Shown in pieces: positions 1 to 64,000 of a stretch of DNA of 64,000 nucleotides. Every line of letters starts with the position of its first letter. The first letter of the stretch is position 1. The stretch covers positions 38,177,501 through 38,241,500 of the forward strand of contig OX485805.1 in the NCBI GenBank assembly GCA_950295325.1, written 5' to 3'. The stretch comes from Polytrichum commune. Lineage: Eukaryota; Streptophyta; Polytrichopsida; Polytrichales; Polytrichaceae. Under the pieces are notes generated by a model, which saw only the letters and a program-made list of their open reading frames with translations, searched no databases and was not told the DNA's origin. Both the position numbers and the translations under genes were made by a program.

Positions 1-3000
1 ACGGCCCTTTGTGATTGGTGAAAGAATCAAGGTCTGAAAAATCTGGACTCACAAAACCTTGAATTATTTAGAGTTATCCGTAAACTCCCTCAAACAGGGG
101 CAAAACCGTGGCTTTGATCCATCTTGGAGAAAACTTTCTATTGAGAACTCGTTTAGCTCGTTGTGTGTTGGAGCCTTTTTTTTAAGTTGGGTGAAAGTTT
201 TGGAACCTCCTCTTTTTCACCCCTCAAACTTTGAGAGAGATTTAGGATCTAAAATAGGGTATGCACATGGGGCCTGTTGTCTTAAATCCTAGATCGGCCT
301 ATGCAAGGTCGGCTTGACCCCACCCATCCTAGTTGGACAAGCTCGAAAGCCGGTTTTTAACAGCCCGACACCACTCTTTGTGTATGATGATTTAAGCATT
401 AAGAATACTTGGGTGACTTGGTGTTAATTCTCATACACTCAAGGTTTGGTACTAAATCCATGGTTTCATCTGCATTACTTTAGAAATCACTCTATTCTAA
501 GAACTTAATCCTGTCTCGCTGCTTGTAGTGAATCTGCAAGCATTGATGTTCTCAGCTTGGCTTCTGTCTACTTAGCGACTCGCATCATGTTAATTAGCAT
601 CGTATTGATAAGTATGGTAATTAAACCAATAATTGTCCTTTTATATGCATTTGAGCATAGTTGTGATTATTAGACTACCTTGATCATCGCTGGGTCTTGT
701 TAGTTAATTAGGTCTCAACACATGTAGTGTTTGGACACTGTATAAATAAACTATGAATTCTGAAAGTGTTGATTAGTTGCATGTCCAAATCAGTTCCTAG
801 GTTCTCATGTTCAAAACACTTTCATTTAAGGCAAGCATCTATAGGGGCTGCTTTTGGGCCAGGGTCATAATTAAGGATATGCAGATCTTCTGCAGTTACT
901 TGGCGGTGTGGATCAAAGAACATACGCCATAAAGGCAGATGTTAGAAGAGATTGTACTAAGTCTTCACATATTTTTAACTACTTTGCCTTCAGTAGTAAA
1001 CACAGTCGGGGGAACCCATGTATTCATTTACGTATCAACACACGTGTACTTCCCATAATTGTAACTAAATCACAGGAGGTGCAATTTTTGTTGATGTTTC
1101 ATCATAGGTCTGCCAATGTAACACAAATCTCAAGATAAGATTAAGAACAAGAAAAAACAATCAAATAACACCCGCATACTTTAAGTGTGGTTCCCATAGG
1201 GCAGACGTGCCTAATTCGCTTAATTATCTTAAACGTACACCTTTATTTGAGTGGCATGTGGTTAGGTTTGGCTACAAGAACAAATAAGAAAGAGACATGT
1301 GTTTAAAAGAGATTGGACTACATGCTCATCAAAATATGGTGAACATTCTAGGCTCAATAGTCAACATAATTGAGGGGGCCTATACGACCAATTCATGAGC
1401 ACAAGGATCTTCACTTTGATTATATGAGAAAAGCGGCTACGACCTTGATTTGGATTAGCTAACCATCTTGTACTAATCGCATGTTTCATATCCTAGGAGA
1501 AGTGGATTAGTTGGAAAAAAGAAACCATTTAAGTCCCATGTACCTTAGACCACACTTTTAATGGTGGTTGTTGTGTGTGTGTGCAGGCGGGGAATGTTTC
1601 GGGCCAAGTGCAAGACATTGGGTATCTGCAAACAAAGATTTTAGGGTTTGATGGTGTGCCTCTCCTTGTTCCAAACCAGGCCTTCACTAGTCAGGTCAGT
1701 CATATATGGCCCTTGCAAATTAATCTTAAACTGATTATCCCATTTAGTGCATGTGGTACTAATTCCTGGAACACGAGCACTATTTTGCCAAATCTCAAAA
1801 TTAGTGAGGGTTGGAAATTTTCCTGAGTGATACTAAATTCATGAATATGTACATGCTTGTTTACCATACAATTCAAGAAAATTAGTGCGTCCTCTAAGGA
1901 GTTTGTAGAGTGCATAGTTTGTTCTTGTGAGCTCGAAGAGGCTTCTTTTTCTTCTTTTCAGTCAGTGCCACTCACTCCTGAGACATCGCCTAACACTAAG
2001 AAACTGAAGAGATCTTGCATTGAGAGTTTCTAGCAGTTTTGACACTTTGGACTCCTGAAACCCGAGATCTATTGGTGGCACTAATTTCATAGCGTAAAGA
2101 AATTTAGCATCACCTTCACTGATTTCCCACACACACTATTAGCCCACCCTCCCTAAATGGGACAATCAGTGTAGTCACAAGGTGGCACTCTGATCTTCTT
2201 GTTCTTCTTGTTCTTCTTTTTTTACAATTCAGAGTCCTGCGTGGCAACTATCAAATTGCTTGACCAAACCATTGAATGATAATAATTTATACGCGTGATG
2301 CCTCTATGTATATTACTTACAGGTGATTACAAATTTCTCGAGAGCGAATTCGAAGCTGCTGGAGGCGGATTTCCACCTTCATAACCAGGACATTTTCCTG
2401 GTGACCAAAATCACGGAGGATGTGGTGGCTTACCTGCGAACACACCCGCAAGTGGAGACCCAGAGAGCCACTCCCATGTGTTATCTCAAAAACATGGGCC
2501 ACTGGGGGCCTGAAATCTCCATCATGTGCACCATCAATTTCGGAGTAAGATTTCCTCGTCCACGTAAAGTTTGCAACATGAATGTGAGCAGATGGACTAC
2601 TACCATAGACAGCTCTCGATTCCAATAAAGAGTATCGTTATTTTCCCCTCACACTTGCCACGTGTCATACCGACATTTGTCAAGACCTCTTCATGAACCC
2701 TCAACTATGATTACTGGAACCAACCCCTCTCATAAATTTGGCAAACTGAAGTGGAGGTATTTGACTTTGGCCGATAGATGGCTATATATATATGTGTATA
2801 TAAACACAAATCATTGAAGAGCACCATTTTAGATGCCTGCAAAAGTTTGACATAAATTTCACTTTATATAGTCATCTTTTGGTCAAAGTCTATTGTTTTC
2901 CCTTCATTTCACCAGAGTCGATCAGTTTGGTATCCCATGAACACTTCTTAAGCATTATAAATTATCAAAAGTGGGGCGAAACTCCCTACCAGAAGAGCAG

Positions 3001-3347
3001 TTTTTAAGAGACTTCAAGGACAACTCTGTCATGTTTGTTGTTTATTCGAAAGCATCCTATAAAAACAATGAGATCAAAAAGGAGATAAAGTTGTAGTGGC
3101 TGATTTTTAAGCAAAAATCGTGAATGTTAGGGGAAATAATGGAGGAGTAACTTTACGTGATGGTGGCTGGCAGGGCGGGAGTTTCTTCAGCATCCGGCAG
3201 GAGATCATGGTTGAGGTTGCACGAATCATTGTTGAAGTTTTAGGAGAAGAGGCGCCCTACTTTCGAAACAGTATCACAAACTTACTGTGGGAGCTTCGGA
3301 TGCACCTCCTCTGTTCAGGTCAAGGTTTGCATCCGCAACAAAATTGA
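1..3347 (+). CDS. MscS-like mechanosensitive ion channel, 3' part (partial)
   Basis: Four exons of an MscS/MSL-family channel are visible: 2-31 (ends RPFVIGERIK, donor at 32), 1587-1694, 2323-2544 and 3174-3347 (TGA). All junctions are phase 0 with GT-AG borders. The joined product covers the MscS beta domain (GNVSGQVQDIG, then VPNQAFTSQ followed by VITNFSRAN) and the C-terminal alpha/beta domain (SIRQEIMVEVARIIVEVLG). These match the family pattern R-P-F-x-x-G-D-x-I ... V-P-N-x-x-F-x-S-Q. The pore helices and N-terminus lie before the window, so organelle targeting cannot be read; the sequence looks closer to mitochondrial MSL1 than to plastid MSL2/3. The family gates ion flow when membrane tension rises. 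The last exon is the least certain part: a GTCAAG after CTGTTCAG near 3319 could be a further donor. Confidence 0.75.
903..1440 (+). repeat. Dispersed repeat family R1, two degenerate + copies inside an MscS intron
   Basis: Two stretches (about 903-1150 and 1245-1440) share the series 'ggatcaaagaac...cataaag', 'agagattg(g/t)actac', 'gaggggg.cctat' with copies at 5225-5560 (+), 8000-8230 (-) and 10050-10560 (-). Borders are not sharp and no coding sequence is seen. Confidence 0.5.
1962..2033 (+). other. Possible alternative 3'-terminal exon of the MscS-like gene
   Basis: A long pyrimidine tract (CTTCTTTTTCTTCTTTTCAG) ends at 1961 and is followed by 24 codons, starting SVPLTPETSP and ending at TAG 2031-2033. 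Exon 1587-1694 ends in phase 0, so splicing to this acceptor would stay in frame and replace the conserved C-terminal domain with a 23-residue tail. It may be chance; only transcripts could tell. Confidence 0.25.
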
Positions 3348-3826
3348 GCTTAGACATGACTACCAACCTTTGTACCAATATGCTCGCAATCTGTACCAAT
3401 ACCAATTTTTATGTTTATTTTTATTTTATTTTTGCACATGCAAAATGACAAGACCATTAGTTGTGAAGGTCACAACATTTGCGAGTGAAGATCGTTGAGC
3501 TTTAATGTTGAGTCCAGTTTTCACATTTCGCCAAAGATACATTTCAACATTGACACAACTCACAGTTCAACCTTTAATCTCTTTGCAGCATGCAACTAGC
3601 AAACACAGAAATAAGATAAGGAGATTGGAAAGCCTATGTTTTGGTAGGGCATTAGTTCAACGTTGTAGTTTGATGCAGTTGAAGGTTCAATGTGAAATCA
3701 GTGTTGATGAAATATGAATTTAGAGGTTTGTGATGTAGTGACTATGATACGGAAAACCATCCCTATGAAGATGTTCCCTGCCAAATGGAATTTGACATTA
3801 AAAAACCATTGTGACACCGTTGCTTC

Positions 3827-4360
3827 GGGCCGGTTCACATGGGGTCTCAAGTCCCAAGTCCCAACATGGAGGCCAAGTCTCCATAACATTACTCAGCTAC
3901 TGAGTTGTGTTCAAATGCCCTGACTTCATATTCAATCTAAAGTATTGGGATTCCTGCATTCAGAGGCTTTATTCTCGAATCTATCGTGGGGCCCATGAAC
4001 ATAGCTCATCAGCTGAGTAATGTTATGTCGGCTTCTGAGCCTCAAGAAATCGTTAAAAAAATGGTTTATATTCATTAAAGTCGTATCTTGATTAATTTAT
4101 GCACAAAAGAATCTCGGGACTTTGTGTTCAGAGTTGGGTCTAGCTTTTTGCTCGAGCCAACTACTCTCAACACAAGTTGCGAGCCTCGCCTCCACAAAGT
4201 GTTGCCATGTAGACATCCATGTCATAATACTTGGGACGTAGGACTTGGGACCATGTGTGAAGTGGTAAGTCCCAACTTCCGTGTTGTCAACGGCTGAGAT
4301 TGCATGGATTGACTCCATCTGAACTGGGACTTAGGACTTGGGACCCGTGTGAACCGGCTC
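3827..4360. mobile_element. MITE family F, copy 1 (TIR GGGCCGGTTCACA)
   Basis: The left end GGGCCGGTTCACATGGGGTC is mirrored at the right end, whose reverse complement starts GAGCCGGTTCACACGGGTCC; similarity runs for about 35 bp through repeated CAAGTCC units. Flanks are TTC and TTA, compatible with a decayed 3-bp target duplication. It has no coding capacity. A smaller foldback is nested inside (about 3885-4030, arms 'acattactcag' / 'ctgagtaatgt'). Copy 2 is at 44238-44622. Confidence 0.7.
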
Positions 4361-5632
4361 TTAGTCTTTGTGCATTGGAAAAGAACATCTACCCATAGGG
4401 AAACATATAGTGTTTTTTAGGATTGGTTTCGGTGGAAATTTTAGACCCAAAGTTTCCCCAAAAGCTTGGGTTTATAAATAAGCTGGCAAAGAAATCTTGC
4501 GGCTTTGTTGTATCTTGTGGCATTTATCCCTTTTGCCCCCAATTAATCTCTACCCCAATCCTTTCATGTATCTTGTAATGTCCAACTTGATGAATGCCAA
4601 GTTATTTTTCAAGACCCGGACCCCCCAAAGTGGAGTAAGGACCAGTGTTGGACTACTATCGTCTTTTTTAATACCATTCGGGTATCTATAATGACATTTA
4701 CGTTTTTTGATACCAGTATGGTATGGGCATTTGACAATATGAACTGTGTGGCAGGACCCCGTTGTCATGCACAAACTCCATCTCGAAACGTGATTATTTA
4801 TTTTTGGGTTGGCTTAATTCGTGCCTACACAATTTGGTCAGTTAACGTGTGTCTGCGGATTGGAAGAGCAAGTCCATCAGCAGTCTCACGTTGTCCATTC
4901 AAATTATCACTCCTTGATTCAAATATTGCCTGTCTAACTCTCGGCGAGAGTAATTGTTTGCCACCTTCCTCGATTGAATCGGACTTACATTGACGTTGCT
5001 ATAGCCTTTGTGTGAGAGACATGGTGGTACCCCGGGGTCCCCCCACATGGTTCATATGCTTGTTTTAGATTACCATTTAGGTCTATATACCATGCAAGAA
5101 CTTTCATACCTAGGCAAATCGCCTTAGTAATAACATGGTTTAGAATGGTATTGACCCGAATAATAGCTTGGGTAAGGTACATTGGTCTTAAGCAGCTCGT
5201 TTTCTTAATCAAACCCTTGGATTTGATTGGTATGTGGTTCGGTGAGGATCAAAGAGCAAACACCATAAAGACACATGTTTAAAAGAGATTGGACTACGTC
5301 TTCAAATATCAATAACCACTCTACACTCAATATTGAAACACAATTGGGAGGACCTATGTATCCAGTTAAGAAATCAACAAACATGCACTTCCAATAACCA
5401 CAACTAATTCAGGGGAGGTTTGATTGTCAATCCAATTTTTGCATATGTTTCTTTGTAGATTTGCCAATGCAACACGCGTTTTGTTGTGTAAATCTAAATC
5501 GGTAGAAGCTGAAAAAAAATTTAAAAAAACAAACCAAATTACACCCACATACCTCACAGGAAGATTCTCTCACCCTGACATACCCACCAAATATCAATAT
5601 TTAACTTAGTGTTACAAATTTGATACCCATCT
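4361..5632. other. Intergenic stretch without a recognised gene
   Basis: No open frame here resembles a protein. The stretch holds AT-rich unique sequence and, from 5225 to 5560, the best-preserved + copy of repeat R1. Confidence 0.5.
5225..5560 (+). repeat. Dispersed repeat R1, reference copy
   Basis: This copy shares ordered segments with 903-1440 on the same strand and with 8000-8230 and 10050-10560 on the opposite strand, for example the 'agagattggactacgtcttcaaat' region and the paired 'gggaggacctatgtatcc' segment. No terminal repeats could be defined. Confidence 0.5.
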
Positions 5633-5937
5633 ATGATCGGGGAGCACCGGCAGTTAGTTACAAATGAACCGGTTGAGTTTGAGGAATACCCGGTTGAAGT
5701 TCAAGACTTCAGGAGAATTGCCGATCGCTTTAGAGGATTTTATGGAACATACCTCAAATTAATATAAGAAAAAAAAACCAAAGGATGTCAACATGTAACT
5801 AGTTGGACTTGCAAACACTAGGATCTCAACCGATTATGCCCAAAAATCCTCCCCGGTCACTGATACCCATGAGTAGGTTCTTTGACACCATAATTGATGC
5901 CGATTATTGGTACCATGCATTCACCTGAAATATAGTA

Positions 5938-6574
5938 ATCTCCCACTTGAGTATGCACTTTGAACCGGAGCCGTTGGTGCGCACTTAGTTGGTAGGTGCG
6001 TACTTTAATCATATCGCTTTCTAGACCTTATGATTCGATGAATCACAACCGGAAACGGATGAAACCTAAGGTCACCTAATGCAACCCGATCAATGTGAAA
6101 TCGTTCCAAAGTTGAGCAAGCCGAACGCGCCGAGCAAGCGGGCGCTAGGGCGGGAGTATGAAGTCAGTGAAGGTGCCATCCGGAACGTCTGGGACGATCG
6201 GGAGAACATACTACAACGAAATCCAACCTATTGAGATCTATTTGTTGAATCTAAAGTGTTACCGACTTCAAAGGCTTTGAAGCTTTACACAACATCGTCC
6301 TCGACATTGACGACCAACTACTTCTTTTGCTCCGATGCTCAAACGGAAGCTGGACAAATGTATGATGAACTATGACAATCGTGCTTGAGAAGCATTTCAA
6401 CAAAACGTTAACAAACTAACATCGTATGTCAAGCTCAAAAAAACCATGCATTTGTGGCAAATGACTCTGCATGACATGTTCAAACAATAAAATATGAACC
6501 CTAACTTTTGTCCAAATAAATTGCGCACTCAACCGGGATGCGTACTTAAACGGGTGCATACTTAAGCGGGAGAT
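5938..6574. mobile_element. Small element nested in E, carrying a transposase relic
   Basis: The ends are ATCTCCCACTTGAGTATGCAC (first 20 bases considered) on the left and, reverse-complemented, ATCTCCCGCTTAAGTATGCA on the right, with two mismatches. The segment encloses a short helix-turn-helix frame (6079-6234). The layout suggests an old autonomous DNA transposon that lost its catalytic part. The target duplication is unclear. Confidence 0.5.
6079..6234 (+). pseudogene. Relic of a helix-turn-helix transposase N-terminus
   Basis: An ATG at 6079 opens 51 codons to TGA 6232-6234. The frame contains SKRALGREYEVSEGAIRNVW, followed by an acidic/basic helix, which reads as a CENP-B/psq-type helix-turn-helix of the kind found at the start of pogo/Tigger-like transposases. 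Downstream sequence continues in shifted frames with stops, and no DDE catalytic domain remains. The family call is from pattern only. Confidence 0.4.
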
Positions 6575-7999
6575 CACCATATACCACAGCCTTTTTCTTC
6601 TGACCCCGAGAATTCAAAATCTAGCACTACTTACAACAACGCCACAGCAGTAGTAGGCAATAAAAAATGCTCATGCGTGTTGGATCCGATAAGACAATAA
6701 TTTGTGGCAGTGTTTGTTTCTGTGTTCATAGTTTTGTCAACTATGGTCAGTGACTTGTGCAGTGATTGGGGAGATTTTTGGGCATAATAATCGGTTGAGA
6801 TCCTAGTAAGTGTTTGCAAGTCCATCCAGTTTACATTACATGTTGACATCCTCCGGTTTTCCTTTATTAAATTGGGGTATATTCTTTTATAGATTCCTCT
6901 AAAATGATCGGTAATTCTCCTGCAGTCTTGAACTTCAACTGGTTATTTCTCAAACTCGACCGGTTCATCTGTAACTAACTGCTGGTTCTCTCCGATCATT
7001 GGACTCGTGGGCAAATAGGTGTAGTGTCCGGGGTGGTTTTTGGGCATGATATCAGTCGAGATCCTAGTGTTTTCCAACTCCAAGTGGTTGCATGTTGACA
7101 TCTTTCGGTTTTTCTTTATTAGTTTTAGGTATATTCTATAGATTCCTCTTAAATGATGGGTGGTTTTCATGAGGTCTTGAACTTCGAGCGGTTGTTTCTC
7201 AAACTCAACCGGTTCATCTATAAGGCATTGAGGCCTTAAAGCGACTCTTTAAGGAACTGTTTTTATTTCAAGCATGTTAGATAGCTTGGATAATTTATTT
7301 ATTAAAAAAACCCCATAGATTAGCAAATTTATACATAGTCTACCCAAAAAAATTCAAAAAATAATAAATTTTCATGCAACCTATAGAAATTCGCAAAGTC
7401 ATCTTACAGAATGAGCCTTTTATTCTCGACTAGGGGAGGGGGTCTATTGATGTTGGATTGTTAGATGAGAATCACCACAAAATCAACCTTATTGTGGGTG
7501 AGGATCCTCTATTAAATGAAGGCGTAATCCCCCTCATAACACTACTGAACGTACTCATACCAAGATATTAGTAAGCGCACTTGAATGTCACGCGTCATGA
7601 GGTGACACTAATGCAAAGTTGTTGATCATTAGTGTAACCTAACATACACCTCAATATACGATAAGTGACACTAAATACCGCAACCGGTGTGGTGGGTTTC
7701 CATAAAGAGAGTAAATTACATCATGACGTTATCGGACACAGAAGTGAGCTTTCTGGGGCCTCTCATCAAGTGCAGTGGGAGGGCCTTTCATTTACCTGTC
7801 CCAAAACAATGAATACCTCTACTTATTAGTAGTGCCAGGCCTGGGCTTTTTTCTGACTGAATGAACTTCAGGTAGCTGTGTGTTTTTCAGACACTTTTTC
7901 TCTCTGCAACAACTTTTTGTGCAACATAAACACACAATTTAGTGTAGGATGATGAGGAAAATCCAAATCATGCCCACAGTCATTCGCCTCTCAAGTTTT

Positions 8000-8230
8000 G
8001 GAGCTCGTATGAACATCTTATTCATTATCGTATCGAAGATTTTCATGTCCGTTAGGTGGTTGTGTAGGTCCCCTCATTTTACGTTGATTATTGAGTCTAG
8101 AATGGTTAGCATGTTTTGAGCATGTGATTTGTTTTTTGTTTTTTTTTAATGCATGTCATTTTGGTGTCCATTCTTAGATCCACACATGACCACATCCCAC
8201 TTTGAAATAGGTGTCGAAGTGAGTGCAATA
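8000..8230 (-). repeat. Dispersed repeat R1, inverted fragment
   Basis: Its reverse complement matches 1310-1430 in order ('catgctcaaaacatg', 'attctagactcaataatcaac', 'gaggggacctacacaacca'). Confidence 0.45.
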
Positions 8231-10049
8231 TTTGATTAAGGCCCATCCACTTTGGTAGGTAATGTATGTGAAGTTATTACATGCTCGTCCAACTCCACAT
8301 ACAAATGATGGCCATTAAAATTGATCGGTGATTGCGACATGCAACTAGCTAGTTGCATGAATGGTGTCAGGATGCGGAAGTTATAAGAGGTCAAAGTGAC
8401 GAGTCTTTTTTTCTTTTTTTTTCTTTCAATGATCATGTAGACCCTCTCGATTGTGATGTTAACCATTGAACCCAAATTGGTGTCTACATTTTTCATTCCA
8501 ATCTCGTTGTGGCACTTGTCTTTTTGTCGTTTGTTTTTAATACAATCCTTGCCATATACCACTCAAATCTCAGTGTCCAGTTAAGAAGAACGGCCACATT
8601 ATTGGGCATCCCACGTTACCTTAAACAGGAACAACTATGTGAAAATCAATGAAATGCATGAGCCATCGTTGCCAGTGTTAAGATTTGCACCCGTCAAATA
8701 CCCGTCACACCCATCGAATGTGCATCACATGTACATTTAGGGTTGTGATTTCGGACATTTGAGGGTTTGTAACATTCGGAAGCTCAACCCTAACGTTGGG
8801 AAGCTCGCCAGGAGTCCCTTTGCAGCCACTCAAGTGCGAGAAATCCAATGCAGCCCACATTCACACACACTGCTTCAATACATGATGACCTATGAGTGAA
8901 CGCCACGTGTCTCACGTCCTCGACACTTGTTGAATATGTGGAGCCTTGGCAATGTTCAGGCACAGTCAGAGCAAGCCTTGAGTGGATTTATTTACTTACT
9001 TATTTATTTGTTTGTTTATTAGGGAGATGAAGATTGGGTCCTGTTCCCAAATAACTTTGTATTAGTTTTGCCATGTCAACAAACAAACACTTAAATGTAG
9101 ATGGCACGCGATGACCTAAAAATGAGTCCATGACTTGGCCTTATTTCAAAGACGAAGCTGACCTGGCCAACATCTCTGAAGTGTACCACAAGGATTGGAA
9201 AGTTTGACTGGGCAATTATAGGTGTCAATCCTTTTTGGGGGTTTTAGCAACTCAATCCTTGCAATGTGACTAAACTTGCAATTGGAAAATGTGTGGTGAC
9301 TCTTCTTAATTGAATGCCTATAATTGAGTGATACATGCCTAAGGCTTATAATCAAGCACGAGATTGGGCACCAAAAATATCATTCCATGTCACGCGTACC
9401 ATGAAACAAGTTGTGGTGAGGTTAGAAGACAATGTGTTAAGATGGATGAGGCTAATGTGGACACCTCCAGTTACGTGGAATCATCCAACCGATGGATTCA
9501 TGCATTAGAGGCTTAGAGTATGTTAGCAATTGCGAATCACGGCCAAAGAAGTTGAAATCGTTGAAATCAGAGTTGAAGAAGGTGTTGATATAGGCTCCGG
9601 AATCAAAGATTCTCTACTTCCCAGTGTGGTGTTATAGGGGGGAGCTCTTTTATTGTTCAGTGTTGTGTAAGTGGACAACATCATTAGCAGATTCTACATG
9701 GGTCATTTGCCAATGAGAACCAAGTTCAATGGCCAACATTGGTTGTGTCATGTCTCTAAAGTGGTCACATGTAAGATAAAATGTTGCCGAATTGTTTCTT
9801 CATTATCGAAAACCCACAACACAAGTTGGTCAGCACCTCACAACCACATGTTGCCTCCTAATTATGGAGGATGGGTGGGTGTAGTTTGACTTTTGCAAAG
9901 GTGACTAACCCCAATAATCGTCAAGGCGGCAGCTAAACCACCATGTATTACTCATCCACCAAATTACAGCAAGTGTACTTCCAACTACGAGCCAAAAATA
10001 GGTGTCCTATTAAGGAAGCTAACCAAATTAACCTCATCTACCTAACATT

Positions 10050-10560
10050 CTCTTTTCCCATGTCCCATGAGGTATGTGTGGTGTTCTTTGGTTCATTTTC
10101 TATGTTCTCCAACTTCTATTGATTAGATTTACACAACGATATAGGTGTTGCTTTAACAAATCTACAAGAAATCAACAAAAATCAGATTGGAACTCAGACT
10201 TGCCGTGATGGAGTTGCGGTAATTGGAAGGGCATGTTTCTTAACTGAATGCATAGATCCTCCCTCCAATTGTGTTCACTACTGAATGTGGAGTAATGAAT
10301 TGAATTTGAAGACGTAGTCCACTCTCTTTTCAACATGCTTCATTTTGGTGTCTATTCTTCGATCATCATCAAACCATATGCCAATCAAATGTTGGGGTCT
10401 AATTGAGATAAATGACCGACTAAACACCCACATCCCTTAATGCACACATGCATGTTCTGTGATCTTCATTTTGCTCTGTGTGTGATCCTCACCTAACCAC
10501 ACACAAATCAAATAGAGGTGTCCATCTAAGAAAAACAACCAAATAACACCTGCAGATAAT
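10050..10560 (-). repeat. Dispersed repeat R1, inverted copy
   Basis: Read in reverse it follows the 5225-5560 copy: 'ccacattcag', 'cacaattggagggaggatctatg', 'gttaagaaacatgcccttccaa', then a lysine-rich AT stretch. It lies between unique sequence and the 3' flank of the RanGAP gene. Confidence 0.45.
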
Positions 10561-11384
10561 GATGCACATATATAGCATACCTACCTTGGGTGTTCACCAA
10601 CTGTCTGGTTAGTACATCTTATCAGTAAGATCAATGAGCCACTGTAGTGCGTAAGACATAACAAATCATCCGTGATCATCAAGATGAAATAAACTCAGAT
10701 GTGAAAACCAAGAGAAATACATTACAGAGACGCATTCAAAGCTCAATGTCCTGACACGAGAAAGATTACATCAGTGACAACACACAAACCCACTTCTGTA
10801 CTAGCTCTATTGTTTTGCAGATCTATTTCTAGATGAGTAGTCTGGGTGGAATTTCAGGCCTGTAAATCACTGAACTGTGAAAACATAATCGTAGCAACAG
10901 ACTCCAACTTGACCAATTCAACCCTCATTTTAGTTCACAAAGTGAAAATTAATTATTGTTCTCTCAAGAACCAGAGCCTTTTCACACAAAACCCTGGCTC
11001 AACTACATGTAAATTACCAAGGACTGCCTACTCTGGGATGCATGTTGCACTATTAGACAACTACAGGCCTGTAAGAATGCTGTGTAAAGTGGTGACATCA
11101 CCACACTAAAGTTGGCCACCTGCTCTAACAAAAACCCCTCCTCCCCTCAACAGGGATGACTTCTAGTTCAGACTTAAATAGAAGCCTGCAATCCCAGCCA
11201 TTAAAATAACGAGACTGATTCTAAAAGTATGGAACCTAATGTACCCTACAAACAATGCACCTGCATTTAGCATTGTGAACTGAGAAGCAGTTCAATGCCT
11301 TCCCTCCATGAACAAAATAACATTACCAATGCCACATGGTCAGAACAGGAGCGCTATCAGCAACACCCTTAAAATTACTAGTTG

Positions 11385-14162
11385 TCAAGCAACTTCTAAA
11401 TCAGAGAGGCCTTCAACTTCAGCACCCTCATCACCATTTTCCTCATCCTCTTCTTCATCCTCCTGGTCCTCTTCTTCATTCTCATCCAAAGGACCCAGGA
11501 CTCCTGCACCTGCCGCACTCTTTGAGAGCACTTCCTGAATAGCTTCAATTCCGGCCTCTGAGATCGAATTGCCATTCAAATTCAGTGCCTTGAAACCCTT
11601 CTTGTTGGCAACAGCTTGGGCAGCTGCCACAGCACCAATTCGGCCCAACTCGTTCACACACAGATCCAGCTCCCGCAGGTTCTCTGCTTCTTTGACAGCA
11701 TTTGAAATAGTGACTACGCCTTTATCCTTCAGCTCATTCTCCATCAAGTTTAGCCTTGTCAAAAATTTCAAAGATCGAATACAGGTAGCCAGAGCAGGTG
11801 CAACCGCCTGTGTTATCTCATTGCCCCCAAGCTCGAGTACCTCCAATTGTGAAGCATTCTCACTTAGGGCCTCCACTACTGCTAAAGCAGCCTCATCCTC
11901 TAAATTCAGGTCACTCAAATAGACCTCCCTCAAAGAGGTATGCAGCCTTAATGTCTTAGCCAATGCAAGACCAGCTTCAACCCCATACATATTATCCCGA
12001 AGATCAATTGACCTAAGGAACTTCCCATTCCGAAGAGATTCCATAAGAACAATAGCACCATCACTTCCTACCCTGCTTGATGACATTTGAAACCGTTCCA
12101 ATAGAGTTGCCTGCGAAACCACAGCCGCAAGTTCCTCTGCTCCCTTATCCCCGCTCATGTTGTTGTGAAAACAAAGTGTGCGAAGTTCCTTGGCTGATGG
12201 TAGAAGCTCAGCAATTGCATGAGCTGCCTCTTCTGATATACCATTGTTCATGAAGTAGAGTGAATGCAACGAGTCTTGTGAACTCAGTAGAGCTGAGAAT
12301 GCTCTAACACCCTTCTCACCCAAGGCATTGTCGGACAGATTTAAAGACTTAAGCCTGCTACCTCCTAAGGCCACTGAAATACTAGTCATTGCATTTAAAG
12401 CTTCTGCTTCTGGCCTTCCAGCAACAATATCAGCAAGATTCACATCCACAAGCCTGTGTTTAAGTGGTGCGAGAGCTCGAGCAGCCACTTCAGCAGACCC
12501 ATGTCCAAAACTCCAGTTGCTTAAGCAAACATGGGTAAAGGAGTTCCCTGGTGCAAGGAGTGGTCTGAGCAGCTCTTCAGCAGCTTCTTCTGTCAAAAAA
12601 GCTCTTGTGCCCCCTGACACATCAAAAGCGGTCTGCTCTCTACTGTCCACTGGACCTGCGTTGTCCCCATTAGCTTGCCTCTCACCTGCACAACAACAGA
12701 CAAAGGTTTTGACATTAGAAGCCCGATTCAGCTGAGACCCCAAGAGATCATAATGGCTGACAAAGAGAGTTTATTTGCATGTGCATTGAAGACCTGCTAA
12801 CGAGTGTCCAGAACACACCTCTGCCGCACTTCGTATACCAAGCCTTGAGTACAGCAGAAACGAGTCTGCTTAGAATAAGTATGAACAGATTGAGGATACC
12901 AAATCGAAATATAAAACCAAACATATCGCAAAGCAGAAACCCTTAAGTTTGCTTTTATCGTAAGTTTTGTGCTTTATGATACGCTACCAGAATAATAGCT
13001 ATTAAGTTGTGGATTCAAAGGCTTCCTTTTTCGTGTGACCAACTTCATAACATATGTAATCTACTCTATTCTGTCACACTGAAAACGATTGCCCTCTCAG
13101 ATTATATCTTCACATGCCACAATCAGAATGATACTCCAGGTTCTGAAGCCAACGTCTGCGAGCTTCCAGTGATATCTAAAGCATATGAACTTGAAGCGAC
13201 CATGACAGTACACATCCCTCAGCGGACTACCCAAGTGCCAGTTTCTACAGTAGCCTTCAGCTTTGACAAACAGCTCTAGCTATTGCAAATGGGCGCTGCC
13301 TGGAAGATGGCCAACAGACACCATAACCCTAATTAAAATTCTTTAGAGCTCCTGCTCATATTCAACGGCTTCCCAAATAACAAGCGAATTTCCCTCTTGG
13401 ATAATATCTTCCGATGCAATAATCAGAATAAAACTCGCAGGTTCTGAAGCCAAAGTCTACAGGCTTCCTGTAGTAGCTAAGGCACATGAACTTGACACGA
13501 CCATGCCAGTACATATCCCTCAGTGCACAACCAGAGTGCCAGTTTCAAAAGGAACCTGTGGGTGTGAAAGCAAACATTTCAGCTTTGACAAAGAGCTCTA
13601 GCTGTTGAAAATGGACGCTGCCTGGAAGATAGCCAACAGACACCGAAAACCTAATTCAAATCCCCTAGCTCCCACTAGCTTCGCAAAGCCAACACATGGA
13701 AAGAGACCAAATAACAATAAGCTTCTTACCACTATTGGTAGCCGTGCCATTGTCCCTGGCCCCACCTCTCCCAACCGTGGGCGTCACAGGCTCCCCATTC
13801 TCCCTGCTCTGGCTCCTCAGGGTCTCCAGCATCATCTTGCTCGCATGCCTAGCATACACCATGACGACCCCGCTCCCAGCGTCCTCCCCTCGCTGGTCAG
13901 CGGCTTGTGCTGCCCCGAAGGCCTCCTCCTCTATGCGCTTCGCATGGACCTCCGCATCCGCAAGCTCTATCCTCGGAAAGCTCTGCGACTCGAAGCAGGC
14001 GGACGACAGCTTAAGCGCCATCTTGTGAGCCACAGCCACTCGCGTCGCATCGCTTGGGGGCCACAGCTTGAAGAGTCCTGATGCTGCTGCCGCTGCCGCG
14101 TCCGCAGGTGCCGGAGCTTTGGTCATCGTGCCCAGGGGCTCCTCCCCCGACGAGTCTGCCAT
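11385..14162 (-). CDS. RanGAP1: Ran GTPase-activating protein (plant RanGAP, WPP + LRR)
   Basis: Two exons on the minus strand, 14162-13730 and 12685-11385, join in phase 1 at a Gly codon (donor GTAAGA, acceptor TTGTGCAG) to give 577 aa. Residues about 28-125 form the WPP domain (LFKLWPPSDATR at 30-41), which in plants anchors RanGAP to the nuclear envelope and the division plane. Residues about 180-540 hold RNI-type leucine-rich repeats with recurring LxxLxLxxNxL units, and an acidic Glu/Asp tail follows. This is the full plant layout. RanGAP stimulates GTP hydrolysis by Ran and so maintains the Ran gradient for nuclear transport and mitosis. The ATG at 14162 is the first in a long open frame and lies in a CpG-rich 5' region. 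Length is close to the Arabidopsis protein (about 535 aa). Confidence 0.95.
13017..13660. repeat. Tandem duplication of about 320 bp within the RanGAP intron
   Basis: Two degenerate direct copies (about 13017-13340 and 13360-13660) share 'caggttctgaagccaa', 'gtacacatccctcag' / 'gtacatatccctcag' and 'cgctgcctggaaga', offset by about 300-320 bp. The second copy ends some 70 bp from the donor of exon 1. Confidence 0.7.
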
Positions 14163-14560
14163 CCCTTCCCTACCTAGGGTTTGTCCTGAAGTTCGCTCAA
14201 CGCAGTGGTTTCCAGTGGTTCATCCGCACACGCGAATGGCACTCACTGTCCGAAGTCGCCGTCGATGGCGAGCGGCGAGACGAAGCCCCGAGGCCACGGA
14301 AAAAAGTGGAAACCTAATCTGAGAGGCAGGGTTTCAGAGGAGGAGAAGCGAAAAGAAACAGGGGTAGGCGGACAACGGAGGTTTGAAGAGGGTGGGGAGC
14401 GGGAGGGAAGCGCAGGGTTTAAACGCCGCGGCCGCCGGCGTCTGTTTGCGTCTGCCTCCTGCGGCCACGCTGGCTCTGGAGTGTGCCTCCTTCAAATCTC
14501 CATGGAGGGAGGGAGAAAGTGATGTGATGGATATCTGACCAAATGCTTTGAGTGCATGGG
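14163..14560 (-). promoter_or_regulatory. RanGAP 5' flank / probable promoter and 5' UTR
   Basis: GC- and CpG-rich sequence directly upstream of the RanGAP start codon, including the 'gccgcggccgccggcg' stretch near 14423, falls off sharply to AT-rich DNA after about 14540. No TATA box is assigned. Decayed copies of this region occur at 15.7-16.7 kb. Confidence 0.45.
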
Positions 14561-14571
14561 ATTACTTATTA

Positions 14572-15321
14572 GGGTGCGTTTATATTACGGTCCGACGGTC
14601 CACGAAGCTTGGGATCCAAAACAACCCTTCAATGGCCTTACTTTCAAACTCAAAACTGGACCTAAGGGGTTGTTTACATCATGGACCATGAACTTATCTC
14701 AATGGTCACATTTTCATGGTCGAACTTATGAAAAATGCAATTTTTAAAGCCTTTAGGCCCCTCATTAAGTGTAAACTGAATGTGGATTAAGAGGAGTGAC
14801 CGTGCACCAAAAAATAGAAGAGATGGAAACAATTTTTTATTAAAACAATACTTCTATGTCATTGTCCTTTGACTTATGCAATGAGAGTACCTCTTTTGCC
14901 TCTCTCACCACAAAGCCCATTGTTCCGTGATTGTGGATAATGTAGGCTTGAAAATAGGTCTTCTAGAGACCTCAAGCTTCGTGGTCGCTCCTGCATTTTT
15001 TTTTTTTCCTTGGTGTAAACCGAAGTGGTCTCGGGACGAGTTCAACGGCCAATCACATATTTTAGGGGAGCAAGGGACGACTTCATGGTCCATGATGTAA
15101 ACAACCCCTAAGCTTGAAGACTCGTTTTCTCAAACTAGGAGGAGCATTTGTTTGACTTGGGACCACAAGATTTGATAGAAAAGTGATGCCACATCGGTGT
15201 CACTATTTTATCTCTTGAAGTCATACCCTAGTGTAATTTTCTGGGGACCAAATTTTTCCTGACCAATAGAATCGCTTGATTTTGAAATTTCTTTGGTTTT
15301 GGACCCCAATGTAAACCCACC
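14572..15321. mobile_element. MITE family G, interrupted by MITE A copy 1
   Basis: The left end GGGTGCGTTTATATTACGGT resembles the reverse complement of the right end (TGGTGGGTTTACATTGGGGT); about 17 of 22 positions match. Flanks are TTA and TAA. The segment 14666-15108 is a second MITE inserted within it, so G is the older insertion. Confidence 0.5.
14666..15108. mobile_element. MITE family A, copy 1 (Tourist-like)
   Basis: The termini GGGGTTGTTTACATCATGGA and its inverted partner (TCCATGATGTAAACAACCCC) are perfect over at least 20 bp, and TAA is duplicated on both sides (14663-14665 and 15109-15111). A 3-bp TAA/TTA target duplication is typical of PIF/Harbinger-derived Tourist MITEs. No coding capacity. 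Copies 2 and 3 are at 19785-20338 and 43236-43821. Confidence 0.8.
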
Positions 15322-15639
15322 ATAAGCAATCAATACACAACCCCCCCCCCCTCCTCCTCTAATTACAGTACATCAATGTTTGCATATTATAACACTATAG
15401 TGTTTGAATAACCTCGACCAATAGTTGTTGTTGTGTGTTACCTTAAACCCCAAAGATCTTTTACTTGTGCAATTCACATATAGTGCTCAATCTAACACCT
15501 CAATCTACGATGAATATTCCATGAAATATCATGGGATAATCATTGAATAATCCTTAACACATGGTGCATGCAGACCTTGGTGGGTATTGTTATGAAAGCT
15601 CCAAAAAACTTTTTTTTTATAATCATGGGTTTGTGTCGC

Positions 15640-16670
15640 ATAATATTTCATCACCCACTATTATAATGAGAGGGAGACAATCATCTAAATAATAAAAAAA
15701 TAGAGGAATTGCAAGGGCTTGAACACGACAATTGGGACGGGGGTATGTTGCAGATGACATATGTCCAAATGAATATTTGAGTGCTCCCAATGCATTTTGA
15801 GATTAGAAAATATCTTGTGAAATGACCTTCGGCTTCAAAGTTTCATGGGTCAATGTCCCACCCTAAACCATTCTTTTATTTAGTAATATTTCATTTGCCA
15901 TCAATATAATGAGAGGAAGACAATGTTCTCAAGCAACATCTAATGGGTCCACGATCAAAGGCAAGGTTAAGGAGGAGGTGGAGAAGAAGCACAAAGAAAA
16001 CAAGGAGAAAAGGGAGTCAACCAATGGAGGTTGGAAAAGGGGGGAGGGCATTGGATTCTAAATGCCACTGCCAATGGCATTTGTTTTGTCTTGCAACCAT
16101 GTTGACTTTGCGTCATTTAAATCACCATGGATGGATGAAGATGGGTTTGAATGACATCTATCCAAATGCTTTAATTACATATAATAATTTGTGCATAAAC
16201 AATGAAATGAATATGTTTTCAAAAGCCTTTTGGGCCAATGTCAAATGTTTTATCCCCCCCCCCCCCCGAAGTTCAATACCATAGATTTACATTGGTCACC
16301 AATTGTGAAAGAAATATTTGTAGCTTTATGATCACCCGATTCTTTATGATGGGAAGAGGTACATAAAGTTGCCTCTCTTTTAAATTCAACAATCTATAAA
16401 GATTTGGAGAGAAATTTGAGCTTTTGTGGCTAGGATGAGCAAGACATTGGCCAATGGCATCATGAAGAAAAAACCTAAGTGCCCTACAATACAAACAAGG
16501 TTTCAGAGGAGGAGAGAATACAAAGTGAAAAGAAGTGCACGAAGCTAGCCGATGGAGGTTTGAAGAGGAGTGCTTTGTTCAAATCTCTATGGATGAATGG
16601 ATCAAGGGATGGTGGGGAGTGTGTTTTGGATGACATTTGTCTAGTTAGATCTTTCAAGTCATTTCTCCAC
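15640..16670. repeat. Tandem decayed copies of the RanGAP 5' flank
   Basis: At least two units (about 15960-16165 and 16497-16660) match 14331-14555 in order: 'gtttcagaggaggagaag', 'ggaggtttgaagagg', 'ttcaaatctc.atgga', 'gga.atctg.ccaaatgcttt'. Where the gene-proximal copy has CpG, the copies often have TpG or CpA (for example tgcggccacgctggctctg becomes tgcaaccatgttgactttg). A shorter related unit precedes them at about 15650-15790. No gene remains. Confidence 0.65.
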
Positions 16671-19630
16671 TTGGAATCTTAAATCAACATCTTTAACTCT
16701 TCCCAAAATAGTTTCTAATGTGAACACACTATTTCTTTCACATGTTTGGAGGATGAAAAAGAGTTGATTGAGACAACATCGTCCTCAACATTTGTGTGCG
16801 AGTGTTTGTTTTTATCACCAATCCTCCTCACCAACCCTGATTCCGTTGTTCTTCACAACAACAAGACCCATATTGTACATGATTGTAATGCCTTGCACAT
16901 GTAAATATGATACGGAACCATCTTTCTTTGCTAAGCACACCACGTGCAATGCATTTTCTTTGTAATAAGTTTTTTTCTTGACATTCATGCACAAAAAAAC
17001 CTTTCACCATGACGATCCTGCTCTATTGACAAAATTTACACTAATGTGATGATGGCAATGACGTCAACGCCCATCCACCAAATGCATGACCGTACCAAAC
17101 TGCATAACATACAACAATGAGTCATGATAAGGAGTGACATGGCTCACGGGGGATCCACACTTATGTTGATGTCAACTTTCAAATGTTGGTTGACATCATC
17201 ACTTTATGGAACTCTATCGTGGATAGGAAAAGGCTCGCCAATGTCAATGGCTTTACATGACATTCTTGATGGCTTTGGATTTGATTTCATTCAAATTAGT
17301 CAAACATGCATATCATGTGTGATTGGGCAAATCATGTGCCAACACCCAAAGTGTTTGAGTGTAGACAAAGACAACCTACATTTTCTTCTTCTTCATTTGA
17401 ATGACTTTCCCTATTAGTAGGTGTGTTTTATCACACGTGATGTTGTCTCAAGAGACCACCCACACATCCATCAAATCTTGGGAACAAGAGACTATAAACT
17501 TGTTTCAAAGATTGAAATGAAGCAAGGGACAACTCTATCATGCTCGAATTTCCAAGAGCTTTCCAACAAGTTGTCACTTCATCAAGATATGCCCAACCAT
17601 TTAAACACAACTATTTTCCAAAAGTTTCAAAATTCTATGCTTATCTTATGATATTTGTATTTTTCTCAATTGTTACTCAAATGATGCAAATGGCAACTTT
17701 CTTTTTCTTTTTCTTTTCTATAGCTTCTCAATGTCTATCTAACAAGCTACCCTTGCCTAATTAAATCCTTGAATCATTTTAACTGAACGAACCTTCAAAG
17801 TTCACACTCTTGTGGTCTTCATGTTGTGTTGACTCTTTGTTTAAATGAAGCAAAGGAAGGGTGTGTAGTGCTTGCCTTCTTGAGGACATCCATCAAGATA
17901 GCAATTCAAAATTCCACTTGTACTTTTGAACACAATTTACCCTCAAAGTCTAGACATGCATTATTATAATGAAACTCATTTTGAGCTTGATTCTTGTTCA
18001 AATGAAGCAAATGAAGCGTCTACTTTGCTCAACTTCTCAACAATTTTCCACAACAATAGTAGTAATTACCATATCATTGTAGTTTCCTTGAGATTGGACA
18101 CTCACTTCCAAACTTTTGGTTTATCATCCATTCAAACTCTTCAATGAACATGGAGAAAAAATAATGTGTCGTCTAATAAGTTTTATCATATTAAAGGGAG
18201 GCATTGCTAATTTCAACACCTACTTAATTATGAACCCCAAGCCAACATCCCATTAGCATACCCTTATGTAACCTAGCATCATTCTATAGGCCCAACGTAT
18301 TTTATGGTACATGGGTTGGAATTACATGTGGCGAGTGCCAAGGGAGGGCTTGTGATAGGCATATAAAGTCGTGTTGCTAGTTGGTGCATACTATTATTTG
18401 GGTAGGGCCTTATGGTGACACGGTTGCATGCACAATACTTAGCAATTATGTGGGCCTTGGCAGATGGAATAAGGCATTAGGCATGGAGGTTCACATGGTT
18501 TGTCCCCCATACAAATTTTAATTATATGAGGCCACATGTAGGGTACTGTGGGATGGGGAAAACACTAAGAAACAAACAAACTAACACTATAAAATAGGCC
18601 ATTGTAGCTACGCAATGGCTTAGTAAGGCACCTTTTATAGGATGACATTGAGATGCTAGTATATGTCACATGAAAAATTACATATTTTATTCAAGTTTAG
18701 GGTGAAAAAATATATTTTTCAAATTTTTATGGCAATATTTTGTTGAGGCACATATGCACTCACTTATAGAATTAAAGATGCCATATATAGGCTAACTCAA
18801 CCAAGGGTTGATGTAATCACCCTCTACCTTGCAAAACCAAATTAATGCACAAACTTTAAGTGTGTGTGTGTAGTGCAAAATTTAGTATAAACCCATGTTG
18901 TACATGTACATAGGTAAATGCAATACACAATATCAATAATGGCATCAAAGAACCTACACAAATCATATCGAAATTGTAATATCAATGAAATGTTGATATT
19001 GGTAACATGTATCATAAAGTGGTAGACTATTTGTACATTGAAGTCATTATTTGGGTTAATGCCATCAAATTTTATATTGACACTAGGTATGAAGGTTCAT
19101 GAATGGTACATAGACCAAATGAACCCGAACTTGAGCCTTGAACTTGAACCGGCTATTCCTCAAATTCAACTAGTTCATTTGTAACTAGCGGTCAGACCTC
19201 CCCATTCATAGATATCATGTCACTTTAATCTGCTTAGTATTTGTATGCACTACAGTGATACACGGGCCACACCATGGGTCCAGCCAGGGCCTAGCCAGCC
19301 CGGCCGGTGCCCCCCCACCGGATCATGCGCCGGCCATGCATGCGCCCATCTGGGGCACTAGGGACACCGTCCCAAAGGCCCTTGGCTGGCTGGATGTAGA
19401 GGGGGAGCCAACGAAGTAAGTGAATGCAAGATGGATGTAATGTCTACACATATTCCTGCATGGCATCAAATGGATCATGTTTCATGGTCACTTGAATTAT
19501 TTCCAAAAATCACCTCTTGGAGGTAGGCCTGATACAAAATTGGGAGACCGTGGCACTCCGATTTATTATCTTTTATCATGTGTGAGGACTTTGCTTGAAT
19601 AGAAATTCATTGAAATAGCATTTGGTTGAG
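16671..19630. other. Intergenic stretch, no recognised gene
   Basis: AT-rich unique sequence. Open frames are short, lack family motifs and have no splice-site support. Near 19130-19200 lies a fragment of the TIR of element E ('gaaccgg...caaattcaac.agttcatttgtaacta'). Confidence 0.5.
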
Positions 19631-19781
19631 GGCCCAGTCACATATGAGTTCACATTCCACTTGGGTGCATGTGATCACACGCCACATGAATTTGGAAGTG
19701 TCTTGGGACGGCCTTTGCACACTTCTCTAGGCTCTCACAAATTCATGGTCACGGCTCTTTGGCTCATGTGTGAAGTGGCCC
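19631..19781. mobile_element. MITE family B, copy 1
   Basis: The left end GGGCCCAGTCACATATGAG pairs with the reverse complement of the right end, GGGCCACTTCACACATGAGC. It sits 3 bp (TTA) from MITE A copy 2. It has no coding capacity. Confidence 0.5.
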
Positions 19782-19784
19782 TTA

Positions 19785-20338
19785 GGGGTTGTTTACATTA
19801 TGGACCACGAAGTTGTCCCATGTCAAATGGCCATTTTTCATGGTCAACTTTATGAAAAATGTAGTTTTTAAAGCCTTTGGGTTTCTCGCTAGATGGAAAC
19901 CATACGTGGACCAAGAGGAGTGACCACACACCGCAAAGTAGATTGTGCTTGTGTTTGTACTATATGCCCCAAAACGGCAGTTTTGGGGATTTTTTTCCAT
20001 GTTTCACCTTCTCCCTTTCTCCCCTTCTTTTCTCTTAACCATAGCAAATTTTGGGGAAAAATGAAAAAGAAAAAGATTAAACCGCATTCCTCCATTATGG
20101 TCCCCTGGTTTTAACAATGAGAGAACCTCTTTTGCCTCTCTCATTGCAAAACATGTTAGACCATGACATTGAATAATGTAGGCTTGAAGATAGACCTATT
20201 GAGAACCTCAAGTTCCATGGTCACCCTTAATTTATTTATTTATTATTATTTGATGATAAACCAAAGTGGTCCTAGGACAAATTCAACATCCAATCACATA
20301 TTTTAAAGGAGCTCATGGTCCATGATTTAAACAACCCC
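19785..20338. mobile_element. MITE family A, copy 2
   Basis: The ends GGGGTTGTTTACATTATGGA and (reverse complement of the right end) GGGGTTGTTTAAATCATGGA identify family A. Flanks are TTA on the left and TTC on the right. It lies exactly between two family B elements. Confidence 0.75.
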
Positions 20339-20341
20339 TTC

Positions 20342-20544
20342 GGGCCACTTCACACACGAGCCAAGAGCCGTGATCATGAAATTGTGAGAGCTCATGTGGA
20401 CTTTACATCCATCTTGAAATCACTTACTCCGTTGGTCCCTCAAGCATAGTGTGAAGTGAACTTGGACCAGCTCCACCTTTTCCACCAATAAGAGCGCTTG
20501 AAGTGTACTGGTCACGGGCTCTCAGTCTCGTGTGTGAAGTGGCC
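20342..20544. mobile_element. MITE family B, copy 2
   Basis: The left end GGGCCACTTCACACACGAGC is matched by the inverted right end, GGCCACTTCACACACGAGAC, with similarity continuing through AAGAGCC/GAGAGCC and GTGA.CA. It begins 3 bp after MITE A copy 2 and its left arm is also inverted-complementary to the right arm of B copy 1. Confidence 0.6.
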
Positions 20545-21790
20545 GTTAGTACTTGAGAAGACTCAGTGTTGACCGACTGCCTATACATTGCAGTGAGAAA
20601 GATATCCTGGTCAGGACCAGACCATCATGTAATAAATCTGGCAAGTTTTTGGGCTTCACTTATCATCATTACCCAAATCATAATACAAAACAAGAGAAGT
20701 CAAATAAGAATGGATTAAACACTTCTTTTGATATATGACCAAAAAAAAAATGAACTTCTTACTTACTACTTATGTGAGTTAAGATTACACTTATTTCAAT
20801 TGCATGGATAGGTATATCTTAAGAAGCCGATTTCAAATGAGGTATCCAACTCATATTCAAATATGTGGTCAACCTCCTGGGCCTCTAAGGGTTGAGTTTG
20901 AACCAATTTTAAAAGACAATCAACTTTACCACACGATATGGTCCCCATGCACATTATGGACTTTGTTATATGAAAATTTCATTGAAACGATGTGGATTAT
21001 ACCTCTACAATGAAACAAAAGTATAAATAAGTAATATCATGCATAGCATGAAATTATGTCATTTGTCTTGATGGACTGAGTATAGACATTTGAAAATTAT
21101 AATATTGGGGTTTACGTCGGGCATATCATAACTTTTACATCATACCTACATATGGAAAATCCTTTCTCCTCCTCGTTCAACATTGTGTGAGACAGAGGCT
21201 CTAACATAAATAGCGCCACAAATGTGTGAAGTTTGTAATCTAATGAACTATACATTATGCAAGTGTGGCATGTCACATGTGGATTCAAATTCTCACAATT
21301 CCGAAGTTTTGAACAAGGTCATAACAAATTACTGAAGGAGCGCTTAGTATTCGTGGCCAAGTGGGGACATGACCAAAATGAATAGCATACACGGATACCC
21401 TTATCTAACCATGATAAAGCTGAAACATTTTGACTTCAATTTTTTATTTATTTTTGGTAAAATTTTGTTATATGAGTTGCATGGCTTTCGAATCTGACGA
21501 CATATTCAATCATCAACACACAGGTTGAATCACAAAGTTGTCGAAATGTTGGGAGTAGGTGACCGGCTCCCTTAAGTGGATAGATATTGTGTCCCCCGAA
21601 AAAGAGGAATCCTTTAAAGTGGAAAGTGCGTAAACCACATCCAATTTGCTAGGTACGGAAATGATCAACTCTTGTATTAGTAGGGGTTGAGCGGGTCCAT
21701 GGTGAGTCCCGATCTGTCAACGCGTTCAAAGCCTTTAAACTAAGGCTTCTTCGGTTCGGTTCCCTTGCAATATGATGGCAGTTAGTTAAT
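20545..21790. other. Intergenic stretch, no recognised gene
   Basis: AT-rich unique sequence with no recognisable coding or RNA feature. Confidence 0.5.
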
Positions 21791-21794
21791 GCCT

Positions 21795-22322
21795 ACTCTA
21801 TAACTGCGCCCTGGCAGTTAGCGTCCCCAACGACCGCGCGTCAGCGTCGGCGTCCCCGAACCCAGCCACCACCTCTTTGCCACCCGCCGCAGCAGCATTT
21901 AAAGGACGCGATGCAACCGCGCGTCTACGGCTCCCACATGTCAACAAGGAACCTCCGATGCTAAGGTGGTGGACAGACGCCGGCACGCGTCAGGGCCACT
22001 GCAACCGACGCCAACGAAAACCCGCCTGACGAGATTCTCAGGGCCGCCAGTGACGGGCGGACGACTTGAGGTGGTCTGGATAACGCGGGCGCGCGGTAGC
22101 GTCTGTCTCGGGAAGCGCGAGCTGGATGCGAGGAGCCCGCAGACAGATGGCAAGAAGAAGAAGAAAAGTGGCGACGGGGTCTTGGGAGAGAGCCCGCCCG
22201 CCCGCCCGCCCTGAGGGAGGATCGCAGTACCGAGAACAAGTTTTTCGGTTCGTCGAGTTTCGGAAGTTTGGAGGATTGAATTTTTATTTATTTTTTGTTT
22301 CTCTTTTTGTTTCTCTTCGAGG
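21795..22322 (+). promoter_or_regulatory. CpG-rich promoter / 5' UTR of the RRM gene
   Basis: GC- and CpG-rich block immediately upstream of the ATG at 22323, with a gcccgcccgcccgcc run near 22192-22210 and a T-rich 5' UTR segment (22278-22318). Open frames here are by-products of the base composition. Confidence 0.45.
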
Positions 22323-25300
22323 ATGGTGCGGGAGCGGCACCGAGTCTTCGTGAAATCGGGTGTGACCGCAGAGATCACCGAGGAAGTTTTGCAGCGCCAT
22401 TTCGCCAGCTATGGGAGTGTCATCGATGTTTACATCCCCAAGGTCATGCCCGCACAGACTCCCAAGGGCTTCGCTTACATCTCCTTCGACTGCGAGGAAT
22501 CGGTGCAACGAGCGGTAATAAATTAAATTCATCAACTCCCTCCTTTCTCTACCTTGAAAAAACTGCTCTTGGAGTTTCCTCCAGGTTTTTATTGGTACCT
22601 TGAAGGGAATGCCCGAAAATATGGTGGATTGCATTCACCGATGGAGGGGCATCATTTGGTGCTCAGAGTTCATAACTTTCTTGTGTCAGAGGATTTTCGT
22701 TTTTTTTTCCCTTTCCATTTTGGCTCTTGGAGAGTGTCATAAGTTAAGTTTGGGAATCCGAAGAAGTTTCTCCTGTTATGGAAAGGTGGTGTTTTATTTT
22801 TGTGTCCTGTAGCAGTTCCCAGGGTTTCCTTTGGCTTCTGCATTGAGAAGGTAGCGTTTTTGTTTGTTTGTTCCTTTTTCTTTTAATGTTGAGATTGACG
22901 TGAGGTTAAGTACACCCCGGCATTTTCCAGCTGATCATGAATCGAGAGACGATAATTTCCATCTAATTTTTCCTTCGAAGACATTCTGTGTAGTGAGAAG
23001 ATTGAGAAGAGGGACAGGGAGGCATTCGTATATAGTTGTTTGAAGAGCCTTCAGACATGTACCTGTTTTTGAGAATCTTTGTGATCTTGGATTCTGTTTT
23101 GAAACGCAATAGGAGATGACTGTTCAGAGAGGGCGTTGATTCATATTTGTGAGCTACCCTCGGTGTTCTACAGCAGCGCTTTAGAATTAAGGAAGCTCGA
23201 TTTTTCGCCCTGATACGAAATTCATGCCAAGAAGTAAGAGATACGAAACAATAACAAAGATGGGGATCAGAGAGCCTTCCTTACTCATAGTTTGCTTGAG
23301 AATCATACACGAGGAGATTTCTAGGGACTTAACGGATTTGAAGTAGTAAAGTGGAGGTTACCGGAGCAATCTCAGCTTCACTTTGGACAATTTGACAGTT
23401 TGACAATTTGAAACCTGTGCTCTTCATAGATGATAGAGATAGGTTTTGAAATCCTCAAATTTTGTTTCATAGACAACTCATTGCTTCTCTCATATTGCAT
23501 CCTTCATCGAAGAGTGCATGCATTGGTTCATGACAGTGGAGCAGTACATTGGAAGTAGTTCGGTGTTCCTGGCCAGGTAGAAACAGTCATCCTCAAACCT
23601 CATTTCTCCAATTCACAGGCTCTCACTATACCCCTGATCATTTCTCTCGTTGCAATTCTTCGTGTTCTGGTATTTTCTACAGCTTCAGCATGTTCTGTTA
23701 TCAGGTTGCTCTACCCGAAAGCAGTAGGATATTTTCAAAGTGTCTTACTGAACAGATTGATTGAGGTTATTAGAAAGTCATTTGGACTGACCTGAGAAGT
23801 GATAAGCACCTGTAACAGTAATCAACAATCTCCTTTTTCACTGTGTCAGGATACCTATAACAGAAACTCCGCCATTCCACATCAGAAGGTCTCAAAATTC
23901 ATCTGTAGTATAAGGAATGTTAGGTTCACCATTGGTTTGTCATAAGATTTCAAAGTGCACGCATCTGCTAATTTCTGGCCAGGAAATTGATCAAGGTTGC
24001 TTAGAAGTTCATTTGGACTGACCTGAGAAGTTCATAAGCACCTGTGTGAAACGATCTCCCTTTTCCCTGTATAAGGACACCTATGACAGAAACTCTTGCC
24101 ATTCGACACCGGAAGATCTCAAATCACTTCTGCAGTGTGAGGATAGTTAGGTTCACCATTGCTTTGTCACAAGCTTTCAAAGCACGCAGATCTATCTGCT
24201 AATGTCTGACCCTGGGAATGTGTGCTGCTGGTGATGTCATAACAGCTTAGACTCAGAGTCACATGACTTAGATGGGAAGCATTTCCCCGGGGATTGCACA
24301 CAGTGGGATATTTTCAAAGTGTTTCACTAAACAGATTGATTCAGGTTGTTAGTAGGTCATTAGAAGTTGTCAAGCACCTGTGTGCAACAATCTCCCATTT
24401 CCCTGTATCAGGACACTGATGACAGGAACTCTTGTCATTCGACACCAGAAGATCTCAAATCACTTCTGCAGTCTGAGGGAAGTTAGGTTTTTCATCGATT
24501 TGTCATAAGAGTTCAAAGCACACACATCTGTCTGCTAATGTCTGGCCATGGGATTGCGATGCTGGTGATGACATAACAGCTAGAGTCGGAGTCACATGAA
24601 ATAGATGGAAAGCATTTCCCCGTGGGGAGGGCGGAGCCAAGGCCATCCGAGAGAGGGGTATGGCAGCGAGAAGACAGCTACAGGCAAAGGGGCTATGAGC
24701 AGCAACAGCCATCTTACGTACCTTGGGGAGGGCCAGGCCCTCGTCCCGCAGGTCCATCCATGCACGGGCCGGTAACTCAAGGGGGACCGGCCCTGGATGT
24801 TGTTCCAGGGGAGACGCCATACATTCCAGATGCATCGTTTCTTCCAGAGGTCGAACACTATGGCTGGATGGGAGGACCGGGGCGAGGCGGTCCAGGAAGT
24901 GCGGCTATGAAGAGAAATGCTTGTCGAATATTTGTTGGAGGTGTTCCTGATGTTCTCTCCGAAGAGGATCTAAAACTTCATTTTGAAAAGTAAGTGTAAT
25001 GTTGTCTATCCATTCAGTGTTGCTGTTGTTGCTCCTTGTGCTTTGCATGATTTTTGAGCTTCGCGATGCCCTGATTTCACTCCATTGAATGTCCTTGTAA
25101 GCAAACCCTAGTTTCTTGAACTCAATGCTAGCCAATCTCACTGCCGAGCTTGTATGTCTGGAGATAGTGGAAGATGGAGTTTCTGCTGTGAATCTTTCAT
25201 TCGTCATCTTCAAGTGCTTGCATTGCTTTTTGGCTTATGTCAAGAACAGAAATCTGTGTTTGATTCTTTACTCGTGAGTGATTCATGACGCCCTGATTCA

Positions 25301-26592
25301 CATAATTGAATGTCCTTGCAAGCAAAACCATAGCTCCTTGAATCTAATGCTAGCCAACCTCACGGCCGAGCTTGATATATCTGCTGAGATAAATGAAAGA
25401 TAAGTTTGCGCTGTGAATCTTTCATTCCTCATGTTCGAATGCTTGAATTGGTTTTTTGGCTAATGTAGTGGAGAATATTGTGCTGGTCGGTAGAAATTTG
25501 TGTATGATTTGTTGCTCATGAGTGATTTGTGACACCCTGACTTTACTCAATTGAATGTCCTTGCAAGCAAACCCTAGTTCCTTGAACTCAAAGCTAGCCA
25601 ATTTCACGGTCAATCTTTATCTATCTCCTGAGATAATGGAAGATGTGTTTGTGCTGTGAATCTTCCATGAATCATCCTCGAGTGCTTGCATTAGTTTTTT
25701 TCAGCTTCTGTGAAGGACAGTAGTGTGCTGATTGGCTTAAATTTGTGCATGATTAGTTACTCATGTGTGATTCATGATGCCCTGACTTCACATAATTGAA
25801 TGTCTTTACAAGCAAACTCTAGTTCCTCAACCTCCAAGCTAGCCATCTCATGGTCGATCTTTGTCTATCTGCCGAGATAATGGAAGATGGATTTACACTG
25901 AGAATCTTCCATTAGTCATCTTTGAAAACTTGCATCCGTTTTATGGCTTGTGTGAAGGACAATGGTGTGCTGGTCGGCAGAAATTTGTATATTGAGTTTG
26001 TTAATCACGAGTGATTCATGACGCCGTGACTTTACTCAGTTGAATGCCCTTGCAAGCAAACCCTAGGTCTTTGAATTCAATGATAGCCAACCTCACGGCC
26101 AAGCTTTGTATATCTTTGGCCTGTAAATCATTTCATTAGTCATCTTTGGATATCTTTGGATATCTTTGGATGCTTGTATTGGTTTTGGCTTCTGTAAAAT
26201 TTGTGTACTGAGCCAGTCATGAGCGAGAACGGTGTGCGGAGAAGATGGCTAATGTGTATCGTTCTTTTGTTGCTTCCAGGTATGGGAAAGTGGAGGATGT
26301 GTATTTTCCGAAAGAGAAGGAAAGCAGGAAGAGGAGAGGGTTTTGCTACGTACGCTTCGATAATCCCAAAGCGGCAGATGCCGCGGCCGCACGTAGTCCA
26401 CGAACAATTGGAGGTAACGAGATAGGTGAAATAAAAATTGCTCAACCGCGGCCTGGGGAAGGCCCGCCATTAGAGTTTTCCCTGGAGAGGGACGGATATG
26501 GACCAGGCGGCTATGGTCCTCATAGGTTAGGTCCTCCGTATAACCCTAGGGCATTTGAAGGAAGGCCGCCTGTGAGGTTTCGCCCTTATTAG
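22323..26592 (+). CDS. Two-RRM RNA-binding protein (hnRNP-like)
   Basis: Three exons, 22323-22514, 24580-24989 and 26280-26592, give 915 nt and 304 aa. Introns are GT-AG, phase 0 and phase 2. RRM1 spans about residues 6-82 (RNP2 VFVKSG 8-13, RNP1 KGFAYISF 48-55); its last strand is encoded after the first intron (HEIDGKHFPVGRAEPRP). A Gly/Pro/Gln-rich linker follows. RRM2 covers about 179-255 (IFVGGV 181-186, RNP1 RGFCYVRF 220-227), and the tail is Gly/Pro/Arg/Tyr-rich, ending at Tyr-stop. This layout is typical of nuclear hnRNP-like RNA-binding proteins acting in RNA processing or transport; the target RNA cannot be read. The exon 2 start at 24580 is chosen because it completes RRM1 in frame after the AACAG acceptor. 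Both introns carry tandem repeats. Confidence 0.9.
23721..24619 (+). repeat. Three tandem units in RRM intron 1, running into exon 2
   Basis: Units of about 260-320 bp start near 23721, 23985 and 24299. They share 'ggatattttcaaagtgt', 'aagcacctgt', 'ctcaaa.tcacttctgcag', 'ctgctaatgtctg.cc'. The second unit ends with 'cataacagcttagactcagagtcacatga..tagatgggaagcatttcccc', which is a decayed copy of the exon 2 acceptor and first 40 bases of exon 2 found at the end of the third unit. Confidence 0.8.
25045..26230 (+). repeat. Five-unit tandem repeat (~245 bp) in RRM intron 2
   Basis: Units begin near 25045, 25268, 25512, 25758 and 26002, each with 'gtgattcatgacgccctgac', 'ttgaatgtccttgcaagcaaa', 'ctagccaa.ctcacgg', 'gagataatggaagatg' and 'gtgctggtcgg.agaaattt'. 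They are 75-85% alike by eye. The array fills most of the intron and stops about 50 bp before the exon 3 acceptor. Confidence 0.85.
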
Positions 26593-27362
26593 CTAGCTGT
26601 GCAAATTTTTGTGACTTCAATTCTGCTACAGGAAGCGAATTATACTGCCTACCACGAACCACCCCAAAAACCAGGCCAATCGTTGCAACAACCACAACCA
26701 CAACAACCACAACAATTACAACACAGCAGCCAGGGTTTCTTCCCCACATTCAACTTCCACAATCTCACCTTTCGGTATACACTCTTCATCTGCATGCTGA
26801 TGATTTCTTGGTACCGCAATGAGACTGCACTGGGGTTTGGAATACACAGATGGAATGATGTACAGCACTGAAGACAGCATGAGAAAGGAACAGCTTACCA
26901 TAAGACAAACAAACAAACAAAAAACAGACGGACGGCTGGCTGCTCAGAGCAACAGGAAGATAGAGATACCTGAGAAAATTGGGTATGTTGCCTGAGTGCT
27001 GCAGCCAGATTAAGCGTACAGAATGGAGTTGTTCTATCTGGATCTGACTGTGCTGAGTAACTGCAACTGAACTGCTCCATATCATTGAGTGCGAAGAAAG
27101 ACCATTCTGAATTCCAGGGCATTGGTGAGATCTGTTTGGTTTCTAAGGGTTAGCCTCTTTTGCCATCCAACAATTCAGACTCATCATGCCTGGAGCCATT
27201 GTTGATTGCGGGGAGAGGGGGGTGTTATGTAGTGTCACTGACTGCTGAAGAGTGCTGGTTTGAGCTATTCATGAAGAGCATAGATTCTATGGTTTGGTGT
27301 ACTGGGGAAATTGATCATTTCCATTATTTTCAGGAACAGTTGTGCCTCAAGGACTGAATAAA
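26593..27362 (+). other. Probable 3' UTR of the RRM gene with CAA-rich tract and poly(A) signal
   Basis: A (CAACCA/CAACAA)n tract lies at about 26683-26728 and an AATAAA at 27357-27362, about 770 nt after the stop. No other gene is recognised here. The transcript end is inferred. Confidence 0.35.
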
Positions 27363-29417
27363 ACCGCGACATCAATTTCGACTGTTACGTAGTCTCATCA
27401 TTTGTGCTAAAACACGCAGAAAACCAACAAGATCTAGTCATGACAACACGTTTGAAAGACAAGTTGTTCTTCATTGCTGTTACTATTGGGTTTGATTTCC
27501 TTAGGTCGCTCTCTGGATGTCTGGCATGAAACAAATCCAAGAGGCTTGGTTGCTACTTGCAGAGCCTTCTTCCAACAGCCATTCCCTGCTGCAAGTATGG
27601 AAGTCAAACCAGGTTTGCCTTCTACCTCCTTCAAGTTGTGTGTAGAACAAGAGTGCATTGTTGCAATACGTCTGGAGTTTAATGAAGTGCAGGTGCTACA
27701 CACAGATACTACTAATGTGGGCATGCAGGCTTGGGAAGTCTATTAAACACATGCTATTCTTACCGGCAAAACAAGCACTGTGCTGATGCTTTCAGTGAGA
27801 ATCGACCACATACAGAACCTGAACATCTAGACTATGTTGTGACTGTATTGATATATGTTGGTGCTTTTTGACTTGGTATGGTGGCTCACCATCTTCCCAT
27901 GTTCTGAGAGTTTCTCGAGATTGTTGGTCAGGGTTATCTTTATTCACAGAAAACTTGTTGAGTCAAGCATAGGATTTGTTTAAGCCTCAGCTATGAGCAT
28001 TACTCCCTCTACAATTCTTATACCAGGAGTGATTGCCCATGATTGAGGCAAAGTTCTGAACTAGATATCTCACTCGAGGACCATTTACAAGATATAGAGA
28101 CTGTTACTCTTTGATAGTTGCCAGGGGAGAGGCACTATCTGGAAAGGGGCAAATACTAGTACTTCAAGGCTCAAGCTCAGACTAGAATTGCACACACCAA
28201 AACATTCATATTTGCTGTTGGTAAAACGAATTTTCATTGCAACTTACTATATTTGATGGTGTTAATACGTTACCATTGATTGGCCTCACAGATTACTAGG
28301 ACATGTTTATTAGAAAAATGTTGTGAAGTACAGAAAGACTTCAAAAACAGAAAGTTGTATTGGCTCTGCACGTATGGTAAAAATAGGTAGTCACCTGAAG
28401 ATTCAAGACCATCACTGCTTTGAATCTCACACTCACCAGTAAAATGCAAGACAAAGTACTCACCCTCTTTGGAAAGTGAGACCTTGTAAATTACTGCCGT
28501 ATCCTTGTCTAGTACCCTTTTCTCCCACAAACCCCAGGCATGGGATGAAATTGCAAAAAAATAATCTACACACTGCTCACCTTGCAGCAGTACTACACCA
28601 ACAGCAAATATGAATGTTTGTCAACAAACTTGTCTTTATCACATCTTTATGACTTTATCCTGACTAACACTGGGTGGCCGCTGTGCTTACATCAAGAATT
28701 AAATCCCCATGTTGAAAGACGCCAGGTACTGAGACAAGAAAAGCGGCAGGAGGGGGAAAAAAAAGAGCATTTTCAATCTACATTTGAAACAAGAAAGTAA
28801 ATGATAATCAAAATGGTAAAAGGCTTGTGCCTTTCTCCAAGTGATACTATGCCCTTCAAACCCAGCCAACTATATGCTAACTGCCAAAATTATGGGTACA
28901 GGACAGCATGGTGCAATAAGTTAGCCGCTGTAGAGTAGATGAATTCATGTAGAAGCTGGTTCAAAGGAAAATTTGTCTTATGTTGCAGTGGTCTCCAGAA
29001 TCAGCAGTCCAAATACTGCACCCACCCATTATTGAACAGCCAAATTTAGCCACCCGGTCTTGTGTTCAAAATAATTAGCTTTGCAAGGGTTGTTGATCAC
29101 AATAGATAACATGAATGCACTCATCAGGACTATTCATATTCGCAGGAAGTAATAGTTGACAAGTGGTCAGTACGTCATGCACTGTGTGGTTCACAAAGTT
29201 CTCTACGTAATTAGGCAGTTTGATTTTCCAATAATTGCATGTGATAGGTACTAAATTGTCAATTGATGGCTACTTTCAGCTATACACTACTGACATCTGC
29301 TCTAATTTGCAACAAGTCACCAGTAAGTACACAACTTCTAAGAGTATAAAAGGACATCCCAAATTCAAACCCACATCTACGCACATTGAAATTCAAGTGA
29401 GGGATTACATTGACACC
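27363..29417. other. Intergenic stretch between convergent genes, no recognised gene
   Basis: Mostly unique sequence between the 3' ends of the RRM gene and the minus-strand coiled-coil gene. It probably includes 3' UTR sequence of both. No family motif is seen in any frame. Confidence 0.4.
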
Positions 29418-32400
29418 TCACTGCGATGGAGCTGAAGCCCGGCCTTCTTGTGCTTTTGACCTGAAGTGAGCCTCTTGCTTCCTATGTTGTCCTGATTCTG
29501 ACAACATGTTACGGCTGTTTCCCAACATCACAACCAGTTTCATATATTTTAAAAACCTCTGTATATAAAGAAGAAAATTGCAACTGGCATTGAAGGGAAA
29601 ATGTATACTTAGAAGGTAATGATTAGAGTAATACAGCAAATCTTGACCACACATTGGGACAACGATCACTAAGGAAGGAATATTGAAGAAGGTTAATATC
29701 TAAGTACTGAGAGATGGTCCTCTTAGATTTTCAAAGGGCGATACTGTTCTTTTGTCAGGTATGAGCATGGACAAAACATGTTATGACAACAACAACAACA
29801 ACAACAACAACAATAATAATATTAGACCCATCTTTCATGTAGTATCACTAGGTCAACTTCAGGCCACCTAAGAGTTACAAACTCTGATGCCTTCACTACC
29901 CTATCATGTCCATAAATGGCCTTTACCAACATAAGGGAAAAACTGATATGCCATTTAGAAGGCAATTCAAGGATAACTACATGTGGTAACAGTGAAGGAC
30001 TATGCAAGCAGTGAGCACCCAGGACCTGCAAATCTGATAGATAAGGAAGCAGCCAGACTAACAAATGAAGGGAAGTCACTTGAGTGCATCTAAACCAGAG
30101 TGTAAGATAATAACCTGCTTTGCTGTCTATTTCCATGGTAAGCACTGCCCCTTCCAGAATTTCCATAGGTGCTTGCTGTTCCGTTGTCTAGACCAGCTGA
30201 AGTGTTAGATGGCACGTTCTTATGACCTCTGTCTCCCCCCATGGCAGGATTTTGTCCATCCGTTTTGCCTCCAATATTGGAAACAGGCATCCCAGTTCCC
30301 ATGTTGGTTCTAGGAATGAATGATCCAGAATTTTGTCGAGCAGTTGCTGTTTTGGGACGCTGTGGAGAGACTGGTCTCTGTTTGTCACTGTTTGAGTTAT
30401 CCTGCTGGAATACAGGCCTTTCTCTGTCATCTTTAATTGGAACTTTGCTTGGTTTCCCTCGCTGCCCCTGAGAACCTTGAGCTACTGGAGTGACTGCCAC
30501 AGCAGGCAACCGAGCTGGGCCTAATGGACCTGCAGCTGCTGCTGCCGCTGCTGCTTTGGCAACAGCAGTTTTTGCAGCAACCCTAGCATGTGCACCTTCT
30601 TTCAGATAGATATAATCGCCTTCAATCACAAAGAGCTGAACCATATGCAAAAAAAAATTATCAGATCTCTGTAAACTTTTCAGAAATCAACATTCTAGTC
30701 CACAGGCAGCCAAGTTCACTTATACTATTATAAGTCTGTGTACAAGCAAACTGCATCCAACCAAGGCCAAGAGCTTTAATGAAACTTTATCATCCTATAG
30801 AACAGTACCTCCATGTGGGAGCTCAGGAACTCATCGAGGCGACCATACTGCTTTCTGTAGTCATGCCAGTGAAGAGGGGCAAGCATTTTTCCAAGGCGAT
30901 TGGGCAACTGAATACGTCATAGGAGAGAAACATTTAGTCACCCATTTGTATATGACTTTTGCATAGAAGATATGATGTTCAATAGGCCATCTTGTATGTA
31001 TGTATGTCCATCACTGCTCCCACAAAGATATTACTTTGTTCACATGTACTGAGTACTTAACCAAATTCAGAGCTCTTTTATATTAGCTCTGATAAGGAAT
31101 TGCACAACATACAGTGACGGCATAACACAACATCCATTTTCATAGAGCCTTGTTGTTGCATATTGGTTCAACAGCAAGCAAATCTGTAAAAAACTCTGAA
31201 GACTGAAACATAGAGGTAGTAAACACGTACTAAATTCTTGTAAAATAAACATATACTTACCGTAGAACTGATCCTGATTTTGTTACTGGCTTCTTCTGGA
31301 ACTGCTCGTACTAAGCATCCAAGCAGAGCTCTCTCATCCAAAAGGATGGGTTCAGTACTCTTAATAGGCTCACTGGTAGTCTGTTGTGGAATCTCTGGAC
31401 TCAAAACCGGTACTATCAGCTCTTGATTGGTTGCTATAGACTTGCTGTGTGATGGTTCATGTTGGCCTTGGCTATCTCCTGGAGCATGAGCCATGGGTTG
31501 AGAGAGATGTATGGTACTGGAAATGCCTTGCTGATGCTGCAACTGTACAGATTCGCCATGTTGCTGAATGTGTTTGTGACTTTGAGAATGCTGCTGCTGC
31601 TCTTGCCCCTATATAGTTTCCAAATTTTACACTATAACTTGACATCCACTGAGTTGTAAAGAGAGACAGATTTCTAAAGCAGAAGCTTACAAGATGGTAC
31701 AAACAATCAAAAAGGTGAAGGACCTCCAGTTGGACAATGTGAGTGAAGTCAGTGTCCAAGACATGATATTCCAACATGTGTGCATAGTCATACTGCATCA
31801 CAAACCCCAAAGAAGCGGACAGACCTGATGTTCTGGTTGGTCAGTGGGCTGCTGCTGGTGTTGTATGGACTCCTCCACTTGCGGCTTCTCTTGCAAGGCA
31901 TGGGATAGCAGTTTGTTCTTGTGGTCTTCCAGTAAGGGTTGCACGGGCTTTGTTACAGTGGTTTCTTGCTCTTTCTGCACAGAAGGTTTTGCAACTGCTT
32001 TTTGAGAAGACAACTGGGATAATAAGATTCCACCATGCTGCTGACTTGCTTCATGCTCCAGCACTACCTGATGCTGATGACCTGCCTGCATGCCGTGTAC
32101 TGGAAAGGTTGAGGATGGAAGGCTATGATGTGTCACTTGAGACAATTGCTGATGTTGCGTATTCAGGTGATGTTGATATTGTGGATACCCCACCTTCAAG
32201 AGCACACAAAATTTAATGCCAGTCCCATAGTAAGCTTTCTTAGTATCCTTCAAATGTCACCGTAAAGTACACCAATCTACAATTCACAGCAAGTAAAAAA
32301 ATATTCATACCTTGCAATTCTTTACTACCTTATGCATGGACCTTTGTGATTCAATATCTTTCTTAACAAGATACTAACCTGTTGCTGCACAGAAGGCATG

Positions 32401-35400
32401 TGCTGCGGCTGGGAGAGAACAGATGGATGGACTTGCAACTGTGGTAGAGAAGTCTGTTGAAAGACAGCAATAGGGGAAGGCTGAGAACTGGTCATCAAGC
32501 TTTGTTGAAGATTTTGTTGCATGATAGGTATGGCAGTGGTTGAGGGTAATGGATAAGATGCCATCGTGATAGGAGGAGGTACAACTGGATGCCCTGTGAC
32601 TAGGTCCCCCTGCAGCAGTACTCTTCGGCTTTGTGAGGTCTTTCACTTAATACAAACTTTCAAAGTGCCTCACTGACACAGAAATTGATCAACATGAGCT
32701 AAAAACAAATTGTAAATCCTCATTATCTATATGCACAGTTGTTCTCTCTTCATATTTGTATTTCATGATTCAGAAGATATTTAGGTTATAAATTCAAAAG
32801 AATGATTTCATTCAGTGGTCAGCACAACATACAGCCTATACTGACCTTTGTAGAACCTTGCCGTGGCATAAACACTGGAATGGTTGACTCCACATTTGTA
32901 AGGGACATTGCAGATGGATTTCCCCCTACTACTCCATTATTGTTTGTTGCACCAGTCTTTATGCCCACCACTCCAATATCTTCACTTCCTTCTCGCTGCA
33001 GAAGATCTACGTGATTGCCAGTGTGCAATTGCCTCTCATCCCTGACTTCATGACGATCTGTGGGGCTGGCTTTTATCATGCGAGCCTGTTCCCGAGCCTC
33101 AGTCAGCTCTGCTTGCAGCCTCTGGACCACCTGAGTGTGGAATCTTTCCATGTCTGCAAGCTGCATAAAGCCCCACCAACAAGGTTAGAGCCAGATGATG
33201 ATGATGATGACTAAGACCCTCTAACACAGTTCAGAAAATTAATCAGCAAGTTTGGTCACCTACAAGCATGCAACAGATACCATCAGTAGACATAAGAACT
33301 CTTTAACTAAGTAAATTCTATATCTTATCCCTCTCCATCCATGAGATCATAGTCATCTTGCTTCCTTGCCTCCTACAATATAGAGTTTATCCCACCTGCA
33401 ATTTGAGCTCAGAAAGAAAAATTACCTGCCGCTGGTATCCCATCCACAGTTGGTTCAACTGGTCACTTCGTTCCCGCAGCTCAGCATGCAGAGTAGTATT
33501 GGCATTGACATGATAGGCATCAAGCTCTTGTGCTCTAGCCATCCAAGTCTGTGCATCCTGTAGCTGACCATCCTTAAAAAGAAGCAAGTCTTGTGTGGCA
33601 CGATTCTGGTCAAACAAAAAAAGTAGAGAACAAATTGTCACTCAAACTGCGCAGGCTTTATACCAAGACTTCATCGATAATGGAATTTGCGGTTGACGGA
33701 AGTTTGAGACTATCCACATCTTTGTAGATTTGGGTAGACAAGCCGATTCAGTTGTACTTTTTCAATGACAAGAATTGATATGCACAAAACAGCTGACTTA
33801 ATAACCTAGGGGCAACAAAGGTACCCTATAAAGAGAGCAGGGGACCAATCTGTTGACAATATAAGAAGACAAAATAAGACTTCCAATATCTGGTGTCTTC
33901 ACTTTAAAGAGATAAGCAAACAAATAAAGATGTTTTTATTGTTTTATTCTCACTCTAAATACTAGGATCTAAGAACAAAAAGTGAGAACCTCAACATCTC
34001 ATTGAGATTCATGTTTACCTGTTCCTCAACATCCTGCATGCGTTGTTCCTTCTCCTGGACCTGCTCCTTTAGATGTTCCAATTGAGTGACAAATTCTGAT
34101 CTTTCCGTATCAAGTCGTGCAGCTGCTGCTTTCTGTTCAGTCACAGCTGCATCACGCTCCCGACTGATTGCAGACAAAGCATGCATAACAGAGATGTTCA
34201 GTCTCAAGTTCCTTCAAAAAGCATCACAGAGGCAGCAGATCTTCCGATGTCCCATGTTCTAGAAACAATATAATGGGACAACAAAAACGTCATCAAATGA
34301 CTCTTTTCATTGTTTTTGAAACAAATGGACTCCAGTGTTAAAGAATGATTACACACATTTGAAGAAAAAGAGCATAGAAGACCCAAAAGCTGAAGGGATG
34401 CATACCGCAGTGTTGCCAGCTCATTTGTCTGCTCCCGCAATAGCCCATCCTTTGCCCATACCTGATAAATGACAAGCAGCAGTTAGCCAATTTGTGACCC
34501 AAGTCTATCCATAACACATTAGATGGTGTCATGCTGCATTGCGAGTAGCACATTTCAAAATGCACTGTACATTAACTCTCCATTCACAATCACATTTTGC
34601 TTCAAACTGATTTGACCATTAGCTGTACAAAGAGGCACTTTCATCCAATTTCACCAAAGTGAGGGTCCACTTGCAACCACTCACTGTTTCATTTGCTTGC
34701 AACTGACTCTCCCTGAGCTGTTGCTCCTGCTCCTCCAGACTCTGCTCCAGATGATGTATTCGCTGATCCATATCGTGGAGCTGGTTCTGCATGGCATAAG
34801 AGGATTCTGTGTAACAATTTATACACAGCCTCTGGACTCCAGCAATAAGAGAAACTATCTAAAGACTTGCCCAAAACCGGCTTCAGCAGATAAGCATCTG
34901 CTGTGATGAAGCATACAAATCTCCTCATGCTTTTTGGCTGTGCTCTGGACAAACTTTCCAGCTTTCAGTAGTTACAGGCTTCCCACAGTCATGCATCCCT
35001 TGAAATCGTTATGAAGACACTCCTCATTTATAACTTTAGTAGCCAAAGAGACTAGCCAGTCATGTAGGCTGAGAGCATCCATCAGGACACATCAAGAACA
35101 AAGAACTCATAACACCCTCTGTTGCAAAATCAGCCGGCATTGTGCTGTAGCTGCTATTAAAACACTAACCTTTCTGCTTACAAATTTTACAGGAGTCAAG
35201 TTCAGAGTTTCATGAACACACTCTCTATCACAAATTGCACGAGTTCATGTTATCATCTAACAGCCGGTAATAAATAAGATAATCTCTTCAGATGATATCT
35301 TTGTCCTATCTTTTATCAATGTTGGTAATATGGCACGGAAGAGAATAACTAACTTGGATATGATAGTGTGGCTTCTAGAGTTATGAAGATCCAAGAAGTA

Positions 35401-36807
35401 ATTGGTTTGTCAGAATAATTTACAACACACATCTTAGACTAGTTCAAAAACATGCTCATTGATTTAATCATAAGGCACGAACTATGTGATTTTTCACTTA
35501 GGGAGTATCAAAACAATTCAATACACAACAAATTGCTGATATTTCAAGTATACACAATTGTTTATTAAGGATCTAGATAACCAATGTGGGAGTACCAGTT
35601 TTGGCATGAGAAGATATGCCACATGGAGATGGGAGGCATGGGAAATATATTACAGGTAATGCTAATGCCAGGTGAGCACTGCAACATACTCCATACCACA
35701 TCAGATCTACAACCTTCAAAAGTCTATAGGTGTGTCACAAGTTAAGAGGAATTTTGCCTTCACAACTAAGAGGACAATACATGTGAACAGGAATGGAAAC
35801 TACCTGGAGACTTGCCACAATCTCTGCATGTTGTTTTGTTTGCTCCTCAAATCTATTTTGAATGCAGTGCACCTCTGAGCGTGCCATGAATTCTGCCCGC
35901 AATTCTACTTCAGCTTGCTGCAGCTGTTCTCTCTTTCTTACAACCTCATGCAAGCGCTGTTCAAGGGCTTCATTTGAATTCTCCATGGCACCCACACCTG
36001 ATTCAATTGACAGTGTACTCAAGGATACATGCTCGTTCTGCTGTTGGTGGTGCATCTGAAAATGATAAAACCTCCAATATTAATCATGCTACTGCTATAC
36101 GCAACAACACTGGACTCCTCCATGAGATATTGGACTCTCCTTTATTTCCAGAACATATAAAATTGCACACACACACTATCCATTTTAGGCACATCCAGGA
36201 CCATCAAAACTAGGCTACTGCCAAACTAATCAATAAAAAATGTGTGCAACAGACACTGGCCATATTTTACAAGAATACCACAGACAATTCCTCACAGTCC
36301 TCCTTTATAAAATGCTCAGGAAACCCCCCATATCATTAAGGGTCATTGACTGCTTGTTGAGCTTGTAAAGAGGAAATAACTAGATTCGCTTGCATCATGA
36401 AATGTTGTGCAATGTTCTACGTAGGGTGAATTTCCACCCACCTCATCATAGAGTGCGACTTCATCCTCATGCCCTATATTTTGATTGATCATTTCTTGAG
36501 GCGAAACTGGACCCCCAATTGAATGTCCAACGCTCCCATCGCCACCATGGTGGTCAGAATCACTAGAGTGCTCACTACTTCCAGGATGGAACATCCTTCC
36601 GTTTCGCCAACGTTTCCTTTGGCTAACGTTTCCTTGTCGTGCGAGGGCAGCCTGGTTCTGCCGGTCGTGGTTGTTGCCAGGAGGCCCATCATTCACCAAT
36701 CTGTCTCGGCCATTTGACACATCATTCACTTTCCTCCACTCTCTTCTTCCTCCCTGCCCCTGAATTGGTAGAGGCCCTGTCTGACCACCAGCCAGTGGTG
36801 CCTCCAT
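29418..36807 (-). CDS. Coiled-coil, Gln/His-rich plant protein with winged-helix-like C-terminal domain
   Basis: Thirteen exons on the minus strand: 36807-36442, 36055-35804, 34786-34685, 34461-34406, 34211-34019, 33605-33426, 33160-32846, 32609-32379, 32193-31825, 31608-31261, 30907-30809, 30635-30115, 29514-29418. All have GT-AG borders and compatible phases; 3129 nt, 1042 aa. The start is the ACCATGG at 36807. Residues 1-122 are Gly/Asn/Arg-rich and disordered; 123-440 form a long heptad coiled coil; 489-760 are very rich in Gln and His. A compact domain follows across exons 10-12 (LDERALLGCLVRAVP, KMLAPLHWHDYRKQYGRLDE, LFVIEGDYIYLKEGAH), then an alanine-rich and Pro/Arg/Gly/Ser tail. The domain resembles that of uncharacterised conserved plant proteins and looks like a small winged helix, but I cannot name a function. 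Exons 8 and 13 and the 5' end are the least certain. Confidence 0.75.
29785..29822. repeat. (CAA)n/(TAA)n microsatellite in an intron
   Basis: About nine CAA units followed by four AAT units, between the last two proposed exons of the coiled-coil gene. Confidence 0.9.
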
Positions 36808-38000
36808 GGTTCCAACTTCTGGGTCACTCACCCTTCTAGATTTTCACAAGGACCTTGTGCATAATTAGGTTGAGGTAACTGCCAAGCTGCAAGTGTAGAA
36901 ATTATGTACCACACAATCAGGTTATCCGAGATATTTATGTATAACCTCACTTTCTGTACACAAGAAAATTAGCACAATCGACCCCCAATAATTGAACGCA
37001 ATCGACAACATCATCATCATCACCGTGACCTCCGTTCTCAACTCGATTACCATGAGATTCAGGATCACTTCTTCCATACAAAGTGTTCACACAAAAGAGT
37101 AGCACCCACTGCACTTTAGTGTATATACATGCTGCTGCCATTTCCAGCAATCATCCTTTATTGAGCACCATCCAACGAATTCATCAAAATGCCCAGAAGG
37201 CCAGACCTCAAATCTCTTAGACCCGTTTACAAAAATATAAATATTTATTTACATATACTACTCCTATTGATATGTATCCCTATATATCACTATGCAATCT
37301 CTCTGGTCCTAATGAAGTGTACTGCTGTCACCATACCCTCAGAAACAACTCCTCCAACTCCTCCAACTCCAAGAAAGGTACAAACAAGTCGGGCCCCTGC
37401 GAGAAGACGTCGTTCACATACCTTCAGGGCAATCCGAATAGCACCACAACCATCACTGAAGTACAACCACCACTCTCCCACACCGAATTACTCGAAAACC
37501 GCAGAAATCTTCATCAAAATGGGAGTGTCATGAAGCACACATTCGCACTAATTCCAGTTCAGGCTTGCATGCATCCCACACACCAATCGATCCAATCTCG
37601 AAAGAAAACACCGAAATGGGAAAGCTAAGATCAGTCCACAGGTCTCACAATTGCACGATGTGCAAAAGGACGCACCGATGGCTGCCAAATTACGAAACCC
37701 TAACCCCAGTGTGACACCCACACCCCATCTAGCAACCGCAATGCTGCGCCAAATGGCCGGCAAGTTGGATCAAAATGCGCGGAGAGACACGGCGAGAGCG
37801 CGGGGGATGGTGCGAGATGGCGTGGGGGAGCGTGGTCGAGTGGCGATGGCGGTGAAGGCCAGACGAATGGGAGCAGGAGGAGATGGCGAGCATCGCCATC
37901 GCCAAGTCTCTCATCGTCTTCCCGCTTCGCTAGGGCTTCGCCTTCCCGGCCGGGCAGGGCACCCCCGGGCAGATAAAATCATCCTCCTTCCCACATGTAA
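36808..38000 (-). promoter_or_regulatory. 5' region of the coiled-coil gene
   Basis: Between the start codon and a GC- and CpG-rich block at about 37700-37990 lies AT-rich sequence. AGAAGG-GTGAGT at 36832 looks like a splice donor read on the minus strand, so exact 5' exon structure is uncertain. No upstream coding exon was recognised. Confidence 0.3.
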
Positions 38001-38139
38001 TAATGTGCCCCCCCGCAGACGGGCAGTTTTTGAAATTTCAAAATTTTCATCGTGGGTCCGTCGTACATTGAACTCGACTGCCGTGAATGTGCAAGTTATG
38101 AGTTATTGTACCTTCGGGCCCCAACAAATAATTTGTTGA

Positions 38140-41100
38140 GACAAATCCGAGTTCCGGGCTCTAGACTAGGTACATTGGGTTAGGGTTTTTTAGGGTTTTT
38201 TTTTGGGCACGTAAGTATATTGTTCCGAACCCGGATGATATAAGTAGGGCCACATAGTTTGTACTTTCGGAAAGACCACATCATTTTTGGGTTTAGGTGA
38301 ATTGTTGTCGTCACTTTAGTGATCAAAATGAATGACAACTCAATTGTTTACGAGTGACTACACACTTACAAAGGGCGTGAGACTTGGGCAACACGTCGTG
38401 TGTCGGTGAAAGTATATGCATATAAATCTACCACGTTTGTAGATTTAACAGTTCCTTCAATGGCGCGTGATGTGGTGCCCAAGTCTCACATGCTTATAGT
38501 GAGTGTAGTTTATTGTAGAGTTTTGTCGTTCACTTAGGGCAAACTTCCATGTGTTGGCCGTTCAGGTAAAGGAAGTTAGATTATATTGGTGTCGGTGAAG
38601 CTTTGGACTGGATTTTAATACAATTGGTTGGCCGAGCATTTCCATGTGGAATAGAACGGTCAATATATGTATAAAGAGACGATAATTGTACTTTTGTCAT
38701 GCGTGCAAGTTGGTGTTTGGCAGTCATTATAGTAACCCTTCTTGCGTGTTGCATGAGAAGATATATTCAACTTTATATCTTGACATATTAGAAAAAAATA
38801 AGAACTAAATGCAGCTAAATATGGAAATTTTGGAGAATGTTTGAATAATAAGAGCAAGTCATCATGGTCCACTCCAACAACTTTCTACAAATCAAATTCT
38901 TTCATGCTCAAATGGAAGTCAATTTTCAAGTTCAAAGTAAAGAGGCAATCAAGTTCCCCTTCTCAAACTTTAACCCCCCCCCCCCCCTTCCTCACCCCCC
39001 TCAATTGTGCCAACCTTCAATTCTTAATCTCAAGTATAAAAACAATCAGGCGCATTTTCGTGCAGGCAGGGAGACAAGTTTGTGTCATTTAGTGGTTTTC
39101 ACGGAACGTCCTAAGATCGTTGCCTTAATTAGAACATGGACATTCGATCCTCATCATTTAAATCGGACTATTGGGTGCGTTGGATCTAGTACATCTTCGT
39201 GTGTGTCAATCGTGAGGATTGTCGTGATTGCATTGAAAAGTGGACCAAGTGTCATTAAAATATCATAACAATAAACGGGCCTCATAATCAATAGGAATAA
39301 CACCTCGTCTTGCATTCCATGTGGTTTATTGCTCCTTCTCTATTTTTGTCAAAATATTGGGTGTCGATATTGTATAAGTATGGATTTCATTGCTACGTAC
39401 GTAGAATGTCTAGGTATTTTGCACAAGGAGTTCGATGAAGCATAATGAACAAGAATGGCATAATCGGGCAGATCTCTTCACTTATGAAATGGATAGGTAT
39501 AACTCCCGGCCACTCGAGCTTATTTGCACCCAAGTCCAATGTGAGAGACATTCGTTACACGGTCAATGGTCTTTTAAACCTTTTATAGAATATGCGCAAG
39601 AACTTCAAATTTTAAAAGTTGACTTTTTACATGTATATGCTAAAAATATTGTAAGAACACAATATATTTGTATCTAATTTTATCGTCCGTCGTGTCGTTG
39701 AAGTAATCAACATATGTTTCGATTTGAAAACTTCAACTTTGCTAGTCATTGTGTTGGATCTTCTCGAAATTTGTTAAAGCATGGAAGTTTTTCTTCTTCC
39801 AACTACATATATATTGACATACAATTACCCCATTGACATAACATAATTCAGTTGCATGGTTGTCTTCCGTTCTATATTTAGCATTTGACATGGGCCTTGA
39901 CTAGCTTACCTTCACGAGAAGAAACTTAAGTAATAAGAAGAAGTTGACGTCAACATGGATAGTGAATAATGCCGGAATAAAAAAATATGAATACACTGAA
40001 GAGTGTCAATATTGGTAGTGAATATTGGTGCTATGAATAGTATTTTCAGTAAATAATGCCCAGATGAACAATGCTTCATGTGAATAGTGTTGGGATGAAT
40101 AACAATTCTTATGAGTAGGCCGGGAGTACAATCCACCCAAATTTCCAAGTGTCAGCTTGAAGTATGAACACATATTAGTACTTTGTTTGGAGAGGGGGGG
40201 GGCACTTAATATACTCAACATATTCCAAGGTCAATAGAACTAACCCACACGACTGAATAATGCTATAAAGAAAATAAGAGTTGAGTACTAATGATAACAA
40301 TGTGCTCAATTGCCCTTGACAATCGATCACAAGAAGGGCAATGTGAAAATTTAAAGTTCGGTAGTGTTTCTAGATCGGACTTTGGCTCCTAATAGCCATA
40401 GATTGGGGGGAGGGGGGGGGGTACTTCTACAATTGGGCTTAATTGTGCCCACAAAATTTGGAAGATTGACCTAGTAACTACACCAACAAGTGGGTGGATG
40501 ATATTGCGTGCATGACTCAATAGAAAATGGAACCCTCACCCACTTGCAAGGCGGAGATGAGTCCAAGCCTTGAGAGTTTGTCGGTATATTCATCAACAAA
40601 CAATAAAACTAAATGACTTAAAGGTAACACATCAATTTGCTATTCGTGCGCCAGAGGTGCCATTCTATAGATGACTTGTTACTAAGTCTAAATGAGTTGA
40701 AAAATTATTGATTGCTTCTAACAACGTTGTTTTTCTTGGCATTTTTGTATTGACAAGTTCCACAACACGTGTATGTAAACATCACCTACTTGATGTTCAA
40801 GCACAAAACCTACATTGAATTATCATACTATTGAGGGCCACACTAATTTTATAGAGCCCAATGATGTGGGGCACATTAATTCTCAACCCATGCTAAGTTC
40901 TAACATTAGAAGATTAGCGTGGACCACATTGGTTGTTTTTCTAAGAAAATTCATGTGGTTGATTATTTTATTTTACGCTGATTTTTTCTTATCATAAATT
41001 CTCAATGTGTTAGTCGGAAGCCTTCATGAAAATTTAGGGGAAGATTGAGGGACCTTGGACCCATGTTAATTCCACCTTGACTATAACATTAGTGTGGCCC

Positions 41101-41869
41101 TTTTGAATTAAGTCCACAGTAATAGGACTATTAGAATACCTTGTTACTTGTGATAAAATAATTAACATTTAAATAAAAAACTGGAACATGTAATATAAGG
41201 AAAAAAGAAAAATGATTATATTTGATGACATGAATTGAAGTAAAAATAGTGTGATTAGATGTATCCATACTTGATGTATCTCATAAGAATGAGGACACAT
41301 AAATTGGCATGTTTTTAATTTGGTTTCTAAGACCCCTCGTGACAAAAAAGTAATAATAAATGTAGGGTGGATAAATTATCTGAATTAAATTATATAATAA
41401 TATTACACATTGTAGAGACAAAGTAAACAATCTTTTAACACGTGTATATAGGATGTATACACATCATAAGCATGAGACATGTGCTTAAATATAGATAACT
41501 CATTCAACATAATTTTGAACATATAATCCTATAGATTCACATACGTTTATATAAACTAAAATATATAATACATCAACTTTCAAATAATGTTGTCATTGTG
41601 CAGTTTGAAAAGAAAAATTGATCATGTCAATGACATCCATGTCTTGAAACATGCGCTTGCTTTAAAATCATTTATTCGTTTGTTTGGTTGTTTGTAACAG
41701 AGCCCGCACCTGAAAGGGGGCAGTAGCATACGGGTGAAGAGGTTGTTCATTCGTGCTTGCTTCATCTAGAGTTAGCATTTATAACTACCCTTGTTTTTTT
41801 GTTTATTGGTTTGTTGTTGTTGGAGGAGAGGGATAAAAACCAATGATATGAACTTGGCCTTTCATCTAA
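38140..41869. other. Intergenic stretch, no recognised gene
   Basis: AT-rich sequence with a 14-base C run at 38974-38987, G runs at 40194-40202 and 40405-40421, and a low-complexity segment at 39950-40120 made of recurring 'gaata.tg' words. No coding or RNA gene is supported. Confidence 0.5.
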
Positions 41870-42324
41870 GGGGCACATTATATTAGGGCCCATTTGGAGT
41901 TGAGCCCACTTAGACTTGAAGTGGGCCTTAACTTTAGCCCTACTTTACAAAGTGGGCCGTTGAGTGGGCCTTGCAATATAAAGTCCATAGGCCCACTTGT
42001 AGGGCCCAAATTGGAAATTATACTTTAAAGTGGGCCTTCCAAATGGGCCTAGGGACTAGGGCCTGCGAAGCAGAGAACGACAGAAGTTGGGTGAAGTGGG
42101 TCTCCATAAACCCTCGACCCAATTTTTTGGCTTCAGCCCAATTCTTTCCCTCCAAACGCCGCCATGTCACCCGCCATGCAAGCTTTAGGAGAAGTGGGCC
42201 GACTCTCAATATAAAGCCCTTGGGCCCATATTAGGGCCCATTTGGGCAATCTAAGCACTCTGATTGGTTGATGCCTAGGGTTTGGAAATGGGCCCTAGAA
42301 ATGGGCCCTAATATAAAGTGCCCC
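41870..42324. mobile_element. MITE family D (Tourist-like), TIR GGGGCACATTATATTAGGGC
   Basis: The left end GGGGCACATTATATTAGGGC and inverted right end GGGGCACTTTATATTAGGGC match with one change, continuing through GGGCCCATTT. TAA is duplicated exactly on both sides (41867-41869, 42325-42327). Internal GGGCCC-containing subrepeats occur. No coding capacity. Confidence 0.85.
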
Positions 42325-42330
42325 TAAGCA

Positions 42331-42722
42331 TATCGGTGCACGCCACAATCACTCCAAATAGACACATTCATCATTGTCATTCCACCACACTAAACACATG
42401 ATGTAGTGTGGTCCACACCATTCATCATCGACCCACACTAATTATCTTGCAATCACTATGTGGCAACTAGAGAGGGTATGATATGGTACTTGATGCTACA
42501 TGATAAGATATGACGACCACTCTAATCAATGCACATTACGTTCACTTCAAATGTACACATTCATCATGGTTACTCCACAACACTAAACAAATGACTTAGT
42601 GTGGTCCACACTAGTCATCATCCACCACACTTTACCATATTGCAATCATTGGGGGGCAACTGGAGAGGGTGTGATATGACACTCTGTGCCACATGACAAG
42701 GCATGACAACCATTTTAGTTAA
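42331..42722. repeat. Two tandem units of about 196 bp
   Basis: Units 42331-42526 and 42527-42722 share 'acacattcatcat.gt.a.tcca', 'tagtgtggtccacac', 'ttgcaatca' and 'caact.gagagggt.tgatatg'. They lie directly after MITE D. Non-coding. Confidence 0.75.
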
Positions 42723-43235
42723 CACGACACACCAATTTTGAAGCCACATTAAAGTTATCCATAACATCCCTCAAAGAGTGGTGAAACAATATTATTTGAT
42801 CCTTCTTTTGAGACAACCATCTACTAAAAGCTTGTTAGCTCATTGTGTGTAGGAGCCTATTTTGAAAGTTGGATGGAATTCCTCTTATGGATGTTCCCTT
42901 GCCATTCCCAACAACTTTGAGAGAACTTTAAGATCTTAAATAGATTATGCCTAAACTTGGCTTATACGTGTCCTAACTTGGCCTACCCATCCCAGGAAAA
43001 CAAGCTAGAACACTTATCCAACTACAACTATAAGTTGAGTGGGGTTAGGAATAAGTCATATACTATTTAGAATTATACCATGCTTATTCTCTCTTACCAA
43101 CATATTCAACATGATAAACTCGGGTGAAGCATTATAATTGAATATTACTAGAATGAAATGGTTTAATAGTTGTTGAATAATGTTATGACCACTCTTTGGT
43201 ATGGTAATTTGAGTGACTTTATGCATGAGCTTTGA
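42723..43235. other. Intergenic stretch, nothing recognised
   Basis: The segment 42830-42990 resembles the start of the MscS intron near 120-300 ('gctcattgtgtgtaggagcc' / 'gctcgttgtgtgttggagcc', 'actttgagagaactttaagatctt'), so it is another dispersed repeat fragment. Confidence 0.4.
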
Positions 43236-43821
43236 GGGGTTGTTTACATTGTAGACCATGAAGTCAACTCTTGCTCCCCTAAATTCTATGACTGGCCATA
43301 GATTCGTCCCAATACCACTTTGTTTTACATCAAGGAATTAATGTCTGAGTGATTGTGGGGCTTGAGGTCCCCGTAGGGATGTTTCATGCCTACATTATGC
43401 ATTGTCATGGTCCAAAAGGTTATGTGGTCAAAGAGGTAAAAGAGGTCTCTCACTACAAGAATGAAGGGACATTGGTAGAGAAATGTCTTTTTAATATTTA
43501 AACACTTAATGTAATTTACTATAATTTAGTGTTTTTTCCAAATGTTGTTGTAGTTAAGAGGATAGAAGGGGAGGAAAAAGGGGAGAAGGCTAAACATGAA
43601 AGTAAATCCAAGACTGCCCTTTCTTGCCATATATTAAACACACACACACACACACACACACATCCATTTTTAGGTGCACAATCACTCCTTTTGGTCCATA
43701 TTTAGTTTACATATAGGGAGGGGCCAAAAGACTCTAAAATTTGCAATTTTCATCAATATGACAATGGAAAAAAGCCATTTGATATGGTACAACTTCAATT
43801 GTCCATGATGTAAACAACCCC
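43236..43821. mobile_element. MITE family A, copy 3
   Basis: The ends GGGGTTGTTTACATTGTAGA and (inverted right end) GGGGTTGTTTACATCATGGA belong to family A. It contains a (CA)n microsatellite at about 43637-43661. Flanking sequence TGA/TCA does not give a clean duplication. Confidence 0.7.
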
Positions 43822-44237
43822 TCAAACTCAAGTTTTAGCCAACTCAACATGAGTTTGACACAAATACTTTATAGATAACTCTATGATGTTTATGGACACA
43901 AAATATTGTATTTAGTGTCCTATGTTATTTTATGTCAGTGTGGTAAACTTTTGTAGTGACACTTCTTATGATTTAAGTTTACAAATGTTGTCACTCCAAC
44001 TTACTTTTAGTTCATCCAAATGCCAATTATTGGAACAAAGTTTGGTACATTTGCATCCTTACATTTATGTGATGAATTATAGTCATGGATGATTGAGATT
44101 AGGTCGGAGATCACTTAGTGAGTGACAATTATCACAACATTGTAAGACTAAAATGTCCAAATGTTTTTACAAGGAACGACAAATAAAGTTAGCTCTATGT
44201 ATAGTGTTAGTGACACTACACGGGCGGTCTACAATTA

Positions 44238-44622
44238 GGACCGGTCCACATGGGGTCCCAAGTTCTAAAACCCAAGTCACTTGAGGTCAATCTGTGCAAT
44301 CTTAGCCGTTGAGAGCATGGAAGTTGGGACTTACCATTTCACACGGGGTCCCGACTCCCAAGTCCTAAGTTCCAAGCATGACATAAAATCCTGCATGGCA
44401 ACACTTTTGGAGGCGAGGCTTGGGACTTGTGTTGAGAGTTGGGTCGAGCAAAAAACTATACCCAATTCTCAACACAAGTCCCGTGTTGATTATTGCATAG
44501 AATAATCTACATCCGACTTTGATGATAATTGACCGTATTTTAATAGTTCATCGAGGCTCAAAAGTTGGGACTTGCATCCATGAGTAGGACTTGGGGACTT
44601 GGGACCCCATGTGAACCAACCC
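44238..44622. mobile_element. MITE family F, copy 2
   Basis: The left end GGACCGGTCCACATGGGGTC pairs with the reverse complement of the right end, GGGTTGGTTCACATGGGGTC. Flanks TTA and TAA. The interior shares 'gtgcaatcttagccgttga' with copy 1, in the opposite orientation. Confidence 0.7.
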
Positions 44623-44842
44623 TAAGGGACAAGTATCGAGCAAAGACAAAAATAATTTGTGACACTAAATACAATATTTATTGTAATGTTGAGGAGACCA
44701 GGCCAACATTACATTACTCAGTTGACGAGTTGTGTTCATGGGTCCCACAATAGAATTGAGAATAAAGCCTTTGGATGCATAAATCCCGATGCTTATGACT
44801 GCATATGCAGTTAGGACAACTACACACAACTCATCATATGAG

Positions 44843-45258
44843 TAAGGTAGAAATACCATAACCCGTTAACCACCATCTAGCCGTGCACTAGACCGCCGTC
44901 ATAATGGTGAAGTGCCATTTCTAAAACCGATTAGGCAACTTCAATGCGTGTACACTTAGTGTAGCCAATGGGAGTCAAGTATAAATGTACTCATGAGGTA
45001 ACTGATTTAGGCAATGTTATGTATGGAAATGCAGATTACCGTGTTCGGTGTAGGGAGAATCTAGTGAATGAGTAGGGGTTTGGACAACTTTCCAATTTGA
45101 AAAATTGTAGCATTTTTTGTATAGGGCAAAAAAATATGAAACAACTTGCATTCTTCATGAATCCTTCTCGTCTATCTTGGGAAATTATCTCATGATTGTC
45201 AGACCAGTTCTTCAATACAAATCACCTTATTTTCACGGGTTATGGTATTTCTACCTTA
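44843..45258. mobile_element. Inverted-repeat element with perfect 24-bp termini
   Basis: Bases 44843-44866 (starting TAAGGTAGAAATACC) are exactly reverse-complementary to 45235-45258. If the outer TA is taken as a duplicated target, the structure fits a Tc1/mariner-related (Stowaway-like) MITE of about 412 bp. No coding capacity. Confidence 0.65.
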
Positions 45259-45498
45259 ATGTTATGAACTTCCAAGGTGTTCAAGTTTCCTAAACTAGAA
45301 AACACAAAAGTGCAGTAATTGAGTCCCGGATGTCTACCCACCCCTTTCATTTTTTAATTTTTTCCCTAGTGTGTGAAAAGTGCTTGTGCAGAGCACGGCT
45401 GTGCCCAATGTCAATAAAGCCCCACCCAAACCGCCAGCCTTCTCGGCGAAGATTCACAACTATTTGTCTCCAGGGACTTCTCGGCCAATAGTGGACCT

Positions 45499-45573
45499 CC
45501 ACGTCATCATCACAGCCACGTCATGGTTGTCGTAAGGTATCCAGTCAGCGACCCGTCACCGAGCACGTGGCAC
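45499..45573 (+). promoter_or_regulatory. Cluster of ACGT-core motifs upstream of the DUF599 gene
   Basis: Three ACGT cores occur within 75 bp: CCACGTCATC at 45499, CCACGTCATGG at 45517 and GCACGTGGCAC at 45563. The first two fit the ACGTCA bZIP type and the last is a G-box/ABRE-like site. They lie about 330-400 bp before the start codon. Use in vivo is inferred. Confidence 0.4.
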
Positions 45574-45903
45574 ATCCCGTCATCCCCCGTCACGCGACAC
45601 TGCTCCTCACGGCACTCCTCCCTCCTTGCCTCCCTCCCTCCCTGCACAGAAGTGATCCGCTAAGAAAGCGTCCGGCCGCGCGAGCCTCAAGCTTCAAATT
45701 CCTGACAAAAGTCACTGACGATGAGATTGCTTTGCATCACACCGCAAACACTGAAAAACACGTTTCCGGGAAACTTTTAGCGTTTCAAAGAGCTTTAGTA
45801 GCAACAGGAACGTCGCGGAGATTCGGAGGTTTGATGAATTGTGAGTAATCTTTGAAGGTTTGGAGGTTGGAGTTAGAGGTGCAGAGTGGGTCCGGTGGTG
45901 GAG

Positions 45904-47528
45904 ATGGGGTGGCAGACAGGGTACCTGGATATAGTGCTGGTGCCGCTGGGAATGATGTTGTTGGTGATTTATCATTTGTATTTGTGGCACCGGGTTAGGC
46001 ATGCACCGCAGACGACTGTAATCGGAGTGAACCATCTCAACCGACAGGCGTGGGTGCGCAATATCATGAGTGTATGCCAATTCTGTCGCCCTCTCAAATG
46101 AAAAAATAAAAAATGAATGATCTCAATTTCTCTGTTTGTATGACGTTTCTTGCTCTTCAGTGTTTGGTCTCTTTGATGCCACCATTCATTCGAAGTGAGC
46201 TGCTTATCTTTTAAAAGTTTCACTTCTCACCTTAAAGTGACTTCGGAGTGAGTAAGTGAGCCACGGGCAACGAGGCTGTTTTTTATTTTAATGATGCAAT
46301 GGTGTAACATAGAAGGTGGCAATGTGAGATGGTTTAATAATGGGGTTACGAGAAGTGGAGGAAAAGAACGATCTCCAATTTGAATGTCAGTTCATTTAAC
46401 CATGTGAACCACGGAAGGAAACGCCATAGGAAACGCCATTTGCAAGTGAGAACCATCATGCGGATAGTTAGCGTGTAGCAAGTAGGAAAATGACTGTTAA
46501 GCAGGTCAGTCACTGTAAATCTTGGATGCTTGAGAATGGAGGGTGAATGTGCAGAAGGTTAGAAACAAACAGATGCACTCTATATGGTTACAATAGGTTT
46601 TGGAATATTTTTGATTTGGAAATTCCGTAGATATCTTGAGTTGCATGGTTTCCAAGTGCTCTTTGAAAAGCTAATTCAACGAGAACATTGTACTCGGACC
46701 ACTCTGAGTTCCAAACCCACCGAAATGGAGGGAATAGGTGGGACTGCCTGAAGTCATTGTTGTTTAGCACTCTTTCGAGGGCATGAGTACAATTGGGTGC
46801 AAACTGCAGCAATTCTGTTTGTAGGAGTAAGAGACACTCAAAGGGTGACAGTCATTAATAGTGAGACTGAGCAAGTAGACACAAGTGTAGTGCTTTTTCG
46901 AATGTGGCTAAAGATGCTAGGTGGTGTTTTTTGAGAGCAAATGTGTGATTGGAATGTGCAGGATAGCGTAAAGAACGGTGTGCTGGCTGTGCAAACTCTT
47001 CGCAACAGCATCATGGCATCGACATTACTTGCTTCCACATCCATCACCTTAAGCTCCATCATCGGGGCGCTTGTGAGCAGTACCACGAGTAGTACGAAAA
47101 GACCGCTACAGGCATTCATTTATGGAGAAACTGGGGGCATCATCACCACCCTGAAATATTTATGCCTCTTGATGTGCTTCCTCTTTGCCTTTGTCTGTCA
47201 TGTGCAGTCAATTCGTTATTCGAGCCATGCAAGTTTCCTGCTCAGCATTCCCATAGGAGACAACGCTCCAGGATTGACTCCAGATTATGTCAACGACTTC
47301 ATTTACAGGAGCCAGAACTTCTTTTCATTAGGATTACGTGGTTACTACTTCTCTTTCCCTCTGTTGCTCTGGATTTTCGGCCCAATCCCCATGTTTGTCT
47401 GTTCACTCGTCATGGTGGCTTTGCTAAACACATTGGATACTGCCAGAGACTTTGCACTGACCTTTGAAATTGAAAAGATCCGGAAGCATCACGATGATGT
47501 TCAACTTCATGAAATGCTGGCAGTGTGA
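45904..47528 (+). CDS. DUF599 family membrane protein
   Basis: Two exons, 45904-46071 and 46962-47528 (TGA), join in phase 0 (donor GTATGC, acceptor ATGTGCAG) to give 244 aa. The start is the first in-frame ATG (MGWQTGYLDIVLVPLGMM). An N-terminal hydrophobic helix (about 8-26) is followed by the family hallmark HRVRHAPQTTVIG and by KNGVLAVQTLRNSIMASTLL across the junction. Three more hydrophobic segments follow (around IITTLKYLCLLMCFLFAFV and YFSFPLLLWIFGPIPMFV). Length and layout fit the DUF599 family of bacteria and plants, whose role is not known. The ACGT-motif cluster upstream is the only regulatory hint. Confidence 0.9.
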
Positions 47529-49080
47529 CATAGCCATCATGCCTACTCATGGTTGCTCTCCCCCTACAGTCTCTTCTTGACCAAGGAACCAATGTTTGCA
47601 ACTTCACTCACCTTGGAGCATTCTCCTGATTATAATTAGCCATGCTCGTTGTGGTCACCAGCTTGTTGACCATCTCGAACCAGATTTAAGACCTTGAAAA
47701 TCCCGTATCAATTCATTGATGCCAGCAGTTCGCATATCTGTTGGTGCAGAAATTGTGCCTGCATATTACTACATCAATACTAAATTGTCAAGACCTTGGC
47801 AGTTTGTGCTATCAATTTTTCAACTCAGCTTTGTGCTCTGGTAAATTCTTGCCTTATGTAGCTCAGGAATATAGACATGAGTAGGTAGCTACATGGTAGC
47901 ACATGTTCAATACCAGCGAAGGGGTACTTTAAAAAGACCAAATGCCACATATTACAGCTTATTGTGATAAAACACATTAGTTATTCACATTCACCAAGAG
48001 TGTGCTACAGATATACAATTCTAATAGTATTTGCTGTCAAAGAAGAAAACGTGGCAGACTAGACTTGTAGTGAATTTGTTGTGCATGAACAGAGATCCTC
48101 ATGTTGAGATTCAGCCTAGAAGTTCAGGAGTAGTGGAACTACAAGAACTTAAAGAAGTCTGGTATAATTCGTTACTTGCAAAAAAGGCCACTTTCGACAG
48201 ACAGAGTGATCCAACATTTAGAGCCATGCATTGAGACAAACAACTGCCACAAATTGAGATATTCATTTACACAAAAATTGAGATTACTGAGTTTGAAAGG
48301 AAATAACCTTGTATCACCTGAAACGATGTCACTCTGTCAAGACACATCAACCAGAAATGCTATAGGTGCTTATCTATTATGCTACACCTACACAGTACCA
48401 CTGAGGGACATATTCTTGATTTAGTAGTCCAAAACTGATCACCCTATCAACCGAGATCATATAGAAAGGTAGGGCACCCACCAGGCACCAGTATCACTGT
48501 AATATAGCAACAGCCTCACAATAGGAAAAATGGCAAGACCAGTAAGAATCATTACAGCTGGATAGAAATTCCACCACATTCTTTATAGAAAATCAAGAAT
48601 TTTTTCTTGTGGTGATACAACAGTAGTGATTTCTGTTGTTACATAACCAATGATTTCTGCAAAAAATCTGAGCCTACATTTACTAAGAATAATTTCAATA
48701 GAAAAATAGGGGCTACCTTCTGAAACTACAATTTGTTCCATGATCAGATCTGTAAGGACAAGTACAGTGCAAAATTTTGATGATCACAAATCCGAGGGCG
48801 TTGATAATTGGAGGTCAACCCTAGAAGGCCTGGATCTGGTAGTTATTTGTTCTTCCTCTCTGTGATGTGTTATATTTAAGCAACTCAACTCTGTTGACGC
48901 ATATCTTTTTGGCATTTGTGGTCTGAGCCCAATAATGAATACAAGCTTTTGACCTTCGAAACTACAAATGCCCCATTAGGTTCGAATAAGAGGATATAAT
49001 CAATGATCACTCCACAAAATGACATGCACAGCTTTGAGCAATATGAGGATGTACCAACCGTCGTTCAAATCCTCTGGGGT
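47529..49080. other. Spacer between convergent DUF599 and COX15 genes
   Basis: AT-rich unique sequence, probably containing both 3' UTRs. No further gene is recognised. Confidence 0.4.
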
Positions 49081-52000
49081 TTACTTCCAGACTTTGAGCA
49101 GAGTCTTTTGCTGTTGAGAGATCTGTGCACCTAGCACTGGTCGCCGTAGAGAGTGCACAAGGCTAAGCACAATAGTGAAAAGAGTCAGGGCACCAGCTTG
49201 ATGGGCGGACCCCAAAGAGGCTGGGACATACATCAGCAGAGTTGAAATCCCCAATGTTACCTGAAAACAATGACATCTTGCATCAATTCAGTGTTGAAGA
49301 TTGTAGACTCAAGATGCAAGATATGTCTGTAAATGTGACTTCACTGAAGCCAAAAAGAGCAAGTTTCTGGGCATGGAGGTAAGTTGAGGAAACCTGTATA
49401 GCAGCCATCCCCAAAGTGGCATTTAGCAGAATTCGAATTCGAGGATCTACTGGCAAGTTGCGAGTGGCAACCCACATCCCAGTTATGCTCAATAAGGTTG
49501 TTGTGGCCAAAATGCGATGGTCCAGCTGAAACAAACAACAGTTGTCATCTGAGAAAACTCCCAGGTTTATCATGATACTTAAAACATTTGACATGTTGAA
49601 ATGAAGTATATGAGCAGATACTCAGATCCCTGCAACACAATAGCATCTATGAACTTCAGAATTGTATATCCAAATACGAAGGGCAGAGCAGAATCATGGC
49701 ACAACACTGCTTTCGGGTGAGGAAATGGTTCAAACACGAGGATCGCATGGACCAGATGTGTCAAGCACTGAAAATTGTAATGTTTGTTGGAAAATGGAAG
49801 TAGAACCTGCACAGTTGCTGTGTTCTCAAAGAAATTGCGGAAAAAAGGCTTCATGTCCATCAAGCCTTCCGGTAACCAATCATCTCCCATCTTCGGAAAA
49901 GTGTTGTATGCATGCCCCTGTGCAGGTCAAAATTTCTCCCATTAAGAGGTGCAATAACTTGGAGTGCTTAAATAGGATTAACAAAATGGAGGATAAGGTG
50001 CGGATAAGAGTAGTACACAATAAACAATGATGGCTTATAGGTACTTCCAGTGTATATTAGCACAATTGTCATTGCAACATTGAGGTTCTAGTTATGCATG
50101 GCTATCATTGAACTCCAGAAACATAACAGCAGGCAGTCTTTCAACTGTATCTAAAGACACAAAAATCATGAATATACTAAATCTGCAACATCGCAATCAA
50201 GTAAAAAGAAACTTACTGCATCATTTCCGGCTACAAAAGCTCCAGAGACAGCAGTTATACCCACAAGAGCAGCCACTGGTATTGCAAAGCGCCGTACTGC
50301 CATGGAGGCCCTGCTGGCACCTCCAGGATATGGAGATACAACAGAGAGGGCTGTCCAAAAGAGGCCTGAATAAATGACAAAGGCTGATGTCAGGTGGGTA
50401 GCAAGCCTGTATGGGCTAACTCTTGGCTGCATATACTCTGTTTCTGGTTCCTGCATACAAATCTTTGACTTAGAGCAGGAAAAATACTAGTTATGTTCAC
50501 AATACTGTATAAGTTAGCTTCACAAGGTAGCACACTTGACGTAATCATCTCCATTTTCAGCATCTGGCTCAAAACTTAATTGGCGAGATTTAATGTGTAG
50601 TCAGGATGCAATTCCCAACACACCTAAGAGATTCCAGTGGTCATCCACCTACAGCAAGATTTTGCCAAGAGCCTTACTACTGTTCAATAAAGCACTAAAA
50701 ATACTGCAGAGTTTAATAAATTGGTTGACATGAATGACTACACGCCTCATACCTCCAGACCACTTTGTACCATCCACCAGCCTACAAGACCCTGAGCAGC
50801 TCCCATTGTCATCAGAGTACATAGTCGTAACCCTAAGCTCTTGGTGATGTAACCTCTGAGAACAAAGTAGGCAAAAGGTCCAGCAAAAACAATGCCCAAG
50901 GCTCGGCCCCACATCCGATGAGCATACTCCATCCAGTATATGAATTTAAATTGATCAAGGCTCATCCCCTTGTTCACCCTACATCACAAAAGTTTTGTGA
51001 GGATTCTCAATAGCGCAGCAAAAAGGTTTCACACAATTAAGTCATCTATCCTGATTATCCTTAAATAACCATCCTAAGGTGCCCTTGCTAACTCTCCAAA
51101 GATGACACCAAAGAGAACAAGGGTGACCATCCAGGATCACCTCCAAGGCACTCCTTCAAGACAAGGGCAGCAAGTTGAGAGGATCGGTTCTTCTCTCTCT
51201 ACAATAATCCACAAAAACTCAAAAGACTTGATAATTTTTATTTTTTTAAATGCAACTCTATAATCATTCAGGACTGTCCAGCTTCTTCACACCTGAACTC
51301 TAACTATCGGCTTGCTTAGACTGTCCCCAGACTTGACAGAATTTAGGTATTCATACACGCACTGGATTAAATGCATATGAGAGCAGTTTCTCTAGATTGT
51401 CGACATCAACGAAGGTGGTAACACTTACAGAAGAGGCCTTGCCACTCAACTACTTTTGTATGCTTTTTAGTGCGCTGGCTTCCCAGGAACAGATACACTT
51501 GCGGCAGTAACTACTACTAACTTGACTCACCGTTTGTACTCAGGTGACGACTGATACTTCAAGAACTCCATCTGCCATTGCTCCTCTGTTAATGGAGGAA
51601 GGCCTCCAGCAAATTTCCAGTCAGTCATGGACAGTCCTGATCGAGTGAGGCGAGTGACGCCCCCTAGTACAACCATGCTGAACACCCATCCAGTGCACCC
51701 AAAGAGCCATATTCCTACTCTCCTTTGATTGACAGCACCTCCTTTCACAAGGGGAATCACCTCCTTTGCTGTTCCAGCTGCCACTGATACTGTTGACATC
51801 CGGCAGCTCCGACTAACAGTATGAGCCTGGAGCGCAATCAATAGTCAGGAGAGAGACATACGCAGAGGAGGAGGTAATCTCAATTCACGACCTTCGCAAA
51901 CTTCTTCACATTCATGCTTTTAAACCTAAAGTAGGTGCTGAACGACGAAGGCCATTAACTGCATACAAGATTCACTGACTTGAACTTAGAGGAAGATATT

Positions 52001-52968
52001 TGAGAAACTGTGTTTCCAAAATCGATTAAATTCAAATCTCCATATTCCAGATTTGTGTTGCTACAGAACCCTAAACCCTGAAACTTTCAGCTGGAGAAAA
52101 ACCTCCATAGTTGGTAAGATAAAGAGGGATCTGTAGCTTGGAACTGGTGAGATAATCTGATTCCACTAGGAAAAGGCATTGAGATTTGAGAGGAGATCAA
52201 GAACTTTGGAACGGAACCAACCATGAATTTCCAGTCCTCAAGTTGCCTCTTCTAGACAAGAAATTAGTTAGAGGAAATAAAAGTTGGCGGGATCCATTAG
52301 CTGACCGGTATGTGGAGGACCATTATTTTGTAAGTTGTGAATGTAAAAACCGAACTCTCTATAGGATTTCGGATCATCCAAGACTTCTAACCTGTTTCAA
52401 GAAACCAGCTAACATGCGGGGTCTACGCACAGCTCCAGCTAGCTCCGCCTCCACAATCTGCACAAGTGAAGAAGAAGAAAATCGTGAGAAATGCTGTGTT
52501 GAATGAAGAATAAAGAACTGCAAACGTCCTCACATTCTTTCCATCTTGCTCTTCCTTGAAGAGCAAGAATTGCACGAAATACAAGAATTGGAAGGATGCC
52601 AACGACGATACACACCAACGTCGACAAGAAGAACAGTGCAATCCATGCCAACGACAAAAAATGATATTATAGCAATAATTCTTGCCCTGTCAGGCACAAG
52701 CTCCTTGACAATTGCACCAAAAAAATTTCGTGGAGCAAAAAAAGAACAGATCCGCAGAGATATATACCTTGGGAAACAGAGAGGCAGAGGAGAAAGAGCG
52801 AGCACCCGCCCCTCCTCCCAGAGCTCGCCAGAGAGGCTCCTGACATCCCCGAGATTGAGACGAAAAGCCTTCGAGAACTTCAATTCCCTTGGCAACAAAT
52901 TTCGCATGCGCGGCGTGGTGGCGACCAAGGGCGGCCAGAGCGCGAGCGAGCACCCTGCTGCCGTGCAT
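49081..52968 (-). CDS. COX15: Heme A synthase COX15, mitochondrial
   Basis: Eight minus-strand exons: 52968-52768, 52457-52392, 51826-51531, 50978-50753, 50450-50217, 49917-49807, 49525-49394, 49260-49081 (TAA). Phases are all compatible; 1446 nt, 481 aa. The N-terminus is Arg/Ala/Ser-rich with few acids, as in mitochondrial presequences. The core has the COX15/CtaA features GGVTRLTRSGLSM, FIYWMEYAHRMWGR, PRVSPYRLATHLTSA and NDA..AYNTFPKMG. The four histidines expected to bind heme are at about 208 (EYAHR), 282 (ATHL), 381 (LDHR) and 442 (SAHQAG). COX15 oxidises the C8 methyl of heme O to the formyl of heme A for cytochrome c oxidase, in the inner membrane. The Arabidopsis protein is about 440 aa, so the extra length is in the presequence. 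Confidence 0.95.
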
Positions 52969-53259
52969 GGTGCCCTACTCACCCCTGCCACTATTACTCA
53001 CACTACCAGAGCTCAAAACTCTCCAACTCCAACAGAGCACCACAGATTGCACCTCTCCTCATCACATTTCACATCAGGGAATCCGCCATTTCCTTCCTCC
53101 CATCGAATGCCACAAATTTTTAGGACCAGAATCCCAACACGGAGACGTCAAAACCCATTATCGATCGGTCGCGAATTGCGGGCATTACTTCGGCGAACAA
53201 GGAATTTTGCAAGGAGCGACGTCGACCAAACCCTAGAAAACCCTAATGCGACGTAGCAA

Positions 53260-53748
53260 GCGCTCCATCACCACCTCTGTATGTGCATGTCGCGGCCCTA
53301 TTCACACTAGACACTCTAACCCGGGTGTCATTATATGACACGTGGCATATTCCCATTGAAGCAAACCTTGGGATCTCACGAGGAAACCATGTTTTGCCAT
53401 TCGAAGTGTTGAGCTAGAAAGTGAGGTATCTTGCTTTTGGCATGAGGACCTGGATTCTTCAACAAGGAATTCCCCATGCTAAGCTTCCACATTCCTTAAG
53501 TAACATAAACAGTTGTAAGGCTTGAGGCCTTAGGGTGAGTTTCCATGTAGGTCGCTTGCCCACTAGATTCTACAAAATAGTGGTTTAGAGGTGTTCTCCT
53601 GTAGATCACAAGCCACCAACCAACCACATTCTGCTGGCCTATCAAAACGTGGAGGGATATGGACAAGGGCTGCTAGATTTTCATGTGCTCACTAAGGCAT
53701 TTCTCAACTTACAAGTGTTGATCATTGAAGGATTGAAGACCGGTTTCA
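53260..53748. other. COX15 upstream spacer
   Basis: AT-rich beyond the GC-rich first exon; a CACGTGGCA G-box-like site lies at 53339-53347. No gene is seen. Confidence 0.35.
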
Positions 53749-54240
53749 GGGGCACTTCACACTATGGCTGAAGGTCGAGAGGCCGTCGATTTCCACCTAT
53801 CAAATTGCAAGAAACCAAGAGTTCGGCCTCTTGACCATTCACACCATGGCCAAAGTCCAAAGGTTGTCACAATTTTAAATGATTTCTTTTTGAAGAAGGC
53901 GACGGACTATCGAAGGAAGTTTAGTTCGGACGGGAATGGAAACCCAAACTATGGTCGAGAGGCCGTCAGTTTTTTCTCATTAAAAAATCAATCATTGACA
54001 AGATCTTGACCGTTAGATTGGAGGGGTTATTTCGAGCAAGGAATAAAGCGGGATGCTCCTTTGGGTTTGGACTTTGGGCTTGGCCTTTGGAGGCTTCACA
54101 CTATGCCCAGCCAAAGGCTCCACTTATTATATTTTATTGGCTATATATTTTCAGCCCATTTCTTTGGACTCTCAACAAAGTTTGGCCACTCAATCCCACG
54201 GCCTCTCGACTTGGACAGCCATAGTGTGAAGAAGCGGCCC
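53749..54240. mobile_element. MITE family C, TIR GGGGCACTTCACACTATGGC
   Basis: The left end GGGGCACTTCACACTATGGC and inverted right end GGGCCGCTTCTTCACACTAT align with a 3-base gap and continue through CGAGAGGCCGT. The right flank is TTA. Internal subrepeats repeat the terminal 'actatgg.cgagaggccgt' word near 53944. The TIR is related to that of family B. Confidence 0.7.
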
Positions 54241-56141
54241 TTAGGAGGAGAAGAGGTTCTAATCTAAAGGAGGAGGTTAGTACGTGGGCCCAGATTTGAG
54301 AAGATGAGAGTATCCACTTGGCACATACGAAACCCTACCCCATCATATTCCACCTACATTTGGGCTAGTTTGTCTTCATTCCTACTATAATCTTGTGAGC
54401 GAGTGGCCTACATGGAAACTCACGCTTAATATTGTGGGCACTTCTAGCTCCACAAACAAGTTTGCCCATTGGATCAATTGGGCATTTGCCTCATCCAGTT
54501 AGCAATCGTGAGTCTCACATATTGCAATTTGAAAATCCAAATTTGAGGTGGAGTGTAAAAGTTAAATGAAGTTAAAGTGGTTTTATTTTTTTCTCTCACA
54601 ATGGCTAGCTTTGAACTTGGAGTGCTTAATATATTATGTGCACATAGTACTAGATAACAATCCCCTTATGTTGGGGGGGGGGGGGATCTTCATAAGTGAG
54701 TAACCACGTACAACCTAACATGAGTGTAAGAAGGGTATTATTTGAGGCATTAGCGTACATAGTATATATATGTATTAATTTTCTCTAGTATGTACATTCA
54801 AAATGGCAATTAACTTTTACAATAAAGGTAGATGTACAAAAGGGGGCCCTAAGTCTTAGAGAATTTTTTAAGAATAGGGTGCGAGCATAGTAGAGTGGAC
54901 ATCTCTTGATCCTTGCACATGTTTAAGTGAAAGTGATTCAAAAAAATATACTAAATTTTAGTTTTGTGAAAAAAATCATAATTATTTAAAAAAAATATTG
55001 ATCTACAAAGCCAAAGAATTTATGTTGAAACAATTACAAAAAAATCTACCTATCTAAAAAGTCAGTGCAAGTGGTGTTCTTGAACAAGTAATTATTAAAA
55101 ATATGTTTAAAATGATAAAATTACATTAAATTTACAATTTTCTTTTAAAATATTTTATTTTGACCTCAAGTGTATAATGAGTTCAAGGAATAAAAAAAAT
55201 TGTTCAAAATAACAAAGGTTGTTAACAATATGTCCAAAACTAGATCTAGCCATTTGCTTTTGAGTAGTACTTTTAGTGATAAGTTTTGAAATTCTCATCT
55301 TGATAGTCTATATTTGAGTACCTAACACAATAACAGAGGGCATCACTAAAAAAATGCAGTGTAAACAACACTTTGCACTACTTTTAGGCATTTGACCCAC
55401 AAAAAATATGATTTTAGTATACTGGAGCATTTTTTTATGTATACTTGAGCATGCTTGCTCCCACACCAATACAATCATCTCCTCTTAAATTTTTTGTCAA
55501 TGTCTATTACTTGCGGATCTAGAACTTGTTGTCAAATTTCTTATAATTTTTGTAGCACTTTGATTTGCTCTAAATAAAATAAGTTCAAGGTGTGTACTTA
55601 CGCTTTGCAAATCGGCTCCACCTTCATATGCTTTGTATTTTTCATTGATGTTGTCATCGCTTTCTTCTTCTTCTTCTTTCTTTCTTTTGCATGTAGAATT
55701 TTTTTGCGATATCATTGACTACATCTACATCAAAGTCAATTTCTTTCTCCTATTTTTTGAGTCCATTTCACAAATATCTGCACTCCTCTGTGTTTATGCT
55801 AAAACAACATATTTGTGTACTATTTGTGGGATTTTTTTTCTCATGCTACTTGCTCGCTCTCAAACTCTCCTTGTTGTAATATACAATATTTTTTTATCAT
55901 TTTCATCTTCTACCATTCAATTGATAACTACTCTCATGATATTTTTCGTCTCGCAATTGTGATGCTAAAATCTAAGCATTATACAACCCACAATATATCA
56001 CGCTCACATAAAGTTTAATGCATACTTCTACATATAAGTATTGAATTTTATCTACATTTTGGTATATTAAGTTAATTAAAATACTTATTTCAAATCATTT
56101 TGACAACGTAGAATTTGCTTGTTATTTTGTGATCTACACCC
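54241..56141. other. AT-rich intergenic stretch, no recognised gene
   Basis: Very AT-rich from about 54880 to 56100 with a 13-base G run at 54673-54685. The Phe-rich frame near 55633-55962 is low-complexity TTC/TTT sequence, not a recognisable protein. Confidence 0.5.
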
Positions 56142-56248
56142 TGTCGTGTAAACTAAGATCGTTAAACACAACAGATCGAGTGTCGGCGTCAACATCAATT
56201 AGCAAAATAAAATAGCAAACTAAAATGCTAAACAACCACCTCTTCAAG
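56141..56248. repeat. 108-bp direct repeat, copy 1
   Basis: Identical by eye to 56684-56791, starting ctgtcgtgtaaactaagatc and ending cacctcttcaag on the + strand. The two copies are 543 bp apart, in direct orientation. Confidence 0.9.
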
Positions 56249-56682
56249 ATGAGGGTTTCTCTCTCCAAGCTTAAGAAACTAAAATGTCTCCTTACAAAGC
56301 TTAAGAAACTCTAAAATTCACACACAAGAGTCAAGCTATCTCTCACTCCACGAAGGGAGAATCCAAGAGTGCAAGTGGTGGAGAAAGAATGCAAAGGCTT
56401 TACTCATAATCTACTACACCATAGCCATGAGAAAGCAACAACAAGCTCTCTCTCTCTCTCAAAACACACTCACAAGACTTGACTTGACAACAATGGCAAG
56501 TCAAGAGGCCTTCCTCTCCATACAACCCCAATCCTATGTGGAGTTCATCCATGGAGGGGATGAACAACTAACTAGGACTCCCAATGGAATCCGTTACTCA
56601 TCCTAACACACATGGACTCCTAGTGGAGTCCATTTACTCCTAAATTGACGTGACTTAGCCCCCGATATCACCTCACGTGACA
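56142..56682 (-). repeat. Candidate 3' LTR (541 bp, TGTC...GACA)
   Basis: Read on the minus strand, this segment starts TGTCACGTGAGG and ends TTTACACGACA, giving TGTC/GACA short inverted ends, common for Ty3/gypsy LTRs. Its last 107 bp recur at 56685-56791. An alternative is that the LTR starts at about 56781, just after a purine-rich stretch (GTGGGGGCACTTGAAGAGG, 56800-56782), and ends at the same place, about 640 bp. The 5' LTR needed to decide lies outside. Confidence 0.45.
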
Positions 56683-56683
56683 G

Positions 56684-56791
56684 CTGTCGTGTAAACTAAG
56701 ATCGTTAAACACAACAGATCGAGTGTCGGCGTCAACATCAATTAGCAAAATAAAATAGCAAACTAAAATGCTAAACAACCACCTCTTCAAG
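56684..56791. repeat. 108-bp direct repeat, copy 2
   Basis: Exact second copy of 56141-56248, sitting between the candidate LTR and the polypurine-like stretch at 56782-56806. Confidence 0.9.
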
Positions 56792-57116
56792 TGCCCCCAC
56801 TAGCAGATAAGGAGCCCCTCCAATCGGCTAGGAACAAACACACTCATCGGTAGAGTTGTTGAACATGATGAAGTTGTTGCTACATCTATACATATTCAAT
56901 TGGGTAGTGGTAATCTAGGGAATTAAACTCATGATTGAGAAAGTAATCCAAGAACTATAGGCTGGGTGCAATTTGAGCCCCATCCTTAATCGCCTTCAAC
57001 AATTTATGTTGAATTCTTGGATAACTCTTTCAATGTGATTTTCAATCCCATAAAATTTCCAACCAACTAAATAACAACTTCACCACTAAAACATGTGGTA
57101 AACATCCACAAAATCC

Positions 57117-57539
57117 TCAATCATGACCATTAACGGCCACGGAATGAGAGGCTTTCCGACAACGAGGACAAACCCAATTGCCAGAAGGAAGAGTCAAAAG
57201 GGGAGGTGTCAAACATGCCATGTGCCATCCACGTTGACATTGGTCGCATAATAACATTGTTGCAGCTCCTATCTTCTCTCCACAAACATAACAAGGCAGA
57301 CCCTGTGGTACAACCGCCAACTCGGGATGCACAGAGTCGTCGATGGGAAGGTGACATGGAGCACAATTCTTTGAATGCTCACGACATTCCCGTCCATCCT
57401 TGCCTTCAAGCAATAATATACCACTTGGCAAAACATCTTTTACCCGCAAAATCGTGTGCCCAGCCTTGACATCCAATGTCGTAGGCGCCTCCCGTTGCAA
57501 GTAAACATAATCCCCCTTGGAAAATCTACGAACCTGAGG
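57117..57539 (-). CDS. Retrotransposon integrase C-terminal part with PHD finger
   Basis: This is the same frame as the integrase, opened again after a TGA at 57542-57540. It begins PQVRRFSKGDYVYLQ, the start of a Ty3-type integrase C-terminal beta domain, showing it continues the integrase. It then carries a PHD finger (about 57293-57153) with the full Cys4-His-Cys3 set: CYVC, CDQC, WHMAC, CPRC, in the arrangement LLCDQCQRGWHMACL. It ends at TGA 57119-57117. PHD fingers usually bind the H3 tail, methylated or not at K4. Here it takes the place that chromodomains hold in chromoviruses, so a role in choosing integration sites is inferred. Confidence 0.8.
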   Translation of the reverse strand, partial: PQVRRFSKGDYVYLQREAPTTLDVKAGHTILRVKDVLPSGILLLEGKDGRECREHSKNCAPCHLPIDDSVHPELAVVPQGLPCYVCGEKIGAATMLLCDQCQRGWHMACLTPPLLTLPSGNWVCPRCRKASHSVAVNGHD

Positions 57540-58628
57540 TCAATAAGCTCCACTGCGGATCCGAGCATACCGTAATGTATCACGATGTTGAGCAATATTT
57601 AAGTTCTCCATAGCCATAGGCATGGCCTTTTGGAAGAACGCTGCTCGGTTATGAAGACATTGAGCCCAAACATCTGGATCATCCAAGTTTACCACGGGAG
57701 CCAATTTCTCTCGCACCGAGCTAGGTAAAATTGGTTCCCGTCCATACAAGAGTTGGTAAGGACTATAGGATGCCAAAGATGCTTGCCTGCTGAAACGATA
57801 ACCCATTGCTATCCATGGTAACATCAAGTCCCAATCGCGATGGTTGTCATGAAGCAATCCATACTTCCGCAAACCGCGCTTAACTGTCTGAACAACTCGT
57901 TCAGCTAAGCCATCTGCCTCAGGGTGATCTCTAGAAGTTGTCCGATGATCAATCAAAGCCTTGGTACACAAAGCCTCGAAAGATCCAAGGAATTCTCTCC
58001 CTTGATCCGTCAACACCTCTGCAGGTGCTCCAAACCGTGCCAAAACTCGATCAAGAAATGCCATAGCCGCCAATTCTGAGGAATTTTGGGGAAGAGCCAC
58101 GAGTTCAATCCACTTACTAAAATGCTCCACCATCACAAGCACATACTTGGAACCACGTGGAGTGATAGTAAGCGGTCCGGCAAAATCCAAAGACCAACGA
58201 TATCCCAAGCCCATAATAGGTAAAGGCTGAAGTTGAGGTGACAAAGTATTAAAACTTGACCTGACCCGGTCACATACTTCACACCGAGAAACATAAGTGG
58301 CAACCTGTTGATACATACCAGTCCACCAATATTGGTTGCGCAACATAGAGTGCGTCCTTCGCACTCCAAAATGTCCAAGCTCCTCGTGCACTTGCCGTAC
58401 CAAAGAAGCTCTTTGATCTGGTCTTGGAACGATGCGCCTCGTTCCGTTCGGCCACACACGAAATAACAAGTTGTTTGCCCAACGAAACCTTGTTATCTGG
58501 TGACTAACTCTATCTCGCTCCATAGCAGATAGTCCAAGAGGAAATATTCCTTGTTGAAGTTTGTACAAGACCGTCTGGTCTTCCCACACATCACTAACAA
58601 CGAGAGATTTATCAACCTCCTCATCCTG
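57540..58628 (-). CDS. Retrotransposon integrase (zinc-binding and catalytic core)
   Basis: The frame follows a TAA at 58631-58629 and runs to TGA 57542-57540. It has the HHCC zinc site (VHEELGHFG ... CEVC) and the DDE core: Asp in WSLDFAGP, Asp in LTDQGREF, and Glu 35 residues further in DGLAERVVQ. The frame after the last core helix leads directly into the PHD-bearing segment. It inserts the element's cDNA into the host chromosome. The TGA replaces what is probably a CGA Arg codon in the junction SGAY-PQVRRF. Confidence 0.85.
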   Translation of the reverse strand, partial: QDEEVDKSLVVSDVWEDQTVLYKLQQGIFPLGLSAMERDRVSHQITRFRWANNLLFRVWPNGTRRIVPRPDQRASLVRQVHEELGHFGVRRTHSMLRNQYWWTGMYQQVATYVSRCEVCDRVRSSFNTLSPQLQPLPIMGLGYRWSLDFAGPLTITPRGSKYVLVMVEHFSKWIELVALPQNSSELAAMAFLDRVLARFGAPAEVLTDQGREFLGSFEALCTKALIDHRTTSRDHPEADGLAERVVQTVKRGLRKYGLLHDNHRDWDLMLPWIAMGYRFSRQASLASYSPYQLLYGREPILPSSVREKLAPVVNLDDPDVWAQCLHNRAAFFQKAMPMAMENLNIAQHRDTLRYARIRSGAY

Positions 58629-60260
58629 TTATTCTACAAGGATCTCAGCAGCCAATCCCGACATCATTGTGAGATATGTGGCAGCATGCCAACCCGACAC
58701 TGCCTCACGATCACAATCTCCATGCCACCTGGCTCCAGTTAAATCCTCATCTGAAGGACTTGGATTGCGAGACAATCCGTCTGCATCCAAGTTGGCAATT
58801 CCTGCTCGGTGAACAACTTCAAAATCATATTCCTGAAGTAACAATGCCCACCTAGCAAGTTTCCCGGTGAGCTTATCTGATTCCATAAGCCATTTTAAAG
58901 GCTGATGATCAGTCACCAAAGTAAACTTTTGCCCATACAAATAAGGTCGAAAATATGCAATGGCCCAAACGGCCGCCAAGGCCTCGCCTTCATAAGAAGA
59001 ATAATTAGATTCAGCACTATTATTGCTTCTAGATGCATAAGCCACCACATATTCCTTTCCCTCTTCATCTTTCTGTGTCAATACCGCTCCCAATCCCACT
59101 GCACTCCAATCCGTGTGCAATTGAAAAGCTCTAGACACATCCGGGCGTCGAAGCACTGGCGCTGAACCGAGCCTCTGCTTCAATGTATCAAATGCCTGTT
59201 GTTGTTCCCGACTCCAAATCCATGGTTGGTCTTTCCCCGTGAGAATGGTAAGGGGTTTGGCAATCAAACTAAAGTTTTTGACAAACCTCCTATAATAATT
59301 TGCCAATCCTAGAAATGCACGAAGCCGTAGTACATCACTAGGTGCGGGAATTTTGTGCAAATCATCCACCTTCGCCTGTTGCACACCAAGACCGCCAGGA
59401 ACAATCATGTGGCCTAAATAGGGCAATTGATCATGGAAAAACTTACATTTTCCATGATGTAAACGGAGTCCCCACCGTTGAAGTCGTTCAAATACCGCTT
59501 GCAAATGTCTCACATGATCCTGTGGATTATTACTAAAGATGATAACATCATCAATGTAACATCTAGCAAACGGCAAACCAGCCAATAATTGGTCCATCAC
59601 CCGCTGAAATTCAGCTGGTGCATTCTTGAGACCAAATGGCAGAAATTTCCAATGATAAAGTTGATCCTTGTCATCTTTATCAATTCCCCAAAATGCGGTC
59701 TTCACCCGATCACCCAACAACAAAGGTAATTGGTGATAACCAGACCTCAAATCCAAAGTGCTGAAGATTCTAGAAAATCCTAGTGCATCAAACAACTCCT
59801 CCGGCATCGGCATTGGATATCGATCCGACTTGGTCTTGCGGTTGACTGGACGATAATCACCACACATCCGTTTTTCCGTCCAGTTGCCAAAGATATCATT
59901 CTTTGACGGCATAACCGTGGCACAAGCATACTCTCCATTGGAGAGTTCAATCAATTCCGCTGCCAATAACTCTTGACATCGAGTTTGAACACCCAACCTT
60001 TCAGAGGTACTAAGTCTGTATGGCCGTCTGAAAATAGGGTGGTCGTCCTCGAGTTGAATACGAACAGGTTTACCTTTATATCCTTCAAGATCATGAAGAC
60101 TAAAGGCAAAACAATTACGGTAAGAGCGAATAAATGCCCGTACCTTTCGTGCTTCGGCACCAGTAAGCTTTGGACCCACTTCAATTGGCCAATCGTCAAA
60201 CTCCGTAGTTTCCTTCTTCATAGAAGGATTGCCAATTGGTGCCAGCACAGCCTGTGATTG
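58629..60260 (-). CDS. Retrotransposon reverse transcriptase and RNase H
   Basis: The frame opens directly after the TAG at 60263-60261 and ends at TAA 58631-58629. RT motifs in order are MCGDYRPVNRKT, FSTLDLRSGYHQL, FLPFGLKNAPAEFQ and the catalytic YIDDVIIFSN (about 59558). The RNase H domain follows with Asp in LHTDWS, Glu in YEGEALA, Asp in VTDHQPL and Asp in NLDADGLSR. No internal ATG near the start is needed if it is made as part of a polyprotein. It lies in the same frame as the methyltransferase upstream and integrase downstream. Confidence 0.9.
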   Translation of the reverse strand, partial: QSQAVLAPIGNPSMKKETTEFDDWPIEVGPKLTGAEARKVRAFIRSYRNCFAFSLHDLEGYKGKPVRIQLEDDHPIFRRPYRLSTSERLGVQTRCQELLAAELIELSNGEYACATVMPSKNDIFGNWTEKRMCGDYRPVNRKTKSDRYPMPMPEELFDALGFSRIFSTLDLRSGYHQLPLLLGDRVKTAFWGIDKDDKDQLYHWKFLPFGLKNAPAEFQRVMDQLLAGLPFARCYIDDVIIFSNNPQDHVRHLQAVFERLQRWGLRLHHGKCKFFHDQLPYLGHMIVPGGLGVQQAKVDDLHKIPAPSDVLRLRAFLGLANYYRRFVKNFSLIAKPLTILTGKDQPWIWSREQQQAFDTLKQRLGSAPVLRRPDVSRAFQLHTDWSAVGLGAVLTQKDEEGKEYVVAYASRSNNSAESNYSSYEGEALAAVWAIAYFRPYLYGQKFTLVTDHQPLKWLMESDKLTGKLARWALLLQEYDFEVVHRAGIANLDADGLSRNPSPSDEDLTGARWHGDCDREAVSGWHAATYLTMMSGLAAEILVE

Positions 60261-61690
60261 CTAGTCCGTGGAGAGGGCAACACCTTTGCCCCCATCATCT
60301 GCACTTGAATCCAAATGCGTATCCTCTCCACTACAATCAGTTTGTGTAGCTAAATAGCTATCCATATATGAAGTATCACCAAGAAGTAGAAGTGGAAACA
60401 TTTTATGGGCCTCCAACTTCCCAAACTCTTGGGCCAAAGCCGAAAAACCACGTTGGACTCGAAGCTCTTCCGCAACATGAAGTTTCAAAGGAAATAATTC
60501 CTCGGTGTCATTGACCTCAATGTGATCCTTGGATTGCGGCTCCATTGCCCCCTGACCAATGTTCTCTGCTCTCAGAGTAAGCAATCGGTCATCCATACGT
60601 TGTTGAGCAGCAAGACAAATTCCAATTACCCACACAATGCTATTAAGATCCATAGCTTGCCCCAATAGGAAACGTCTCTGACCTTCCTGAAGCCCGTGAG
60701 CAGCCGTGGTACCTGTAAGAAAACCCATGGCGCGTTCCCGCTCATCTGCCGTAGGCTCCTCATAAGTTTGGGATTTTGAATCCCAAACCATGCCAGGTCC
60801 ACGAGATCGAAATGCAAAAGACTGTGGATATGTCACAAAAGTAGGTAGTGCACCTCTCGGAATTCCCACCTTGTTAATTAATGCAAATGGCAAGGTGTCA
60901 TCCTTGGTAACTGCCAAGGAAACACGATGATCATTTAAAATGTCATCCACCTTGCGATCCATAAGGCGGGGAATGCGGGCAATCGCCGCTGACAGCACCC
61001 GAGGTGATACCAAGTTGGTCCAAAACCAACGAGGCCGATGAGCAAAGGATCCCAAAGATGCAGCATCCAGAAATGTTGGAGTACCCAAAATTTGGTTAAT
61101 GTACTCACCATCCTTCACCACTTTGTGTCGGGTATCACCCAATAATGGTACATTTTCGAAAATGTACCCTGGCGGAGTTGATTGGTGGGTAAACCACCAT
61201 TGCGTCAATCGCATCAAATCCGCAAACAAACTAGACCTAGGATCATCCAATCCCTGGCCAGTTCCTGCCCGCGAATGGCCTTGACAAAGCCATCCTGCAA
61301 TAATCAAATCCACGTGGCCCAACCTTCTCAAATCCTCATCACTAATCATAGTGACATCTTGAGGAAGTTGACCACAACATCCATGAATGGCAGAGGCTGA
61401 CAATTGTGCGGGGTATCTCAACAACAATTGTTGGATGTGGTGTCGGACGGCTCTGTTGGCTGCATACCCATTGTCCACATGAATATATCGCCAAACTGTA
61501 ATTTCAGCTTCCAACACTGCCGCCAAACCTGTGCCAATGCCTCCAAAGATCTCCACAAGGACAATACCTTCAGGTGATGGTTGCCAACGAATGAGTTGAG
61601 CAAAAGAAAATGAGGATGAAGTTGGGGATGCCTCTCCAAGCTCCAAATCCGCTACAATGGTCGGATAACTCCTTAGGAGTTCGCCATGGT
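60261..61690 (-). CDS. Retrotransposon-encoded DNMT3-like C5-cytosine methyltransferase
   Basis: The domain (about 61556-60627) has the C5-methyltransferase motifs in standard order: I VEIFGGIGTG; IV AGWLCQGHSRAG with the catalytic Cys-Gln at 61286-61281; VI YIFENVP; VIII AHRPRWFWTN; IX ERERAMGF; X FLLGQAMDLNS. Motifs VIII-X resemble DNMT3 (AHRARYFWGN, EMERVFGF) more than CMT, MET1 or the rearranged DRM order. It transfers methyl from SAM to cytosine C5. Motif IV has Leu where Pro is nearly invariant, so this copy may be weak or dead. About 120 residues of linker follow before TAG at 60263-60261. The frame is also open upstream to at least 61814, overlapping Gag-protease; real coding probably starts near 61660-61690 after a +1 shift. 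Confidence 0.85.
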
Positions 61691-64000
61691 GGAGGTGGAT
61701 CCTTGAAATGTCGAGCAGGAATTTGAAAAGATGGTAAAAATTGTTGTTCTGCCGCATTACAAGTGTAGTCCATTGTTTCCTCCAATAAAACTGGAGCACA
61801 AGGCAAATCTGCAACTAAACCGCTGCAACCAAACATTGCCTCCGCAACCATAGTCATAGCAGTGGCTGCAAATGTGACAGGAATAAATACCTTCCTGCCA
61901 TCTCCAATGGACCATCCCGGTCTAATCCACGCCTCTTCCGTCCAATTATCCAAACCAAAGCCAAGTGGGTAAAGAGCTTGCTGACCAACAAGTATATTAT
62001 AGTTGGTAGCATTAGTAACAACACACTTCATTGACAAATGAGTGTAAGTAGGCCCTGCCCCCACATGAAAAATCAAACGTAGAGGTGCCTTGGTGTAACC
62101 TGTTGCACGTTCAGTGCCCCCTACTGAAGTCACAATAGTAAATGGACAAGGATCCAAGCTTGCTGGCGTCAATTCAAGATTGCCAGCAAGTCCTTTGCCA
62201 ATCATAACCGGTTGAGCACCGGAATCCATCATAACTCTCAGTGGTGTAGCACGGATAGTGGGCATATCCGTGCGTGAAACGACAAACAACGATTTGTCGT
62301 TCATCAGCCGTACAACTCCAGGTTGCAAATTATGCCGTTCGCGAGCAGGCCTTGCAGAAATGTCTGCAAGATATGCCGCTCCCGACGCATAATTCGAAAA
62401 TAACGTATCCACTGCTGAAATTGATGCTGGAGGAATATCAGTTTGCTTACCAAAAGCAATGATCGCCGCATCCGCAAGACCCGCTCGCAAATTGGCTAAG
62501 TCCTTCACCTCCTCAGCCACAGGTACGTCAACCACAGCTTGGGATACTTGAAGGGATGGCAAATCCGCCTTACCTTCTAACATTCTCCCAGCTAAATGAA
62601 AAACTGCAGCAGGCTTGAAATCCGAAGCCATAAACTCCGAACCCGAGAAAATTGGCATATGGAGAATTTTATATGCCAATGCCTGCGTAACATCCTTCGA
62701 GATGGAATCCCCATCTCTCAAAGGCACAGGGTTTTTAGCCCCAACAACAGTGGTGTCTACCAATCCAAATGAAAGAGGTAAACGTGTTTGACCAATTTGA
62801 TCAGCTGGTCCGGCATGGCGAGGATGTAGCACCTCGTTGCTACCACCACTCGTGGAAGCCACCGCATCTGCCAATGTTTGTGAGCGAGTAGAAGCCGCCG
62901 CCACCACCTCTCCAGCTGCTCCAAACATATACATGTCCGAACCCGAAGTGCCACCACCCACATGCGGCTCAGAAATTTGAGCAAAAGATGCAGAAGATTT
63001 GAGCTTTTGCTCAAGCTCTGCCACCTTAGCCTCAAGACTCTGCTCTCTTGGAGACTTTCCAGTGACATAACTGGCAGGCCGCATCTCAGGATGAAGTAGG
63101 AAACAATGATCCACATCGTGATTAGTGCCACCACAATGGCTACATTTCAATTGTCTCTTCTTAGAATTGTCCCCTGCCCTTACTGGTTCCATCTTTTGTT
63201 TTAATTTTCCCAAAGGCTGAGTTTTCTTCTTCTTAGGACAATTGGGATCATTCTTCGAATGACCAGCTTCTCCACAACCCCAACAATGCAAAATCTTTTG
63301 GTCCTTGACGGGTTGAGTCTCAGCTAAACTACTAGTAGCTGTGACAATTCTTCTTGGTTTCGGACTCTCTGTCATCCAAGATACCATATCCGTGGCATCA
63401 TGTTGGCAAAGAGCCCGATCACATTTCTCAACCACGGCAAACGCTTGTGCAAGCGTAGCTCGGCCCTCGTAGTCGAGGATAATCCGAGGTGATGCCAACT
63501 CAAGTAGCCGCTTGTCAATCTTAGACAAAAATATTTTAACAAGCTGACTCTCAGCAAAAACACCTCCCGACTCCACAGCAAATCGCGCGAGTCGCGTATA
63601 CATGGTCCGTGGAGTATCATCCTTCTCTCGGCGGAAATCCTGGATGCGCTGCATCTGGTCTCGCCGAAACCCACCATACTCCACTTCCAAATGTGCGACA
63701 AATTCAGTAAGGGGATTAAATGGAGGTGGTGGACCAACAGCCGTCAATGCTGCCTGTGTAGCACGTGCCATCCGTGAAAGGGTAGCCGTGCTACTGCTAG
63801 CCACCAATGGCCCAAATGCCAGTTCTTGGTCCTCAGACTCCTCCGGTGGATCCTCCTCCTTTAAGGTGGGTGGAGCTAAGGTGGCAATCGCCCCATCTTT
63901 AAGGGCTGAAATAAGTTCAACCCGGGCCTCCCAATACTGCTCCACCTCCCGAAGTTGTCGTTGATGACCCTCTGTCCATCGTTCGTAAGTTTGGAGTGCC
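61570..64000 (-). CDS. Retrotransposon Gag and aspartic protease (5' partial)
   Basis: The frame is open from the window edge to a stop at 61570. A retrotransposon Gag region (LTEFVAHLEVEYGGFRRDQ ... LSKIDKRLLELASPRI) lies at about 63710-63480. Two zinc knuckles follow: CWGCGEAGHSKNDPNC (63285-63238, last spacing X6 rather than X4) and the standard CSHCGGTNHDVDHC (63144-63103). A roughly 250-residue linker comes next, then the protease with VMMDSGAQPVMIG (catalytic Asp at 62226) and NILVGQQALYPLGF. The last about 40 codons overlap the methyltransferase frame and look non-conserved, so the true junction is a +1 shift before them or an insertion. Gag packages RNA; the protease cleaves the polyprotein. 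Confidence 0.85.
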   Translation of the reverse strand, partial: ALQTYERWTEGHQRQLREVEQYWEARVELISALKDGAIATLAPPTLKEEDPPEESEDQELAFGPLVASSSTATLSRMARATQAALTAVGPPPPFNPLTEFVAHLEVEYGGFRRDQMQRIQDFRREKDDTPRTMYTRLARFAVESGGVFAESQLVKIFLSKIDKRLLELASPRIILDYEGRATLAQAFAVVEKCDRALCQHDATDMVSWMTESPKPRRIVTATSSLAETQPVKDQKILHCWGCGEAGHSKNDPNCPKKKKTQPLGKLKQKMEPVRAGDNSKKRQLKCSHCGGTNHDVDHCFLLHPEMRPASYVTGKSPREQSLEAKVAELEQKLKSSASFAQISEPHVGGGTSGSDMYMFGAAGEVVAAASTRSQTLADAVASTSGGSNEVLHPRHAGPADQIGQTRLPLSFGLVDTTVVGAKNPVPLRDGDSISKDVTQALAYKILHMPIFSGSEFMASDFKPAAVFHLAGRMLEGKADLPSLQVSQAVVDVPVAEEVKDLANLRAGLADAAIIAFGKQTDIPPASISAVDTLFSNYASGAAYLADISARPARERHNLQPGVVRLMNDKSLFVVSRTDMPTIRATPLRVMMDSGAQPVMIGKGLAGNLELTPASLDPCPFTIVTSVGGTERATGYTKAPLRLIFHVGAGPTYTHLSMKCVVTNATNYNILVGQQALYPLGFGLDNWTEEAWIRPGWSIGDGRKVFIPVTFAATAMTMVAEAMFGCSGLVADLPCAPVLLEETMDYTCNAAEQQFLPSFQIPARHFKDPPPPWRTPKELSDHCSGFGAWRGIPNFILIFFCSTHSLATIT

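What the first reader, a model, noticed from the sequence alone, without database searches (positions are those of the whole stretch)
60261..61690. Retrotransposon that encodes its own DNMT3-like DNA methyltransferase
A complete set of C5-methyltransferase motifs lies between protease and reverse transcriptase, in frame with RT. I recall one published report (de Mendoza and colleagues, 2018) of retrotransposons with captured DNMTs in dinoflagellates and charophyte algae; a land-plant-like genome carrying one placed between PR and RT would extend this. The enzyme could methylate the element's own cDNA, either to hide it or to limit copy number. It may also be a remnant of host DNMT3, absent from flowering plants.
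Basis: partly seen in the sequence, partly recalled or inferred. Interest (0 to 1): 0.92.

Follow-up and report, generated by a model that had tools for sequence, protein, structure and literature searches.

The report
Moss retrotransposon carrying DNA methyltransferase
A family of jumping genes with hundreds of copies in a moss genome carries its own DNA-methylating enzyme, fused to the proteins that build its particle, which extends to land plants something so far described mainly for algae.

Summary
At 60261-61814 (minus strand) lies a DNMT3-type C5-methyltransferase, between protease and reverse transcriptase of a Ty3/gypsy element whose 5' end lies beyond the window. This copy is dead (a frame break, two stops, motif IV PCQ changed to LCQ); its family is not. 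A lower bound of about 240 DNMT places lies in this 408-Mb genome, 110 of 125 scored RT copies have a DNMT upstream, and 18 of 18 fetched copies keep PCQ, ENV and HRPR. In long-framed copies DNMT is the C-terminal domain of a Gag-PR-DNMT ORF that ends in UAG followed by CAR-YYA, the tobacco-mosaic-virus type leaky stop; RT-RH-IN-PHD follows. Repeats are split (A1-ORFs-B1-GC-A2-B2) in 15 of 18 copies, with 4-bp target duplications in 18 of 18. The host is a moss with its own DNMT3 and DRM. The transposon-type DNMTs form one clade (100/100) with Marchantia and Calypogeia; Klebsormidium and Closterium joined it in a quicker tree. So it is an old family, not a recent remnant of host DNMT3. Selection on DNMT is clear between subfamilies and within B, but not detectable in the recent A burst. 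Methylation of its own cDNA is likely but unproven.

The parts
62311..63999 (-). Gag part of the Gag-PR ORF (goes on beyond the window end; CCHC-like knuckles at 63285-63259 and 63144-63118, named by eye)
   Evidence: ORF 61570-63999, 5' open; motifs; same ORF in 18 fetched copies
61831..62310 (-). aspartic protease region, DSGA at 62232-62206
   Evidence: weak Pfam match to gag-asp_proteas/Asp_protease_2 (E 0.024-0.026, below cut-off); motif
61635..61677 (-). place where the window copy changes frame between PR and DNMT (lesion of this copy)
   Evidence: the 18 fetched copies are one frame here
60525..61607 (-). DNMT3-like C5-methyltransferase domain; motif IV reads LCQ in this copy, PCQ in all 18 fetched copies
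60255..60263 (-). UAG CAA UCA: leaky-stop motif (UAG CAR YYA) between ORF1 (Gag-PR-DNMT) and ORF2
   Evidence: CAR-YYA rule from passages of PMC2194720
58629..60260 (-). reverse transcriptase and RNase H, Ty3 type
   Evidence: PF00078, PF17917, PF17919; PDB 4ol8 1.4e-75 and 7q5b (Ty3-G Gag-Pol) 3.5e-75
58629..58631 (-). stop codon between RH and IN, lesion of this copy
   Evidence: ORF2 is open through here in 12 of 18 fetched copies
57540..58628 (-). integrase (H2C2 zinc finger and core)
   Evidence: PF17921, PF00665
57540..57542 (-). stop codon between IN and its C-terminal part, lesion of this copy
57153..57293 (-). PHD finger at the C-terminus of the integrase
   Evidence: PF00628 3.6e-11; nearest PDB chains PHF12, CHD4, lid (KDM5 type), PHF21A, ATXR5
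56685..56791 (-). repeat B1
   Evidence: identical to B2
56683..56684 (-). GC spacer; with its flanks the palindrome GACAGCTGTC
56244..56682 (-). repeat A2; partner A1 lies beyond the window at contig C3:38243137-38243574
   Evidence: 99.3% identical over 440 columns
56142..56248 (-). repeat B2, 3' end of the element (overlaps A2 by CTTGA)
56138..56141 (-). target-site duplication GGGT, repeated before A1 outside the window

Best explanation
This is a degraded copy of a recently active Ty3/gypsy-type family in a moss, whose members encode Gag-PR-DNMT3 in one ORF and RT-RNaseH-integrase-PHD in a second ORF reached by reading through a leaky UAG. Shown from sequence: the anatomy, the copy number (lower bound), the conserved leaky-stop motif, the split direct repeats with 4-bp target duplications, the conserved catalytic residues, the single clade shared with liverwort relatives, and long-term purifying selection on the DNMT. 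Inferred: readthrough makes DNMT a Gag-level product in excess over RT. It is carried into the particle by its fusion to Gag and there, or in the pre-integration complex, methylates cytosines of the element's own new DNA, so that the copy enters the genome already marked. The integrase PHD finger may help to choose the chromatin site.
For: ORF1 of 1356-1386 aa in 10 subfamily A and 1360-1372 aa in 8 subfamily B copies, ORF2 of 1045-1048 aa unbroken in 12 of these 18 (copies were picked for long ORF1 frames). UAG CAR-YYA in 17 of 18 fetched copies and the window, in both subfamilies. A subfamily A pattern with the stop codon left free (its CAA UCA fixed) gave 110 matches; of the 100 listed 98 are UAG and 2 UAA, no sense codon. 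110 of 125 scored RT copies have an upstream DNMT. FGGIGTG, PCQG, ENV and HRPR unchanged in 18 of 18; motif X GQAMDL in 15 of 18 with single changes in 3. A x B dN/dS 0.149 for the DNMT core, synonymous sites near saturation; omega 0.38, p 8e-9, within B. A1/A2 at least 99.1% identical in 13 of 14 aligned copies. Identical 4-bp target duplications in 18 of 18 copies (15, 3). DNMT3 fold and clade. Relatives in Marchantia, Calypogeia, Sphagnum, Klebsormidium, Closterium.
Against: Within the window's subfamily A the DNMT core shows no detectable constraint (N 42, S 18, omega 0.94, p 0.89) while RT, RH, IN, PR and gag do; Fisher p 0.0008 against RT+RH+IN. The PHD region shows none either (A 0.79, p 0.72; B 0.73, p 0.71; few changes), nor does the DNMT tail, and PHD is not among the Pfam domains listed for P0077 and P0079. 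Those two distant relatives read DNMT into RT without a stop, so Gag-level dosage is not universal. The closest enzyme tested, KnitGypsy-Dnmt3, gave no methylation in yeast, which its authors call inconclusive (PMC5890265 section 10). C>T decay of copies falls in CG, CHG and CHH alike and does not point to this enzyme. No activity, particle or readthrough was measured here.
Confidence: 0.6

Rival explanations
1. The DNMT is an old accessory domain that mattered to the family long ago but is now a passenger in the window's subfamily; its loss of function costs the recent copies nothing.
For: omega 0.94 within A against 0.24-0.31 for RT, RH and IN; the window copy itself has lost the motif IV proline.
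Against: All 10 fetched A copies keep PCQ, ENV and HRPR (they were picked for long ORF1 frames); subfamily B is constrained (omega 0.38); A changes shared by more than one copy give 0.54 (N 8, S 6); the domain is found upstream of 110 of 125 RT copies. If the enzyme works in trans, selection on single copies is weak anyway.
Confidence: 0.2
2. The DNMT domain acts as a nucleic-acid binding or RNA-modifying part of Gag, or modifies host DNA, and not the element's cDNA.
For: Fusion to Gag-PR with its CCHC-like knuckles; the DNMT3A residue R836 (CpG reading is recalled) aligns to a gap in all 40 transposon-type and all 15 plant DNMT3 rows, so target choice is unknown.
Against: Fold and catalytic residues are those of DNA C5 enzymes of DNMT3 type, not DNMT2; a purely structural role would not be expected to keep the active site.
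Confidence: 0.15
3. It is a remnant or recent capture of the host's own DNMT3.
For: Both belong to the DNMT3 superclade (99/98).
Against: The transposon-type enzymes form one clade that includes liverwort relatives (100/100), apart from 15 plant DNMT3s incl. this moss's own (99/99). PF11926, listed for the plant DNMT3s, is not listed for the transposon-type hits nor found in the window ORF. The domain is repeated at about 240 places and lies in a single open frame with Gag-PR in 18 of 18 fetched copies.
Confidence: 0.03

Closest known systems
KnitGypsy-Dnmt3 of the charophyte Klebsormidium nitens (PMC5890265)
   Same: Ty3/gypsy domains with an unrearranged Dnmt3-type domain, intronless copies under purifying selection, and, by its Fig. 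4 legend, DIRS-like repeat structure; a K. nitens protein (P0044, partial) groups with the moss enzymes
   Different: Described there as inside the Pol ORF; here DNMT ends the Gag-PR ORF before a leaky UAG. Moss copies carry an integrase PHD finger. The words PHD, protease, readthrough, moss, liverwort and Marchantia do not occur in that paper's main text
SymbioDIRS-Dnmt3 of dinoflagellates (PMC5890265)
   Same: Retrotransposon-borne Dnmt3-type enzyme, shown to methylate CG in yeast
   Different: DIRS class, by the paper an independent capture; not compared by sequence here
Tobamovirus-type UAG CAR-YYA readthrough and MuLV gag-UAG-pol (PMC2194720, PMC5009743, passages)
   Same: UAG between two in-frame ORFs, CAR-YYA context; Gag-Pol made by readthrough in MuLV
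   Different: MuLV needs a pseudoknot; here only the short motif was examined, and DNMT lies before the stop
PAT/Ngaro (DIRS-order) elements with split direct repeats
   Same: A1-ORFs-B1-A2-B2 order of repeats (recalled; the term occurs in the papers listed)
   Different: Those use a tyrosine recombinase (recalled); this has a DDE-type integrase and 4-bp target duplications
Moss and liverwort DNMT3 (PpDNMT3b, MpDNMT3a/b) and DRM
   Same: DNMT3 superclade
   Different: Host genes with PF11926 (DNMT3) or swapped motif order (DRM); separate clade

Membership tests
C5-cytosine DNA methyltransferase, DNMT3 type | motifs I, IV, VI, VIII, IX, X in canonical (unrearranged) order | tested here: met
   18 of 18 fetched copies, motif X with a single change in 3; window copy all but the proline of motif IV
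C5-cytosine DNA methyltransferase, DNMT3 type | groups with DNMT3 and not with DNMT1, DNMT2 or bacterial M.HhaI | tested here: met
C5-cytosine DNA methyltransferase, DNMT3 type | de novo methylation activity | not testable with these tools
   no assay
DRM (domains rearranged) | motifs VI-X before I-IV | tested here: not met
   order I to X in the element; the host DRM L063 shows the swapped order
Ty3/gypsy LTR retrotransposon | Gag, PR, RT, RNase H, integrase in that order, Ty3-like RT | tested here: met
   (Pfam protease match below cut-off)
Ty3/gypsy LTR retrotransposon | two equal long terminal repeats at the two ends | tested here: not met
   5' end is A1 alone, 3' end is B1-GC-A2-B2 in 15 of 18 copies; 3 of 18 have A1 and one B only
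PAT/DIRS-order elements | split direct repeats A1-ORFs-B1-A2-B2 | tested here: met
   15 of 18 copies
PAT/DIRS-order elements | tyrosine recombinase, no integrase, no target duplication (recalled) | tested here: not met
   integrase PF00665, 4-bp target duplications 18 of 18
KnitGypsy-Dnmt3 family | gypsy element with Dnmt3 domain related by descent | tested here: inconclusive
   P0044 of K. nitens, a partial gene model on a long branch, falls inside the 40-row transposon-type clade, SH-aLRT 100; it was left out of the careful tree and I saw no DNA of the Klebsormidium element
CAR-YYA type readthrough | UAG CAR YYA between two in-frame ORFs, conserved | tested here: met
   17 of 18 fetched copies and the window; UAG in 98 of 100 listed pattern matches
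CAR-YYA type readthrough | measured readthrough product | not testable with these tools
   no expression data

The most novel reading that the evidence does not exclude
Streptophytes from charophyte algae to mosses and liverworts carry one old family of gypsy-like elements that replicate through split direct repeats, perhaps by a circular form with a B-GC-A junction cut by a DDE integrase. In the moss the family packages a DNMT3 with its Gag by means of a leaky stop, so that each new copy is methylated before it enters a site chosen by an integrase PHD finger: self-silencing as a way of life of the parasite.
Probability: 0.25. Interest if true: 0.9.

Novelty: new variant of a known kind. Interest (0 to 1): 0.74.

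Why it matters
Why a transposon should carry the enzyme class that silences it is an open question; the 2018 paper says the role remains unclear (PMC5890265 section 11). [quoted passage not shown] Relatives sit among the annotated proteins of the liverwort model Marchantia polymorpha (Mp_4g09160, Mp_8g17980), where genetics and methylome methods exist. Young copies, a second constrained subfamily and the leaky-stop dosage make the self-methylation idea testable in culture. The same copies also pair a DDE-type integrase with split direct repeats, a combination that needs an explanation of its own.

Tried and rejected
Single chance insertion: rejected. Grouping outside DNMT3: rejected. Host remnant: rejected as a recent event. 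A search of IMG/VR with the DNMT alignment gave 15 loci with best segments of 30-53% identity; I did not follow them. DNMT-free gypsy relatives: not settled. Of the 125 scored RT copies (of 1642 candidates), 15 have no DNMT match within 3.5 kb; several of these still have the ORF1 end at the border pattern, so partial loss or scoring limits are as likely as true absence, and distant DNMT-free elements would not show.

Circular intermediate: the junction GACA-GC-TGTC and the 3 short copies fit it, but the short copies could also come from recombination between B1 and B2 after insertion, and I saw the permuted order that a circle cut at the inner junction would give in 0 of 18 copies. Left open. 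Primer binding site and polypurine tract: none seen by eye beside A1 or A2; no systematic scan. Horizontal transfer between hosts was not tested. Organism: a moss by host DNMT3; seven contigs hold 406.1 of 407.8 Mb and Polytrichum-type mosses with recalled n=7 came to mind; I could not test that (one search found no paper).

My error: one search used a gag-PR peptide in the wrong frame (stops as X); its gag-PR rows are void and were redone. The tree rows are a choice: 38 of the 85 proteins plant DNMT3 and 18 metagenome proteins, 8 moss copies, the window, 2 host genes and 4 typed references (85 rows). 10 were dropped before (two Sphagnum fragments, three short transposon-type rows, three distant metagenome rows, two near-identical moss copies) and 15 more before (fragments incl. 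Klebsormidium and Closterium, long branches, near-copies). Rows were labelled transposon-type because they came up; only some hold Gag, PR or RT in the same protein, and P0048 is doubtful. The selection copies were picked for long ORF1 frames, which biases against broken DNMTs; ORF2 tests had 7 A and 5 B copies.

Full report

The window copy is dead, its family is not. The window copy changes frame between PR and DNMT, has stops between RH and IN and between IN and its C-terminus, and has lost the proline of motif IV by a C>T change. The window lies at G000:C3:38177501-38241500 of a 407.8-Mb assembly. Three searches (123, 128 and 131 scored matches of 353, 568 and 294 candidates) give 242 distinct DNMT places. 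Three of these I read as host-gene exons (one DRM, two DNMT3-like); the others were not each inspected, and the count is a lower bound. 110 of 125 scored RT copies have a DNMT within 3.5 kb upstream on the same strand.

Architecture. I fetched 18 copies picked for long frames. They show Gag-PR-DNMT in one ORF of 1356-1386 aa (10 copies, subfamily A) or 1360-1372 aa (8 copies, subfamily B). ORF2 (RT-RH-IN-PHD, 1045-1048 aa) is unbroken in 12 of 18 and lies in the same frame as ORF1 in 11 of these 12 (the exception is L028). The border reads UAG CAA YYA in 17 of 18 copies and in the window; in L028 ORF1 ends at a UAA shortly before, and the same letters follow out of frame. A subfamily A pattern with free stop codon (its CAA UCA fixed) found 110 matches, 100 of them listed: 98 UAG, 2 UAA, no sense codon; the same scan for subfamily B did not complete. 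CAR-YYA directly after the stop is the signal that by itself directs readthrough in tobacco mosaic virus (stated in passages of PMC2194720). So the DNMT is most likely a Gag-level product and RT a readthrough product. Among relatives, 21 of the 35 long proteins end 58-118 aa after the DNMT without RT, 4 are cut at or inside it, and 10 go on into Pol domains; of these 10, two (P0077, P0079) run from Gag to integrase without a stop, three more are metagenome ORFs (P0074, P0081, P0083), and five are annotated Marchantia or Sphagnum gene models that may have been spliced.

Ends. The window copy has A1 outside the window, then ORFs, B1 (107 nt), GC, A2 (439 nt, 99.3% to A1) and B2. Of 18 copies with both flanks (17 fetched plus the window; the flanks of L026 were not fetched), 15 have this split-repeat form with the same junction GACA-GC-TGTCACG and identical 4-bp target duplications. 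The other 3 have only A1 and one B, again with identical 4-bp duplications. De Mendoza and colleagues noted DIRS-like repeats on KnitGypsy-Dnmt3 in a figure legend (PMC5890265 section 9). The target duplications found here fit integrase-type insertion. A1 and A2 are at least 99.1% identical in 13 of 14 aligned copies (the other, L017, 94.6%), so most of these insertions are recent.

Descent. The host's own DNMT3 lies in exons of L068, 76-77% identical to Physcomitrium and Ceratodon DNMT3, so the host is a moss; a DRM with swapped motif order is at L063. In a tree of 60 rows (IQ-TREE) the 30 transposon-type enzymes form one clade (100/100), 15 plant DNMT3s another (99/99), both inside a DNMT3 superclade (99/98); which DNMT3 group is nearest to the transposon clade is unresolved (59/7). 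In the larger quick tree (75 rows) the Klebsormidium and Closterium proteins and one doubtful metagenome protein (P0048) fall in the transposon-type clade too (SH-aLRT 100). RT and DNMT trees agree at their well supported nodes (9 rows). The simplest reading is that the DNMT has travelled with these elements since before liverworts and mosses parted, and possibly since the charophyte grade, if P0044 and P0049 hold (both partial, long branches); horizontal transfer was not tested. That would be one old capture, not a new one.

Selection. Between subfamilies A and B the DNMT core has dN/dS 0.149 (RT 0.050; synonymous sites near saturation). Within B omega is 0.38 (N 66, S 76, p 8e-9). Within A it is 0.94 (N 42, S 18, p 0.89) while RT is 0.24, RH 0.26, IN 0.31, PR 0.33 and gag 0.47. 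The PHD region shows no detectable constraint in either subfamily (0.79 and 0.73), nor does the DNMT tail (1.08 and 1.33), nor IN within B (0.54, p 0.22, 5 copies) (expectation corrected for the C>T-rich spectrum). So the domain has been kept over long times, but the recent A burst shows no constraint on it. Single-copy changes in A are C>T or G>A in 153 of 233 cases against 31 in the reverse direction, in all sequence contexts, as expected of methylated, silenced copies; this does not say which enzyme did it.

Mechanism. Shown: anatomy, leaky-stop motif, copy number, insertion marks, catalytic residues. Inferred: packaging of DNMT with Gag, methylation of the element's cDNA, PHD-guided targeting (the PHD resembles PHF12, CHD4, KDM5-type lid, PHF21A and ATXR5 fingers; which histone mark it reads is not known). 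The Klebsormidium enzyme gave no methylation in yeast, a result that its authors call inconclusive, while the dinoflagellate DIRS enzymes did methylate CG.

In print. De Mendoza 2018 (abstract, sections 9-11 and passages seen) describes the kind in Klebsormidium and dinoflagellates; its main text does not hold the words moss, liverwort, Marchantia or readthrough. [quoted passage not shown] PMC6338049 (passages) denies them for land plants. Passages of PMC9516144, PMC10952607 and PMC6453930 do not mention them. I found no report of them in mosses or liverworts in searches (listings; 20 of 30 papers listed), nor of CAR-YYA readthrough in a plant retrotransposon in searches, nor of split direct repeats on an integrase-bearing gypsy element in one search (listing of its 5 papers only). 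The library lacks most subscription papers and preprints.

Noticed in passing
window 57153-57293 and 56142-56791: The element pairs a DDE-type integrase with an added PHD finger and DIRS-like split direct repeats; 3 of 18 copies have a short form without A2 and B2, with identical 4-bp target duplications.
   Followed up: partly
L010 1997-2431 (contig C3, beyond the window): The 5' untranslated region of the window copy holds a tandem array of units of about 144 bp, 80-87% alike.
   Followed up: no
window 11385-14219 (-): Host gene pieces with WPP domain and leucine-rich repeats, as in plant RanGAP (the name RanGAP is recalled).
   Followed up: partly
window 46935-47528 (+): Host exon with DUF599 (PF04654, 2.2e-54).
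   Followed up: no
window 23756-24182 and 25247-26115: Tandem arrays with periods of 227 and 244 bp close to an ORF (24577-24993, +) that looks like the start of an RNA-binding (RRM) protein; the RRM label is by eye.
   Followed up: no
subfamily A (L011-L019, L022) against B (L020, L021, L023-L028): The subfamilies share 88% of RT residues but only 62-64% of DNMT residues and about 53% of gag-PR residues, though synonymous sites are near saturation throughout: gag and DNMT evolve much faster than RT.
   Followed up: partly
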